Part shown: positions 1-64,000 of the stretch, in pieces | Layout of the letters: each line of letters begins with the position of its first letter | Position numbering within the stretch: position 1 is the first letter of the stretch | NCBI RefSeq assembly: GCF_000814845.2 | Contig: NZ_CP010431.2 | Span: 5,642,001 to 5,706,000, forward strand | Source: Pandoraea sputorum | GTDB taxonomy: Bacteria > Pseudomonadota > Gammaproteobacteria > Burkholderiales > Burkholderiaceae | Direction: 5' to 3' | Length of the DNA: 64,000 nt | The notes under the pieces: model-generated | Database searches by the model: none | What the model was told of the DNA's origin: nothing | Seen by the model: the letters and a program-made list of their open reading frames with translations, nothing else | Position numbers and translations under genes: made by a program

Positions 1-364
1 CGCCTGCAGCGGGACGCACTCGCACCGACGTGTAGCCGACGACGGCGTTGTTTTCGAGCGTCGGCGTGACGGTGGCCAGCACCCAGTAGAAGTCGCCGTT
101 CTTGCGGCGGTTCTTGACCAGCCCGGTCCACGTGTCGCCGCGCTTGATCGTCTCCCACAGATCGCCGAATGCCTCGGAGGGCATGTCGGGATGGCGAACG
201 ATGTTGTGCGGCGCCCCCAGCAGTTCGTCACGCGAATAGCCGCTCACCTCCACGAAGGCGGGATTGGCATACGTGATCCGCCCCTTGAGATCCGTCCGAG
301 AGATCAGATACTGATGCTCGCCGATGACGAATTCGTTCTGGGTAACGGGCTGGTTATCGCGCAC
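1..364 (-). CDS. PAS-domain methyl-accepting chemotaxis protein (Aer-like), N-terminal part only
   Basis: Reading the minus strand from a GTG at 364 gives a protein beginning MRDNQPVTQNEFVIGEH that continues through a typical aerotaxis-type PAS domain (GYSRDELLGAPHNIVRHPDMP, then WTGLVKNRRKNGDFYWV). PAS domains of this kind bind FAD or another ligand and feed redox or oxygen signals to a chemoreceptor. A GGAG ribosome site lies 8 bases before the GTG, and no other start codon is in frame nearby. The gene is last in the flhDC-motAB-cheYAW run and would signal through the CheA and CheW encoded just upstream. The membrane and signalling domains lie outside the window, so the assignment as a receptor is inferred from the PAS type and the position. 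Confidence 0.8.
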   Translation of the reverse strand, partial: MRDNQPVTQNEFVIGEHQYLISRTDLKGRITYANPAFVEVSGYSRDELLGAPHNIVRHPDMPSEAFGDLWETIKRGDTWTGLVKNRRKNGDFYWVLATVTPTLENNAVVGYTSVRVRPAAG

Positions 365-498
365 GTGCTCGGTCTCCGTGGACTGGGTGAGTGGGTTATG
401 TCTGTAAGGGTGACGCGGCGGGTGTCTCGGCCCCGCCTGCGGTTAGTACATGGATTAAGTTGCCGACATGGACGACGTCGGCAATGCCGCCGCCGGAC

Positions 499-1014
499 TT
501 AGCTTCCCAGACGCTCGATGAGCGCCATGTCGTCGCTGGTCATCAGCTTTTCGATGTCCATCAGGATCAGCATGCGGCCTTCGACCGTGCCCAGACCCGT
601 GATGTACTCGGTCGCCAGTTGTGCGCCGAACTCCGGTGCAGGCTTGATCTCACCGCGTGCGAGCGTGAGCACGTCGGACACGCCGTCGACCACCATGCCG
701 ACCACACGGCCCGCCACGTTCAGAATGATCACGACCGTCTGCGTGTCGTACTCGACGCGGCCCAGACGGAACTTGATACGCATGTCCACGATCGGCACGA
801 TGATGCCGCGCAGGTTGATCACGCCCTTGATGAACTCGGGCGCGTTCGCGATGCGGGTCACGGCGTCGTAGCCGCGAATTTCCTGCACCTTCAGGATGTC
901 GATACCGTATTCCTCTTCACCCAACGTGAAGACGAGAAATTCCTGGCCGTCGCCATCGGTCTGCATGGCGCCTGCGTGGCGCGACACGGCCTGCTCTTGC
1001 GAAAGGTTGTCCAT
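499..1014 (-). CDS. cheW: chemotaxis coupling protein CheW
   Basis: A 171-residue single-domain CheW that links chemoreceptors to the CheA kinase in the polar signalling arrays. The family core is plain: [22 protein letters not shown] near residue 25, then [18 protein letters not shown] near residue 62, and [10 protein letters not shown] near 108. Length matches the family. It follows cheA after 17 bases on the same strand, so the two are almost certainly co-transcribed. About 130 bases without a gene separate it from the receptor gene further downstream. Confidence 0.96.
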
Positions 1015-1031
1015 CTAACGCGTCTCCGACT

Positions 1032-3272
1032 TCAGTTGAAGATGGTGGCAGCGGCCGAGCGCTGGCCGCGCTGGAGCGCCGCCACATCGACGATCAATGC
1101 CACACTGCCGTCACCCATGATGGTGGCGGCGGAAATACCGTGAATACGGCGGTAATTGGTTTCGAGGTTCTTCACCACGACTTGCTGCTGACCGACCAGC
1201 TCGTCGACGAGCAGCGCGAAACGGCGGCCTTCGGCCTGAAGGATCACGATGATGCCCTGCGTCGGATCGAGGCGCGCTTCGGGCACTTCGAACGTGCGGT
1301 ACAGCTCGACGAGCGGCAGATACTCGCCGCGCACCAGCACGACCTGGCCTTCGCCGGTCACCGCGCGAATGTCGTCGCGACGCGGCTGCAGCGACTCCAT
1401 GACGAAGTTCAGCGGCAGAATGAAGATCTCAGGGCCGACCTTGACGGACATACCGTCGAGAATCGCGAGCGTGAGCGGCAGCACGATGCGGATCGTGGTG
1501 CCCTTGCCGCGCGTGGACAGAATCTCCACGTGGCCACCCATCTGCTGGATGTTTCGCTTCACGACGTCCATGCCCACGCCACGGCCCGACACATCGGTCA
1601 CGGCTTCGGCGGTAGAGAAGCCCGGCGCAAAGATCAGTTGCCATACTTCCTCGTCCGCCATCGACTCGGACACGTTCATGCCTTGCTGCTGCGCCTTGGC
1701 GAGAATCTTCTCGCGGCGCAGGCCCGCGCCGTCGTCGCTCACTTCGATGACGATGTTGCCGCCCTGATGCGCGGCAGACAGCACCAGTTGACCGACAGGG
1801 TCTTTACCCGAGGCCAGACGCTGCTCCGTCGTTTCGATGCCGTGATCGAGACTGTTACGCACCAGGTGCGTGAGCGGATCGATGATGCGCTCGATCAGGC
1901 TCTTGTCGAGTTCGGTCGCCTGACCGAACGTCACGAGTTCGATCTGCTTGCCGAGCTTGGTCGCGAGATCGCGCACCAGACGCGGGAAGCGCGAGAACAC
2001 GTAGTCCATCGGCATCATGCGGATGGACATCACCGCTTCTTGCAGATCGCGCGCGTTGCGCTCCAGCTGACCCATGCCGTTGAACAGGCGGTCGTGGAGC
2101 ATCGGGTCGAGGCTGCTTGCGGTCTGCGCGAGCATGGCCTGCGTAATCACCAGTTCACCCACGAGATTGATGAGCTGATCGACCTTCTCCACCCCCACGC
2201 GAATCGAGCTGTTCTCGTGACCGGCAGCGCCGCCTGCGGCGGGTGCGGCGGCACGCTTCTCCGGCGGATGCTGCGCGCCACCACCGCCCGAGGCGGCTTG
2301 CGGGGCGGCAGGCGGAACGACGATCGGCTCGGCGGCAGCCGGCGGCACGACGGCTTGCGGCGTTGCCGGTGCGGCTGCGGCCGGAATTTCGATCGGTGCC
2401 GAAGCGGCCGAAGCCACCGGAGCGGGAGCGGGAGCCGGTTCGAAGATTTCGACGGTTTGAACCGGAGCGGCCGGAGCAGCCGGTGCAGCCGCTGGTGCGG
2501 CGGGCGCGGCAGGGGCTGCAGCAACGGCGGACGCGTCCTGCACATCGATCTGCGACGGTTCGATCACGAAGCAACACACGGCGAGGATGTCGTCGGCGTC
2601 GCAGGTGGTGTCGAGCCACAGGTGCAGCGCGTCGCCCACGGTATTGCGACCGGCGACTGCGCCGAGGTTGCCCAGTTCTTCGGCGAGCAACGCCTGATCT
2701 TTTTCGCCCACGCCAGAGAGCGTGACTTTCAGACGCTTCTGACCCGGCGGGATGTCGCTGGTCGGCGCACCGCTGGCGTCGACGGCCGGCGTCGCTTGCG
2801 CTGCCGGCGCCGCAGGTGCGGGCGCCGGTGCGGGCGCCGGGGGCGGTGCGAAGGGCGACGTCGGCGCGGCGGATACCGGCGCACCGTCGCCTTCGGCGGC
2901 GAGTTGCTGGAGCACAGCGCAGATGCGCTTCATGGCCTCGGCATCGGGTTCACTGGAGGCGCGGTAGGCATTCAACTGTTGATGCAACACGTCTTTGGTT
3001 TCCAGGAAGGTGTCGACCATCTCGGTGCGCAACTGCAATTCGCCGCGACGGGCGCGGTCGAGCAGGTTTTCCAGCAGGTGCGTGGTCTCGGTGAGTGCGG
3101 TGAAGCCGAACGTCGCGGCGCCGCCCTTGATCGAATGTGCGGCCCGGAAGATCGCGTTGAGCTGCTCGTTATCGGGCGCGCTTACGTCGAGCGCAAGCAA
3201 GAGGTGCTCCATCTCTGCGAGCAACTCTTCCGCTTCATCGAAAAAGGTCTGGTAGAACTGGGTGATATCCAC
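1032..3272 (-). CDS. cheA: chemotaxis histidine kinase CheA
   Basis: A 746-residue CheA. The Hpt (P1) domain has the phosphorylated histidine at about residue 46 in RAAHSIKGGAATFGF. Then come a P2-type region for response-regulator docking, long Ala/Pro-rich linkers (about 135-165 and 245-350), the dimerisation helices, and the ATP-binding domain with N box (HLVRNSLDHGIE), G1 (DDGAGL) and G2 (GRGVGMDVVKRNI). A CheW-like regulatory domain closes the protein. It autophosphorylates under receptor control and passes phosphate to CheY. The linkers are low-complexity, which produces many spurious open frames on the other strand. It lies between cheY and cheW in the motility operon. Confidence 0.97.
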   Translation of the reverse strand: MDITQFYQTFFDEAEELLAEMEHLLLALDVSAPDNEQLNAIFRAAHSIKGGAATFGFTALTETTHLLENLLDRARRGELQLRTEMVDTFLETKDVLHQQLNAYRASSEPDAEAMKRICAVLQQLAAEGDGAPVSAAPTSPFAPPPAPAPAPAPAAPAAQATPAVDASGAPTSDIPPGQKRLKVTLSGVGEKDQALLAEELGNLGAVAGRNTVGDALHLWLDTTCDADDILAVCCFVIEPSQIDVQDASAVAAAPAAPAAPAAAPAAPAAPVQTVEIFEPAPAPAPVASAASAPIEIPAAAAPATPQAVVPPAAAEPIVVPPAAPQAASGGGGAQHPPEKRAAAPAAGGAAGHENSSIRVGVEKVDQLINLVGELVITQAMLAQTASSLDPMLHDRLFNGMGQLERNARDLQEAVMSIRMMPMDYVFSRFPRLVRDLATKLGKQIELVTFGQATELDKSLIERIIDPLTHLVRNSLDHGIETTEQRLASGKDPVGQLVLSAAHQGGNIVIEVSDDGAGLRREKILAKAQQQGMNVSESMADEEVWQLIFAPGFSTAEAVTDVSGRGVGMDVVKRNIQQMGGHVEILSTRGKGTTIRIVLPLTLAILDGMSVKVGPEIFILPLNFVMESLQPRRDDIRAVTGEGQVVLVRGEYLPLVELYRTFEVPEARLDPTQGIIVILQAEGRRFALLVDELVGQQQVVVKNLETNYRRIHGISAATIMGDGSVALIVDVAALQRGQRSAAATIFN

Positions 3273-3323
3273 CGGTTTCCTCGTCCTAACTTGGTTGTGC
3301 CATCGACGCGATCGACTTCATCG

Positions 3324-3707
3324 TCATGCGCCTTCGCCGACGAGCGATGCGACCACGTCGACCAGTGCTTCGGGGTCGACCGGCTTGATCAGCCAGCCGC
3401 TGGCGCCCGCTTCACGGGCCGCCGTCTTGTATGCGCCGTCGACTTCGGTCGTCAGCACCAGAATGGGGGTCTCGGCAAACGCGTCGAGCTCGCGCAGCGC
3501 GCGAATGAGCGACAGGCCGTCCATGCCGGGCATGTGCTGATCGGTCAGCACCAGATCGAAGACAGCGTTCGTGGCCAGCGTGAGCGCTTCCTGCCCGTCT
3601 CGGGCGGTCGTCACGGCGTAGCCCGCTTCATCGAGCGTAGCGGCCAGGATCTGACGCATCGACGCGGAATCGTCGACGGCGAGAATCGTGTTGCGAAGGG
3701 CCTGCAT
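3324..3707 (-). CDS. cheY: CheY-type response regulator of the motility operon
   Basis: A 127-residue stand-alone receiver domain. The acidic pair is D12-D13 (VDDSASMR), the predicted phospho-acceptor is D56 (DLVLTDQHMPGMDG), the conserved threonine lies in VLTTE and the lysine in LIKPVDPE. There is no output domain, so it acts by protein contact, most likely with the flagellar switch. It sits between motB and cheA, 17 bases after the motB stop. Burkholderiaceae genomes often carry a second cheY in another che cluster, so this copy could be either the motor-binding one or a phosphate sink. Confidence 0.93.
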   Translation of the reverse strand: MQALRNTILAVDDSASMRQILAATLDEAGYAVTTARDGQEALTLATNAVFDLVLTDQHMPGMDGLSLIRALRELDAFAETPILVLTTEVDGAYKTAAREAGASGWLIKPVDPEALVDVVASLVGEGA

Positions 3708-3724
3708 GCGTCTCCTCTTGTCGG

Positions 3725-4735
3725 TTATCGCGACGCGCCGGGCGCCGTCGGGGCCGCCGGAGGTGCTGGCAGCGGGGGCAATCCCGGCATGGCCGGCCCG
3801 CCAGACATCTCTCCGCTGATGGCGGCACTCACCGCGTTGCTGCCTGCACCGCGCGCGTTTGCGGCGTCGATCGTCGGCTGATCCACCTCGTGCTTGACCG
3901 ACTGCTCTGCGCGGCGGTTGAGCACGATGATGCTGATGCGACGGTTGATCGGGTTGTAGGCGTCGTCTCGATCGAGCGGCACCGTCGACGCCAGACCGAC
4001 CACGCGTAGCACCTTCTCACTGTCGAGACCGCCCGCGATCAATTCGCGACGCGATGCGTTGGCGCGGTCCGCCGACAGTTCCCAGTTGCTGTAGCTCTTG
4101 TCACCTTGCGCGTACGCTGTGGCGTCAGTGTGGCCAGACAGGCTGATGGCGTTCGGTACGCCGTTGAGCGATTTGCCGATTTCACGCAGGATGTCGCGCA
4201 TGTACGGCTGCACCTGCGCGCTCGCATTGGCGAACATCGGCCGGTTCTGATCGTCCACGATCTGAATGCGCAGCCCCTCGGTCGTCACGTCGATCAGCAG
4301 TTGCTTGCGGAACTGTTTGAGCGTGGGGTTACTTTCGATCGCTTTCTCGATGCGCGCTTTGAGATCGCGCAAACGTTGTGCATCTGCACGCTCGGCCATC
4401 TCGGCGGTGGTCGCCTGACGCGAGCGCGTCTGGTCGCCGCGCGACTTCTGACCGTCGGTACGTGTGGTGTCGGTGCCGCCGCCAGGAATCACGCCGCTGT
4501 TGTCGGCGGCGTTACGTCCACCGGTGAGCGCCACCTTGAGCGGCGTGCGGAAGTATTCCGCAATCCCCGTCAGTTCCTTGCTGCTCACCGAACTCAGCAA
4601 CCACATCAGCAGGAAGAACGCCATCATGGCCGTCATGAAGTCGGCGTAGGCAATCTTCCAGGCACCGCCGTGGTGGCCGTGCCCGCCGGCTTTGCGGCGC
4701 TTGACGATGATGGGCCGCTCGTCTTTCTCGCTCAT
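3725..4735 (-). CDS. motB: flagellar stator protein MotB
   Basis: A 336-residue MotB. A short basic cytoplasmic N-terminus is followed by one membrane helix (WKIAYADFMTAMMAFFLLMW) whose aspartate at about residue 32 is the expected proton-carrying residue. A periplasmic plug and linker lead to an OmpA-like peptidoglycan-binding domain (ISLSGHTDAT, then LSADRANASRREL and NRRISIIVL). A Gly/Ala/Pro-rich tail ends the protein. With MotA it forms the proton-driven stator. It starts 12 bases after the motA stop. Confidence 0.97.
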   Translation of the reverse strand: MSEKDERPIIVKRRKAGGHGHHGGAWKIAYADFMTAMMAFFLLMWLLSSVSSKELTGIAEYFRTPLKVALTGGRNAADNSGVIPGGGTDTTRTDGQKSRGDQTRSRQATTAEMAERADAQRLRDLKARIEKAIESNPTLKQFRKQLLIDVTTEGLRIQIVDDQNRPMFANASAQVQPYMRDILREIGKSLNGVPNAISLSGHTDATAYAQGDKSYSNWELSADRANASRRELIAGGLDSEKVLRVVGLASTVPLDRDDAYNPINRRISIIVLNRRAEQSVKHEVDQPTIDAANARGAGSNAVSAAISGEMSGGPAMPGLPPLPAPPAAPTAPGASR

Positions 4736-4747
4736 TTCTCGCGTCCG

Positions 4748-5608
4748 TCAACGTGCCTTGACCTGTCGCACGTGCTCTTCGAGCTCGGCGAACGACGGAC
4801 GTACGGTGGAATAAAGCACCTTGCGGCCGAACTCGACCGACAGGGCCGGCGCGTAACCGTTCAGGCTGGCGAGCAGCGTGACCTTGATGCACTCGTAGAG
4901 CTTCACCGACTCGTTGATGCGGTGTTCGATGAGCTGCGCCAGCGGCGAGATAAAGCCGTAGGCGAGCAGAATACCGAGGAAGGTTCCCACGAGAGCCTGT
5001 GCAATGAGGGCGCCGAGCACGGCCGGCGGCTGGTCGGCCGAGGCCATCGTGTGCACCACGCCCATCACGGCCGCCACGATACCGAAGGCCGGCATGGCGT
5101 CACCCGTCTTTTGCAGACAGTGCGCGGGCACTTCGCCCTCATGGCGGTACGTTTCGATTTCGTGATCCATCAGGTTCTCGATCTCGAACGCATTCATGTT
5201 GCCGCTGACCATCAGTCGCAGATAGTCGGTCAGGAATTCCATGATGCGCGGCTCGCCGAGAATGCGCGGGTACTGCGAGAACACCGGGCTCGATGCCGGA
5301 TCTTCGACGTCTCCCTCGATGGCAAGCATGCCGTCCTTACGCGCTTTGGCGAGCAGCACGTACAGGAGCGCCATCAGCTCCATGTACAGCTCTTTGGTGT
5401 ATTTCGAGCCCTTGAACAGCATCGGCAGCGCTTTCATCGTCGCCTTGATCGCCTTGCTGTTGTTGCCCACCACGAACGAGCCGACGCCCGCGCCACCGAT
5501 GATCAGCAGCTCGGTCGGCTGAAACAGCGCGCCCAAGTGGCCCCCGCCAATGACGAAGCCGCCAAAGACCGATGCCAGAACGATGATGTAACCAATGACG
5601 ACAAGCAC
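4748..5608 (-). CDS. motA: flagellar stator protein MotA
   Basis: A 286-residue MotA with the usual four membrane helices, the first two at the N-terminus (LVVIGYIIVLASVFGGFVIGG) and the last two near residues 170-225 (GIVAAVMGVVHTM and LVGTFLGILLAYGFISPLAQL). The large cytoplasmic loop between helices 2 and 3 touches the rotor protein FliG. Length is standard. It is followed directly by motB and preceded by flhC, the common betaproteobacterial order. Confidence 0.97.
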   Translation of the reverse strand: MLVVIGYIIVLASVFGGFVIGGGHLGALFQPTELLIIGGAGVGSFVVGNNSKAIKATMKALPMLFKGSKYTKELYMELMALLYVLLAKARKDGMLAIEGDVEDPASSPVFSQYPRILGEPRIMEFLTDYLRLMVSGNMNAFEIENLMDHEIETYRHEGEVPAHCLQKTGDAMPAFGIVAAVMGVVHTMASADQPPAVLGALIAQALVGTFLGILLAYGFISPLAQLIEHRINESVKLYECIKVTLLASLNGYAPALSVEFGRKVLYSTVRPSFAELEEHVRQVKAR

Positions 5609-5737
5609 TGCCGGATACCTCTCGCAAAAATACGTCTACGGAAAATTGTCCTTCCTGTTCAGAGGGCTTAACGGCAGACACGCAGGGAAACTGTAGGGGC
5701 GGGATTACCTCGATACGCTCGGTGAGGGGGGCCCCGA

Positions 5738-6334
5738 TCAGGCCGCTAACGGCGAAATGGCGGCATCCGGGTCACCCGACGCCACGGCGGGCGCGAGATC
5801 GGCGGCATGCGCGTGCTTCGCTTTTCGAGTCTTTCCGGCGCGCGACGGCGGTGCGCACAGCCCGCAAACGTACTGACCATGGGGCTCGTGCGCATGCGTG
5901 ACGAAGTGGCCGCCACAGCGGGTGCACGGCGTCATCTGCAGCATCTTGCTGTCGAAAAAGCGAACGAGCGTCCACGCGCGCGTAAATCCGAGCACCGCTT
6001 CCCAACCGTGCAACTCCACATGCTCCAGGTACAGGCGGTAAGCCTTGACGATGGCTTCGATGCCCTGGCATCCGCCGTACTGCACGAGGTGGCGGTAGAT
6101 GTTGTGGAAAAGCGACGAGTGGATGTTCGGCAGCCACGTTACGAACCAGTCGGTCGAGAACGGCAGCATGCCCTTGGGCGGCGAAGCGCCTTTGAGCTCT
6201 TTGTAGAGTTTGATGAGTCGGTCGCGACTCAGGCTCGTCTCCGCTTCCAGCAACTGGAGGCGGGCGCCGAGTTCGATCAGTTCGATGGCCAGCTGAATTT
6301 CACGGGCCTCGAGGACGACGCTTTTGGTACGCAT
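5738..6334 (-). CDS. flhC: flagellar master transcriptional activator subunit FlhC
   Basis: A 198-residue FlhC, partner of FlhD in the heterohexamer that activates class II flagellar promoters. The four zinc-binding cysteines are present as CTRC and CGLC near residues 137-159. The C-terminal 35 residues are basic and Ala-rich and extend beyond the core family. It lies 83 bases downstream of flhD and upstream of motA. Confidence 0.96.
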   Translation of the reverse strand: MRTKSVVLEAREIQLAIELIELGARLQLLEAETSLSRDRLIKLYKELKGASPPKGMLPFSTDWFVTWLPNIHSSLFHNIYRHLVQYGGCQGIEAIVKAYRLYLEHVELHGWEAVLGFTRAWTLVRFFDSKMLQMTPCTRCGGHFVTHAHEPHGQYVCGLCAPPSRAGKTRKAKHAHAADLAPAVASGDPDAAISPLAA

Positions 6335-6417
6335 ATACAGGCTTCCTGGCAGATCACGCCCAGCGCGGCCCCGAAGACATCAGGCCGCGCGTGGCGCGCG
6401 TCGCGTATGTCGTACGC

Positions 6418-6735
6418 TCAGCCGATCTGCTCGACGGGCTGACCCGCGAGCAGAATCGAAGCGTGCGACTGCTGCATACCCACGTCTTTCGCCCCATGCG
6501 TGAGGCTCGAAAGAATCACGTGGTCGTCGAATCGAAATCGGCACAGAAGCTGGTTCGACCCCGCGAACTTAACGAGTTGAGCCAGTGTGAGACTGCCGAG
6601 CACGTCGGCAAGCTGATCGCTGATGCCCAGGCGGAACATTGCCGCTGCGCGATCCTCACGGATCAGGCGCTGAGCCAGGACTAGGTAGGAGAGATTCAAC
6701 TCACGAATCTCGTTCAGTGTTTCGCTGTTTCGCAT
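6418..6735 (-). CDS. flhD: flagellar master transcriptional activator subunit FlhD
   Basis: A 105-residue all-helical FlhD, with the family pattern [30 protein letters not shown] at the N-terminus and a central [28 protein letters not shown] segment. It combines with FlhC as the master regulator. It is the first gene of the motility operon and is preceded by a 0.6 kb gap that must hold its promoter and operators. Confidence 0.96.
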
Positions 6736-7353
6736 GCGGCCCCCCGGCGCAATGGATGAATCTGGCGGTACTACTGTCTATTCCCTCGCATTGTGGGCAA
6801 GGGCGAAAGATAAAGAAATCGGAGAAAAACTACAGAAAGGGGCGAGAAAAGCGGAAGTTTATTGTAGGAATTTTTCCTACATGAGCGGCGCGCAGGGACC
6901 CTACGACGCGCTCGGGGGAACGTTCGGTGACAGAGTGTGACAGCTTCATGAAAGTGTCACGAAGCTGCGCTCTACTACTTGACTGTATTTCGGCGGACTT
7001 TTGCCGAACTTTAGCCATCCTTGCAAAAAATTTCAGGGGGCTTTCGCAAGGGATGTCTGGATCGTACTTTGCCTATCGAGCGGGCACTGGAACAGAGCAA
7101 TTACAAAGTGTTACAGATGTAGTGCCGCTCACCGAATCCCGGGTTTGGAAGCAATACTCCGGTTCGGGTTCCCGTCGTTTTGCCGGAATCCGGAAGCGTC
7201 ATCTTACAAATCCTTTTTGCCGACGCTGTCTCGTTATCCTGGCTATCCCGGTTTCGACAGACGATCTTAAACAGACGTCAGAAACCATGCGGCGTTCCTC
7301 ACGCCTCGGCTTGACGTTACGTTGAGTAAAACTGCGGGTTGGGTTTGGCGGGC
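6736..7353. promoter_or_regulatory. long AT-richer regulatory gap upstream of flhDC
   Basis: No credible gene is present. The stretch is visibly richer in A and T than its surroundings. Within it, 6927-6967 has two direct GTGACAG copies (6927-6933 and 6937-6943), an inverted GTGTCAC (6954-6960) and a second inverted pair CAGCTTC (6941-6947) / GAAGCTG (6961-6967). These look like overlapping operator half-sites. The flhDC promoter must lie here, because the gene to the right (7354-8586) is on the same strand and ends at 7354. Which protein binds cannot be told from sequence alone. Confidence 0.5.
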
Positions 7354-8586
7354 TTATGCCGCCCCTGCCGTCGGCGGTGACGCTGGCCTCGCGCGACGGA
7401 TCAGCACCGTATGAAAGCCCCACGACAGCACGCCGCATATCGCCATGACGGCCGCCATCGGCACGGCCGAGCGGGCGTGCAGCAAGCCGACCGCTGCACC
7501 GGCGCTCGCGGCCGCGAGGAATTGCAGCGCGCCCAGTAAGGCAGACGCCGCCCCGGCACGCTGGTGCTGCCGGTTGAGTGCCTCGGCAATGGCGTTCGGC
7601 TGCGAGAAGCCGAGGCTCGTGACGAAGGCGAACAAGGGCACCATCAACCCGATGAGCCCGCCAAGCCCGAGCGCCGCCACGGCGAGCATCAGCAAACCGA
7701 GAATCGCGACCAGATTGTTGGTACGGCGCAATACGTCGGCCGGACGCCGCGTGCGCAGCAAATACGCGTTGATCTGCGAGCCGCCGATGATCCCGCAGGC
7801 GTTCAGCCCGAACAGCCAGCCGTAATGGGCCGGATCGACCCCGTACAGATTGATGAAGACGAAAGGCGAGCCCGTGATGTACGCGAACATGCCTGCCTGC
7901 GAAACACCGCCCGCCAGCGCGTTGCCCATAAACTCTCGGTCGCGCAGCAAAGCGCCGTAGTTGTGCCACGCCGTCGCCAGCCAGTTGCGCGCTTGCTTCG
8001 CCGCCTGACGTGTCTCCGGCAGCCAGTAGACGGCCATGCCGAAGCACATCGCGCCGAAGACCGTCAGCCCCCAGAAGATCCAGCGCCAGCCCACGAACAT
8101 CAGCACCTGTCCGCCGATCAGCGGGGCGAGGATGGGCGCTGCGCCCATGATGAGCGTCATGCGCGAGAGCACACGCGCCACCGTCGCCGTATCGAACAGG
8201 TCACGCGCCATGGCGCGAGCGATCACGAAGCAAGCACATCCGCCAACCGCCTGAATGAAGCGGCTGACAATCAGCGTTTCGATGTTAGGGGCGAGCGCGC
8301 ATCCGGCGGACGCGAGCGTGTAGAGCGCCAGTCCGGCATAAAGCGGACGCTTGCGTCCGTACCGGTCGGCGAGCGGGCCATGCAGCAACTGGCCGAGGCC
8401 AAGCCCGATGAAGAACGACGCGAGGGAGAATTGCGCCGCTGCATCCGTTGTGTTCAGTTCGCGCGCGATGCTCGGCAGCGCGGGCAGGTACATGTCGATC
8501 GACAACGAGCCGATGGCCGACAGAATGCCGAGGATGAAAACGGTACGGAACGTGTGGGAGGGCGCGGACGCCGTGGCAGCGGACAT
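7354..8586 (-). CDS. Bcr/CflA-family multidrug efflux transporter (MFS, 12 TM)
   Basis: A 410-residue drug:H+ antiporter of the major facilitator superfamily. It opens with the Bcr/CflA signature (DMYLPALPSIARELNTTDAAAQFSLASFFIGLG) and the family motif GPLADRYGRKRPL between helices 2 and 3. Twelve hydrophobic helices cover the full length. The typical substrates are amphipathic antibiotics such as bicyclomycin or chloramphenicol, but the substrate cannot be predicted here. It stands alone, with 130 bases to the acyl-CoA synthetase gene upstream on the same strand. Confidence 0.9.
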   Translation of the reverse strand: MSAATASAPSHTFRTVFILGILSAIGSLSIDMYLPALPSIARELNTTDAAAQFSLASFFIGLGLGQLLHGPLADRYGRKRPLYAGLALYTLASAGCALAPNIETLIVSRFIQAVGGCACFVIARAMARDLFDTATVARVLSRMTLIMGAAPILAPLIGGQVLMFVGWRWIFWGLTVFGAMCFGMAVYWLPETRQAAKQARNWLATAWHNYGALLRDREFMGNALAGGVSQAGMFAYITGSPFVFINLYGVDPAHYGWLFGLNACGIIGGSQINAYLLRTRRPADVLRRTNNLVAILGLLMLAVAALGLGGLIGLMVPLFAFVTSLGFSQPNAIAEALNRQHQRAGAASALLGALQFLAAASAGAAVGLLHARSAVPMAAVMAICGVLSWGFHTVLIRRARPASPPTAGAA

Positions 8587-8716
8587 TGGGCGAAGCCTAG
8601 GGTAATCCCGAATGATACGGCATTCGCTCCGAGTTCGCTTAAAAATTGGGCAGAGGTACCAGAAGTATCGACCGCTCGATCCCCTGCCCTGACACCTTGA
8701 TCCGGCGACGATGCCG

Positions 8717-10435
8717 TCAGGCGGTCTTTTCTTCGTGCAACCCCAGCGATTCGACCATCTTCTCGCGCATGATGAACTTCTGCACCTTGCCCGTTACCGT
8801 CATCGGCATTTCGTCCACAAAACGGATGTAGCGCGGGATCTTGTAGTGCGCGATCTGATCTTTGCAGAAGGCGCGGATGTCGTCCTCCGTTGCGCTCTGC
8901 CCCGGTTTGAGGACAATCCAGGCGCAGACTTCCTCACCGTACTTCGCATCGGGGACACCGAACACCTGCACGGCCTGCACCTTCGGGTGACGGAACAGGA
9001 ACTCCTCGATTTCGCGCGGGTAGATGTTTTCGCCGCCACGAATGAGCATGTCCTTCACACGGCCGACGATGTTGCAATAGCCGTCCTCGTCGAGCGTCGC
9101 GAGGTCGCCCGTGTGCATCCAGCCGTCGCGAATCGCTTCGCGCGTGCGCGGTTCGTCGTCCCAGTAGCCCTGCATTACCGAGTAACCCTTCGTGCACAGC
9201 TCGCCCTTCTCGCCGACCGGCACGATCTCGCCAGCGGCATCGACCAGCTTGACTTCGAGGTGCGGCTGCACGCGTCCGACGGTCGTCACGCGCTTATCCA
9301 GCGGGTCGGTCGTGGTGGTCTGGAACGACACCGGACTCGTTTCCGTCATGCCGTAAGCGATCGTCACTTCGCTCATGTGCATCTGGTCGATCACGCGCTT
9401 CATCGTCTCGATAGGGCATGGCGAGCCAGCCATGATGCCAGTGCGCAGCGTGTCGAAGTGATAGTTGCCGAAGTCCGGATGATCGAGCTGCGCGATGAAC
9501 ATCGTCGGCACACCGTGCAACGCGGTGCAGCTTTCTTCCGAGACGGCCGCCATCGTCGCTTTCGGATCGAATGCTTCGCCAGGGAAGACCATGGTCGCGC
9601 CCGTCGACACGCAGGCGAGCACTGCCAGCACCATGCCGAAGCAGTGGTAGAACGGCACTGGAATGCACAGGCTGTCGTGCTCTGAGAAGCGCATCGCCAT
9701 GGCGATGTAACGACCGTTGTTGACGATGTTGTGGTGCGTGAGCGTGGCGCCCTTCGGGTTGCCGGTCGTGCCGCTCGTGAACTGGATGTTGATGGGGTCG
9801 AAGCAGTCAAGCGCGTCGGAGATCTTGCGCAGTGAGGCGAGGTCTGCGTCTGCGCCGAGCGTCACCACGTCGCTGAAGTTCATCATGCCGGGCGTGTGCT
9901 CCATGCCCATGCGAATGATGGTGCGCAGCGTCGGAAGTTTCTCCGACTGCAACTGGCCGGGGGCACAGGTGGCCAGCTCCGGCGCCAGCACGTTGAGCAT
10001 GTCGAGATAGCGCGACGACTTGAACGACTCGGCCGCGACCAGCACCTTGCAGCCGACCTTGTTGAGCGCGTATTCCAGCTCGGCCAGCCGATAGGCCGGA
10101 TTGATGTTTACTAGAATCAGGCCCGCGCGCGCGGTGGCGAACTGCGTGACCAGCCATTCAACGCGATTCGGCGACCAGATGCCCACCCGGTCACCCTTCT
10201 TCAATCCGAGCGCGATGAGTCCGGCGGCAAAGGTGTCGACATGCGCGATGAACTCACGCCAGGTCCAGTCCACGCCCTGCTCGCGGAACACGACCGCCTG
10301 CCGTTCGGGAAATTTCGCCGCCGTCTCGGCAAGCAATCCGAATACCGTCAACGTCGAAAGCGGTACGGTGGTCTCACCCTTCACATACGACAGTCCATTA
10401 CGAGGTACAACGCCCGCACCTTCCCGGCTTTCCAT
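8717..10435 (-). CDS. fatty acyl-CoA synthetase (AMP-binding family)
   Basis: A 572-residue ANL-superfamily ligase that activates a carboxylic acid to its AMP ester and then the CoA thioester. The P-loop-like motif [20 protein letters not shown], the YGMTE motif, the hinge region [28 protein letters not shown] stretch and the C-terminal [10 protein letters not shown] with the catalytic lysine are all present. An open frame continues 24 codons upstream, but the ATG at 10435 has a GGAGA site 8-9 bases before it, so I chose that start. It is probably a medium/long-chain or branched-chain acid ligase. A perfect palindrome about 100 bases upstream is a likely operator. Confidence 0.9.
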
Positions 10436-10531
10436 GCTTTTTGTCTCCTGAAGCAATGCTGAAGTGGTGAATGCTGTCGCGCGACGATAGGCGGCTTCAT
10501 ATAACAATAGCGCGTCACGCCAAATTGACGT

Positions 10532-10545
10532 TTACGTTAACGTAA
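10532..10545. promoter_or_regulatory. palindromic operator upstream of the acyl-CoA synthetase gene
   Basis: TTACGTTAACGTAA is a perfect 14-bp palindrome, set in a wider symmetric context with AAAT/ATTT flanks and a TTGACG just to the left. Its form resembles operators reported for MerR-family regulators of branched-chain or fatty acid catabolism (LiuR type). That link is from memory of motif style and is an inference. Confidence 0.5.
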
Positions 10546-10591
10546 TTTGAGTGACGGATCGAGTGGGGATGGCCCTGAGAAGGAGACGGCA

Positions 10592-10627
10592 AAACAAAAG
10601 CCCCACACATTCGCATGCGTGGGGCTC
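10592..10627 (-). terminator. rho-independent terminator of the atp operon
   Basis: The AGCCCCAC arm at about 10599-10606 and its complement at about 10619-10626 form a stem with an extended CA/TG pair. On the minus strand this is followed by a TTTTGTTTTG tract. It lies about 40 bases after the atpC stop and ends the ATP synthase operon. Confidence 0.85.
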
Positions 10628-10668
10628 TCGCAGACATTGCGTGGCGCGAGGCCAGCGCAACGCCGGTG

Positions 10669-11085
10669 TTACTTCGTGCGACGCAGCTTCTGGATCGCAG
10701 CGAGTTGCGCAATGGCTTCAGCCAGTTCGGCCTGAGCGGTTGCGTACTCGATGTTCGAATCCTTGTTCGACATTGCTTCTTCCGCACGACGCTTGGCTTC
10801 GTTAGCCTTCGCTTCGTCCAGATCCTTGCCGCGAATCGCGGTGTCGGCGAGCACAGTCACCGTGCCCGGCTGCACTTCGAGAATGCCGCCTGCGACGAAG
10901 ACGAAGTCCTCGTTGCCTGCTTCGTCCTCGATGCGAACCGCACCCGGCTTGATGCGCGTGATCAGCGGCGTGTGGCCCGGCAGAATGCCGAGCTCGCCGG
11001 CTTCGCCGGGCAGCGCGACAAACTTCGCCTTACCCGAGAAGATCTGCTCTTCCGCGCTGACGACGTCTACGTGAATGGTTGCCAT
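10669..11085 (-). CDS. atpC: ATP synthase F1 epsilon subunit
   Basis: A 138-residue epsilon subunit of the F1 central stalk. The N-terminal beta sandwich ([39 protein letters not shown]) and the C-terminal helical hairpin ([17 protein letters not shown]) are both present, so the inhibitory C-terminal domain is retained. It is the last gene of the operon, 147 bases after atpD, and is followed by a terminator. Confidence 0.97.
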
Positions 11086-11232
11086 AATCGCTCCCGTTGA
11101 GTGTGATGAAGCGGCAGGCGCGCCAGTCCGGACGTTGCCGCCCTCACTTCGCTACCCCGCCCCGCAACAGTCACCTGCCGAGCTGCGGTGGCGCCTCTTG
11201 CGAGACCCCGCCGTCGCCCGGCACTCAACCGT

Positions 11233-12642
<1,410 letters not shown>

Positions 12643-12685
12643 TCAAATTCATTTCGCCTTGCGGCGCATCGGCCCGTGCCACCGC

Positions 12686-13573
12686 TTAAACTGCGGCGGC
12701 GCCACCCACGATTTCGGACAGTTCCTTCGTAATCGCTGCTTGACGGCCCTTGTTGTAGACCATCTGCAATTCACCGATCACGGTCTTTGCATTGTCCGAT
12801 GCGGCCTTCATGGCCACCATGCGGGCGGACTGTTCCGACGCCATGTTCTCTGCGACTGCCTGATACACGACAGCTTCGACGTAACGCACCAACAGGGCGT
12901 CGACGACCGTCTTCGCATCCGGTTCGTAGATGTAGTCCCACGAGTGCTGCGCCGGCACGGCGCTCGCGTCATCCGACTCGCCTTCGAGCTTCTCCGGCAG
13001 CGGCAGCAGTTGTTCGACCACGGCTTCCTGCTTCATCGTGTTGACGAAGCGGTTGTAAGCCAGATAAACGGCGTCGAGCTTGCCTTCGGCATACGCGTCG
13101 AGCTGCAGCTTCACAGCACCGATCAGCTTGTCCAGATGCGGCGTGTCGCCCAGTTGCACAACGTGCGATACCACCTTCGCGCCGATACGGTTCATGAAAC
13201 CGAAGCCCTTACCGCCGATAGCGGTGGCCTCGATCTTCAGGCCCTGTGCTTCGATTTCCTTCATCTTGGACACCACGGCACGCAGCACGTTGGTGTTCAA
13301 GCCGCCGCACAGGCCCTTGTCCGTCGTCACCACGATGATGCCGGCCGCTTTCGCGTCCGCATGCTTCACCATGAACGGGTGGTGGTATTCCGGATTCGCC
13401 TGGCCCATATGCGCGGCGATCTGGCGCACCTTGTCAGCGTACGGCCGGGCATGACGCATGCGTTCCTGCGCCTTGCGCATCTTCGACGCGGCCACCATTT
13501 CCATGGCCTTGGTGATCTTGCGCGTGTTTTGCACGCTCTTGATCTTGCCGCGAATTTCCTTCATTCCAGCCAT
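12686..13573 (-). CDS. atpG: ATP synthase F1 gamma subunit
   Basis: A 295-residue gamma subunit, the rotating central shaft. The N-terminal coiled-coil helix begins [36 protein letters not shown], and the C-terminal signature [21 protein letters not shown] is intact, followed by the terminal helix. Length is typical for betaproteobacteria. It lies between atpA and atpD. Confidence 0.98.
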
Positions 13574-13661
13574 TGCTTACTCCTTGTCTCGGCGCGACGT
13601 TCGTTGCTGCCTGAACATCGCGCCTTCCCGGGTCCGTTGAATAGTTGCCGATTCAACCGGA

Positions 13662-15203
13662 TTAGTAAGCGCCGGTCTTCTTGAAGTCCTTGATCGCAGC
13701 GTGCAGAGCAGCGTCGTCGTCCTTCGAGAGATCTTTGGTCTCTTCGATGCGGCCGATGAGCGCGCCATGGCTCGTCTTCAGGACTTCGCGCAGACCCTTT
13801 TCGAACGGCAGAACCTGAGCGATGTCGAGATCGTCCAGATAGCCGTTGTTGGCGGCGAACAGCGACACAGCCAATTCCCACACTTGCAGCGGCGCGTATT
13901 GCGGCTGCTTGAGCAGTTCCGTCACGCGGCGGCCGCGCTCGAGCTGCTTGCGGGTGGCTTCGTCCAGATCCGAAGCGAACTGCGCGAACGCAGCCAGCTC
14001 ACGGTACTGTGCGAGGTCGGTACGGATACCGCCCGACAGCTTCTTGATGACCTTCGTCTGCGCTGCACCACCCACACGCGACACCGAGATACCGGCGTTG
14101 ATTGCGGGGCGGATACCGGCGTTGAACAGGTCCGTTTCCAGGAAGATCTGGCCGTCGGTAATCGAGATCACGTTCGTCGGAACGAATGCGGTCACGTCAC
14201 CGGCTTGCGTTTCAATGATCGGCAGGGCCGTCAGCGAGCCGCTCTGGCCCTTGACTGCGCCGTTCGTGAACTTCTCGACGTACTCTTCCGAGACGCGGGC
14301 AGCACGCTCAAGCAGACGCGAGTGGAGATAGAACACGTCACCCGGGTAAGCTTCACGGCCCGGCGGGCGGCGCAGCAGCAGCGAGATCTGACGATAGGCC
14401 CAGGCTTGCTTGGTCAAGTCGTCATAAATGATCAGCGCGTCTTCGCCGCGGTCGCGGAAGTATTCGCCCATCGTGCAACCGGCGTACGGTGCGATGAACT
14501 GCATGGCGGCCGAGTCCGAAGCGGTGGCGGTCACGATGATCGTGTATTCCATCGCGCCGTGCTCTTCGAGCTTGCGCACCACGTTCATGATCGACGAAGC
14601 CTTCTGGCCGATCGCGACGTAGACGCAGGTCACGCCCTTGCCCTTCTGCGAAATGATCGTGTCGATGGCGACAGCGGTCTTACCCGTCTGACGGTCACCA
14701 ATGATCAGCTCACGTTGGCCACGGCCGATCGGCACCATGGCGTCGATAGCCTTCGTACCGGTTTGCAGCGGCTGCGAGACCGACTTACGCCAGATCACGC
14801 CCGGGGCAATCTTTTCGATTGCGTCGGTTTCCTTCGCGTTGATCGGACCCTTGCCGTCGATCGGCAGGCCCAGTGCGTCAACGACGCGGCCCTTCAGTTC
14901 CGGGCCGACCGGCACTTCCAGAATGCGGCCCGTGCACTTGACGGTGTCGCCTTCCGAGATGTGCTCGTATTCGCCCAAAATCACGGCGCCGACGGAGTCG
15001 CGCTCGAGGTTCAGTGCCAGACCGAACGTATTGCCCGGGAATTCCAGCATTTCGCCCTGCATCACGTCCGACAGGCCATGGATGCGGCAGATGCCGTCAG
15101 TCACCGAGATCACGGTGCCTTCGTTACGGACTTCGGCGCCGCTATCGAGACCTTGAATCCGGCTCTTGATCAGTTCGCTGATTTCAGAGGGATTGAGTTG
15201 CAT
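13662..15203 (-). CDS. atpA: ATP synthase F1 alpha subunit
   Basis: A 513-residue non-catalytic nucleotide-binding subunit of the F1 head. The P-loop [15 protein letters not shown] is near residue 170 and the family signature [14 protein letters not shown] is near 365. The N-terminal segment ([14 protein letters not shown]) that meets the delta subunit is present. It is preceded by atpH and followed by atpG. Confidence 0.98.
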
Positions 15204-15248
15204 ATGTGCTCCTGATATTCAATTCTTCGCAGGCGTTTCGCGCCGGCC

Positions 15249-15779
15249 TCAGGCCGTCAGCGACGTCCGCATAGCCGCCAGGCGGGCGCGCACCGAAGTG
15301 TCCAGCACCTCGTCGCCAACCACCACACGCACGCCGCCGATGAGCGACGGGTCTACCGTCACGCTCGGGTTGAGCTTGCAGCCGAACTTGTGCTCGAGGC
15401 CCTTGACCAGCGAGGTCAATTGCTCACCTTCGAGCGGGAAGGCGCTTTCGATCGTGGCGTCTGCCGAACCGGCAGCAGCGTTCTTCAACGCTTCGAACTG
15501 TTCGGCGATTTCCGGCATGGCAACCAGACGACCGTTTTCGACCACAGCGGCGACGAAGTTGCGCACTTCGGCGTCGGTCGATTTCACGGCAGCGGTCAGC
15601 ACGTCGACAACTTGCGACGGCGTCACTTTCGGATCGTCGGCCAGGTTGGCCACTTCGGGCAGCGCTGCCACTTGCGACAGTTCACGCACGAGCTGCGCCC
15701 AGCGATTCAGATCGCCGGACTTGGCCACGCGGAACAACGCTTCGGCATACGGACGAGCGATGGTTGCGAGTTCGGCCAT
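15249..15779 (-). CDS. atpH: ATP synthase F1 delta subunit
   Basis: A 176-residue delta subunit that clamps the peripheral stalk to the top of F1. It begins with the typical [15 protein letters not shown] helix and ends with the conserved [24 protein letters not shown] segment. Only two bases separate it from atpF, consistent with translational coupling. Confidence 0.97.
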
Positions 15780-15781
15780 GA

Positions 15782-16252
15782 TCAGAGCTCTGCCTTGAGT
15801 TGGTTCAGCAGGTCGGCGTGTGCCTTGGCGTCGACTTCACGCTTCAGGATCTGCTCGGCGCCCTTCACTGCCAGACCAGCCACGTCTTCGCGCAGCGATT
15901 CACGGACCTTGACGGCCTGATTCTCGGCTTCTGCTTTGGCATTGGCGATGATACGAGCCGCTTCGGCTTGCGCCTGCGTCTTGATCTCTTCGGCCACAGC
16001 CTGAGCGCGCTTCTCGGCGTCGGCAATACGCTTCGCGCCTTCGTCGCGGGCTTCCGCGAGGGCTTGCGTGGAGCGCTTGTTGGCGGCTTCCAGTTCAGCC
16101 TTGCCCTTATCGGCAGCGGCCAGACCGTCAGCGATTTTCTTCGCGCGTTCGTCGATAGCCTTGATCAGCGGCGGCCACACGAACTTCATCGTGAACCACG
16201 CCAGGATCAGAAACACGACGGTTTGCGCGAACAGAGTTGCGTTAATGTTCAC
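15782..16252 (-). CDS. atpF: ATP synthase Fo b subunit
   Basis: A 156-residue b subunit with one N-terminal membrane helix ([21 protein letters not shown]) and a long, charged Ala-rich helix that dimerises as the peripheral stalk. Length is standard. It lies between atpE and atpH. Confidence 0.97.
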
Positions 16253-16377
16253 GGTGTTTCCTTTCGGTGATGCGAGTCGATTGGCAAAACAGCGCGCCCC
16301 ATTGTGCCTGCTGGCTTGGGCGCGCCGTTCATGTCCAGTTGGCCGCGCGGGTCATGGCGCGACCGGCCGAAAGTAAC

Positions 16378-16653
<276 letters not shown>

Positions 16654-16727
16654 TTATGGATAGAGACTTAAAACTTGAAAATTTGAAAAACTAAACTTGG
16701 AAAACTCGTAACTACCGCATCGACCGA

Positions 16728-17576
16728 TCAGTGATGGTCGTGCGCCTGGCCGATATACACCAACGTCAGCATCATCATGATGAACGCCTGGAGCAACACG
16801 ATCAGGATGTGGAAAATCGCCCATGCGGTGCCGGCAATGATGTGACCGACAAAACCCAGCACCGACGCATCTGCGCCAAAGCTCCAGATACCGCCCAGCA
16901 GAGCGATCAGCAGGAACACCAGTTCGCCGGCGTACATATTGCCGAACAGTCGCATACCGAGCGACACGGTCTTGGCACAGAATTCGATGATGTTGAGCAG
17001 CAGGTTCGGGATCCACAGGAGGAAGTGGTTACCGAACGGTGCGGTGAACAGCTCATGCATGAAGCCGCCGGCGCCCTTGATCTTGAAGCTGTAGAACAGC
17101 ATCAGAATGAGCACGCCGACCGAGATACCGAGCGTGCCGTTAAGGTCGGCCGTCGGAACGATACGGTGATGCGTGATGATGGAACCCAGACCGACCCAGC
17201 CGATCACCTTCGACGGCAGATCGACCGGCAGCAGGTCCAGCGAGTTCATGAGCGCGACCCAGACGAACACGGTCAGCGCGAGCGGGGCGATGAAGGCACG
17301 ATTGCCGTGCACGATGCTCTTCGACTGGTCTTCGACCATTTCGACGAGCATTTCGACCGCAGCCTGGAAACGGCCGGGCACACCCGAGGTTGCCTTGCGG
17401 GCGGCCATCCACAGAATGAAGCAGCCCAGAACACCCATCGCGATCGACCAGAACATGGTGTCCCAGTTGATGATCGAGAAATCGACGATGCTAGTCTGAG
17501 TCGAGCTCGCAAGATTCTGCAGGTGGTGCGAAATGTACTCCGACGGGTTCGGAGCGTGGCCGGCTTCTACTGACAT
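16728..17576 (-). CDS. atpB: ATP synthase Fo a subunit
   Basis: A 282-residue a subunit. The essential arginine lies in the penultimate helices ([23 protein letters not shown]). It forms the two half-channels next to the c ring. I chose the ATG at 17576 ([15 protein letters not shown]), since this matches the usual start. An in-frame GTG 33 bases upstream (17609) is possible, and neither has a strong ribosome site. Confidence 0.95.
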
Positions 17577-17645
17577 AGCGATCAAACACCCAATTATGAA
17601 AATCCGCACACGGTAGCGTGTCGACGCGTGAGCGGTTTCTCACCG

Positions 17646-18146
17646 CTACTTCAGTGCCATCGCCAGCCAATAGGCCTTGAGCGTGAGCACGAAGGTGACC
17701 AGGAACGCTACCCAATGCACATCGGGGTAACCGAACGCTACTGCCACCAACAACGCGATCGTCGTTGCTACCTTGACCGCTTCTCCCATCACTAACGAAC
17801 CGACGGAGAGGCGATCACCTGACATTCTTAACCGCAGCGCGAACAATGCGCCCGGTATCCATCCAATCATTCCGCCCAGCCATGCAGACACCGCCGCGTC
17901 TCGTGGCGATGCCGAGAGTAACCACCAGGCCAGTGTCGCTATCAGCGACAACAGCACCTGGGCTCCCACCACCCTGAATGGAGTCACACGGGATGCGCGC
18001 CCCACATCGGGACCGAACAGGCGCTCGGCCTGCGCACGCGTGAGCGGAACGATAGTTTCTTGCTCCTGCTCGTCGTCCCAAGCCTCTGTTGCATGCGCCG
18101 GCGCTTGCGGTTTCGGTTCCAAGTTCGACCGGTTTTGATCGGTCAT
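17646..18146 (-). CDS. atpI: ATP synthase assembly protein AtpI
   Basis: A 166-residue AtpI-type protein, with an acidic soluble N-terminus of about 55 residues and four hydrophobic helices (VVGAQVLLSLIATLAWWLL, then WLGGMIGWIPGALFALRL and two more). The family assists c-ring and Fo assembly. It is the first gene of the atp operon, 69 bases before atpB, and a good promoter precedes it. Confidence 0.9.
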   Translation of the reverse strand: MTDQNRSNLEPKPQAPAHATEAWDDEQEQETIVPLTRAQAERLFGPDVGRASRVTPFRVVGAQVLLSLIATLAWWLLSASPRDAAVSAWLGGMIGWIPGALFALRLRMSGDRLSVGSLVMGEAVKVATTIALLVAVAFGYPDVHWVAFLVTFVLTLKAYWLAMALK

Positions 18147-18209
18147 CTCGTAGCCTCCCCGCCCGACTCGTGCAAACGAATGGGCTCTTCAAGCAGTTAA
18201 ACCCGCGAG

Positions 18210-18239
18210 ATTTTACGGGAAATTACGAAGGCCAGTCAA
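18210..18239 (-). promoter_or_regulatory. sigma70-type promoter of the atp operon
   Basis: On the minus strand TTGACT (18239-18234) and TAAAAT (18215-18210) are separated by 18 bases and lie about 65 bases before the atpI start. This is close to the consensus for a housekeeping promoter and is the best match in the gap. Confidence 0.7.
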
Positions 18240-18389
18240 TCTAAACGCGCAACAAATTCGCCGAAACTGCACAGTGCATGCTTCGATTTGGCGGCAACTC
18301 TCACGGAGCGCGATTTTCCTCATGGTGCAGCGCGGCATTACGCGCAAACGCCGCACATTCCCCGCAACTGGGCTACGTTCCGTGCGCGT

Positions 18390-19598
18390 TCAAACCCATT
18401 TCAGAGCAACAAAGCCGATTAGCAGTGCCACCAGATAAAACGGTATCGAAAGGTAATGAAAATGCCACCAGATCTTCTGCGATTTCGCCATGCGCAATGC
18501 AATCAGGTTCGCGAGCGATCCCACAGCGAGCCCAAAACCGCCCACCGCCACACCATGAGCCAGCGCGGGCCAGTTCTGCGTGTATTCGGCGAGCAGAATC
18601 GCTGCAGGCACGTTACTGATGATTTGTGACAACACAGCAGCCCCGCCGTAGGCCATCGCATTGCCAGTGAAATCGAAATGACCGAGTGCCGTACGCACGT
18701 CCGGTAATCCGGCGACGCCGCGCAGCACCACGAACATCAGCACGAAAATCGCCAGCAGCAGCCAATCGATACCCAGCACGGCGTTGCGACGCGCGATCAG
18801 CAGCACCACCGCAACGCCCGCGCATGCCCAGGCCGCAAATCCATGATCGGCCATCGCAACGAAAGCGACGAACAACGCAAGGGCGATCCAGAGTAGCGGC
18901 CAGCGCACATCGTGTGCGGGACCACGTCGCTGAAAATGCAGCGCGCGCGAATCGAAAGCGAAAGCGCAAACGATGAGCAACACGGCCATGAGCCCTAACG
19001 TAACGGGCGTCATCATGACGACGTAGGCGCCGAAGCCCATACCGCTGTGTTGCCAGAGGAAGAGGTTCTGCGGGTTGCCGAGCGGCGTGAGACTTGAACC
19101 GGCGTTCACCGCCAACGCGAGGAAAATGATCAGTCGCTCGATACGCACGGGGGCGATCCGTGCAAGCGACTGCGCGAGCGGCACCACGGCGAAGAGCGCG
19201 ACGTCGTTGGTCAGCAGCGTCGACAATGCCGCAGCGAACGTGACCATCAACAGCGCGAGACGACGTTCGGTACGAAACGCGCGCAGCAATCGTTGCGCGA
19301 GCCAATCGAGAAACCCACTCTGATCGATGGCCCGCGTGAGCATCAGCAAACCGGCGAGCGTCAGAATCGTGTGCTGGTCGATACGCGCGAACAGCTCACC
19401 AACGCTTACAGGCTTCGCGATCTGAAGCACGACGAAGGCGATCAGCAGGATGAGCAGCACGCGATCGCTGCGCACACGCTCAAGCGTCGCGCGCAAAACA
19501 TGCCTGAACCGCACAGCACCCGATGCGATACGCGGGTGCTGTGCCGCATTCGACGTCCCCTCCGACGCCCCTAGCGGATCATCGGATGGATCGCTCAC
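18390..19598 (-). CDS. ion-transporter-superfamily (SLC13/ArsB-like) permease
   Basis: A 402-residue membrane protein with about ten to eleven hydrophobic helices after a polar N-terminus of about 35 residues. The motifs TLLTNDVALFAVVPL and NAGSSLTPLGNPQNLFLW are those of the ArsB/CitM/DASS ion-transporter superfamily, whose members move citrate, dicarboxylates, arsenite or other anions. The substrate cannot be assigned. It begins 24 bases after the parB stop on the same strand, without a strong ribosome site, so it may be a tail gene of the par transcript. Confidence 0.78.
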   Translation of the reverse strand: MSDPSDDPLGASEGTSNAAQHPRIASGAVRFRHVLRATLERVRSDRVLLILLIAFVVLQIAKPVSVGELFARIDQHTILTLAGLLMLTRAIDQSGFLDWLAQRLLRAFRTERRLALLMVTFAAALSTLLTNDVALFAVVPLAQSLARIAPVRIERLIIFLALAVNAGSSLTPLGNPQNLFLWQHSGMGFGAYVVMMTPVTLGLMAVLLIVCAFAFDSRALHFQRRGPAHDVRWPLLWIALALFVAFVAMADHGFAAWACAGVAVVLLIARRNAVLGIDWLLLAIFVLMFVVLRGVAGLPDVRTALGHFDFTGNAMAYGGAAVLSQIISNVPAAILLAEYTQNWPALAHGVAVGGFGLAVGSLANLIALRMAKSQKIWWHFHYLSIPFYLVALLIGFVALKWV

Positions 19599-19622
19599 GG
19601 GAGTATAGTCAGGATACCGAAA

Positions 19623-20522
19623 TTACTCGGCGCGAATGCGCGCGAGGATACCGTCGAGTGCATCGAGGCTGCCGAACTCGATCGTCAGCTGACCGGCACC
19701 TTTGCGGCCGACCTTGATCTTGACGTTCGACGCGAGCAGATCCGAGAGCTCCTCTTCGAGGCGCGTCACATCGCGACCGCCCTCTTCTGCCGAGCGACGA
19801 CGAATACCGTCACCCTGCGGCTTGAGCGAGGCGTTCACGATGCGTTCCGTGTCGCGTACCGACAGACGCTTGTTCACCACCTGGTTGGCGAGCGTGATCT
19901 GCGTGGCCGCGTCGACGGCGAGCAGCGCGCGCGCGTGGCCCATGTCGAGATCGCCGGCGAGCAGCATCGTCTGCACGGGATTCGCGAGATTCAGCAGACG
20001 CAGCAGGTTCGACACTGCGCTGCGCGAACGTCCCAGCGATTCGGCGGCTTGCTCGTGCGTGTAATTGAATTCACCGAGCAGACGTTGAATGCCCTGCGCT
20101 TCTTCGAGCGGATTCAGATCTTCGCGTTGAATGTTCTCGATGAGCGCCATCGCAGCAGCGGCTTCATCGGGGACATCGCGCACCAGCACCGGCACTTCGG
20201 AGAGGCCAGCGAGGCGTGCAGCGCGAAACCGTCGCTCGCCCGCAATAATTTCGTACTTCTCACCATCGACACGACGCACCAGAATCGGCTGCATCAGACC
20301 TTGCGCGCGAATGCTCGCGGCGAGTTCCTGTAGCGCGCCTTCGTCCATGCGTGTACGCGGTTGATACTTGCCCGCCTGAAGGCGATCGAGCGCCATCACC
20401 GACGGCGCGCCTTCGGCAGTCGCCTCGGTCGCGCCGTTGTGGTTATCGGCGTGAGCGCCCAGCAGCGCTTCGAGGCCGCGGCCCAGGCCCTTTTTTTTCA
20501 GTGCGTTGGTCTTGGTCGCCAT
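19623..20522 (-). CDS. parB: chromosome-partitioning CTPase ParB
   Basis: A 299-residue ParB. The N-terminal basic KKKGLGRGLEALLG segment stimulates ParA. The CTP-binding motif is GERRFRAA near residue 96, preceded by LVRRVDGEKYEIIAGE and followed by ENIQREDLNPLEEAQ. The parS-reading helix-turn-helix is THEQAAESLGRSRSAVSNLLRLL, and the C-terminal dimerisation domain is present. It should bind the TGTTTCACGTGAAACA sites listed in this window and spread from them as a sliding clamp. It follows parA by 27 bases. Confidence 0.97.
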   Translation of the reverse strand: MATKTNALKKKGLGRGLEALLGAHADNHNGATEATAEGAPSVMALDRLQAGKYQPRTRMDEGALQELAASIRAQGLMQPILVRRVDGEKYEIIAGERRFRAARLAGLSEVPVLVRDVPDEAAAAMALIENIQREDLNPLEEAQGIQRLLGEFNYTHEQAAESLGRSRSAVSNLLRLLNLANPVQTMLLAGDLDMGHARALLAVDAATQITLANQVVNKRLSVRDTERIVNASLKPQGDGIRRRSAEEGGRDVTRLEEELSDLLASNVKIKVGRKGAGQLTIEFGSLDALDGILARIRAE

Positions 20523-20549
20523 GACAATGCGTTCCTGCGCGAATGCGCC

Positions 20550-21320
20550 TTACATAGTTTGAATGCGCGCGATCATTTCCGCGCCGAATTGCAGATACGC
20601 CTTCGCGCCGCGCGAAGCGGGATCGAAGACGACGCCCGGCATGCCGTAACTCGGCGCTTCGGCGAGTCGCACATTGCGCGGGATGATCGCGTTGAAAACC
20701 TTGTCGCCGAAGTGCTCCTTGAGCTGCTCCGAGACTTGTTGCTGAAGCGTGATACGCGGATCGAACATTACGCGCAAAAGGCCGATCACCTTCAGGTCGC
20801 GGTTCAGATTCGCGTGCACCTGCTTGATCGTGTTGACGAGATCGGACAACCCTTCGAGCGCGAAATACTCGCACTGCATCGGAATGATCACGCCGTGCGC
20901 GGCGCACAGGCCGTTCAACGTAAGCAGCGAGAGCGTCGGCGGGCAATCGATGAGGACAAAATCGTAGGCGTCGTCGACCTTCTCAAGCGCCTGCTTCAGA
21001 CGCGTATCGCGATTTTCGAGCGACACGAGCTCCACGTCGGCACCGGCCAGTTCGCGGTTCGCAGGCACCACATCGTAATTGCCGGACTCCGAACGCTGGC
21101 AGCTCGTGCTCACGTCGATGCCGTCGACCAGCACTTCATAGATGCTCGTTTCGAGCGCAGCTTTATCGATACCGCTGCCCATCGTCGCGTTGCCCTGAGG
21201 GTCCAGATCGACCAACAAGACACGCTGCCCGTGCGACGCCAGTCCGGCAGCGAGGTTCACCGTGGTGGTCGTCTTGCCGACGCCGCCCTTCTGATTGGCC
21301 ACGCAGAAAATTTTCGCCAT
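20550..21320 (-). CDS. parA: chromosome-partitioning ATPase ParA
   Basis: A 256-residue ParA/Soj ATPase. The deviant Walker A box KGGVGKTTTTVNLA starts near residue 11, with the signature lysine ahead of the P-loop. The Walker B region LIDCPPTLSLLTLN and the conserved IPMQCEYFALEGLSDL stretch follow. It moves ParB-parS complexes along the nucleoid. It is the first gene of parAB and lies 212 bases downstream of the lipocalin gene. Confidence 0.97.
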   Translation of the reverse strand: MAKIFCVANQKGGVGKTTTTVNLAAGLASHGQRVLLVDLDPQGNATMGSGIDKAALETSIYEVLVDGIDVSTSCQRSESGNYDVVPANRELAGADVELVSLENRDTRLKQALEKVDDAYDFVLIDCPPTLSLLTLNGLCAAHGVIIPMQCEYFALEGLSDLVNTIKQVHANLNRDLKVIGLLRVMFDPRITLQQQVSEQLKEHFGDKVFNAIIPRNVRLAEAPSYGMPGVVFDPASRGAKAYLQFGAEMIARIQTM

Positions 21321-21532
21321 GCCGATGTAGTCCTCCGATTGCTGCCGTGTTGATGCGATTGATGCAGATGGTGCCGGGATGCGGGGCCGGGCGCGAACGC
21401 TTCATGCTGCCCGTCGCGGATGCATCCCGCTAATTCGATTATCTGAGCAAAGCTCAGTTATTGCCTGATGCAGCGGATTTGCTGCATGTCGGCCGACGCC
21501 CGAGAGGGGTCGGCACCTCGTGCCCCGGGTGC

Positions 21533-22117
21533 TCAGGGTGCGCTGGCCTTCTGCGGCGTCAACACCAGTTTGTCGGTGTCGTAGCCCTGCTTGCGCAACT
21601 GGGCACGCATTTGATTCAGCGTGTCGTCGTCGATCTTCGGCGAGCGCGAGAGTATCCAGAGATACTCACGGCCAGGCTCTCCAACAGCGGCATACTGATA
21701 GTCACCGTCGAGCACGATAACCCAGTAGTTGGCCCAAAGCCAGGGAATCCAGCGCAACCAGTCCGGCGCGAACGTCACTTTGAAGCGTGCGGTGCCAGTG
21801 CCCTGCCCGTCGGTACGTGCCAGACCGGTATCGCTCGCCCAGGTGCCATCTTCCTTACGACACTTGTTGGTGACTTCGATCTTTCCGTCCGGACGCGCCA
21901 CGTACTCTGCGGTCACGTCCGACACACATTTTCGCTCGAAGAAATTCGGGTAGCGTGCTATTTCGTACCAGGTACCGACATAACGCGCCTTATCGATCTT
22001 TTGCACGGGACGCACGCGCGTCGTGAGCGATTCCTGCCCGGATTGCGCCCAGGCCACGGCAGCCACCACCGACAATCCGACCATCACGGCGCCGGCCCAA
22101 CGTGTTACACGGGTCAT
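21533..22117 (-). CDS. lipocalin family protein (Blc-like), periplasmic
   Basis: A 194-residue lipocalin. An N-terminal signal peptide ([18 protein letters not shown]) is followed by the family motif [17 protein letters not shown], and near the end by [14 protein letters not shown]. There is no lipobox cysteine, so unlike the classical Blc lipoprotein it is probably soluble in the periplasm. Such proteins bind lysophospholipids or other amphipathic molecules. Its start overlaps the rsmG stop by 4 bases (ATGA), so it is translated with rsmG. Confidence 0.9.
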
Positions 22118-22791
22118 GCCGTCACCTTCACGCGGAGCAAATGACGCTCGGCGTCGAGAAAAGGCACGTTCAGCGCCAGCCGTTCGACAAGCTCGTAGCC
22201 GTCAGGCAACGCCAGTTCGCTTTCGGCCGCCACGCCCTTCATCGCCCAGAAACTACCGCCAGGGGCCAGCAAGTTACGGCCAAGCGTAACGAAGTCGTTC
22301 AATTCCGCGAAGGCGCGCGAAACGATGGCGTCGAACGGTGCGGGCACTTCTTTGCCGACGACGAGCGACTCCACGCGGCCGGTCACGACCGTCAGATTGG
22401 TCAGTTTGAATGTGGCGCGGGCTTGCGTCAGAAAGGCAGTCTTCTTATGGACGATGTCGTTCACCGTCACCTCCCAGTCCGGACGCACGATCGCCAGCAC
22501 CACACCGGGCAGGCCACCGCCCGAACCGACGTCGAGCACGCGTGAAATCGGCTCACGATCCAGTCGCGGCAGAATCGAGAGCGAATCGAGCAAATGCTTG
22601 ACGACCATCTGTCGCGGATCGCGGATCGACGTCATTTGTAGCGAAGCATTCCACTTTGCCAGCAGCATCTGATAGTCGAGCAGGCGTGCCTGTTGCTCGG
22701 CACCGATCGTCAGACCGAGTTGTTCAATACCGTCAGCCAACAAAGCAGCGAGTTCGTTGCCGCCTGGTGCGGCAATACGCGGAGCAGTCAT
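22114..22791 (-). CDS. rsmG: 16S rRNA (guanine527-N7)-methyltransferase RsmG
   Basis: A 225-residue class I methyltransferase that modifies G527 of 16S rRNA. The SAM-binding motif is [18 protein letters not shown] near residue 80, and the conserved [16 protein letters not shown] lies near 150. The [10 protein letters not shown] element ahead of motif I is typical. It follows mnmG by 12 bases, the classical gidA-gidB pair. Confidence 0.96.
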
Positions 22792-22803
22792 GAGGTCTCC
22801 GCG

Positions 22804-24795
22804 TCAGGCAGCGTGCTGACCGCCGGAGTCGCCATCGGCGGCGACATTGGCGTCGGCAGTCGCTTCCCCCACCTCCCCTGAAGCACGACGGCGCCCGAGC
22901 CCTTTCTTCAGGTGGATCATCAACAGCGAGATCGCAGCGGGCGTCACACCGGAGATACGAGAGGCTTGCCCCAGCGTTTCGGGCCGTTGAGCGTTCAGCT
23001 TCTGGCGCACCTCGATCGACAGCCCACGAACGTCGTTGTAATCGATGCTGGCGGGCAGCACCGTGTTCTCGTTCGCTTCCTTGCGCACGATCTCATCGGC
23101 CTGACGGTCGATGTAGCCCTGATACTTGACCGCAATCTCAATCTGCTCGCGGATCTGATTCGCTTGCAGCGCATCATCGGACAGTGCAGTCTCAGGCGCG
23201 AGACGACCGCCCTGCACTGCCATCAGCGCGTCGTACCCGACTTCCGGGCGACGGAGCAGGTCGGCCAGCGAATACTCGTGGTCGATGGCTTTACCGAGCA
23301 ACGGCACCGCGTCTTCCGCCGGGAACGTCTTCGGATTCACCCACGTCGTCTTAAGACGTTCTGTTTCACGTGAAACAGCATCGCGCTTGCGGCAGAACGC
23401 TTCCCAACGAATATCGTCGACAACGCCCAATTCACGGCCTACTTCCGTCATGCGCATATCCGCGTTGTCTTCACGCAGCGACAGGCGATATTCCGCGCGG
23501 CTGGTGAACATACGATACGGCTCGGACACCCCGCGGGTGATCAGGTCGTCGACCAACACCCCGAGGTAAGCCTGATCGCGACGCGGGCACCAGGCTTCGC
23601 GGCCCTGCACTTGCAGTGCGGCGTTGATACCGGCGAGCAGCCCCTGTGCTGCGGCTTCTTCGTAGCCGGTCGTACCGTTGATCTGTCCTGCGAAGAACAG
23701 TCCCGAAATCACGCGGGTTTCCAGCGAACTGCGCAGTCCGCGCGGATCGAAGTAGTCGTACTCGATGGCGTAGCCGGGACGCAGAATATAGGCGTTCTCC
23801 ATCCCCTTCATCGAGCGGACGAGTTCCAGCTGCACATCGAAAGGCAGGCTGGTGGAGATACCGTTCGGGTAATACTCGTTGGTCGTCAGACCTTCCGGTT
23901 CGAGATAGATCTGATGGGACGTCTTATCGGCGAAGCGATGGATCTTATCTTCGATGGACGGGCAATAGCGCGGCCCGACGCCTTCGATGACGCCCGTGTA
24001 CATCGGCGAACGGTCGAGGCCGCCTCGGATGATGTCGTGCGTCCGTTCGTTGGTATGCGTGACCCAGCACGGCACTTGGCGCGGGTGCTGGTCGGGGCGT
24101 CCGAGGAACGAGAAAACCGGCACCGGATCCAGATCACCCGGCTGTTCTTCGAGGACGGAGAAATCGATAGAACGCCCGTCGATACGCGGGGGCGTACCCG
24201 TCTTCAACCGACCTTGCGGCAACTTCAACTCTTTCAGACGTGCGGAAAGGCTGATGGCAGCGGGATCACCGGCACGGCCACCGACATAGTTGTTCAGCCC
24301 CACGTGAATCTTGCCGTCGAGGAAAGTCCCGGCGGTGAGCACTACAGCGCGAGCGCGGAAGCGCAATCCGACCTGCGTGATCGCCCCGACAACGCGGTCG
24401 CCTTCGACAATAAGATCTTCCACGGCTTGTTGGAAGAGCCATAAATTAGGCTGATTCTCGAGGCGATGGCGGATGGCTTGCTTATAAAGAAGCCGGTCGG
24501 CTTGAGCGCGGGTCGCACGGACAGCGGGTCCCTTGGACGAATTCAGAATACGAAACTGAATCCCGCCCTCGTCGGTGGCAGCGGCCATGGCGCCGCCGAG
24601 TGCATCCACTTCCTTGACGAGGTGGCCTTTGCCGATCCCGCCGATGGAGGGATTGCAGCTCATCTGGCCGAGCGTCTCGATATTGTGGGTGAGCAGAAGT
24701 GTCTTACAGCCCATGCGGGCCGAGGCGAGCGCAGCCTCGGTACCGGCATGGCCGCCACCCACCACGATCACGTCAAACTCGGTCGGATAAAGCAT
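22804..24795 (-). CDS. mnmG: tRNA uridine-5-carboxymethylaminomethyl modification enzyme MnmG
   Basis: A 663-residue MnmG (GidA) that with MnmE modifies the wobble uridine of several tRNAs. FAD binding is shown by [21 protein letters not shown] at the N-terminus, and the family signature [21 protein letters not shown] follows. The C-terminal MnmE-contact region is intact, then a variable Ala/Gly-rich tail. Odd point: the codons for AVSRET near residue 475 spell a perfect parS site (23362-23377). Two more parS-like sites lie 90-148 bases upstream of the start. Confidence 0.97.
23362..23377. other. parS site inside mnmG
   Basis: A perfect 16-bp palindrome TGTTTCACGTGAAACA, the universal ParB site, inside the mnmG coding sequence. 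It is about 1.5 kb from the main intergenic array. Confidence 0.9.
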
Positions 24796-24884
24796 CGCAA
24801 TATTGCCGCTGACGGCAAACTCTCTGGATTCGGTAATTGCGGAATTATAGCGGTATTGCGATGCATCATTTGTAACTGCACTCG

Positions 24885-24900
24885 TGTTTCACGTGAAACG
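24885..24900. other. parS-like site (15 of 16 bases), upstream of mnmG
   Basis: TGTTTCACGTGAAACG differs from the consensus only in the last base. It lies 90 bases before the mnmG start, close enough for bound ParB to affect the mnmG promoter. Confidence 0.85.
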
Positions 24901-24927
24901 TTAGGGCAAAGTGGTGGTTTTGCTGGA

Positions 24928-24943
24928 TGTTTCACGTGGAACC
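24928..24943. other. degenerate parS-like site
   Basis: TGTTTCACGTGGAACC has two changes from the consensus, one of them inside the 14-bp core, so binding may be weak. It lies 27 bases beyond the site at 24885. Confidence 0.55.
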
Positions 24944-25100
24944 CTGAGGTCTTTTGATGTTTGGACGGGGGTATTGATCCTGTTTCAGAAGGCGTCTTGA
25001 ACTGCGCTTGCATCCATTTTTGCCGTAAACATCGGAAAGTCTCCCCACGTTCAGACGAGAACCCTTCGATACGAGCACTTCGTCGCACCCGCAGACGTCC

Positions 25101-25188
25101 GGGCAGTAGAGATTGGGGGCGCTCGACTGTGCCCCACCTGAAAGTCGCTTCGCCTGAGTTCCCTCGAATCCCCACCACTCAATTGCCC
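25101..25188 (-). repeat. hairpin element copy a (decayed)
   Basis: The first copy of the roughly 90-nt element. The conserved loop is present but the arms (about 25106-25124 and 25156-25175) differ in length and several pairs. A perfect parS site follows 32 bases to the right. Confidence 0.75.
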
Positions 25189-25220
25189 ACGGCCAGTCGC
25201 CCGGGCGATGCTTGCGATAC

Positions 25221-25236
25221 TGTTTCACGTGAAACA
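25221..25236. other. parS site, perfect
   Basis: TGTTTCACGTGAAACA, 32 bases right of hairpin copy a. It starts the first long tandem repeat unit. Confidence 0.93.
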
Positions 25237-25374
25237 TCGAAGTCGGCCCGTGGACTTGCGAAGACGGTTCACCGCTCCGATGGACGTCCCACCTTTGCCC
25301 CACCCTCTCTCGAATGCCACGTCGCGGCCTATTAAAACCACCCGGTGTCACCATCGTGCCGTTCTCTCAACCAT

Positions 25375-25465
25375 CCGGGCAGTGGGGATCGGAAGCACTC
25401 GGCTGTGCTCCACTTGAAAGTCGCTTCGCCTGAGTGCCCCCGATCCCCACCATTCAATTGCCCGG
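25375..25465 (-). repeat. hairpin element copy b
   Basis: Outer ends CCGGGCA and TGCCCGG, then 19-base arms (25382-25400 and 25432-25450) around a conserved 31-base loop. Read on the minus strand, the arms pair throughout, with two G-U wobbles. parS follows 30 bases to the right. Confidence 0.88.
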
Positions 25466-25495
25466 GGCCAGCCACCCGAGCGATGCTCGCGACAC

Positions 25496-25511
25496 TGTTT
25501 CACGTGAAACA
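25496..25511. other. parS site, perfect
   Basis: TGTTTCACGTGAAACA, 30 bases from hairpin copy b and 8 bases after a small CGAGC/GCTCG hairpin. Confidence 0.93.
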
Positions 25512-25640
25512 TCAAGGCCGGTACGTGGACTGGCTCACGGTTCCGATCGACTTCCCATCTCCGGCCTGCCCTCTCTCGAATGCCACGTCGCGGCCTATTA
25601 AAACCACCCGATGCCACCATCGTGCCGTTCTCTCAACCAT

Positions 25641-25731
25641 CCGGGCAGTGGGGATCGGAAGCACTCGGCTGTGCTCCACTTGAAAGTCGCTTCGCCTGAG
25701 CGCCCCCGATCCCCACCATTCAATTGCCCGG
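25641..25731 (-). repeat. hairpin element copy c
   Basis: Same architecture as copy b. On the minus strand all arm differences are G-U wobbles. parS follows 30 bases to the right. Confidence 0.88.
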
Positions 25732-25761
25732 GGCCAGCCACCCGAGCGATGCTCGCGACAC

Positions 25762-25777
25762 TGTTTCACGTGAAACA
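25762..25777. other. parS site, perfect
   Basis: TGTTTCACGTGAAACA, 266 bases from the previous site. Confidence 0.93.
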
Positions 25778-25906
25778 TCGAGGTCGGTACGTGGACTGGC
25801 TCACGGTTCCGATGGACTTCCCATCTCCGGCCCACCCTCTCTCGAATGCCACGTCACGGCCTATTAAAACCACCCGATGCCACCATCGTGCCGTTCTCTC
25901 AACCAT

Positions 25907-25997
25907 CCGGGCAGTGGGGATCGGAGGCTCTCGGCTGTGCTCCACTTGAAAGTCGCTTCGCCTGAGTGCCCCCGATCCCCACCATTCAATTGCCCGG
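25907..25997 (-). repeat. hairpin element copy d
   Basis: Same architecture, with one true mismatch in the inner arm (GGCTCTC instead of GGCACTC). parS follows 30 bases to the right. Confidence 0.88.
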
Positions 25998-26027
25998 GGC
26001 CAGCCACCCGAGCGATGCTCGCGACAC

Positions 26028-26043
26028 TGTTTCACGTGAAACA
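26028..26043. other. parS site, perfect
   Basis: TGTTTCACGTGAAACA, 266 bases from the previous site. Confidence 0.93.
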
Positions 26044-26180
26044 TCGAAACCGGTTCGTGGACTTGCGAAGACGATTCACCGCTCCGATAGACTTCCCATT
26101 CCGGCCCACCGTCTCTCGAATGTCACGTCGCGCCCTGTTAAAACCACCCGATGCCACCATCGTGCCGTTCTCTCAACCAT

Positions 26181-26271
26181 CCGGGCAGTGGAGTTCGGAG
26201 GCACTCGGCTGTGCTCCACTTGAAAGTCGCTTCGCCAGAGTGCCCCCGATCCCCACCACTCGATTGCCCGG
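26181..26271 (-). repeat. hairpin element copy e
   Basis: Same architecture, with one true mismatch and two wobbles in the arms. A parS-like site follows 29 bases to the right. Confidence 0.88.
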
Positions 26272-26300
26272 GGCAGCCCGAACGTGAAATTGGCGATGTT

Positions 26301-26316
26301 GGTTTCACGTGAAACG
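26301..26316. other. parS-like site, intact 14-bp core
   Basis: GGTTTCACGTGAAACG: the GTTTCACGTGAAAC core is perfect and only the two outer bases differ from the consensus. Confidence 0.88.
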
Positions 26317-26512
26317 TTAAGGTATTGGTCACCCGCATATCGAAGCCCCCCGGTTCCCTTAATTACCGAATCTCCAACCCTTGGGCGACTCCACCCTCCG
26401 TTTGAGGTGCAGCAGCACTTCGACCCCAACGCTTCTAGGTGCAGCCCATCAGGAAATGCGCGACCGCCAAGGGGACGGACACGGGGACCGACAGCGGACA
26501 AGATTGCGGGAA

Positions 26513-26528
26513 TGTTTCACGTGAAACG
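26513..26528. other. parS-like site, 15 of 16 bases
   Basis: TGTTTCACGTGAAACG, not accompanied by a hairpin element. It stands in unique sequence between the direct and inverted cassettes. Confidence 0.87.
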
Positions 26529-26773
26529 TCGGGAGACGTCATCGCACGGATCGCGGGGGGCACACGTTTTTCCCCGGAGGTCGACGGTCCTTGCGCAACC
26601 CCACCCGGCTCCACCCCACGAACAGCGAAGCCGACTACGAGAATCTTCCAACGTTATGCCGAACGCGCACCTCTTCCCTTTCCTGCTTCCAAGCCGGGAG
26701 GGTTAGCTGGCACATGACATCCTCCCAGTGGCGTTCAAACCAGACAACGGGCGTCCCCCATCCAAAGCAACGC

Positions 26774-26789
26774 TGTTTCACGTGAAACT
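26774..26789. other. parS-like site, 15 of 16 bases, of the inverted cassette
   Basis: TGTTTCACGTGAAACT. Here the hairpin lies to the right (copy f, 28 bases away), so the whole parS-hairpin cassette is inverted relative to copies a-e. Confidence 0.87.
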
Positions 26790-26817
26790 AATTTCGCACG
26801 AACACTTGGGGTGAAAT

Positions 26818-26907
26818 CGGGCAATTGAGGGGTGGGGATTGGGGGCGCTCTGGCGAAGCGACTTTCAGGTGGAGCACAGCCGAGTGCCTCCAATCCCCAC
26901 TGCCCGG
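26818..26907 (+). repeat. hairpin element copy f (inverted)
   Basis: Arms at 26832-26850 and 26882-26900 pair fully with two G-U wobbles on the plus strand. Compared with copies b-e, one C-G pair has become T-A on both arms. The flank to the right matches the conserved AAAACCACCC block in reverse. Confidence 0.88.
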
Positions 26908-27044
26908 AAGTTAGGAAGAACAGTGCCGCGGTAGCACCCGATGGTTTTCAAAAAGGCATGCATCCCACGTGTAGCGAACCAACTCCACGAGTCACCCCAC
27001 TTCGCCACATTTAGCCGAACAGTCACGAACCGCGACGAAAGCTT

Positions 27045-27134
27045 CGGAGATTTGAGAGGTGGGGATCGACGGTGCTCTGGCGAAGCGACTTTCAAGTGGA
27101 GCACAGCCGAGTACCGTCGATCCCCACTGCCCGG
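27045..27134 (+). repeat. hairpin element copy g (inverted, covarying arms)
   Basis: Arms at 27059-27077 and 27109-27127 pair with 18 Watson-Crick pairs and one wobble, although the inner five positions differ from all other copies. No parS site is adjacent on the expected side. Confidence 0.88.
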
Positions 27135-27191
27135 AAGTGAGGGAGAACGGCACCGTGATAGCGGGATGTGGTGTTAAGAAAAGCCTCCCCT

Positions 27192-27207
27192 CGCTCCACG
27201 TGAAACA
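27192..27207. other. degenerate parS-like half-intact site
   Basis: The right half CACGTGAAACA is intact while the left half has three changes. It is a probable relic or weak ParB site between hairpin g and the DnaA boxes. Confidence 0.5.
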
Positions 27208-27287
27208 AAGAAACGCAGCAACGAAAACAGCCAACCAAACCCGAAAGCCAACACCGCCACCATCTTCGCAGCGACCATCCACCTGCG

Positions 27288-27459
27288 TTATCCACATCCG
27301 AGCCAAGAACACAAAAATCCGCCGCAGGAATTTGCTTTTCTGTGGATAACCTCGACAACGAATTCCACAAGAATTTCGAGAAAATCTCGCAACCCCTTAT
27401 TGCGGCAGTGCGCCATAGATTTGAGTTACTCACACATATCCACAAGCAACTGTGAATAA
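27288..27459. other. probable replication origin (oriC): DnaA-box cluster
   Basis: Perfect DnaA boxes TTATCCACA lie at 27288-27296 (plus) and 27341-27349 (minus). TTATTCACA lies at 27451-27459 (minus). One-mismatch versions lie at 27436-27444 (ATATCCACA) and 27426-27434 (TTACTCACA). The surrounding sequence is AT-richer than its flanks, as expected for an unwinding element. The parS array and parAB lie next to it, as is normal at chromosomal origins. No dnaA gene is in the window. Confidence 0.75.
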
Positions 27460-27593
27460 GTGACTTACCATACTTTGCCGCGAAGCCCCGGCGTCGCCCC
27501 AAATAATTGGGGACGGATAGCTCTATCGAACGACCGTTCAGATTGCATGTCCGGTTAAAGCGACCACCCCATCGCCCGCACCCAGAAACGAAA

Positions 27594-27618
27594 AAGGCCC
27601 GCCAAACCGGCGGGCCTT
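27594..27618 (-). terminator. rho-independent terminator of the first liv operon
   Basis: A perfect 10-bp stem (AAGGCCCGCC and complement) with a 5-base loop, followed on the minus strand by TTTTTCGTTTC. It lies about 40 bases after the livF stop. Confidence 0.88.
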
Positions 27619-27658
27619 CTCAACCTGTGTCGAACTACGTACCGACAGTCAACGACCG

Positions 27659-28405
27659 TCAGGCAGCCTTCTTAGCCAGCCCCAGATACGTCTCAATCAC
27701 CTTGGGATTGGTAGCCAGCTCCTGCGCCGGCCCTTCGAGGGCAAGCTCGCCCGTCTCGATCACGTAGGCATAGTCGGCAACCTGCAACGCCGCGCGTGCG
27801 TTCTGCTCGATCAGCAGCGTGGCAACGCCCGTCTTACGCAAGTCATTGATGATGTGGAAGATTTCCTTCACGATCAGCGGTGCCAGACCCAGGCTAGGCT
27901 CGTCCAGCATCAGCAACTGCGGCTTAGCCATCAACGCACGGCCCACCGCAAGCATCTGACGCTCCCCGCCCGACAGCGTCCCCGCCTGCTGCACACGACG
28001 CTCCTTCAGACGCGGGAACAGCTCATAGACCACATCCATCTGATCGAGGAAGTTCTTCTCCCCCGCCTTCTTGCGACGGTAAGCGCCGAGCAGCAGATTG
28101 TCCTCAACGGTCATCGTCGAGAACAGCTCACGCTTCTCCGGCACCAGACACATGCCGCGCGACACACGGGCTTCGATCGTCAGCGCCGACATCTCCTGAC
28201 CAAGATAAGCCACGCTGCCCTTGCTCGACCCGTTGTGCGGCAGCGCGCCCATGATCGCGTTGAGCATCGACGACTTGCCCGCGCCGTTCGGACCGATCAC
28301 GGTGACGATCTGCCCCGCCCCGACGCGCAGATGCGCACCATGCACCGCCTCGACTTTGCCGTATGCGACGGCGAGGTCCTTGACCTCCAGAATTGCGTCG
28401 GCCAT
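27659..28405 (-). CDS. livF: branched-chain amino-acid type ABC transporter ATPase LivF (system 1)
   Basis: A 248-residue ATPase. Walker A is [11 protein letters not shown], the signature is LSGGERQMLAVGRAL and Walker B is LLMLDEPSLGLAP, which together with TLLIEQNARAALQVADYAYVIETG is typical of LivF. I chose the ATG at 28405, which overlaps the upstream stop by one base (TGATG) and has GGAGGAG before it. The longer open frame upstream is out-of-frame reading of the neighbouring gene. It powers import together with the fused permease-ATPase next to it. Confidence 0.94.
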   Translation of the reverse strand: MADAILEVKDLAVAYGKVEAVHGAHLRVGAGQIVTVIGPNGAGKSSMLNAIMGALPHNGSSKGSVAYLGQEMSALTIEARVSRGMCLVPEKRELFSTMTVEDNLLLGAYRRKKAGEKNFLDQMDVVYELFPRLKERRVQQAGTLSGGERQMLAVGRALMAKPQLLMLDEPSLGLAPLIVKEIFHIINDLRKTGVATLLIEQNARAALQVADYAYVIETGELALEGPAQELATNPKVIETYLGLAKKAA

Positions 28406-30201
28406 CACTCCACTCCTCCCAGGTACGCTTCGAGCACCGCCGGGTTCTTCTGCACGTCTTCCGGCAGCCCCTCGGCGATCTTGGTGCCGAACTCCATCAC
28501 CACCAGGTGATCGGTCAGATTCATCACGAAGTCCATGTCGTGCTCGACCAGCAACACGCTCATGCCCTCGTCCTTGAGCTTCTTGAGCAGATCGCCCAGC
28601 GCCTGCTTTTCCTTGTAGCGCAAGCCTGCGGCCGGTTCGTCGAGCAACAGCAGCGTCGGATCGCACGCCAGTGCACGCGCGATTTCCAGAATACGTTGCT
28701 GACCCAGCGCCAGACTGCCCGCCTCGTCATACATGTGCGCCCCAAGGCCCACACGCTCAATCTGCAGCTTCGCTTCATGCAGCAGCATCGCTTCTTCGTG
28801 ACGATCCAGACGCAGCACACTCGACCACACACCACCCTGCGGACGACGACGCAGACCGTTCTTGTCGCGCAGATACGCGCCGATAGCGACGTTCTCAAGC
28901 ACGCTCATATGCGGCATCAGACGCACGTGCTGGAAGGTCCGGCCGATACCGCGCTTGACGATCTCACGCGAGGGCAACCGGTCGATGCGCTCGCCCAGGA
29001 ACGAAATCTCACCGCGCGTTGCCTGCAACACACCGGTCACCAGGTTGAACGTCGTCGACTTGCCCGCACCGTTCGGACCGATCAGGCCGACGATCTCGCC
29101 CGCCTTCACTTCGAACGACACGTCGTTCACCGCAACCAGTCCGCCGAACTCCTTGCGTGCCTTCTCAAGCTTGAGCACCACCTCGCCCACCGCTGGCTTG
29201 GGACGATGTCCCAACGGCTCAGCCTGCTCAGGCGCTTTCGCGACACGTCGCGCCGGGAAGATCTTCCCGAAGAACGGCCACACGCCATCGCGCGCATATT
29301 GCAGCAACAACACGAGCAAGATGCCGAAAACGATGGTTTCGAAGTTGCCGTTCGCGCCCAGCAGCACCGGCAGAATGTTCTGCAAGTAGTCCTTGAGTAC
29401 CGTCAGAATCGCAGCCCCCAGCACCGCACCCCACACGTGGGATACGCCACCGACCACCGCCATGAACAGATACTCGATGCCGTGGTTCAGGTTGAACGGC
29501 GTCGGGTTCACGGCACGCTGCAAGTGCGCGTACAGCCAGCCCGAGATCGCAGCGAGCACCGCCGCATAGACGAACACGACAACCTTCATCCATGCCGTGT
29601 TCACGCCCATCGCCTCGGCCATCACGCCGCCACCCTTGAGCGCGCGAATCGCACGGCCCGGGCGCGAATCCAGCAGGTTCTTGATCGACACCACCGCCAG
29701 CACCACCACGATCCAGATCAGGTAGTACATCTGACGCCCGCTCGCCAGCTCCAGGCCAAACAGGTTGATCGTCGGAATGTCGTTCAGGCCGTCGTACTTG
29801 CCCAGGAACTCCAGGTTGCCGAACAGGTAATACAGCGCCAGACCCCACGCGATCGTGCCCAGCGGCAGGAAGTGGCCCGACAGGCGCATCGTGATCGCAC
29901 CGATGATCAGCGCCGCACCCGCCGTAATCGCCACGCCAACGATCAGACCGAGCCACGGCGATGCGCCGTAAGCCGTGGTCAGATACGCCGTCGCATAAGC
30001 GCCCAGACCGACGAACGCCGCCTGTCCGAACGAGGTCATGCCCGCCACGCCCGTAAGCAACACGAGACCGATGGCGACAATGCTGTACAAGCCGATGTAG
30101 TTAAGCAGCGTCACCCAGTATTCAGGCAAACGCACCGGCGCTGGCAGTACCGGCAACACCGCCAGCAGCACCAGGAAAATCAGGAAGTATTTGTTTTTCA
30201 T
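28405..30201 (-). CDS. fused ABC permease-ATPase, LivM-LivG type (system 1)
   Basis: A 598-residue fusion. Residues 1 to about 315 are a LivM permease with eight or more helices ([25 protein letters not shown] is the classic LivM stretch). After a linker, residues from about 345 form a complete LivG ATPase with Walker [14 protein letters not shown], signature [15 protein letters not shown] and Walker [12 protein letters not shown]. Usually these are two genes. It overlaps livF by one base and follows livH by 18 bases. The fusion should fix the 1:1 ratio of permease to ATPase. Confidence 0.93.
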
Positions 30202-30219
30202 TCTGTGGTCCGCCCCGGC

Positions 30220-31275
30220 TTATTCCTCGTCTTCTTCAACGTGCTTGCTCGTGAGCGACAGCCACAGCAGCACCGGAAGAATCAGCGTGAAGACGATGAC
30301 CTCCTTGTACGCACTCGCCCAGAACGACGAGTACGATTCCAGCAGGCCCACGAGAATGGCGCCGAGCGCCGCGACCGGGTAACTCACCAGACCGCCGATA
30401 ATCGCGCCCACAAAGCCCTTCAGGCCGATCAGGAAGCCCGACTCGTAATAGATGGTCGTGATCGGTGCGATCAGAATGCCGCACAGCACACCGAGCACCG
30501 CCGCCAGCGTGAACGCCAGTCGGCCAGCCTGCACCGTGCCGATGCCCACCAGACGCGCACCCAGACGGTTCACGGCCGTCGCGCGCAACGCCTTGCCCGA
30601 CAGCGAACGGTCGAAGTAGAAGTACAGCGCCAGAATCATCACGACCGACACACCCACGACCCACAGACTCTGCCCAGACACCATCACCGAGCCAATGTTG
30701 AAGCTCGCGTCCGAGAACGGCTGCGTACGCGAACCCTCAGCGCCGAACATCACCAGTCCCAGGCCCGTGAGCGCGAAGTGCACGCCGACCGAAACAATCA
30801 GCAGCAACAGCGTGCTCGCCTCAGCCAGCGGCTGATAAGCCAGGCGATAGAGCATCGGCCCCATCGGCACGACCAGCAACAGCGTGACCGCAATCTGGAC
30901 GAGCATCGGCAAGGTCATCGGCGAGATCGCCTTGACCACGAAAAACACGGCAATCGGAAACACGAGATATTTACCCGCGAATACCGGTACCAGGCGGCCC
31001 GCCAGCTTGCGCCGCTCACTGTGACGCAAGACGCTTGCCGTCTCCACAATGAACGTGCAAATGCCCATCGCCACGAGCAGCCAGCTCGTCAACGGAAACT
31101 TCTGGGTCTGGAGAGCCGCGAGCGTGAGCGCGCCATACGACACGAACTCGCCCTGCGGAATGAAGATGACGCGGGTGACGGAGAACACCAACACGAGCGC
31201 CAATGCCAGCAAGGCATAAATCGCACCCGTGGTGATGCCGTCCTGCGCCAGGATGGCTGCAATCGAAAGATCCAT
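30220..31275 (-). CDS. livH: branched-chain amino-acid type ABC permease LivH (system 1)
   Basis: A 351-residue LivH-type permease, starting QDGITTGAIYALLALALVLVFSVTRVIFIPQGEFVSYGAL, with the conserved IGLKGFVGAIIGGLVSYPVAALGAILVGLLESY near the end. It is longer than usual, with an extra polar stretch around residues 75-100. A GAGAGGAGC site precedes the ATG. It is the first gene of the permease block, and 201 bases with a likely operator separate it from marR. Confidence 0.92.
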   Translation of the reverse strand: MDLSIAAILAQDGITTGAIYALLALALVLVFSVTRVIFIPQGEFVSYGALTLAALQTQKFPLTSWLLVAMGICTFIVETASVLRHSERRKLAGRLVPVFAGKYLVFPIAVFFVVKAISPMTLPMLVQIAVTLLLVVPMGPMLYRLAYQPLAEASTLLLLIVSVGVHFALTGLGLVMFGAEGSRTQPFSDASFNIGSVMVSGQSLWVVGVSVVMILALYFYFDRSLSGKALRATAVNRLGARLVGIGTVQAGRLAFTLAAVLGVLCGILIAPITTIYYESGFLIGLKGFVGAIIGGLVSYPVAALGAILVGLLESYSSFWASAYKEVIVFTLILPVLLWLSLTSKHVEEDEE

Positions 31276-31419
31276 GCTCCTCTCACTTCGTTTGAGTACT
31301 TCTTGAACCGGCTGGCGAGACAGCCGGTGTGATGCACGGTGCAGCGCGCTGCCACCCCGTTCCCCTTCAACTTCGGCGCACCCCGCACGATCCCCGTGTC
31401 GCAGCGCAGCGAATTATGA

Positions 31420-31441
31420 ATTGTATAAACCGTTATGCATT
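31420..31441. promoter_or_regulatory. MarR-type operator between marR and livH
   Basis: ATTGTATAA (31420-31428) and TTATGCATT (31433-31441) are inverted repeats matching at 8 of 9 positions (a single T/A exception aside from one C/T pair), separated by ACCG. Size and AT-rich inverted form fit a MarR-family site. It lies about 145 bases before livH and 36 bases after the marR stop. Confidence 0.45.
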
Positions 31442-31476
31442 GGTAAAACCCGGGTGACTACTGAGATGACGACATC

Positions 31477-31974
31477 TCAACCCGTTTTTCGACGACGGCG
31501 GGGCTTGGTCGGCAACGACGGCGCGTCGGCCAGCACCTCCGGCGGCAGGGCTTCGCGCACGACGTCCATCAGCCGGTAGATCTCGGCGAGCGTGTCGCGT
31601 CCCACTTTGTCTTCCAGATAGCGATAGCGCTCCTCGACCAGCGGACCGAGCTTCTTGCACAGCGCCCGGCTCGACGGCGTCAGCGACACCATCACGCGAC
31701 GCTGATCCGCCGCCACGCGACGGCGCATGATCAGACCCGACGCCTCCATGCGTTCGAGCATGCCCGACAGGCTCGGACTGAGAATGCAGCACTCGCGCGC
31801 AACCTGCCCGATCTCCATTTCCCCGGATTCGCTATCGTTGACGGCGCGTATGACACGCCATTGTTGTTCCGTGATGTCGTAGCAATTGAGTAACGGCCGG
31901 AACAGGCCCATCACCGCTTCACGCGATTGCAGCAACAACAGGGATAGGTTGCGGTGTTCGAATTCACCCGTCAT
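31477..31974 (-). CDS. MarR-family regulator (HpaR-like)
   Basis: A 165-residue winged-helix regulator. The fold shows as RNLSLLLLQSREAVMGLFRPLLNCYDITEQQWRVIRAV, the recognition region CCILSPSLSGMLERMEASGLI and the wing RRRVAADQRRVMVSLT. It resembles HpaR, the repressor of homoprotocatechuate genes, but the neighbours are transporter genes, so a role in controlling the surrounding ABC system, perhaps for an aromatic or acidic substrate, is an inference. A basic tail (KPRRRRKTG) ends it. Confidence 0.85.
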   Translation of the reverse strand: MTGEFEHRNLSLLLLQSREAVMGLFRPLLNCYDITEQQWRVIRAVNDSESGEMEIGQVARECCILSPSLSGMLERMEASGLIMRRRVAADQRRVMVSLTPSSRALCKKLGPLVEERYRYLEDKVGRDTLAEIYRLMDVVREALPPEVLADAPSLPTKPRRRRKTG

Positions 31975-32107
31975 GGATTTACGCTCGAAAGGATCGGCCG
32001 TTCAGCCCCCCGGCTGCGGCGATCAGGTTGGGACAATGCGGCCTCTCATGTGCCGCTCGCAAATGCATGTCCTGCCGTCTCTTTGCGATGCGCGAAACTA
32101 CCACGCT

Positions 32108-32133
32108 CAAAAAAAACGGGCGCGAACGCCCGT
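32108..32133 (-). terminator. rho-independent terminator after livK (system 1)
   Basis: A CGGGCG/CGCCCG stem with a tetraloop, flanked on the plus strand by eight A residues that become a U tract on the minus-strand transcript. It lies about 100 bases after the substrate-binding protein gene and before marR, so livK and marR are probably separate transcripts. Confidence 0.85.
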
Positions 32134-32231
32134 TCTTCAGGCCCGGCTGGTCGAACCGGGCGCTTTTACCGCAGATGTTTCCGATGAAACAGCGGGGCAT
32201 GCCTGCATGCTATAGGCAGCCCCGGCGCGCA

Positions 32232-33377
32232 TCAGTTCGCCAATTTCCACTTGCCGTCGACGATTTGCACCATCACACGCGAGCGTTGATCAAGACCGTT
32301 GTGGTCGTTCTTGCTCATGTTGAAGATGCCTGCCGTGCCCGGCATGTCCTTCACGTTCTCCAGCGCTTCGCGCAGGGCTGCGCGGAACTCCGGCGTGCCC
32401 GGCTTGGCCTTCTTCAGTGCCACCGGAATCGTGGTTTGCAGCAGCAGGCCGCCGTCCCAAGCGTGGCCGCCGAAGGTCGAGATCGAACCGGCGCCGTAGG
32501 CCTTTTCATAAGCAGCCTTGTACGCGGCCGCCGACTTCTTCACCGGGTTGTCGTTCGGCAGTTGCTCGACGACGAGCAGCGGGCCGGCCGGCAGATACGT
32601 GCCTTCGCAGTCCTTGCCGCAAACGCGCAGGAAGTCGTTGTTCGCCACGCCGTGCGTCTGATACAGCTTGCCCTTGTAGCCGCGCTCCTTGAGCGTGCGC
32701 TGCGGCAGTGCTGCCGGCGTGCCCGAACCGGCGATCAGCACGGCATCCGGGTTCGCGCCCATCACCTTGAGGGCCTGACCGGTCACCGACGTGTCGGCAC
32801 GGTTAAAGCGCTCGTTCGCCACGACCTTGATCTTGTTCAGATCGGCAGCCTTCTGGAATTCCTTGTACCAGCCTTCGCCGTACGCATCCGCGAAGCCGAT
32901 GAACGCCGCGGTCTTCACACCGTTGTCGGCCATGTGCTTGGCGATAGCGGTGGCCATCAGAATGTCGTTCTGCGGGGTCTTGAAGGCCCACGTGCGCTTC
33001 GCGTCGACCGGCTCGACGATGGCAGCGCCTGCGGCCATCGAAATCACGGGGGTCTGCGTTTCGGCTGCGACGTCGACCATGGCCAGCGAGTTCGGCGTGA
33101 CAGTCGAGCCGAGCACGGCGTCGACGTGATCTTCGCTGATCAGCTTGCGCATGTTCTTGACGGCGGTCGTGGTGTCGGTCGCATCGTCGAGCACGATGTA
33201 CTGCACCGTCTGGCCAGCAATCGTCTTGGGCATCAGAGCAATCGTGTTCTTCTCGGGAATGCCCAGCGAAGCGGCCGGACCGGTCGCCGACAGCGACACG
33301 CCAATCTTCACTTGAGCGTTCGCCACGCCCGCGACGAGCATCATGGCCGATGCCATGCACAGCAACTTCAGTTTCAT
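32232..33377 (-). CDS. livK: branched-chain amino-acid type periplasmic binding protein (system 1)
   Basis: A 381-residue type I periplasmic binding protein. The signal peptide is MKLKLLCMASAMMLVAGVANAQ, followed by VKIGVSLSATGPAASLGIPEKNTIAL, which is the standard opening of this family. I chose the ATG at 33377, which has GGAGA upstream; the longer open frame has no support. The ligand may be an amino acid, an amide or an aromatic acid. A MarR regulator of HpaR type nearby hints at the last, but only weakly. Confidence 0.9.
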   Translation of the reverse strand: MKLKLLCMASAMMLVAGVANAQVKIGVSLSATGPAASLGIPEKNTIALMPKTIAGQTVQYIVLDDATDTTTAVKNMRKLISEDHVDAVLGSTVTPNSLAMVDVAAETQTPVISMAAGAAIVEPVDAKRTWAFKTPQNDILMATAIAKHMADNGVKTAAFIGFADAYGEGWYKEFQKAADLNKIKVVANERFNRADTSVTGQALKVMGANPDAVLIAGSGTPAALPQRTLKERGYKGKLYQTHGVANNDFLRVCGKDCEGTYLPAGPLLVVEQLPNDNPVKKSAAAYKAAYEKAYGAGSISTFGGHAWDGGLLLQTTIPVALKKAKPGTPEFRAALREALENVKDMPGTAGIFNMSKNDHNGLDQRSRVMVQIVDGKWKLAN

Positions 33378-33537
33378 TTGGGTCTCCTCACAAAAATTTC
33401 GAATTCGATTTTTGACGCATTTTTTTGACATTAACCGACCGCGCAGTCGGGAAATTGTCGCCCATCTTACGGGCACGGATGCCGTTTCGTAAAGTGCGGT
33501 TTCCCCACCTGTGGCATCTGCCACAGCGGTTTTTCCA

Positions 33538-34320
33538 CTAGCCGCGCAAAAACGCGTCGTAGCCCGTTTTCACGATCAGCACCGCAAGCACGCCCAGAAA
33601 CATACGCCGCACGAAGCCAACACCGTGCTTGAGCGCGAGACGGCTGCCCACCAGACTGCCCACCACGTTCATGATCGCCATGCCCGCGCCGACCAGCCAC
33701 AGTACATGCCCGCTCATGCCGAACAGCAGCAGCGCGGCCAGATTCGTCGCGACGTTCACGATCTTCGAGGACGCCGACGCATTCACGAAGTCCTGCCCGA
33801 ACAGCCGCACAAACAGAAACACCAGAAAGCTGCCCGCACCGGGGCCGAAGAAACCGTCGTAAAAGCCGATGACACCGCCCACGGCGATCGCCATGAGCGT
33901 CACCCCCGCCCCGCCCTTCACAGGGGCGTGGACTGTCCCGAAATCTTTCTTGCGCAGGGTGTAGATCGCCACCGCGACCAGCACGAACGGCAGCACCTTG
34001 CGCAGGACGTCGGCCGGGACATGGGTGACGGCGTAGGCACCGCAGAATGAGAAGACGAACGCTGCGACAGTGGCGGGCAACACAAGGGCCCAGCGCAGCT
34101 CGACGCCGCGCGAGTAACGCACTGCCGCCGAGGCCGTGCCCCAGATGCCAGCCATCTTGTTGGTACCGAACAACAGCGGCGGCGCAGCATTGGGGAAGAC
34201 AGCGAAGAGCGTCGGCACGGAGATCAGGCCGCCGCCACCGACCACGGCATCGACCAACCCGGCGAGAAACGCCCCGCCAGCGAGCATCAGCAAATCGGTC
34301 AGCGACCAACCCATCAACAT
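33538..34320 (-). CDS. TauE/SafE-family (TSUP) membrane permease
   Basis: A 260-residue protein with eight or so membrane helices and the family opening LMLAGGAFLAGLVDAVVGGGGLISVPTLFAVFP, plus FGTNKMAGIWGTASAAVRYSR. The family exports or imports sulfite, sulfoacetate and related anions. The ATG at 34320 follows GGGGA by 4 bases. A second ATG at 34314 is equally possible, and an in-frame GTG lies at 34335. It separates the two ABC transporter clusters and has no obvious functional link to them. Confidence 0.88.
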   Translation of the reverse strand: MLMGWSLTDLLMLAGGAFLAGLVDAVVGGGGLISVPTLFAVFPNAAPPLLFGTNKMAGIWGTASAAVRYSRGVELRWALVLPATVAAFVFSFCGAYAVTHVPADVLRKVLPFVLVAVAIYTLRKKDFGTVHAPVKGGAGVTLMAIAVGGVIGFYDGFFGPGAGSFLVFLFVRLFGQDFVNASASSKIVNVATNLAALLLFGMSGHVLWLVGAGMAIMNVVGSLVGSRLALKHGVGFVRRMFLGVLAVLIVKTGYDAFLRG

Positions 34321-34540
34321 ACATTCCCCATACACAACACCTCAGTCGCCGAACAACTGAAAGGCAGCCAGACGAAAACGCCGAGCATAGCGTCTTTATT
34401 CCGCATTGCGCGTACTTATTGCGGTAGAAACCAATGCAATTCTCGCAATGTGGCGTAAAGACGGCCGAAATTGCGGAAGTAATGCGGAATAACTGGCCAA
34501 TGATGGAATGCAGTGCGCACGAGCCGCACAAGGAGGCGTC

Positions 34541-34609
34541 ATGACCGCTGAATATGGCATGCCTGACGAAGGCCTGGCACAGCGCGATGCGACGCCATGC
34601 GGAAGGTGA
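34541..34609 (+). CDS. possible 22-residue small protein
   Basis: ATG at 34541 is preceded by a near-perfect AAGGAGG with 4-5 bases spacing and encodes MTAEYGMPDEGLAQRDATPCGR. A strong terminator begins 12 bases after the stop. The ribosome site and terminator together are suggestive, but the terminator also serves the minus-strand operon and no family is recognised, so this may be chance. Confidence 0.3.
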   Translation: MTAEYGMPDEGLAQRDATPCGR

Positions 34610-34621
34610 AGCACAATATAA

Positions 34622-34662
34622 AAAGCGCTGTCGGAGTCTTCTCCGACAGCGCTTTCTTTTTT
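34622..34662. terminator. strong bidirectional terminator
   Basis: A perfect 15-bp stem (34622-34636 with 34641-34655) and a TCTT loop, with a U-rich tract on both strands. On the minus strand it lies about 230 bases beyond the livM stop and is the likely end of the second liv operon. On the plus strand it follows the tiny ORF at 34541. Confidence 0.9.
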
Positions 34663-34755
34663 GGCGGTGCGCGTTATCGCGCTTGTTGTCTCCTCGTTCC
34701 TCGCCCCTATATCCTGCTGTGACGCGAACTGAGAGAGAGAATAAAGGAGCACCCA

Positions 34756-34791
34756 ATGCACCACAAGTCAGCATTTACCCCTACGAATTAG
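34756..34791 (+). CDS. possible 11-residue peptide
   Basis: ATG at 34756 with AAAGGAG 6 bases upstream encodes MHHKSAFTPTN, then TAG. A run of T follows the stop but without a stem. Such a short frame can occur by chance, so it is listed because of the ribosome site only. Confidence 0.18.
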   Translation: MHHKSAFTPTN

Positions 34792-34889
34792 GTTTTTTCT
34801 GACATTCGTGCGCCAGAGTGACGAGCGGACGCGCCACACAGGTGCATACGTCGACATTCCGGCTTCCACGAATCGCCCAATTCACACCC

Positions 34890-35888
34890 TTACGACGCCT
34901 GCGACATCGACCGGAAGAACCGGCTGCGCGCAATGAACTCACCCACGAGACCACGTCGGAACGCCAGCACGCAGATGATGAAGATCGCACCGATCACGAT
35001 GGTCACGGATTCGCCGAGCGTCTGGAACCACGTCACGCCGGTTGCCGTCGCGAGCCAGTTGCCGATATCGCCCAGCTTGTTCTCGAGCACGATGATCACC
35101 ACCGCACCCACTACCGGCCCGAGCATCGTGCCGAGACCGCCCACGAGCGTCATCAGAATGACCATGCCCGACATCGTCCAGTGAACGTCGGTGAGGGTCT
35201 CGAAGCCCAGCACCACCGTCTTGGTCGAACCGGCGAGCGCAGCGAGTGTGGCCGACAGCACAAACGCCAGCAGCTTGAAGCGGTCGACGTCGTACCCCAG
35301 CGAGATCGCACGCGGCTCGTTCTCTTTGATCGCCTTGAGCACCTGACCGAACGGCGAGTGCACGATACGCATGATCAGCAGGAAACCCAGCGCGCAGATC
35401 GCTAGCACCACGTAGTACAGCGTGAGATCCGAGTCGAGGGGCAGCAGACCGAAGAGCGAACCGCGCGGCACGCCTTGCAGACCGTCTTCCCCACCGGTGA
35501 ACGGCGCCTGAAGGCAGAAGAAGTAGAGCATCTGCGCGAGCGCCAGCGTGATCATGGCGAAGTAGATGCCCTGACGCCGGATCGCGAGCAAGCCGATCAC
35601 CAGTCCCAGCACCGCCCCCGCAATCACGCCCGCGAGAATGCCGACCTCCGGCGTAAAGCCGAGATTACGGATCGCATAGCCCGTCACATAACCGGCGCTA
35701 CCGAAAAACGCCGCGTGACCGAACGACAGCAGGCCCGTGAAGCCGAGCAGCAGGTTGAAGGCAGCGGCGAACAGTGCGAAGCACAGCACCTTCATGACGA
35801 AGACCGGATACGCGCCGACAAACGGCGCGACGATCAGCGCCAACAGCAGCAGGGAATACAGCACGCGTTGTTGCATCTGTTGTTGCAT
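34890..35888 (-). CDS. livM: branched-chain amino-acid type ABC permease LivM (system 2)
   Basis: A 332-residue LivM permease with about nine helices. The family stretch FNLLLGFTGLLSFGHAAFFGSAGYVTGY is near residue 40, and MSGMVILMTLVGGLGTMLGPVVGAVVIIVLEN is near 245. The ATG at 35888 has AAGGGA upstream; the longer frame reads out of frame through livH. It is the last gene of system 2, 11 bases after livH. Confidence 0.94.
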   Translation of the reverse strand: MQQQMQQRVLYSLLLLALIVAPFVGAYPVFVMKVLCFALFAAAFNLLLGFTGLLSFGHAAFFGSAGYVTGYAIRNLGFTPEVGILAGVIAGAVLGLVIGLLAIRRQGIYFAMITLALAQMLYFFCLQAPFTGGEDGLQGVPRGSLFGLLPLDSDLTLYYVVLAICALGFLLIMRIVHSPFGQVLKAIKENEPRAISLGYDVDRFKLLAFVLSATLAALAGSTKTVVLGFETLTDVHWTMSGMVILMTLVGGLGTMLGPVVGAVVIIVLENKLGDIGNWLATATGVTWFQTLGESVTIVIGAIFIICVLAFRRGLVGEFIARSRFFRSMSQAS

Positions 35889-35899
35889 GGTTTCGTCCC

Positions 35900-36784
35900 T
35901 TACTTTTGTTTGCCGAACAGCCCGGCAGGGCGCAGCAGCAACACGATCACCATGATGAAGAACACCACGGTCGCCGACGCTTCCGGGTAGAACACCTTGG
36001 TGAAGCCTTCGATCACACCGAGCATCAGCCCGGTGACGATCGAGCCCATGATGGAGCCCATGCCGCCGATCACGACCACCGCGAACACGGTGATGATCAT
36101 CGACTGCCCCATGAGCGGCGAGATCTGAATCACGGGCGCGGCGAGCACACCTGCGAACGCCGCCAGCGCCACGCCGAAGCCGTACGTCAGCGTGATCATG
36201 AGCGGCACGTTCACGCCGAACGCCTCCACGAGCTTCGGGTTCTCCGTACCGGCGCGCAGATACGCGCCGATCTTCGTCTTCTCGATGATGAACCACGTCG
36301 CGAAGCAGACGATGAGCGATGCCACGACCACCCACGCGCGATAGTTCGGCATGAACATGAAGCCGAGGTTGGTCGCACCGGACAGCGCGTCGGGCGCGTC
36401 GAACGGCTGACCGGACACCCCGTAGATCGAGCGGAACACGCCTTCGAGCACGAGCGTGATGCCGAACGTCAGCAGCAGCCCGTAAAGATGATCGAGCTTG
36501 TAGATCCAGCGCAGCATGGTGCGCTCGATCACGATGCCGATGATGCCCACCACGACGGGGGCGAGAATCAGCATGACCCAGTAATTGAGGCCGAGATAAT
36601 TGCCGCCCATCCAGGCGAGCATGGCGCCCAACATGAACAACGCGCCGTGCGCGAAGTTGATCACATTGAGCAGACCGAAAATCACCGCCAGGCCGAGACT
36701 CAGCATGGCGTAGAACGAGCCGTTCACCAGTCCCAGCAGCAGTTGGCTCAACAGCGCCGGCAGGGGGATGCCTAGAAAGTCCAT
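35900..36784 (-). CDS. livH: branched-chain amino-acid type ABC permease LivH (system 2)
   Basis: A 294-residue LivH permease, beginning MDFLGIPLPALLSQLLLGLVNGSFYAMLSLGLAVIFGLLNVINFAHGALFM, which is a textbook LivH start, and with VIGGMGSIMGSIVTGLMLGVIEGF near residue 240. The ATG at 36784 was chosen by homology to the family start, since the ribosome site is weak. It sits between livK and livM. Confidence 0.93.
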   Translation of the reverse strand: MDFLGIPLPALLSQLLLGLVNGSFYAMLSLGLAVIFGLLNVINFAHGALFMLGAMLAWMGGNYLGLNYWVMLILAPVVVGIIGIVIERTMLRWIYKLDHLYGLLLTFGITLVLEGVFRSIYGVSGQPFDAPDALSGATNLGFMFMPNYRAWVVVASLIVCFATWFIIEKTKIGAYLRAGTENPKLVEAFGVNVPLMITLTYGFGVALAAFAGVLAAPVIQISPLMGQSMIITVFAVVVIGGMGSIMGSIVTGLMLGVIEGFTKVFYPEASATVVFFIMVIVLLLRPAGLFGKQK

Positions 36785-36924
36785 CGAAATCGATTCTCTG
36801 GGAGAAACCTTGGAGAAAGGTCGCGACGGGACACGCGTCCCGTCGCTATCCGTGCATCGCTTGTTTGCGGCGCCCTGCTGCGGCGCCGCCGACTCACGCA
36901 AAAACCGCTAACGAAGTGCTGCGC

Positions 36925-38124
36925 TTACTTAAGCTTGCAGGTCGATTCGGCTTCGGTGGTGAAGGCCTTCTCGCCCGGGATCGTGGCGACGACCTTGTAG
37001 TAGTCCCACGGCTCCTTCGATTCCTTCTTCGACTTCACTTGCATCAGATACATGTCGTGGACCATCGTGCCGTCCTTACGGATGTAGCCCTTGCTGAACA
37101 TGTCGTCGATCTTGATCTTGTGCAACTGCTCCATGACCTTGTCGGCATCCGTCGTACCGGCGGCCTGCACAGCCTTGAGGTACGTCATCGTGGCCGAGTA
37201 GTCGCCGGCTTGCAGGCTCGACGGCATCTTCTTCATCTTGCCGAAGTAGCGCTTGGCGAATTCACGCGACTTGTCGTCCTTGTCCCAGTACCAGCTATCG
37301 GTCAGGTACATGCCCTCGGTGTTATCCAGACCGAGCGAGTGAATATCGTTGATGAACACGAGCAGACCGGCGATCTGCATCTTGCCCTTGATACCGAATT
37401 CCTTCGCCGCCTTGATCGCGTTGATCGTGTCGCCGCCAGCGTTCGCCAGACCCAGCACCTGCGCCTTGGACGACTGCGCTTGCAGCAGGTACGACGAGAA
37501 GTCCGAAGCGGACAGCGGGTGACGCACCTGCCCCACCACCGTGCCGCCGTTGGCCTTGACCACGTCGGACGTGGATTTCTCCAGCGCATGGCCGAACGCA
37601 TAGTCGGCGGTCAGGAAGAACCACGACTTGCCGCCTGCTTTCACCACAGCCGAGCCCGTGCCGCGTGCGAGCGCAACGGTGTCGTACGCGTAGTGCACGC
37701 CGTACGGCTGGCACTGGTCGTTGGTCAGTGCATCGGAGCCTGCGCCCACGTTGATGTAGACCTTCTTCTTCTCGGCGGAAACCTTGTTCATCGCCAGGCC
37801 GGTGCCGGAATTGGTACCGCCGATGAGCATGTCGACACCGCCACGGTCGAACCATTCGCGCGCCTTCGACGCTGCGACGTCCGCCTTGTTCTGGTGATCG
37901 GCCGTGACCAGTTCGACCGGCTTGCCGAGGACCTTGCCGCCGAAGTCGGCGATGGCCATCTTGATGGCTTCTGCGCCGCCCTGTCCGTCGATGTCGGTGT
38001 AAAGACCCGACATATCGGTAATGAAACCGATCTTCACCGTGTTGCCATCGGCGTGGGCCTGCGAGGCCATTGCCGCAAAACCAAACGCAGCCGCAACGGC
38101 CAACGCCTTCATCCGCATCGTCAT
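36925..38124 (-). CDS. livK: branched-chain amino-acid type periplasmic binding protein (system 2)
   Basis: A 399-residue binding protein. The signal peptide MTMRMKALAVAAAFGFAAMASQAHA is followed by VKIGFITDMSGLYTDIDGQGGAEAIKMAIADFGG. AAGGAGA lies 6 bases before the ATG at 38124. Low identity to the system 1 protein by eye suggests a different ligand. Its position between livF and livH is less common than an operon-leading position. Confidence 0.92.
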   Translation of the reverse strand: MTMRMKALAVAAAFGFAAMASQAHADGNTVKIGFITDMSGLYTDIDGQGGAEAIKMAIADFGGKVLGKPVELVTADHQNKADVAASKAREWFDRGGVDMLIGGTNSGTGLAMNKVSAEKKKVYINVGAGSDALTNDQCQPYGVHYAYDTVALARGTGSAVVKAGGKSWFFLTADYAFGHALEKSTSDVVKANGGTVVGQVRHPLSASDFSSYLLQAQSSKAQVLGLANAGGDTINAIKAAKEFGIKGKMQIAGLLVFINDIHSLGLDNTEGMYLTDSWYWDKDDKSREFAKRYFGKMKKMPSSLQAGDYSATMTYLKAVQAAGTTDADKVMEQLHKIKIDDMFSKGYIRKDGTMVHDMYLMQVKSKKESKEPWDYYKVVATIPGEKAFTTEAESTCKLK

Positions 38125-38194
38125 CTTCGTCTCCTTCGTGGATTTGATCGCCTGGGTCCATCGCCCGGCACGCGTGCACGCCGGGTAGCTCACC

Positions 38195-38980
38195 TCATAC
38201 GCCCAACAACTCGTGCAGCACCGGCATCTTCGTCTCCAGCTCCGGAGCGCCGAAGCGCTCCACGATCTTGCCGTGCTCCATGACATAGAAGCGATCGGCC
38301 AGAGGAGCCGCAAAACGGAAATTCTGTTCCACCATCACGATGGTGTAGCCACGCGCTTTGAGCGTGGTGATCATGCGCGCAAGCGTCTGCACGATCACCG
38401 GCGCGAGGCCTTCGGAAATCTCGTCGAGCAACAACAGATTCGCGCCCGTGCGCAGAATGCGCGCCACCGCGAGCATCTGTTGCTCGCCACCCGACAGGCG
38501 CGTGCCCTGACTGTGACGGCGCTCTTTCAGGTTCGGGAACATGTCGTAGATCTCGTCGAGCGACATACCACGCCCGCCGTCTTCGCGACGATTGCCGCTC
38601 ATGCCGATATAGGGCGGCAGCAGCAGGTTTTCCTCGCACGACAAGCTCGCGAAAATGCCGCGCTCTTCGGGGCAATACCCCACGCCGTGATGCGCAACCT
38701 TATACGTCGGCAGATGAATCGTCTCTTCACCCGCAATGCGAATCGACCCCTGACGCTGACCGGTCAGGCCCATGATCGCGCGCAGCGTCGTCGTGCGCCC
38801 GGCACCGTTGCGGCCAAGCAGCGTGACGACTTCGCCACGCCCGACCGTGAGGTCCACGCCGTGCAGGATGTGCGACTCGCCGTACCACGCCTGAAGCCCT
38901 TCGACTTCCAGTGCGGGCACGTTGCCGCCGTTCTTGCCACCCTGGTTGTTGCCGCCGTTACCGTACATAGCCGTCCTCAC
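38195..38980 (-). CDS. livF: ABC transporter ATPase LivF (system 2) with Arg in Walker A
   Basis: A 261-residue LivF-type ATPase starting at a GTG that overlaps the livG stop (GTGA), with AGGGAG 7 bases before it. Residues 5-22 are Gly/Asn-rich and unusual. Walker A reads GRNGAGRTTTL, so the catalytic lysine of GxxGxGK(S/T) is an arginine. The signature LSGGEQQMLAVARIL, Walker B LLLLDEISEGLAP and the switch histidine region (VMVEQNFRF, with Gln-Asn as usual for LivF) are otherwise normal. A second ATPase, LivG, with an intact lysine is encoded next to it. Confidence 0.92.
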   Translation of the reverse strand: MRTAMYGNGGNNQGGKNGGNVPALEVEGLQAWYGESHILHGVDLTVGRGEVVTLLGRNGAGRTTTLRAIMGLTGQRQGSIRIAGEETIHLPTYKVAHHGVGYCPEERGIFASLSCEENLLLPPYIGMSGNRREDGGRGMSLDEIYDMFPNLKERRHSQGTRLSGGEQQMLAVARILRTGANLLLLDEISEGLAPVIVQTLARMITTLKARGYTIVMVEQNFRFAAPLADRFYVMEHGKIVERFGAPELETKMPVLHELLGV

Positions 38981-39756
38981 CCGTGGGCTCCCTGCATTTC
39001 GCCGTCCGCCGTGCCCATGTAGGCTTCCATCACCTGCGGATTCTTCGAGACTTCGTGATACGGCCCTTCGGCAAGCACCTCGCCGCGCTGAAGCACGGTG
39101 ATGGTGTCGGAGATGCCCGCAATCACGTTCATGTTGTGCTCGACCATCAGAATCGTGCGTCCCGCCGACACCTTCTTGATGAGTGCCGTGACACGATCGA
39201 CGTCCTCGTGACCCATACCTTGCGTGGGTTCGTCGAGTAACATTAGTTCGGGTTCCATAGCAAGTGTGGTGGCGATTTCGAGCGCGCGTTTGCGGCCGTA
39301 CGGCAACTCCACGGTGAGCGTATGGGCGAATTCGGTGAGGCCGACTTCCGCAAGCAACTCCATGGCGCGCTCGTCGAGCTGGCGCAGCGTGCGACTGCTG
39401 CTCCAGAAGTGAAACGCCGTGCCGAGATTGCGTTGCAGACCGATGCGCACGTTCTCGAGCACGGTGAGGTGCGGGAACACAGCGGAGATCTGGAACGAGC
39501 GGATGATGCCGCGTCGCGCGATTTGCGCAGGCGCTTCACGGGTGATGTCTTCGCCGTTGAAGGTGATGGAGCCTGCACTGGGCACGAGGAATTTCGTGAG
39601 CAGGTTAAAGCAGGTGGTCTTGCCCGCACCGTTCGGCCCGATCAGCGCATGAATGGTGCCGCGCGCAACGCGCAGGTCGACCCCGTTCACGGCGGTGAAG
39701 CCACGGAACTCTTTGGTGAGCCCGCGGGTTTCGAGAATGTAATCGTTGTTCGCCAT
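38977..39756 (-). CDS. livG: ABC transporter ATPase LivG (system 2)
   Basis: A 259-residue LivG ATPase. Walker A is GPNGAGKTTCFNLL, the LivG-specific signature is LPYGRKRALEIATTL, and Walker B is LMLLDEPTQGMGHEDV. The ATG at 39756 follows GGAG closely. It is the first gene of operon 2, so its promoter should lie within the 437-base gap to the right. Confidence 0.94.
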   Translation of the reverse strand: MANNDYILETRGLTKEFRGFTAVNGVDLRVARGTIHALIGPNGAGKTTCFNLLTKFLVPSAGSITFNGEDITREAPAQIARRGIIRSFQISAVFPHLTVLENVRIGLQRNLGTAFHFWSSSRTLRQLDERAMELLAEVGLTEFAHTLTVELPYGRKRALEIATTLAMEPELMLLDEPTQGMGHEDVDRVTALIKKVSAGRTILMVEHNMNVIAGISDTITVLQRGEVLAEGPYHEVSKNPQVMEAYMGTADGEMQGAHG

Positions 39757-40193
39757 GTCTCCTGCCACATTCCTGGTTGGCGGTGCGAAGCGTCGTGTGC
39801 GCTTCAGACACCATCGTCTGTGACAACCGCAAGGCAGGCGGGTGACGCTATGGTTGGCGTCGCCGGCAAAGTGCCCCGCGTCCCAAAGGAAGCGCCGAAT
39901 TCTTGGTTCGATCACTCATAGGGAATCGTTATTGTGTGTGGTTTGCTGCAACGCGATCATTGGGATTTGCACTTAGCTTCGCACCCCTCGAAACGCGCAT
40001 GCTCACACGCGTTGCAGAACGTTCGGTCACATAGCGCGCGACGATGCACCGCCCTTATGCGACAAGGCTTTTGCGGCACATGCAAATGTGCAGGCGATAG
40101 CGAATATCGATGAGATACCGCGCCGGGCACTCATCGATATTGCGCGACATTAGGTATTACTACGTAAGTTTTAGAAAACCGGGAAAGAGGTCG
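39757..40193. promoter_or_regulatory. gap upstream of the second liv operon with inverted repeats
   Basis: No gene is visible. The clearest structure is a 12-bp inverted repeat, AATATCGATGAG at 40103-40114 and its exact complement at 40130-40141, with a 15-base spacer. A shorter inverted repeat GCACAT/ATGTGC lies at 40076-40091. Neither is followed by a U tract, so they look like protein-binding sites rather than terminators. The livG promoter must be here. Confidence 0.5.
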
Positions 40194-41843
40194 TTACCTG
40201 ACGCCAACCTTACGCGCAGCGCGAATCATGTCGCTGGCGCGCTCCGCGATCATGATCGTCGGCGAGTTGGTGTTGCCCGACGTGATGGTCGGCATGACGG
40301 ACGCATCGACCACACGCAACCCCTGTACGCCGCGCACGCGCAACTGCGGATCGACGACTGCATCGGGGTCATCCTCGCGCCCCATACGACACGTGCCGAC
40401 CGGATGAAAGATCGTCGTGCCGATGTCGCCTGCGGCGCGCTTCAGGTCGTCGTCGCTCTGATACGACGGTCCCGGCAGATACTCGCGCGGCTCGTAACGG
40501 GCGAACGCCGGTGCGCCCACGATGCGGCGCGTGAGCTTGATGGCGTCGGCCGCCACGCGCAGGTCGGCTTCCGTCGAGAGATAGTGTGGCGCGATATTCG
40601 GTGCGACGCGAGCATCGGGCGACGTGAGATGCACATGACCGCGCGACGTCGGTCGCAGATTGCACACAGACGCCGTGAACGCGTTGAACTTGTGCAGCGG
40701 CTCGCCGAACTTCTCCAGCGACAGCGGCTGTACGTGATACTCCAGATCGGGACGCGTCACGTCTTCGCGACTGCGCGCAAACGCCCCCAGTTGCGACGGC
40801 GCCATGCTCATCGGCCCACGCTGCGTGAACGCGTATTGCATGCCGATCGAGAGTTTGCCGAGCAGACTGTTCGCGGTGAGATTGAGCGTCTTCGCACCGC
40901 GCAGTTTGTACACCGTGCGCAATTGCAGATGGTCCTGCAAATTTTCGCCGACGGCGGGCACATGGGACACGACATCGATGCCGAGATTGCGCAACCGTTC
41001 GCCGTCGCCAATGCCGGACACTTCGAGCAGATGCGGCGAATTCACTGCGCCCGCTGCGAGAATCGTCTCGACGTTCGCCAGCGCCACGAAGTCCTCGTTG
41101 CCGCCGCGATACGCGACCCCCGTGCAACGCGTGCCGTCGAAGGTCAGGCGACTCACACTCGCACCGGTGATCACCGTCAGATTCGGGCGTTGCGACGCCG
41201 GTCGTAAAAATCCCTTCGCCGCACTCCAGCGCACACCGCGCCGCTGATTCACTTCGAAGTAACCGATGCCGAAGTTGTCGCCGCGATTGAAGTCGTCGGT
41301 CTTGGGGATGCCGATCTGCTCCGCAGCGTCGGCGAACGAGTCGAGCACGCGCCACGACAACCGCTGCTTCTCGACGCGCCATTCGCCGCCGCTGCCGTGA
41401 AACTCGGAGCTTCCGTTGTAGTGATCTTCGCTGCGCTTGAACAGCGGCAGTACGTTATCCCAGCGCCAGCCGTCGTCGCCGGTCGCGTCAGCCCACACGT
41501 CGTAATCCTCGCGCTGACCGCGCATGTAGATCATGCCGTTGATCGACGAACTGCCGCCCAGCACCCGCCCGCGCGGATACGCGAGCGAACGACCGTTAAG
41601 CCCGGCTTCCTCTTGCGTGCGGTACAGCCAGTCCGTTCGCGGGTTGCCGATGCAATAGAGATAACCGACGGGGATGTGAATCCAGTGATAGTCGTCCTTG
41701 CCGCCAGCTTCGAGCAGCAGCACGGAGACGTCCGGGTCTTGCGTGAGACGGTTCGCCAGCACACAGCCCGCCGACCCGGCCCCGACGATGATGTAATCGA
41801 AGCGCTCCTGCTTGTCGCTCTGCTTGTCCGTCTGCTTGCTCAT
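40194..41843 (-). CDS. GMC-family FAD-dependent oxidoreductase (choline/alcohol dehydrogenase type)
   Basis: A 549-residue flavoprotein. The dinucleotide fold is FDYIIVGAGSAGCVLANRL, the GMC signature 1 region is GRVLGGSSSINGMIYMRGQREDYD, and the C-terminal block HPVGTCRMGREDDPDAVVDPQLRVRGV carries the active-site histidine. These enzymes oxidise primary or aryl alcohols, and choline is one possible substrate. I chose the ATG at 41843 because the FAD motif follows at the normal distance. The adjacent mmsA on the same strand suggests that it may oxidise an alcohol to the aldehyde used there. Confidence 0.88.
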   Translation of the reverse strand: MSKQTDKQSDKQERFDYIIVGAGSAGCVLANRLTQDPDVSVLLLEAGGKDDYHWIHIPVGYLYCIGNPRTDWLYRTQEEAGLNGRSLAYPRGRVLGGSSSINGMIYMRGQREDYDVWADATGDDGWRWDNVLPLFKRSEDHYNGSSEFHGSGGEWRVEKQRLSWRVLDSFADAAEQIGIPKTDDFNRGDNFGIGYFEVNQRRGVRWSAAKGFLRPASQRPNLTVITGASVSRLTFDGTRCTGVAYRGGNEDFVALANVETILAAGAVNSPHLLEVSGIGDGERLRNLGIDVVSHVPAVGENLQDHLQLRTVYKLRGAKTLNLTANSLLGKLSIGMQYAFTQRGPMSMAPSQLGAFARSREDVTRPDLEYHVQPLSLEKFGEPLHKFNAFTASVCNLRPTSRGHVHLTSPDARVAPNIAPHYLSTEADLRVAADAIKLTRRIVGAPAFARYEPREYLPGPSYQSDDDLKRAAGDIGTTIFHPVGTCRMGREDDPDAVVDPQLRVRGVQGLRVVDASVMPTITSGNTNSPTIMIAERASDMIRAARKVGVR

Positions 41844-41978
41844 TCCCGCATGTCTCCGTCGTTGGCGCGGCACTCGCCATAGTGCGATGCCGACGCTGGT
41901 GCGGCACCCGAGTGGGGTGGACTGTCGCCACCCTCACCGGGTTCATTTTTGTCATTGAGTTGCTTGCCGCGTCGCGAT

Positions 41979-43487
41979 TTACTTCGCCACTGGCATCGTG
42001 AATTCCGCCCCCTTGCCGATGCTGTCCGGCCAGCGCTGCATCACGCTCTTGAAGCGCGTGTAGAAGCGAATGCCCTCTTCGCCATAAGCGTGATGATCGC
42101 CGAACAGCGAACGCTTCCATCCGCCGAACGACTGCCAGGCCATCGGCACCGGAATCGGCACGTTGATGCCGACCATGCCGATCTTCACCTGACGCGAGAA
42201 CGCGCGCGCCACGCCGCCGTCGCTCGTGAAACACGATACGCCGTTGCCGAACTCGTGGGCGTTGATCAGCTCGATGGCCGACGCCAGATCGGGCACGCGC
42301 ACGACGGCCAGCACCGGCCCGAAGATTTCGTCGCGATAGATCGTCATCTCGGTCGTCACGTGATCGAACAACGTGCCGCCGAGGAAGAACCCCTGCTCAT
42401 GCCCCGGGACTTGCAGGCCGCGACCGTCGACGAGCAGCGTCGCCCCGGCACTCACCCCTTGCGCAATATAGCCCTCGATCTTCGCCTTGTGGGCGGCGGT
42501 CACGACCGGCCCCATCTCCGACGTGTCGTCCACGCCCGGCCCGACACGCAGCGCCTTCACGCGCGGGACCAGCGCGTCGACCAGACGATCCGCCACCTGC
42601 CCCACCGCGACCGCCACCGAGATCGCCATGCAGCGCTCGCCCGCCGAGCCGTAGGCCGCGCCGATCAGCGCGTCGACGGCCTGATCGAGATCCGCGTCGG
42701 GCATCACCACCAGATGATTCTTCGCACCGCCCAGCGCCTGCACGCGCTTGCCGCGTCGCGTGCCTTCCGTATAGATGTACTCGGCAATCGGCGTCGAGCC
42801 GACGAACGACAGCGCTTCGACGTCCGGGTGATCGAGCAGCGCATCCACGGCGACCTTGTCGCCCTGCACCACGTTGAACACGCCATCCGGCAGCCCGGCT
42901 TCGCGCAGCAGGTCGGCGATCAGCAGACTGGCCGACGGATCGCGCTCGGATGGCTTGAGCACGAAAGTATTGCCGCAGGCGAGTGCGATCGGGAACATCC
43001 ACATCGGCACCATCACCGGGAAGTTGAACGGCGTGATCCCCGCGCAGACGCCGACCGGCTGACGCAGATGCCAGTTGTCGATGCCACCACCGATGTTGTC
43101 ACTGTGCTTGCCCATCAGCAGATTCGGCGCGCCGCAGGCGTACTCGACGATCTCGATGCCGCGCGTGACTTCGCCGCGTGCGTCGGAAAACACCTTGCCG
43201 TGTTCGCGGGTGATGATGCGGGCGAGCTCGTCCTGATGCTCGTCGAGCAGCGCCTTGAACTTGAACAGCACACGGGCGCGCTTGAGCGGGGCCGTTTCCG
43301 ACCACGACGGCAGTGCCGCCTTCGCCGCCGCCACCGCCGCATTCACGTCCTTCACGCTGGCCAGCGCCACACGGGCGCTCACCGCCCCCTCGGCCGGATT
43401 GAAGACGTCGGCGAAGCGCTCGCCCTCACCGGCCACACGTTGGCCACCGATGAAGTGCTGGACGGTCGGAATATCAGCGTTGCTCAT
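41979..43487 (-). CDS. mmsA: methylmalonate-semialdehyde dehydrogenase (CoA-acylating)
   Basis: A 502-residue aldehyde dehydrogenase. The nucleophile cysteine sits in [16 protein letters not shown] near residue 285, and the stretch [30 protein letters not shown] is the MmsA-specific cofactor region. It converts methylmalonate or malonate semialdehyde to propionyl- or acetyl-CoA in valine, inositol or beta-alanine breakdown. It is divergent from a LysR gene and shares a palindromic operator with it. Confidence 0.93.
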
Positions 43488-43600
43488 GTTCGTTTCCTGT
43501 AGATTTCAAGGCATCGGCGCTGGCGTCTCCCCGCTCAGCGCCGCGAGTAGCCCCAAGCGTACTGCCGCGACGGGCGGCAATCCAATGAGAAAAAATCAAA

Positions 43601-43627
43601 AGCAATATAAGATTCACTTATATTGCT
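43601..43627. promoter_or_regulatory. perfect palindromic LysR-type operator between mmsA and lysR
   Basis: The arms AGCAATATAAG (43601-43611) and CTTATATTGCT (43617-43627) are exact inverted repeats around ATTCA. The AT-rich form with the T-N11-A pattern fits a LysR-type binding site. It lies 32 bases before the regulator's start and 114 before mmsA, so it can control both. Confidence 0.75.
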
Positions 43628-43658
43628 CCGGCAATCCGCCTGCTTTCGTCCGCCCGCT

Positions 43659-44534
43659 ATGGAACTCGCTCATCTTCGCGCCTTCGTCGCCATCGCCCGT
43701 GAGGGCAATCTCACGCGTGCCGCCCAACGCCTGCATCTGACGCAGCCGGCCGTGAGCCTTCAGGTGAAGGCCCTGCAGGAGACGTTGCGGCTCACCCTCT
43801 TCACGCGCACGGCGCAGGGGCTGGCGCTCACGCGGGACGGTCAGGCGCTGCTGCCGCTCGCCGAGCGCATGCTCGCGGCGCTGACCGACCTTCAGCAGGC
43901 CGCCGGTGCGCTGCGCGACACCGTGCGCGGACGCCTGCGCATCGGCACCATCCTCGATCCCGAATTCACGCGTCTGGGGGCGTTTCTCAAACGTCTCGTG
44001 GAGTCGTATCCGCAGATCGAGACGGCCCTGCGTCACAGCATGTCGGGCGACGTGTTGCAACGGCTCGCGCGCAGCGAGCTGGACGTCGGCTTCTATATCG
44101 GTAGTCCCGACCCGACGCGCTTTCACGCGATCACCCTCACGCCCTTCTCTTATCAGGTGCTGGCACCCGCTGGCTGGCGCGAGCGTGTGTCCCGGCGCGG
44201 CTGGCGCGAACTCGCCGCCCTGCCGTGGATCTGGACACCGCCGGAATCGGCGCACCACCGTCTGCTGTCGGCGGTCTTCGGTGAAGCCGGGGCGTCGCCC
44301 GTCAAAGTGGCGGAAGTGGATCAGGAGCCATCGATGCTCGATCTCGTGAAGTCGGGCATCGGTCTGTCGCTGGTGCGCGACTCGATTGCGCTGCGTGAGG
44401 CGCGTGCGCACGGTCTGCTGATCGCCGACAGCGTGTCGGTGCCCACGGAACTCACGTTCGTCACCCTTGCCTCGCGTCGCGAGGAGCCCGCCATTGCCGC
44501 TGCGCTGCAACTGGTCTCGGCTGTGTGGGCCTGA
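43659..44534 (+). CDS. LysR-family transcriptional regulator, divergent from mmsA
   Basis: A 291-residue LysR regulator. The helix-turn-helix is [41 protein letters not shown], and the substrate domain follows from about residue 90 ([17 protein letters not shown]). The ATG at 43659 matches the family start. It is expected to act on the palindrome next to it and thereby on mmsA and perhaps the GMC oxidoreductase gene. The inducer is unknown. Confidence 0.92.
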
Positions 44535-44760
44535 GCCGACTTTGGGGGAAAAACAGGCGCATTTCACCGCGTCTCGCGACACCCTCGCATCGCAATTCCG
44601 GCGCATAATCCATGCCTGCCCAGGCCTTCACGCTCAAGACATTCGAAAAGGCCGACCTCCCCGCAATTCATTCCCACGACATGGCGCGTCCCCCGATGGC
44701 CTGCCATGCCGGATCCTTTCTAAAGCTCTAGAATTTAATTCTCTCTTCGAGGAGTCGATC

Positions 44761-46152
<1,392 letters not shown>

Positions 46153-46201
46153 GCTTCCTTCCCCGTTCCTGACTCGCACCCTGCATTAACCGTCACCGCG
46201 C

Positions 46202-47104
46202 ATGCCGATTTCGCCCCTGCCGCCGCTGCACTGCCTGATAGCGTTCGATGCCGCCGTGCGGCATGCGAATTTCACCCGGGCCGCCGCAGAACTCAACCTC
46301 ACGCAAAGCGCTGTGAGTCGGCAGATTGCGCAGCTCGAAGAGTTTCTCGGGCGCGCGCTGTTCACACGCGAACATCGCACGCTGCGGCTGACGGTGGCCG
46401 GACAACGCTACGCCGAGCAGATTCAGCGTCTGCTCGGTGAGTGCGCCGAAGCGACGGCCGACCTCATGAAACGACGCGGCGATCTGGAACTCACGGTTGC
46501 GTGTTCGTCCGGCGTGGCCGTGCTCTGGATGACACCGCAGCTCATGCGCTTTCGCGCAGCACACCCCGACGTCAAGATTCGCGTGATCGTGAAGGACGGC
46601 ATCACGTCGCTCTCCGCGTCCGAATTCGATCTCGGCGTGTACTACGTGCGTAACGATCTGCCGCCCGATTTCGCCGGACGCCGCCTCTTCGACGAGGAAG
46701 TCTTCCCCGTCTGCTCCCCCAGCTATCTCGACGGACGTCAGCTCACACCCGCCGATCTCGTGAGCGAAACGCTGCTCTTCATCGAAGACGGTCAGCGCAA
46801 ATGGATGTCGTGGCCCGACTGGTTCGAGCTACAAGGCGTGAACGCGCCGAAATTCCCGCGCATGGTAAGCGCCAATTACTACCCGCTGCTCGTGCAGATG
46901 GCCATCGAAGGCGGCGGACTGGTGATGGGCTGGCGTCACATGATCGACCCGTGCCTGGATGCCGGTCTGCTCGTGCCTGCGTGCGACGCATCGGCGAGTC
47001 TGGGTGGCGGCTACTACCTCGTATGGCCTGCCGAGCGCCATGAGCATGCCGCAGCACGAATTTTCCGCAACTGGATTTACTCGGAAACTCGTTTCCCATC
47101 ATAG
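46202..47104 (+). CDS. LysR-family regulator (GcvA-like)
   Basis: A 300-residue LysR protein of the GcvA/AmpR branch: PLPPLHCLIAFDAAVRHANFTRAAAELNLTQSAVSRQIAQLEEFLGRALFTREHR, and in the C-terminal domain FDLGVYYVRNDLPPDFAGRRLFDEEVFPVCSPSYL. It lies 49 bases after fumC and upstream of the symporter and amidohydrolase genes on the same strand, which are likely targets. Confidence 0.92.
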   Translation: MPISPLPPLHCLIAFDAAVRHANFTRAAAELNLTQSAVSRQIAQLEEFLGRALFTREHRTLRLTVAGQRYAEQIQRLLGECAEATADLMKRRGDLELTVACSSGVAVLWMTPQLMRFRAAHPDVKIRVIVKDGITSLSASEFDLGVYYVRNDLPPDFAGRRLFDEEVFPVCSPSYLDGRQLTPADLVSETLLFIEDGQRKWMSWPDWFELQGVNAPKFPRMVSANYYPLLVQMAIEGGGLVMGWRHMIDPCLDAGLLVPACDASASLGGGYYLVWPAERHEHAAARIFRNWIYSETRFPS

Positions 47105-47341
47105 GGGTTACGTGCGTTTCCAGAAATTGCCATGCGCTGCACGCATGGCAACATGCGGAATTATCGTTTTGCCTGTCATTTTGTCTGAACTACTTTCTGT
47201 CTTATCCGCGCACGTCCGGTAGCGGCATGGGATTCCCATTGCCTGCGAACGAACGTGATCCGACAAAAAAGCAGGCGTATTACCGGCATGACGTGACAGC
47301 AAGACACGCAACGGACGCCACCCATCCTCCGGGAGACCCAG

Positions 47342-48631
47342 ATGCAGGCGACCTACGCAGTGCCTCAAGACAACCTGGCCCGCCAGCGCCGTCACGCGAT
47401 CGTGGCGACGGTGATCGGCAACGGGCTTGAATGGTTCGACTTCACCGTCTATAGCTTCTTCGCGGCGATCATCGCGAAGCAGTTCTTCCCCACGGGCGAC
47501 GACCTCTCGTCGTTCCTGCTGGCCGTGGCCACCTTCGGCGTGGGCTTCTTCATGCGCCCGGTCGGCGGCATCGTGCTCGGCATCTACTCCGATCGTGTGG
47601 GCCGCAAAGCAGCACTCTCGCTCACCATTCTGTTGATGGCGGCAGGCACGGCCATGATTGGTCTGGCCCCGACGTACGACCAGATCGGACTCGCCGCACC
47701 GCTCATCATCGTGCTGGCCCGTTTGCTGCAAGGCTTCTCTGCTGGCGGTGAAATGGGGGGCGCAACGGCGTTCCTGACGGAATACGCACCGGCCAATCAA
47801 CGCGCTTACTACTCCGCGTGGATTCAATCGAGCATCGGCTTTGCGGTGTTGCTCGGCGCGGCCGTGGGCACGTTCGTGACGACCGAGCTCGACAAGGCGT
47901 CGCTCGAATCCTGGGGCTGGCGTGTGCCGTTCATCGTCGGCATGCTGATCGGCCCGGTCGGTTTCTACATCCGTAACAAGATCGACGAAACGCCGACGTT
48001 CCAGAACGCCGAGAAGTCCGACACGCCGCTGCGCGACGTCTTCTCGCAATACCCCAAGGAAACGCTCGCGAGCTTCTCCATGGTCGTGCTGTGGACGATC
48101 TGCACCTACGTGCTGCTGTTCTACATGCCGACGTATGCCCAGCGCGTGCTGCATCTGCCCGCGTCGAACGGCTTCACCGCCGGCATGGTCGGCGGCGCGA
48201 TGATCCTCGTGTTCGCCCCGGTCGTGGGACGTCTGGCGGACCGTCTCGGCCGTCGCCCTTTCCTGACGGGTTCGGCACTGCTGATTCTGGTGCTCGCCTG
48301 GCCGATGTTCACGTACCTGAACGTGTCGCCGGGTCTGCACTCGCTGCTCACGTTCCAGATCGTGTTCGGCCTGCTGATCGCCTGCTACACCGGCCCGATT
48401 CTCGCCGCGTTCGCCGAGCTGTTCCCGGCGAAGGTGCTCTCGACCGGCCTGTCGGTGGCGTACAACTTCGCGGTGACGATCTTCGGCGGCTTCGCTGCGC
48501 TGATCATCACGTGGCTGATCGCCCGCACGGGCAGCAACATGGCCCCGGCGATCTACGTGATCGTTGCGGCGGCCATCAGTCTGGTCGGTACTTGCTTCGT
48601 CAAGCCGCTGCCAAAGACCGCCAAGGTCTGA
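47342..48631 (+). CDS. MFS metabolite:H+ symporter (MHS/ProP family)
   Basis: A 429-residue 12-helix transporter of the MHS branch: ATVIGNGLEWFDFTVYSFFAAIIAKQFFP at the start, SDRVGRKAAL between helices 2 and 3, and RLLQGFSAGGEMGGATAFLTEYAP. Family members import proline, alpha-ketoglutarate, citrate or aromatic acids. The amidohydrolase gene downstream suggests a peptide-like or amide substrate, which is an inference. Confidence 0.92.
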   Translation: MQATYAVPQDNLARQRRHAIVATVIGNGLEWFDFTVYSFFAAIIAKQFFPTGDDLSSFLLAVATFGVGFFMRPVGGIVLGIYSDRVGRKAALSLTILLMAAGTAMIGLAPTYDQIGLAAPLIIVLARLLQGFSAGGEMGGATAFLTEYAPANQRAYYSAWIQSSIGFAVLLGAAVGTFVTTELDKASLESWGWRVPFIVGMLIGPVGFYIRNKIDETPTFQNAEKSDTPLRDVFSQYPKETLASFSMVVLWTICTYVLLFYMPTYAQRVLHLPASNGFTAGMVGGAMILVFAPVVGRLADRLGRRPFLTGSALLILVLAWPMFTYLNVSPGLHSLLTFQIVFGLLIACYTGPILAAFAELFPAKVLSTGLSVAYNFAVTIFGGFAALIITWLIARTGSNMAPAIYVIVAAAISLVGTCFVKPLPKTAKV

Positions 48632-48643
48632 GTTTCCCCTAAA

Positions 48644-48682
48644 CAAGGCGCGCCCTGACCCGGCGCGCCTTGTGCTTTTTTC
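48644..48682 (+). terminator. rho-independent terminator between symporter and amidohydrolase genes
   Basis: A perfect 11-bp stem CAAGGCGCGCC / GGCGCGCCTTG, with the run of seven T at 48676-48682. It lies 12 bases after the symporter stop and 15 before the amidohydrolase start, so read-through or a second promoter is needed for the downstream gene. Confidence 0.85.
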
Positions 48683-48696
48683 CAAGGAATTCCCCC

Positions 48697-49935
48697 ATGT
48701 CCTCCACGACCGTTACTTTGCTTCGCGGCGGCAACGTGCTCGACGCAGCCGCCGGCCGCCTGCTAGAACGTCACGATGTGGCCATTGTCGGCAATCGCAT
48801 TACGGCAGTGAGCGCCACGCCGCTCGACATCGCCGACGCCGCGGTGATCGACGTCACCGGCAAGACCGTCATGCCCGGCATGATCGACTGCCACGTACAC
48901 GTGCTCGCCTCGCATCCGAACCTCGGCACCAACGCCAGCCAGCCAAACGTGCTGACCGTGCTCAAGTCGCTGCCGATCATGCAGGGCATGCTCAACCGTG
49001 GCTTCACCACCGTGCGCGATGCAGGTGGTGCAGACTGGGCGCTGCAACAGGCCATCGAGCAAGGCGTGATCCCGGGCCCGCGCATTTTCCCGTCGGGCAA
49101 GGCGCTGTCGCAAACCGGCGGTCACGGCGACTTCCGCCCGCGTAGCGACGTGCTTGAGCCGTGCTCGTGTGCGTTCCGTGCAGGCGCCATCGGCCGCGTG
49201 GTCGACGGCGTCGACCCGATTCGTCTCGCCGTGCGTGAAGAGATCCAGAAGGGCGCGACGCAGATCAAACTGATGGCATCGGGTGGCGTGGCATCGCCCG
49301 TCGATCCCATCGCCAACACGCAGTACTCAGAAGACGAAATCCGCGCCGCCGTGGCGGAAGCCGAAGCAGCGCAGACTTACGTGATGGCCCACGCATACAC
49401 GCCGAAGGCCATCGCACGTGCCGTACGTTGCGGCGTGCGCACCATCGAGCACGGCAATCTGTGCGACGCTGAGACGGCGAAGCTCATGGCCGAGAAAGGT
49501 GCTTATGTGGTGCCGACGCTCGTCACCTACGACGCCCTCGCCAAGGACGGCGAATCGCTGGGCTTGCCGCCGGAATCCGTCGCCAAGGTGGAGAGCGTGC
49601 AACGCGCCGGGCGCGAATCGCTCGCGATCTACCGCGATGCCGGCGTGAAAATGGGCTTCGGCTCGGACCTGCTCGGCGACATGCACAAGTACCAGTCCGA
49701 CGAACTGACGATTCGCGCCGACGTGCTGGGCGCGGCCGAGACGCTGCGTTCGGCCACGGTGATCGGCGCGGAGATTCTGAATCGCGCGGGTGAGCTGGGT
49801 GTGATCGCGCCGGGTGCACTCGCAGACGTGCTGGTCGTCGATGGGAATCCGCTCGAATCGATCGATGTGCTGACGGGTCAGGGCGAGGGTATTCGCTGGG
49901 TCTTCAAGGACGGCAAGGTCGCGAAGCAACCGTAA
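48697..49935 (+). CDS. metal-dependent amidohydrolase (imidazolonepropionase/Xaa-Pro dipeptidase-like group)
   Basis: A 412-residue amidohydrolase-superfamily enzyme. The metal motif is GMIDCHVHVLA near residue 66. The probable carboxylated lysine is in TQIKLMASGG near 190, further metal histidines occur in MAHAY and TIEHGN, and the catalytic aspartate lies in GFGSD. This pattern matches proteins that cleave N-acyl or dipeptide-like amides. Its partnership with the upstream symporter suggests uptake followed by hydrolysis of one compound. The ATG at 48697 was chosen for the family start, though its ribosome site (AAGGA) is about 10 bases away. Confidence 0.87.
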   Translation: MSSTTVTLLRGGNVLDAAAGRLLERHDVAIVGNRITAVSATPLDIADAAVIDVTGKTVMPGMIDCHVHVLASHPNLGTNASQPNVLTVLKSLPIMQGMLNRGFTTVRDAGGADWALQQAIEQGVIPGPRIFPSGKALSQTGGHGDFRPRSDVLEPCSCAFRAGAIGRVVDGVDPIRLAVREEIQKGATQIKLMASGGVASPVDPIANTQYSEDEIRAAVAEAEAAQTYVMAHAYTPKAIARAVRCGVRTIEHGNLCDAETAKLMAEKGAYVVPTLVTYDALAKDGESLGLPPESVAKVESVQRAGRESLAIYRDAGVKMGFGSDLLGDMHKYQSDELTIRADVLGAAETLRSATVIGAEILNRAGELGVIAPGALADVLVVDGNPLESIDVLTGQGEGIRWVFKDGKVAKQP

Positions 49936-49964
49936 CTGCAACAACGCTTTGCAAGAACGAAAAA

Positions 49965-49999
49965 ACGCCGCGACGGGCATCACGTCGCGGCGTTTTTTT
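49965..49999 (+). terminator. rho-independent terminator after the amidohydrolase gene
   Basis: An 11-bp stem ACGCCGCGACG / CGTCGCGGCGT followed by seven T. It closes the metabolic cluster and isolates the orphan genes that follow. Confidence 0.9.
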
Positions 50000-50108
50000 G
50001 CTTTCGTCGCGCACGCTCGCCAGCCCGGACGCGAGGGCAAAAAGTGAAAGCGACACGCAAGTTGAGGGACTAGTCTCATCTCACAAAACGTAGAGAACAA
50101 GGTCCCCC

Positions 50109-51311
50109 ATGACAATCGTTCTGACGCCGCCATCGCCGCCACCGCCCCCCTTTTCGCGCCAGCTTTCGACGTCCCGTGCGAGAGGCAACGCACCGCCTTC
50201 GGTCGTCGGTGACTGGATCGTCAAGGTCACGCAGCAAAACGTGTTGTCGCTTGAGGAGGCCTGTGAAGTGCATTCGCTGGAGACACTCCGAACGTCCATT
50301 GCCGACGGACTACGGGCCATTAGCAACGCATGGAACAAGATCGAAAACGGGGTGAAGGTCGATGTTGACGACGTACCGCTGTCGAGGGAATTCGCGCCGA
50401 TCAACGATCTCGTCGAGCGCGTGCGTGCAGCCTCGCGGCATTACGGCGACGGTCTCGTCGCGATCGAACCTTTGATCGGAAGTCTCGAAAAAGCGATCGC
50501 GCGAATCTACCGCTCGCGTCAGGCGCCGTGGGGCTCGTGGCGCTCGATCGGCTCACAGAAGACCTTGCTGGCGTGCGATGGGCTCACCCTCAATGCAACC
50601 GCTGCGTTCACGGTCTTCTATCACCTCGAACACGCCGTGAAAGACATCTTGTCGACATTGCTCGCCGTTCAGTGCGTGGAAGCGCAAAGCGCCCCCCTTT
50701 CGCTCGAACCACCGCAAATCGGTAGCGACGCGGCAAGCGGCGATCTGCCAAAAGACGAGGATCTGATCAAAGCGCAACAGCTCGCCGTTGCCTCCCGAAG
50801 GGCGGGACGCGCGCTGGACAAGATGCGACCGATTATCGACAACGCGCTCCTTCTTGCGTCGGCCGCCATGCCCCCGGAACGACGTCGATGGAAGACGAGA
50901 ATCGCAATTCTTGTCGGCCTTTTCATTCTGTCGGCCACGCTCATCGTCGCGACGATATTGCTGCCGCAGATGTTTCCGTCACTCCTGATCATCGGCGTCG
51001 CACTGAAGATCGCATCGGGGGTTCTCAGCGGTCTTAGTCTCGTCAACAGCGTGTTCACCCTTGTCGCCTACCCGCGCAATCAGGGCTGGGCCGATATAGC
51101 GAGGTGCATTGAGAAAGTGCGAAATCTCTACGGCTCGATGAACTTGCGAATCAGAGAACAGCAGGAGGCTGTGTGCGAGCGCGAAGAGGAAATTCTGCGT
51201 CGAAGGATCAGCGACTGCGGCACCGAAATCCAGCTTGCCGCAGGCAAGCACATCGACATCATGCGCAAGCTCGATAACCTCAACGACGTGATGGCGCACG
51301 CGTCACTTTGA
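50109..51311 (+). CDS. orphan helical protein with C-terminal membrane hairpin
   Basis: A 400-residue protein that I do not recognise. Residues 1-20 are proline-rich, residues 40-260 are mostly helical and polar, and residues about 265-330 form two hydrophobic helices (IAILVGLFILSATLIVATILL and LLIIGVALKIASGVLSGLSLV). A charged, coiled-coil-like tail follows (REQQEAVCEREEEILRRR). There is no signal peptide. Codon use is visibly less GC-biased than that of neighbours. The layout of long helices with one buried hairpin is that of alpha-helical pore-forming toxins such as XaxA, but it also fits a secreted effector. A weak AAGG site precedes the ATG. Confidence 0.7.
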   Translation: MTIVLTPPSPPPPPFSRQLSTSRARGNAPPSVVGDWIVKVTQQNVLSLEEACEVHSLETLRTSIADGLRAISNAWNKIENGVKVDVDDVPLSREFAPINDLVERVRAASRHYGDGLVAIEPLIGSLEKAIARIYRSRQAPWGSWRSIGSQKTLLACDGLTLNATAAFTVFYHLEHAVKDILSTLLAVQCVEAQSAPLSLEPPQIGSDAASGDLPKDEDLIKAQQLAVASRRAGRALDKMRPIIDNALLLASAAMPPERRRWKTRIAILVGLFILSATLIVATILLPQMFPSLLIIGVALKIASGVLSGLSLVNSVFTLVAYPRNQGWADIARCIEKVRNLYGSMNLRIREQQEAVCEREEEILRRRISDCGTEIQLAAGKHIDIMRKLDNLNDVMAHASL

Positions 51312-51342
51312 TCGCGACGCTGTCGTCTGTTTCACTCACCGA

Positions 51343-51813
51343 ATGACCTTTTGGATAAGCAACGTCATGCCAGAAATCTCCAATCAGTACCCACCTCCTC
51401 ATCAATACCCCTCGTGTTCGCTGCCAGGCACGGCACGGGCGACAGCGGCCGCGATCGCCAGACGTGGATTGCTGTCGTACCGTAACAGCCAATTGCAGGC
51501 GCAAATGGCTTACGTCAGGCAGCTTCGTGCGAGTCAGGACAACGCGTTGCAGTTACTTAACCGACTCGAAGCACGGGCTGAGCAACTGATGAATCAAGGT
51601 GCCTCGTCGCATGCGCAAAGCCCGCGCCCGACCTCCTGCGCAACCTTTCGGGCGGAAATCAAACGCTGTCAGGCGGCGTTAGCGGCAGATCCGGATGGCA
51701 ATGGGTGTACGGGCTCGCCGAATACACCCCCTGCCCTGTGCCCGACGCGCAGGATCCTGATGGAGACAAGTAACGTGATGCCTGCCGATCCCGATCTCAC
51801 GCGTACGATGTAG
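51343..51813 (+). CDS. orphan small protein downstream of the helical protein
   Basis: A 156-residue protein of unknown family. It has a Tyr/Pro-rich N-terminus (SNQYPPPHQYPS), a helical middle that could form a short coiled coil (LQAQMAYVRQLRASQDNALQLLNRLEARAEQLMNQG), and a Cys- and Pro-containing tail with no clear fold. The start could also be the ATG at 51367. It lies 31 bases after the orphan gene before it, so the two are probably co-transcribed, perhaps as protein and partner or chaperone. Confidence 0.55.
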   Translation: MTFWISNVMPEISNQYPPPHQYPSCSLPGTARATAAAIARRGLLSYRNSQLQAQMAYVRQLRASQDNALQLLNRLEARAEQLMNQGASSHAQSPRPTSCATFRAEIKRCQAALAADPDGNGCTGSPNTPPALCPTRRILMETSNVMPADPDLTRTM

Positions 51814-51852
51814 CGCAGGTGTGAGAAGCGCACACGCCGTATCGAAATACCG

Positions 51853-51908
51853 CCCCAAAAAGAAACGGCCCTCCGAGGACTGACGTGCTTTCCAGTCCTC
51901 GGAGGGCC
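51853..51908 (-). terminator. rho-independent terminator of trpS
   Basis: A perfect 16-bp stem (51867-51882 with 51893-51908) and, on the minus strand, a GTTTCTTTTTGG tract. It lies about 40 bases after the trpS stop and also separates it from the convergent orphan genes. Confidence 0.9.
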
Positions 51909-51947
51909 GATCCGTCACGCGTCAAGCATCGACGCGCAACGCCTGAC

Positions 51948-52988
51948 TTACTTCTTCCAGCCCGGCGTGACGAATACCGAGCGCACGTCGTCGAGCGTCT
52001 GCGAGACCGTCTCGCGGGCGCGTTCGGTGCCCGCGCGCAGCATGTCCCACACGTAATCGGGGTTCTTCGCGTATTCCTCGCGACGCTCGCGCATCGGACG
52101 CAGCATTTCCTGCAGACGCTCTTCCAGACGCGCCTTCACCTTCGAGTCGGCCAGACCGCCGCGCACGTAGTGGTCCTTGAGCGCCTGCAGGCCTTCCTTG
52201 TCTTCGTCGAAGGCATCGAGATAGGCGAACGCGACGTTGCCTTCCAGGTGCCCCGGATCTTCGACCTTCAGGTGCAGCGGGTCGGTGTAGCACTTCTTCA
52301 CGGCCGCGCGGATTTCGTCCGGCGAGGAGGAAATGTTGATGACGTTGCCGAGCGACTTGCTCATCTTCGCCTTGCCGTCGATGCCCGGCAGACGCCCGAT
52401 CGGCGGCACGAGTGCCTTCGCCTCGGTGAGGATCTCCCGACCGGCCATGCGATTGAGGCGACGTGCGATTTCGTTCGTCTGCTCGATCATCGGCAACTGG
52501 TCCTCGCCCACGGGGACGAGCGTCGCGCGAAACGCGGTGATGTCCGCCGCCTGGCTCACGGGATACGTGAGAAAGCCCGCCGGAATGTCGCGCTCGAAGT
52601 TGCGCAGGGAGATTTCCTGCTTCACGGTCGGGTTGCGTTCCAGACGCGCCACCGTGACCAGATTCAGGTAATAGAACGTGAGTTCGGTCAGTTCTGGCAG
52701 CCAGGTCTGCACGCAGATGGTCGTGACGTCCGGGTCGATGCCGACGGCCAGATAGTCGAGCGCGACCTCGGAGACGTTGCGATGGACCTTGTCGCGGCCC
52801 TTGCCTTCGTCGTCGGTGTTGTCGGTCAGCGCCTGAGCGTCGGCGACCAGAATGAATTGCTTGTACTCGTGCTGATATGCAACACGGTTCTTGAGACTAC
52901 CGACGTAGTGGCCCAGATGCAGCGGGCCCGTCGGACGGTCACCCGTGAGGATCACCTTGCGATCCGCAGGCGCCTTCGAAACACTCAT
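51948..52988 (-). CDS. trpS: tryptophanyl-tRNA synthetase
   Basis: A 346-residue class I synthetase. The HIGH-like motif is [12 protein letters not shown] near residue 22, and [10 protein letters not shown] lies near 200. The fold and length match bacterial TrpS. The ATG at 52988 follows a GAGAGG site; an upstream in-frame ATG adds six residues without support. It charges tRNA-Trp and has no evident operon partners. Confidence 0.96.
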
Positions 52989-53106
52989 TTTCCTCTCCGT
53001 AATCAAGCGTCGTTTCCGAATGGTAGCGCGTCGGCCCGATGACGGTACAGAAACCCCTCCCCCAGCACGTTGACGGTGCGGTCACACCAACGCTGTCCGC
53101 GCCATG

Positions 53107-53129
53107 AAAAACGGGGGCCGAAGCCCCCG
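53107..53129 (-). terminator. rho-independent terminator of the indolepyruvate oxidoreductase gene
   Basis: A CGGGGGC/GCCCCCG stem with a tetraloop and, on the minus strand, GTTTTTC after it. It lies 40 bases after the stop of the large gene. Confidence 0.85.
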
Positions 53130-53169
53130 CATGGTCCATCCTGTACGGTGCAATCGCCCGACTGAACGC

Positions 53170-56100
53170 TTAGCGCGACGTCACCACCGGAATGCCCTTG
53201 AGCGACTTCCCACTGCTGCGAGCGTGGGCGAGGGCCTGCTCGACGGCGTCGCCGGTGGCAGCGGTGATGCCCAGACGCCCCGCAATCGTCGCTTCGACGC
53301 GCTTGGCCATCGCCAGGTTCGCCAGCTTCACGTGCCCGTAGCCACGAATCTTCGCCGGGGCTTCGGCCAGCGCAATCGCGTCGGCCAGCGTGTCGGTCGA
53401 GAGACCGGCCAGCACGCGCTCCATCGTCGTGCGGTAGTCGGCGATCAGCTGACGCTCCATGCGACGCTCCAGCGTGTAACCGAAGACGTCGAGTGCACCG
53501 CCGCGCAAACCGCGCAGCTTCGCCATACCGCGCAGCACCGGCCACAACCACGGTCCGATCGTCACCTTCTTCGGCACACCGCCGTCCTTGCCACGGGCGA
53601 TGAGCGGCGGCGCCATGTGGAATTCCAGACGGAAGTCGCTGCCCGGCTTGCCTTCGAACGTCTCACCCAACGCATCGGTGAACGTCGTAGCGGCGTACAG
53701 ACGCGCCACTTCGTACTCGTCCTTGTACGCCATCAGACGCGAGAGCTGCTGGGCCACGGCACGCGAGAGACGTCCCGGCGCACCGGCCACACGCGTTTCC
53801 GCATCGACCACCTGCTTCACGAACGCCGTGAATTGCGAAGCGTATGCCGCGCTCTGGTACTGCGTCAGCAAGTCCACACGATGTGCGACGAGCGCGTCGA
53901 GCGTCATGTCGTCGGCGACCGGGGCATGCATCGGTGCGTGCGTCGCCTTGGCGGTCGTTTCCGTCAGCGCAGCAGGATCGCCTGCGGCAAGACGACCGAT
54001 CGCCAGCGCCAGATGGTTCATCGGCACCGCCACGTTATTCAGTTCGATGGCGCGTTGCAGCGCGTGCAGCGAGACCGGCACCAGACCCAGTTGCCACGCA
54101 TAGCCGAGCATGATGATGTTCGAGCCCATCGTGTCGCCGAGGAAGCGCTGTGCGAGTGCTTGCGCGTCGCAAGCGTCGAGCTTGTCGTTGCCCGCCGCGT
54201 GACGCATCTTCTCCAGCAGCGCCCCCGCATGCAGATTCGCATCCGGGTTCTGCACGAAGGTCGCGTTCGGAATGGCATGCGTGTTGACGACCACACGCGT
54301 GCGGTCGCGGCGCACCGTCTGCAATGCGTCGGCACTCGCGCCCACCACCATGTCGCATGCGAGCAGCACGTCGGCCTGCTGCGTGTCGATACGCACCTGA
54401 TTGAGCGCTTGCGGCGTGTTCGCGAATCGCACGAACGACAGCACCGCTCCGCCCTTCTGCGCAAAGCCCATGAAGTCGAGCACCGACGCGCTCTTGCCTT
54501 CCAGGTGCGCGGCCATCGTGATCAGCGCACCGATCGTTACCACGCCCGTGCCACCCACGCCCGTGACCATGATGTCGAACGGTGCATCGCCTGCGAGCGC
54601 CACCGGCTGCGGCAGCGCGTTCAGGCGTCCCTCGAAAGCGGCCTGATCGAATGCTGCGGCCAGCGCCTTCTTCAACTGCGCGCCCTTGACCGACACGAAG
54701 CTCGGGCAGAAGCCGTTTACGCAGGAGAAGTCCTTGTTACACGACGACTGATCGATGCGACGCTTGCGTCCCATCGCCGTTTCCACCGGTTCGACCGACA
54801 GGCAGTTCGACGCCACGCCGCAATCGCCGCAACCTTCGCAAACGGCTTCGTTGATGAACAGACGGCGATCCGGATTCGGGAATTCGTTTTTCTTGCGACG
54901 GCGACGCTTCTCGGCGGCACACGTCTGGTCGTAGATCAGCACGGTCGCGCCGGGAATCTCACGCAGTTCGCGCTGCACGGCGTCGAGTTCGCTGCGGTGA
55001 TGGAACGTCGTGCCCTTCGGGAATTGCCCTTCGTGGCCGATGTACTTCTCCGGCTCGTCGCTCACCACGACCAGTTTGGCGATGCCTTCGGCCTCCACCT
55101 GACGCGCAATCTGCGGCACGGAAATCGAGCCGTCGACCGGCTGTCCACCCGTCATCGCCACCGCATCGTTGTAGAGGATCTTGTAGGTGATGTTCGCCTT
55201 GGACGCGACCGCCTGACGAATCGCCAGCAGCCCCGAGTGGAAGTACGTGCCGTCGCCCAGATTCTGGAAGACGTGCGCACGCTTAGTGAAGTGCGAATGC
55301 GCTGCCCAGTCCACGCCCTCGCCGCCCATCTGGATCAGCCCGGTCGTATCGCGATCCATCCACGACGCCATGAAGTGGCAGCCGATGCCCGCCTGCGCGA
55401 TGGACCCCTCGGGCACCTTCGTCGACGTGTTGTGCGGGCAGCCCGAACAGAAGTACGGCACGCGGCGCACGCCGTCGGCCGCATTCGACAGGATGTCGTG
55501 CGCCACGAGATCGACCACGCGCTCACGACGGTCCAGCGTCGGACGATGCTTCGCCAGCCAGTCGGCAAACACCGGCAGCACGCGCGACGGACGCAGCTCG
55601 CCCAGCGCGGAGAGCAGCGTACGGCCTTCGGCGTCGGTCTTGCCAAGCACGACGGGACGCGTGCCCGTGGTGCGGTTATACAGGTACTGCTTGATCTGCT
55701 GCTCGACGACCGGGCCCTTCTCCTCGATGACGAGGATTTCCTTCAGCCCGGCGACGAAGGTGTCCAGACGCGACATATCCAGCGGGAACGACAACCCCAC
55801 CTTGTAAATGCGCACACCCGCCGCCGCGAGGTCGTCGACGGTGATGTCCAGACGGCGCAGCGTCTCCATCAGGTCCAGATGCGCCTTGCCGCACGTCACG
55901 ATGCCGATGTCGGCGTCGGGTGCCGGGGCAATCCACTTGTCGATGCTGTTCACGCGCGAGAAGGCACGCACGGCGTCGAGCTTGTCCGCCAGACGCGCTT
56001 CGAGCGCCAGACTCGGCAGATCGGGCCAGCGATTGTGCAGACCGCCCGCCGGTGCCACGTAGTCGAGCGGCTCGGCCCAGTCAGTGCGGATCTTGTCGAG

Positions 56101-56787
56101 ATCGACGGTGCCACGCGACTCGACCGTCTCGGAGATGGCCTTGAGGCCCGCCCACGCGCCGGAGAAACGCGACAGCGCGTAACCGTACAGACCGAACTCG
56201 ACGAGTTCGCCGATATCGGCCGGATTGAGCACCGGCATGCTCCACGACATCATCGTGAAGTCGCTCTGGTGCGGCATCGACGACGACACGCATCCGTGAT
56301 CGTCGCCCGCCACCACGAGCACGCCGCCATGACGCGAAGCGCCGTATGCGTTGCCGTGCTTGAGCGCATCGCCCGCGCGGTCTACGCCGGGGCCCTTGCC
56401 GTACCACATGCCGAACACGCCTTCGACGGTGCGCTCGGGGTCCGCTTCCACGCGCTGCGTGCCCATCACGGCCGTGCCGCCCAGTTCCTCGTTGATCGCA
56501 GGCAGGAACTTGACGCTCGCCGCGTCGAGCAGCTTCTTCGCCTTCCACAACTGTTGGTCCACGCCGCCCAGCGGCGAGCCGCGATAGCCACTGATGAAGC
56601 CCGCCGTGTTCAGGCCGCGTGCGGCGTCCAACTGGTGTTGCATCAGCAGGATGCGCACCAGCGCCTGCGTACCGGTCAGGAAAATCTGACCGCTACGCGC
56701 GGTGAGCGCGTCGGAGAGCTGGTAATCGGGATGGGCCAGGGGGTTGGCCGTGGGCGTCGCGAGGGCGGCGCGCATGGGGGCATTCAT
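53170..56787 (-). CDS. fused indolepyruvate:ferredoxin oxidoreductase (IorA-IorB)
   Basis: A 1205-residue fusion that decarboxylates aryl-pyruvates or other 2-oxo acids to acyl-CoA with ferredoxin as acceptor. The N-terminal part is the IorA pyrimidine-binding domain (ISGYRGSPLGGVDQQLWKAKKLL), followed near residue 450 by the diphosphate-binding region (YFCSGCPHNTSTKVPEGS). A cysteine-rich ferredoxin-like segment lies near 650 (CEGCGDCG, then CNKDFSCVNGFCP). The IorB domain starts near 730 (DIMVTGVGGTGVVTIGALI). It is divergent from an Lrp-type regulator, a pairing also seen with aromatic amino-acid breakdown. Confidence 0.92.
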   Translation of the reverse strand: MNAPMRAALATPTANPLAHPDYQLSDALTARSGQIFLTGTQALVRILLMQHQLDAARGLNTAGFISGYRGSPLGGVDQQLWKAKKLLDAASVKFLPAINEELGGTAVMGTQRVEADPERTVEGVFGMWYGKGPGVDRAGDALKHGNAYGASRHGGVLVVAGDDHGCVSSSMPHQSDFTMMSWSMPVLNPADIGELVEFGLYGYALSRFSGAWAGLKAISETVESRGTVDLDKIRTDWAEPLDYVAPAGGLHNRWPDLPSLALEARLADKLDAVRAFSRVNSIDKWIAPAPDADIGIVTCGKAHLDLMETLRRLDITVDDLAAAGVRIYKVGLSFPLDMSRLDTFVAGLKEILVIEEKGPVVEQQIKQYLYNRTTGTRPVVLGKTDAEGRTLLSALGELRPSRVLPVFADWLAKHRPTLDRRERVVDLVAHDILSNAADGVRRVPYFCSGCPHNTSTKVPEGSIAQAGIGCHFMASWMDRDTTGLIQMGGEGVDWAAHSHFTKRAHVFQNLGDGTYFHSGLLAIRQAVASKANITYKILYNDAVAMTGGQPVDGSISVPQIARQVEAEGIAKLVVVSDEPEKYIGHEGQFPKGTTFHHRSELDAVQRELREIPGATVLIYDQTCAAEKRRRRKKNEFPNPDRRLFINEAVCEGCGDCGVASNCLSVEPVETAMGRKRRIDQSSCNKDFSCVNGFCPSFVSVKGAQLKKALAAAFDQAAFEGRLNALPQPVALAGDAPFDIMVTGVGGTGVVTIGALITMAAHLEGKSASVLDFMGFAQKGGAVLSFVRFANTPQALNQVRIDTQQADVLLACDMVVGASADALQTVRRDRTRVVVNTHAIPNATFVQNPDANLHAGALLEKMRHAAGNDKLDACDAQALAQRFLGDTMGSNIIMLGYAWQLGLVPVSLHALQRAIELNNVAVPMNHLALAIGRLAAGDPAALTETTAKATHAPMHAPVADDMTLDALVAHRVDLLTQYQSAAYASQFTAFVKQVVDAETRVAGAPGRLSRAVAQQLSRLMAYKDEYEVARLYAATTFTDALGETFEGKPGSDFRLEFHMAPPLIARGKDGGVPKKVTIGPWLWPVLRGMAKLRGLRGGALDVFGYTLERRMERQLIADYRTTMERVLAGLSTDTLADAIALAEAPAKIRGYGHVKLANLAMAKRVEATIAGRLGITAATGDAVEQALAHARSSGKSLKGIPVVTSR

Positions 56788-57015
56788 CGGGTATCTCCTG
56801 ATCCCCGCGTCCGGCTGGCAACGTCATCGGTGTATCGACTCGCCAGCGGTGCTTCGGGGGCATTTGTTCTGTTCGTCCCGACAGCTTTGCGCATAGCGCG
56901 TGAACGTGTCGGTTATGGAAGCAGTGTATGGGGAGGCCCGAGAAAGATTTTTACTATTTCACTCCTTTCGGCGCACAATAAGAAACGTTCATTTCGCGAA
57001 AGGCGATTTAGAGAA

Positions 57016-57477
57016 ATGGAATTACTCGACAACTTTGCGCGGCAGATCCTGCGTCTGCTGCAGATCGACTCGCGCCGTTCGGCGCAGGAATTGTCTGAAA
57101 ACGTCGGCTTGTCGGCCACGCCTTGCTGGCGACGCATCAAGGACATGGAGCAAAGTGGCGTGATCCAACGCTACACGGTGCTGCTCGACCGGGAAAAGCT
57201 CGGCCTGCATGTGTGCGCCCTCGCCCACGTGCAACTCACGCGTCACACGGAAGGCGGTACGGAGCAGTTCGAACGCGAGATCCGCACCTGCCCCGAAGTC
57301 ACCGAGTGCTACAGCACCACCGGCGAGGCGGATTACATCCTCAAGATCGTGGCGCCTGACATCAAGGCGTACGACGCCTTCTTGCACGAGCACATCTTCC
57401 GCCTTCCTGCGGTTTCTAACGTTAAAACCAGCGTTGTACTGCGTGAAATCAAGTTCGATACGAGTTTGCCCATCTGA
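57016..57477 (+). CDS. Lrp/AsnC-family transcriptional regulator
   Basis: A 153-residue regulator. The N-terminal helix-turn-helix (ILRLLQIDSRRSAQELSENVGLSATPCWRRIKDME) is followed by an amino-acid-sensing RAM domain (CPEVTECYSTTGEADYILKIVAPDIKAYDAFL). The ATG at 57016 follows AGAGA. It is divergent from the indolepyruvate oxidoreductase gene and likely controls it in response to an aromatic amino acid. The 228-base gap between them is AT-rich near the regulator. Confidence 0.93.
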   Translation: MELLDNFARQILRLLQIDSRRSAQELSENVGLSATPCWRRIKDMEQSGVIQRYTVLLDREKLGLHVCALAHVQLTRHTEGGTEQFEREIRTCPEVTECYSTTGEADYILKIVAPDIKAYDAFLHEHIFRLPAVSNVKTSVVLREIKFDTSLPI

Positions 57478-57570
57478 CTTCCGTGATTTCCGCAGGCTTT
57501 CCGCAACTTCCCATGCGTTGACATTGCGCAACATCCCCTCTTGACGGACCGGAGGATCTTCGCTAAAAAT

Positions 57571-57589
57571 GCAAATGATTCTCATTTAA
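57571..57589. promoter_or_regulatory. Fur box upstream of the heme uptake operon
   Basis: GCAAATGATTCTCATTTAA matches the core of the Fur consensus (ATGAT, then TCATT) with the correct symmetry and lies about 210-230 bases before the receptor gene. Iron-dependent repression of the hmu operon is the natural reading. Confidence 0.8.
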
Positions 57590-57802
57590 GTCTTTATCCA
57601 AGCTCTTCGTCTCAAGGCCGAACATTGCGGCCGGGTGGCGTGAGATTTTTTCGCCAGCCGCGCCTGCCAGCGTGTAGTGAAGCGTCGAGAGACGCCGCTC
57701 ACACGCCGATTGCCACGAGCGCTCGCCAGCCAGCAACGGGGTTTTTTGCACTGGGAGCCAGCAGTGAAGCAGTCGTCGAGCGGCGGGGGCCGCGCCTTTG
57801 TC

Positions 57803-60220
57803 ATGTCCATGCGCCGGGAACACGGCGTCAACGGTTCAACCAGCGCCATGCATGGCGCAAGAACCGAAGCCTCGCGACGCCAACCGGCGTCCGAGTCACG
57901 CCGGCGTCTGCATCCGCTCGCAGGCGCGGTGCTTGCCGCGTTCTGGCTGCCTGCCGCTTTCGCGCAACAGGCCCCGGCCGACGGGTCGGCGCAGCCCGCC
58001 AAACCCGTCCAGTCCGCCCAGACGATGCAACTCGCGCAGGCATCGCCCAACGCACCGATCCAGCTCGCCGAAGCCAATCTGCGAGAGGTGAACGTGACGG
58101 CAACGCGCACACCGACAGCCAGCGAACGTACGCCAGCCTCGATCTCGGTCATCACCGATCAGGACATCGAGGAGCAGCAGGCGCAGGACATCAAGGAAGC
58201 GCTGCGCTACGAGCCCGGTGTGACCGTGCGTCGTGCACCGTACCGTCCGGCCTCTGCTGCTGCGAGTGGTGGTCGCGACGGTAATTCCAGCATCAACATC
58301 CGCGGCCTCGAAGGCAATCGCGTTGCGCTGTTCGAAGACGGCATCCGCATGCCTTCCTCGTACTCGTTCGGCCCGCTCGAAGCCGGTCGTGGCGACTACA
58401 TGGGCATGGACCTGCTGCGCCGCATCGAAATTCTGCGCGGCCCGGCATCGTCGCTGTATGGCAGCGACGGCCTGACCGGCGTCGTCAACTTCCTCACCAA
58501 AGATCCGCAGGACCTGCTCGACGTGTTCGGCAAGTCCACCTACTTCTCGCTGCGTCCGTATTACAACTCGATGGACCGCAGCTTCGGCACGACCGCGCAG
58601 GCCGCGTGGGGTGGCGAGCAGTGGCAAGGCATGTTGATCGTGGACGGCAACAAGGGTCACGAACTCGACGGCAAGGGCTCGAACAATTCCGCGAGCACGG
58701 CGCGCACGACGGCGAACCCGCAGGACACCAACGGCGACTCCGTCCTCGGCAAGCTCGTTTTCAAGGCCACGCCCTTCTCGACGTTCAAGCTCACGGCCGA
58801 GAACGTGCGCCGTCGCACGGATTCGGACGTGCTGTCCGCCGTCAATCCGCCCACGACGCTCGGCCTGCACACGAGCGACCGTCTGGAGCGCAACCGCGTC
58901 AGCCTCGATTACGACTTCAACGACGCCTCGCAGGCATACATCCAGAACGCACACGCGCTGGCGTACTTCCAGGACGCGAAGAACAGCCAGTACTCGTACG
59001 AAAAACGCACGGCAGGCGACCGTACGCGCGACAACACGTACAAGGAGCGCACCGTAGGCGGCTCGCTGCAAGCCGAGAGCAACTTTGTGACGGGTCCGCT
59101 CGCGCACAAGCTGGTGTACGGCACCGATGCGAGCCTGGCCTACATCACCAGCTACCGCAACGGCACCGTGCCGGGCATGGGTGAATCGTTCCCGAACAAG
59201 GCCTTCCCGGACACCAACTACACCCTCTTCGGCGCATTCCTTCAGGACGAAATCCGCTACGGCGCGCTGACCGTTACGCCGGGTATCCGCTACGACGCCT
59301 ATTGGCTCTCGCCCAAGCAAAACGACCCGCTGTACGTCTCGCAGACGGCATCGGGCGCTCGCGTGCAGCCCACGTCGTCGAACGACTCCGCCTTCTCGCC
59401 GCGCATCGCGGTGATGTATGAGATCGCGCCGTCGCTGATTCCGTACGTGCAATACGCGCGCGGCTTCCGCACGCCGACCCCCGATCAGGTCAACAACGGC
59501 TTCTCGAATCCGATCTTCGGCTACATGTCGATCGCGAATCCGAACCTCAAGCCAGAGACGAGCGACACCATCGAGCTGGGTTTGCGCGGCCGTCTGGCGA
59601 CCACGCTCGGCCCGGTGACGTACAGCACAGCCGTGTTCGCTGGCAAGTACCGCAACTTCATCTCGCAGCAGAACATCAGCGGCTCGGGCCGTCCGAACGA
59701 TCCGCTCATCTACCAGTACGTCAACTTCAGCCGCGCCAACATTCAGGGTTGGGAAGGCCGTGCGACGTGGGCGCTCAAGGGCGGCATCACGTTGCGCACC
59801 GCCATGGCATACACGCATGGCACGACCGAAGACAACGGCGCGGCGAGCCAGCCGCTCAACACCATCAACCCGTTCTCGATGGTTCTGGGTGTGCGCTACG
59901 AGCCGAACAGCACTTGGTTCGCGCAGGCCGACCTGATGTTCCAGGCCGCCAAGTCGCAAAGCCAGATCGCGAAGACGTGCACGGCCGGTACGCAGCAGAA
60001 CCAGAACTGCTGGGCGCCGCCGACCTCCATCGTGTTCGACTTGTCCGGCGGCTACCACATCAACAAGCACGCAACGGTGTACGCCGGGATCTACAACGTG
60101 TTCGACCGCAAGTACTGGAACTGGTCGGACGTTCGCAACCTCGCCGACAACTCCAACGTCAAGGACGCCTATTCGGCACCGGGCCGCAGCGTGGCTGTGA
60201 GCCTGAAGCTTCAGTACTGA
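57803..60220 (+). CDS. TonB-dependent heme/hemoglobin receptor (HmuR/BhuR type)
   Basis: An 805-residue outer-membrane receptor with a signal peptide (LHPLAGAVLAAFWLPAAFAQQ) and a TonB box-like NVTATRTP. The plug domain is SSINIRGLEGNRVALFEDGIRMP and RRIEILRGPASSLYGSDGLTGVVNF, followed by a 22-strand barrel ending in an aromatic residue (SLKLQY). The heme-receptor FRTP and NPNL boxes are present near residue 595, but no histidine lies between them. The start is uncertain: ATGs at 57803, 57809 and 57848 and a GTG at 57677 are in frame and none has a good ribosome site. Confidence 0.9.
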   Translation: MSMRREHGVNGSTSAMHGARTEASRRQPASESRRRLHPLAGAVLAAFWLPAAFAQQAPADGSAQPAKPVQSAQTMQLAQASPNAPIQLAEANLREVNVTATRTPTASERTPASISVITDQDIEEQQAQDIKEALRYEPGVTVRRAPYRPASAAASGGRDGNSSINIRGLEGNRVALFEDGIRMPSSYSFGPLEAGRGDYMGMDLLRRIEILRGPASSLYGSDGLTGVVNFLTKDPQDLLDVFGKSTYFSLRPYYNSMDRSFGTTAQAAWGGEQWQGMLIVDGNKGHELDGKGSNNSASTARTTANPQDTNGDSVLGKLVFKATPFSTFKLTAENVRRRTDSDVLSAVNPPTTLGLHTSDRLERNRVSLDYDFNDASQAYIQNAHALAYFQDAKNSQYSYEKRTAGDRTRDNTYKERTVGGSLQAESNFVTGPLAHKLVYGTDASLAYITSYRNGTVPGMGESFPNKAFPDTNYTLFGAFLQDEIRYGALTVTPGIRYDAYWLSPKQNDPLYVSQTASGARVQPTSSNDSAFSPRIAVMYEIAPSLIPYVQYARGFRTPTPDQVNNGFSNPIFGYMSIANPNLKPETSDTIELGLRGRLATTLGPVTYSTAVFAGKYRNFISQQNISGSGRPNDPLIYQYVNFSRANIQGWEGRATWALKGGITLRTAMAYTHGTTEDNGAASQPLNTINPFSMVLGVRYEPNSTWFAQADLMFQAAKSQSQIAKTCTAGTQQNQNCWAPPTSIVFDLSGGYHINKHATVYAGIYNVFDRKYWNWSDVRNLADNSNVKDAYSAPGRSVAVSLKLQY

Positions 60221-60339
60221 TCCTTCGGGATCGGTCGCCAGAACCGCGCCGACGCAAGCAGCTCGACGTCTGAGCTTCGCCCGTCGGCGCATGCCAGCCA
60301 TCCGCTATCGCCAGCAAACACGCTATTCAAGGACTCGCC

Positions 60340-61449
60340 ATGATGAACGCTCAAAACGCCACCTCCACCGCCCGCCCGGCATTCCCCGCGCTCGCCGACG
60401 TCACCCGTCTGCGCAGCGAATTCCAACGAGTGAAGACGGAACAGAACCTGCGCGATCGCGACGCCGCCGCCGCGCTCGGTGTGTCCGAAGGGGAAACGGT
60501 CGCGGCATTCGTCGGCGAGCACGTCGTGCGCCTGCGTCCGGAATTCGTCGAGATTGTCGAGGCGCTGCCCGCGCTCGGACGCGTCATGGCCCTCACGCGC
60601 AACAACGCCGCTGTCCACGAGAAGGACGGTCAGTACGAAAAGCTCTCGCATCAGGGCACCATCGGTCTGGGGCTGGGCAAAGACCTCGACCTGCGCATCT
60701 TCTATCACCAGTGGGCCCACGGTTACGCGGTCGAAACACCGGCGGAAAACGGCCCGCGGCGCTCGCTGCAATTCTTCGACAACTCGGGCACCGCCGTGCA
60801 CAAGATGTTCCTGCGCGATCACAGCGACGTCGCCGCCTTTGAAGCGCTCGTCGCCCGTTTCCGCGCCGACGATCAGACGCCGGGTCAGCATGTTGTCGCT
60901 GCCGACGCCCCGAAGGCCGAAACCCCCGACGCCGACATCGATGCCGACGCTTTCCAGCGCGACTGGCTTGCGATGACCGATACGCACCAATTCTTCGACA
61001 TGCTCAAGCGTCACGGTGTGTCGCGCGCGCAGGCACTGCGTCTCGCGCCCGCCGGTCACGCGCAGCGCGTGTCGTCCGCCTCCGTGCGTACGCTGCTCGA
61101 AGACGCCGCCGGAACCGATCTGCCGATCATGGTGTTCGTCGGCAATGCGGGCATGATCCAGATCCACACCGGCCCGGTGGAGAACATTCGCATGATGGGT
61201 CCGTGGGTCAACATCCTCGATCCGGGCTTCAATCTGCACCTGCGCGAAGATCTCGTCGACACCGCGTGGATCGTGCGCAAGCCGACGGCGGACGGCATCG
61301 TCTCGTCGCTCGAACTGCTCGACGCCTCGGGCATGGTGATCGCCATGTTCTTCGGTGAACGCAAGCCGGGTCAGGCAGAACGCGAAGACTGGCGCGCGAC
61401 GCTGGTGCGCGTGGAGGGTTCGCAAGGGGTGACGGAGGCGTCAGCGTGA
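60340..61449 (+). CDS. hmuS: heme-handling/degrading protein HmuS
   Basis: A 369-residue cytoplasmic protein of the HemS/HmuS/ChuX family, built of two similar halves (RVMALTRNNAAVHEKDGQYEKLS in the first, DLPIMVFVGNAGMIQIHTGPVENIRMMGPWVNILDP in the second). It receives heme from the ABC importer and stores or degrades it. Two adjacent ATG codons at 60340 follow AAGGA. It sits between receptor and hmuT. Confidence 0.93.
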   Translation: MMNAQNATSTARPAFPALADVTRLRSEFQRVKTEQNLRDRDAAAALGVSEGETVAAFVGEHVVRLRPEFVEIVEALPALGRVMALTRNNAAVHEKDGQYEKLSHQGTIGLGLGKDLDLRIFYHQWAHGYAVETPAENGPRRSLQFFDNSGTAVHKMFLRDHSDVAAFEALVARFRADDQTPGQHVVAADAPKAETPDADIDADAFQRDWLAMTDTHQFFDMLKRHGVSRAQALRLAPAGHAQRVSSASVRTLLEDAAGTDLPIMVFVGNAGMIQIHTGPVENIRMMGPWVNILDPGFNLHLREDLVDTAWIVRKPTADGIVSSLELLDASGMVIAMFFGERKPGQAEREDWRATLVRVEGSQGVTEASA

Positions 61450-62393
61450 ACAAAGCTAACGACGCACGCGACGCGCTTCGCATCTCGCGTCGCACCCTGC
61501 TCGGCGGTGGTGCGACGCTCGCCGCCAGTGCATGGCTCGGCACGCTGCTCCCGCACGCCCTCGTGGGCGAAGCGCATGCGGCGACGGATGCATCCGTCGC
61601 CAAGGACGGACCGAAGCGCGTGATCGTCGCCGGTGGCGCGCTGACGGAAATCGTCTATGCCCTCGGCGCGCAGAATCGCGTGATCGCCAACGATCTGACG
61701 AGCCTGTATCCGGAAGCGGCGTCCAAGCTGCCCAAGATCGGCTACCTGCGCACGCTCTCGGCCGAGGGTGTGCTCTCGCTGCATCCCGATCTGTTGCTCG
61801 CGGGTGCCGAAGCCGGGCCGCCCAACGTGCTGTCGCAGATCGCCGCCGCAGGCGTTCCCGTGCAGCACTTCAAGCACGGTTATACGGCCGAGCTGGTGCG
61901 CGAGAACATTCGCGGTGTCGCGAACGCGATGAAGCTGAACGATGACGGCGTGCGCGTAGCAGGCCGTTTCATGTCCGACTGGATTCAGGCGCGTGGCAAG
62001 ATCGAGGAGATGTACGGCATTCAGAAACGTCCGCGTGTGCTGTTCATCCTCGGTCATACGGGCAATCAAGTGATGGTCGCGGGGCAGGACACCGCCGCCG
62101 ATGCGATGCTGGCTTACGCCGGTGCCGAGAACGCGCTGCGCGGGTTCAACGGCTACCGTCCACTGACCGCCGAAGCCGCGGTCGCGGCGCAGCCTGACGT
62201 GCTGCTCACGACCACGACGGGACCATCGCCCGCCGACCCGGCCGCCACGCTGCTCGCGCAGCCGGGACTCGCCAACACACCAGCGGGGCGCGCCAGACGC
62301 GTCGTCAGTTTCGACGCCCTGTATCTGCTCGGCTTCGGCCCGCGTCTACCGCAGGCGGTCGCCGAGCTTGCCAGGCGCGTGCATACCGCCTGA
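61446..62393 (+). CDS. hmuT: periplasmic heme-binding protein HmuT
   Basis: A 315-residue type III binding protein that carries heme from receptor to ABC importer: PKRVIVAGGALTEIVYALGAQNRVIANDLTSLYPEAA, the usual opening, and PLTAEAAVAAQPDVLLTTT. It begins at a GTG overlapping the hmuS stop (GTGA). The N-terminus has a twin-arginine motif SRRTLLGGGATL before the hydrophobic segment and AHA cleavage site, pointing to Tat export. Confidence 0.93.
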   Translation: MNKANDARDALRISRRTLLGGGATLAASAWLGTLLPHALVGEAHAATDASVAKDGPKRVIVAGGALTEIVYALGAQNRVIANDLTSLYPEAASKLPKIGYLRTLSAEGVLSLHPDLLLAGAEAGPPNVLSQIAAAGVPVQHFKHGYTAELVRENIRGVANAMKLNDDGVRVAGRFMSDWIQARGKIEEMYGIQKRPRVLFILGHTGNQVMVAGQDTAADAMLAYAGAENALRGFNGYRPLTAEAAVAAQPDVLLTTTTGPSPADPAATLLAQPGLANTPAGRARRVVSFDALYLLGFGPRLPQAVAELARRVHTA

Positions 62394-62506
62394 GGTCGCT
62401 GCGTGAGCGTGGCGTGACATTGCGAGCGACTTCGCGGCGTCACGTCAATTCCCGTCCGCCGGCCCCGAACCCGTCATTCGCCAGCCACTCGCCAGTCATC
62501 GTTGCC

Positions 62507-63679
62507 ATGTCAGCCGCTCCTCCGATTCCGAAGCCCGCGTCGTCAAGTTCGTCCAGCGCGTCCAGCCGCAGCCGCGCTGCGACGCTCAACGCCTCGACCG
62601 ACCGTCCTGAGGTGCTGCGCCACACCGGCGCTGCACGTCGGCGTCCGCCGCGCTGGATCGTCATGACGGTACTCGTCGCCCTGCTCGCCGCCGCCGTGCT
62701 GGCCGCGTTGTGTGGCGGCGCGTATCGCATCGCTCCCGCCGACGCCATCACCGCCCTATTCCGTGGTGCGACGGGCGACTTTGCGCAGGATCAGGCGCGC
62801 AACGTGATGTTGCAGATCCGTTTGCCCCGCATCGTGCTGGGCGTGCTGGTCGGCGCGGGCTTCGGCGCGGCCGGTGCCGCGTTGCAAGCGCTCTTCCGTA
62901 ATCCGCTGGCCGACCCGGGGCTGATCGGTGTGGCGAGCGGCGCGGCGCTCGGTGCCGCCGGCGTGATCGTGCTCGGCGCGGTGCTGCTGCCTGCCGCGCT
63001 CGCGGCGTCGCTCGGCTTGTGGATGCTGCCGCTGGCGGCGTTCGTAGGCGCGCTGGGGGTCACGGCACTCGTCTATCGTCTGGCCGCCGGACGCGGCCGT
63101 CTCGCCCTGCCTTTGCTGCTACTCGCAGGTATCGCAATCAATGCCGTCTCGGGAGCCGCCATCGGCTTGCTGACGTATCTCGCGAACGATACGCAATTGC
63201 GCACGCTCACCTTCTGGACGCTGGGCAGTCTCGGCGGCGCGCAATGGTCGATGCTCGCGGTGATCGTGTGGCCGGTCGCGCTGGGCATCGTCGCCCTCGC
63301 CTCGCAGTGCCGTTCGCTCAATGCGCTGCTGCTCGGGGAAGCCGAAGCGCTGCACCTCGGCGTGGCGGTGCAATCGGTCAAGCGACGGGTGATGGTGGCG
63401 TGCGCGTTGTGCGTGGGCGCATTGGTGGCGTCGAGCGGCATGATTGGTTTCATCGGGCTGATCGCACCGCACATCGTGCGTCTGGTGGTCGGCCCGGACC
63501 CGCGCGCCGTGCTGCCTGCTGCGGCCCTCTTCGGCGCGATTCTGACGTTGCTCGCGGACCTCGTGGCCCGCACGTGGGTCGCGCCCGCCGAATTACCGCT
63601 GGGCATTCTGACGGCGCTGCTCGGCGCCCCCTTCTTCCTCATGCTGCTGTGGCGACGCCGCGGGCAGTTCGGTTTGTAA
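62507..63679 (+). CDS. hmuU: heme ABC transporter permease HmuU
   Basis: A 390-residue FecCD-type permease with about ten helices. The family stretch RLPRIVLGVLVGAGFGAAGAALQALFRNPLADPGLIGVASGAALGA and the later LNALLLGEAEALHLGV / GMIGFIGLIAPHIVRLVVGPD are intact. An unusually long Ser/Ala/Pro-rich N-terminus of about 50 residues precedes the first helix. The true start may be the ATG at 62663 next to helix 1, which would shorten the protein by 52 residues. The upstream gap of 113 bases is not coding on this strand. Confidence 0.9.
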   Translation: MSAAPPIPKPASSSSSSASSRSRAATLNASTDRPEVLRHTGAARRRPPRWIVMTVLVALLAAAVLAALCGGAYRIAPADAITALFRGATGDFAQDQARNVMLQIRLPRIVLGVLVGAGFGAAGAALQALFRNPLADPGLIGVASGAALGAAGVIVLGAVLLPAALAASLGLWMLPLAAFVGALGVTALVYRLAAGRGRLALPLLLLAGIAINAVSGAAIGLLTYLANDTQLRTLTFWTLGSLGGAQWSMLAVIVWPVALGIVALASQCRSLNALLLGEAEALHLGVAVQSVKRRVMVACALCVGALVASSGMIGFIGLIAPHIVRLVVGPDPRAVLPAAALFGAILTLLADLVARTWVAPAELPLGILTALLGAPFFLMLLWRRRGQFGL

Positions 63680-63763
63680 CGGGCCGCTTGCGCTCACCAG
63701 ACGACCACAGCCGCAACCCCAGCCTCTACCGACCGAGACATCAGCCAACATCAGGACATCGCC

Positions 63764-64000
63764 ATGCTCAGTGCCTACGATCTCACCATCGCCCACTCCG
63801 AGTCGCCCGTGCTCGACGGTCTTTCGCTCGACGTCCGTCCCGGGGAGTTGCTTGTGTTGCTCGGCCGGAACGGCGCGGGCAAGAGCACTCTGCTCAAGGC
63901 GCTGGCGGGCGAGCCGTTGCCGCCGCGCACGCACATGAGCGGCGCGATCACGCTCAACGGTGCGCTGCTCTCGCAATACTCGACGGCGGCGCTGGCGCGT
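63764..64000 (+). CDS. hmuV: heme ABC transporter ATPase HmuV, N-terminal part
   Basis: The first 79 residues of an ABC ATPase, cut by the window end: [50 protein letters not shown], with an intact Walker A. It follows hmuU by 84 bases and completes the receptor-HmuSTUV set. Signature and Walker B are outside the window. Confidence 0.9.

Follow-up and report, generated by a model that had tools for sequence, protein, structure and literature searches.

What is a long hairpin doing beside one parS site after another on a bacterial chromosome, on the same side and at almost the same distance? The question arises from a 64,000-nucleotide stretch of Pandoraea sputorum DNA (hereafter the window; positions 5642001-5706000 of one 5,742,997-base contig, the 5.74 Mb Pandoraea chromosome), in which an earlier note, made from the letters alone, had described six cassettes of parS plus hairpin, one of them inverted, beside the origin.

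An array of parS-hairpin cassettes upstream of mnmG

The parS consensus used here is a 16-bp palindrome. Between mnmG and a livF-like gene the window carries seven hairpin copies of 88 nt each, of which a-e are on the minus strand and f and g on the plus strand. All six cassettes described before are present, spanning 25100-26906, and a seventh hairpin, g, had been missed. A parS-like 16-mer lies 29-32 nt to the 5′ side of six of the seven hairpins (a-f); with hairpin ends set by the covariance model, the gaps from a to f are 32, 32, 32, 32, 31 and 29 nt. The earlier note gave 32, 30, 30, 30, 29 and 28 nt, of which the value for a agrees and the others differ because the hairpin edge had been drawn elsewhere. 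It rightly described f as an inverted copy that has its parS on the opposite side. Cassette units b-e form a tandem repeat of 266, 266 and 274 bp. The features, in window coordinates, are as follows.

19623..20522, minus strand, parB (Pfam ParB_N, HTH_ParB, ParB_C)
20550..21320, minus strand, parA (Pfam AAA_31, CbiA)
22114..22791, minus strand, rsmG (gidB; Pfam GidB)
22804..24795, minus strand, mnmG (gidA; Pfam GIDA)
24885..24900, parS-like site on the mnmG side, 1 mismatch, without hairpin
24928..24943, parS-like site on the mnmG side, 2 mismatches
25100..25188, minus strand, hairpin a, the most diverged copy (R1 84.5 bits, R2 68.3 bits)
25221..25236, perfect parS of cassette a, gap 32 nt
25376..25463, minus strand, hairpin b (R1 108.8 bits)
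25496..25511, perfect parS of cassette b, gap 32 nt
25642..25729, minus strand, hairpin c (R1 108.4 bits)
25762..25777, perfect parS of cassette c, gap 32 nt
25908..25995, minus strand, hairpin d (R1 108.7 bits)
26028..26043, perfect parS of cassette d, gap 32 nt
26182..26269, minus strand, hairpin e (R1 105.2 bits)
26301..26316, parS-like site of cassette e, 2 mismatches, gap 31 nt
26513..26528, parS-like site, 1 mismatch, without hairpin
26774..26789, parS-like site of inverted cassette f, 1 mismatch, gap 29 nt
26819..26906, plus strand, hairpin f of the inverted cassette (R1 109.5 bits)
27046..27133, plus strand, hairpin g, the seventh copy, without parS on its 5′ side (R1 107.2 bits)
27192..27207, degenerate parS-like site, 3 mismatches, 3′ of hairpin g
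27288..27459, three DnaA-box-like 9-mers from a pattern scan (27288, 27341, 27451)
27659-28420, minus strand, livF-like ABC gene

The window contains 12 parS matches with at most three mismatches against 0.28 expected from shuffles. Nine 16-mers with at most two mismatches lie between mnmG and the livF-like gene; the whole genome has ten such sites, every one near this array, including one inside mnmG. The site within the mnmG coding sequence (23362-23377) is a perfect parS, and no hairpin accompanies it. With parA and parB nearby and 16-bp parS palindromes in a cluster, the locus has the make-up of a ParABS centromere. The degenerate parS-like site 3′ of the last plus-strand hairpin has a counterpart in several relatives.

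The array is located upstream of the genes mnmG, rsmG, parA and parB, a run that reads away from it. Because rsmG, parA and parB follow downstream of mnmG, the minus-strand cassettes are aimed at that run. A promoter scan of 24700-27700 found no sigma-70-like promoter against 1.0 expected, and terminator-like sites numbered 9 against 3.8 expected. Three of these nine, located 3′ of hairpins c, d and e, are copies of a weak hairpin, CGATG-GTGG-CATCG, with TTTT.

With respect to the origin, the GC skew has negative values to the left and to the right of the array and switches sign near 5.73 Mb. Genome position 1 holds a dnaA-like gene, and three further DnaA-box-like sites are grouped at 5.722 Mb. 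The array therefore lies in the origin part of the chromosome, but a position directly beside the origin is not established, as the skew switch and dnaA are about 60-74 kb away.

The hairpin is conserved as a fold, on one strand

We characterized the hairpin with two covariance models, R1, built from the seven window copies and two from elsewhere in the genome, and R2, a wider model from 106 Pandoraea copies (102 distinct rows). Hairpin b folds better than its dinucleotide shuffles, with z of -5.1 on the plus strand and -6.4 on the minus strand. Across the 106 rows, standard pairs occupy 97.2% of 2615 stem cells, 19 of the 26 pairs have changes on both sides, and double-change cells number 345 against 87 in shuffles; sliding the partner columns by 1-3 positions drops pairing to 36-43%. 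The stand-alone copies behave alike (94.6% paired, double changes in 22 of 26 pairs), 8 of the 56 rows in this set being antisense duplicates. The stems, about 23 bp long, vary between loci, and the hairpin top around GAGCGACTTT..GTGGAGCGCAG is, judged by eye, the least variable part.

The wobble pairs are strikingly one-sided. Read on the sense strand, the 96 array rows contain 301 G-U against 18 A-C, and the 48 stand-alone rows 118 G-U against 2 A-C, counts that come from related copies picked by a model scoring G-U above A-C. Such one-sidedness makes a single strand, as RNA or ssDNA, look like what is selected. Taken together, the covariation and the wobbles point to a folding-conserved, strand-specific structure.

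Some 27-42 nt beyond the hairpin on its 3′ side, a conserved block like GCGGGATGTGGTGTT (for example L020:2464-2478) recurs in many copies, both stand-alone and in arrays, so that the full element probably measures about 130-145 nt. Against Rfam 15 the best score was 25.6 bits for a cut-off of 80, with no family at its curated score; permissive matches were of microRNA type or otherwise far below cut-off.

Hairpins also stand alone, at conserved loci, and are still spreading

According to the earlier note, frequent hairpins elsewhere in the genome without parS would speak against the cassette as it conceived it, and this is what we found. In this genome R1 identifies at least 13 sense copies, of which seven are in the array and six elsewhere (462668, 1264642, 1405554, 3380124, 3781642 and 4831847), none of the six near parS. 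The figure is a floor from 150 of 875 R1 candidates scored, and R2 gives 14 matches in the same genome. Relatives, too, have conserved stand-alone loci: 33 of 35 stand-alone stretches fetched from several species fall into seven groups with common flanking DNA, which on the strength of those flanks are conserved loci. One example lies downstream of an ftsI-like gene (L021, L063-L066, L153, L159, L169). Among the genes flanking nine stand-alone loci, inspection by eye revealed no common theme. Since hairpins without parS occur both in this genome and in its relatives, the hairpin is best regarded as an independent repeat that came to adjoin parS, in line with one option of the earlier note, a mobile element that captured parS.

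New copies are still arising. In genome G013 the copy at 5128858 differs from the genome's own locus-C copy at 478528 in only 4 of 89 bases, and G013 has a further copy at 4629777 over which the 25 other genomes that have the same flank do not align. The locus found only in G013 carries about 250 bp more than G016, and comparison of the two showed no clear target duplication there.

Some stand-alone copies come in pairs. Next to the copy at 1264642 lies a weaker, inverted one (L034:1369-1457). L034:1369-1592 holds two divergently pointing hairpins, 43 nt apart, between two convergent ORFs; this pair is kept between species (orthologs L067, L068, L154, L160 and L173). A tandem pair in G012, 111 bp from start to start (L161:1586-1784), has no parS in the flanks shown. 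A polarity relative to the replication fork was rejected, as stand-alone copies and arrays alike occur in both orientations.

The cassette recurs in Pandoraea with a nearly constant 5′ distance

We mapped the mnmG-side region of all 32 Pandoraea genomes (38 stretches), which yielded 121 hairpins and 209 parS-like sites, copy numbers being lower bounds because several assemblies break within the array. At least one cassette is present in 22 of the 32 genomes, with one to seven per genome mapped, and so the earlier expectation of the same cassette in relatives, with nearly the same spacing and side, is confirmed. Where the full upstream sequence is available, parS lies 24-34 nt 5′ of 85 of 118 hairpins and at that distance 3′ of none. 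The cassette distance is found in 76 of 83 minus-oriented array hairpins and in only 9 of 35 plus-oriented ones.

Of the 86 gaps between parS and hairpin that are under 60 nt, 40 measure 29 nt, the commonest length. In the 14 genomes with this gap, identity is 0.935 over parS, 0.28 over the 15 spacer bases beside it (0.264 by composition), 0.41 over the 14 spacer bases beside the hairpin and 0.26 at 51-90 nt 3′ of the hairpin. In 74 of 79 cases, 81-157 nt separate a minus-oriented hairpin from the next parS on its 3′ side. Thus, on these alignments, the 5′ distance in the main body of copies is tighter than either the letters or the 3′ interval. When any parS within 400 nt of a minus-oriented hairpin is counted, the standard deviation is 43.8 on the 5′ side (n=81) and 42.8 on the 3′ side (n=79), an equality that stems from a few copies without a near parS. 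As the copies are related, part of the regularity in spacing is due to common ancestry and to homogenisation; a length constraint on the spacer is likely, though not proven, from the sequence comparison.

The genus also contains other arrangements. Four genomes (G007, G010, G011 and G027) have parS clusters without a comparable hairpin, and the hairpin is therefore not needed for a parS cluster. In four more (G003, G023, G025 and G029), the 1.5-2.1 kb taken contain a single parS and no hairpin. G008 has two hairpins, neither beside a recognisable parS, and a decayed parS-like string upstream of one of them. G015 is without the cassette hairpin family and has a different long-stem hairpin with another loop, in two mutually inverted copies near parS (L139:215-310 and 1025-1120) that are identical over the parts compared.

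Capture probably came before amplification

A tree of an independent flank, covering 25 genomes with midpoint rooting only (G010 and G017 absent), unites the parS-only G007, G011 and G027 in one group (100/100), separate from the 21 species with cassettes and from G008, which itself falls inside the cassette group. The parS-only species, G010 included, each have a single stand-alone hairpin, which lies at the ftsI locus. From the tree, these ftsI-locus hairpins and the remnants in G008, the order of events is likely to have been a stand-alone hairpin first, then capture beside parS, then amplification. Within the G000 group, the array copies viewed, in both orientations, have a GAA/ACA inner loop, and stand-alone copies of the same genome have other forms (for example GGA/GCA at 4831847), a contrast that fits homogenisation within the genome.

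The best reading is accordingly of a dispersed, single-strand-folding repeat that was captured next to parS in an ancestral Pandoraea and amplified with it as a unit, the spacing being kept. The composite goes far back within the genus and is uncommonly regular; for its anatomy and this history together we consider the support strong.

Beyond Pandoraea only probable distant relatives of the hairpin are found

R1 matched 26 of 398 genomes of the family, all among the 32 Pandoraea; the other 366 genomes, from 24 genera, gave none under strict filters with about 11 candidates scored per genome. Under the same filters and candidate number, R2 gave one weak match outside Pandoraea in about 399 genomes of the order. 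This outsider led to a family of long-stem elements in other Burkholderiales with the loop GCAGCGAARTNAAGGAGGAG...GGGGGACA, for which we know of no name. These elements share with the Pandoraea hairpin a near-perfect variable stem, often with a GTGC/GTAC step, and the motifs GCAGCGA and CGGAG around the loop; they differ from it in an extra variable inner stem. R2 scores them at up to 35.8 bits, and because part of that score comes from pairing alone, their descent from a common element is probable rather than sure. The loop pattern with at most one mismatch occurs in 15 of 399 genomes of the order, not always in a hairpin, and the parS core was absent from all 33 Burkholderiales loci of about 3 kb. 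The repeated element, with variable outer and inner stems, occurs in L207, L208, L209 and most of L213-L239; L207 had no Rfam match at cut-off.

Viral contigs gave 15 stretches with the loop pattern, of which, judged by eye, one had a long matching stem and 14 did not. The exception, L244:1578-1604, is a hairpin with this type of loop on a contig whose ORFs look phage-like by eye. A search of a genome contig collection for the composite pattern returned 32 stretches, 16 from Pandoraea and 16 with one match each in other taxa, the latter probably due to chance. The window unit had no match among plasmids.

What the composite might do

To explain the array we propose, tentatively and at somewhat less than an even chance, a composite, tandemly amplified centromere unit whose sense-strand RNA is coupled to ParB loading. 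Hairpin and parS would have been joined in the ancestor of the cassette clade and multiplied together by gene conversion and tandem duplication; the multiplied parS sites might by themselves already favour such amplification. The sense strand would act as RNA, with ssDNA as second choice. In this arrangement parS would cover the 5′ flank of the hairpin, where a promoter or transcript start would lie, ParB loading could be coupled to making or extending the structured transcript, and the hairpin could mark or limit one side of each loading site. The transcript described for BRE, a comparable repeat (see below), speaks for this proposal. Against it count the lack of a sigma-70-like promoter in 24700-27700, the parS clusters that do without the hairpin, the G008 hairpins with no recognisable parS next to them, and the low share of plus-oriented hairpins (9 of 35) at the cassette distance. 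A fuller version we regard as unlikely: a centromere of repeated units, in each of which a structured, strand-specific RNA (or ssDNA) keeps a set distance and side relative to the site where ParB loads, and takes part in the loading or spreading of ParB or in recruiting condensin.

That ParB loading is coupled to a structured strand, RNA in the first place, is what we infer, and hitchhiking is a serious rival, which we rate as quite possible without favouring it: a REP- or BRE-like repeat chanced beside parS, the pair was amplified for the extra parS sites, and the hairpin has no role in segregation. In its favour, the hairpin stands alone at conserved loci, still spreads (G013, 5128858 and 4629777) and is absent from the parS clusters of G007, G010, G011 and G027. 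What hitchhiking leaves unaccounted for is the gap of 24-34 nt, with its mode at 29, kept in 22 genomes although the spacer letters are near random, together with the constant side of parS and the pairing that arrays and stand-alone sites alike retain.

A second alternative, which we think improbable, is that the sense strand folds when single-stranded as DNA, on the lagging strand, at fork restart or in strand transfer, and serves near parS as a protein or primase site or as a roadblock. An excess of G-U (G-T in DNA) on one strand and stems of about 23 bp would suit such an element as well, but its copies share no polarity, both orientations occurring at stand-alone sites and in arrays. A double-stranded cruciform or dyad protein site, or a quasipalindrome template-switching artefact that repairs both arms without selection, would yield near-perfect inverted repeats with both arms changed, yet is highly improbable, since either treats G-T and A-C alike against the observed 301 to 18 (array) and 118 to 2 (stand-alone), and the hairpin top looks conserved between species and loci.

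Should the proposed coupling to ParB loading be functional, Pandoraea would offer, in 22 genomes, a natural repeated system for the effects of a transcript or fold on ParB loading and one-sided spreading, processes otherwise studied with isolated parS sites, and sister species whose parS clusters lack hairpins would be ready-made controls. Even hitchhiking alone would show that a dispersed structured repeat is able to multiply a centromere.

Comparison with known systems

The Beta-proteobacterial repeat element (BRE) is a described repeat that resembles the hairpin. In the available text of PMC3110155 it is a GC-rich, mostly intergenic element of about 90 bp in Bordetella, Polaromonas, Delftia and others, variable in copy number, tandem in places and not oriented with the fork, and one locus in Bordetella gives a transcript of about 70 nt, bprJ. 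The Pandoraea hairpin is similar to the element described there in being about 90 bp, intergenic and present in single or tandem copies; that text makes no link to parS, and its Table 2 does not include Pandoraea. Compared by description rather than by letters, the Pandoraea hairpin may share a superfamily with BRE, and its probable distant relative in other Burkholderiales may be BRE itself.

REP/BIME elements with their RAYT transposases are alike in being intergenic palindromes that at times form inverted pairs, as at locus E (L034). REP palindromes in E. coli are 14-40 nt with highly similar copies, according to the available text of PMC12306157, whereas the Pandoraea hairpin, with at least 13 copies in this genome, is 88 nt long, with a conserved top and a stem that varies. 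A short palindrome in highly similar copies is thus not what we found, the stems differing between loci. A RAYT link was rejected: the genome has one PF01797 (Y1_Tnp) gene, at 5335647, and the best R2 score in the surrounding 3.3 kb was 14.2 bits.

Searches of the literature, subscription papers lying outside their scope, found no paper with the ten loop strings and, in the text available, none that joins parS with such a hairpin or treats Pandoraea ParB; the main text of two Burkholderiales parS papers (PMC5450999, PMC4948915) mentions neither a hairpin nor Pandoraea. The earlier note's statement that it knew of no such element therefore stands, as far as our searches went, for the composite of parS and hairpin, and less clearly for the hairpin itself, which is perhaps akin to BRE (PMC3110155, in the text available). 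Chromosomal ParABS clusters, such as those of Burkholderia cenocepacia and Pseudomonas aeruginosa, have parA-parB, 16-bp parS and sites clustered near parAB, as here; what sets the Pandoraea array apart is that most of its hairpins keep one distance from a parS and one side of it.
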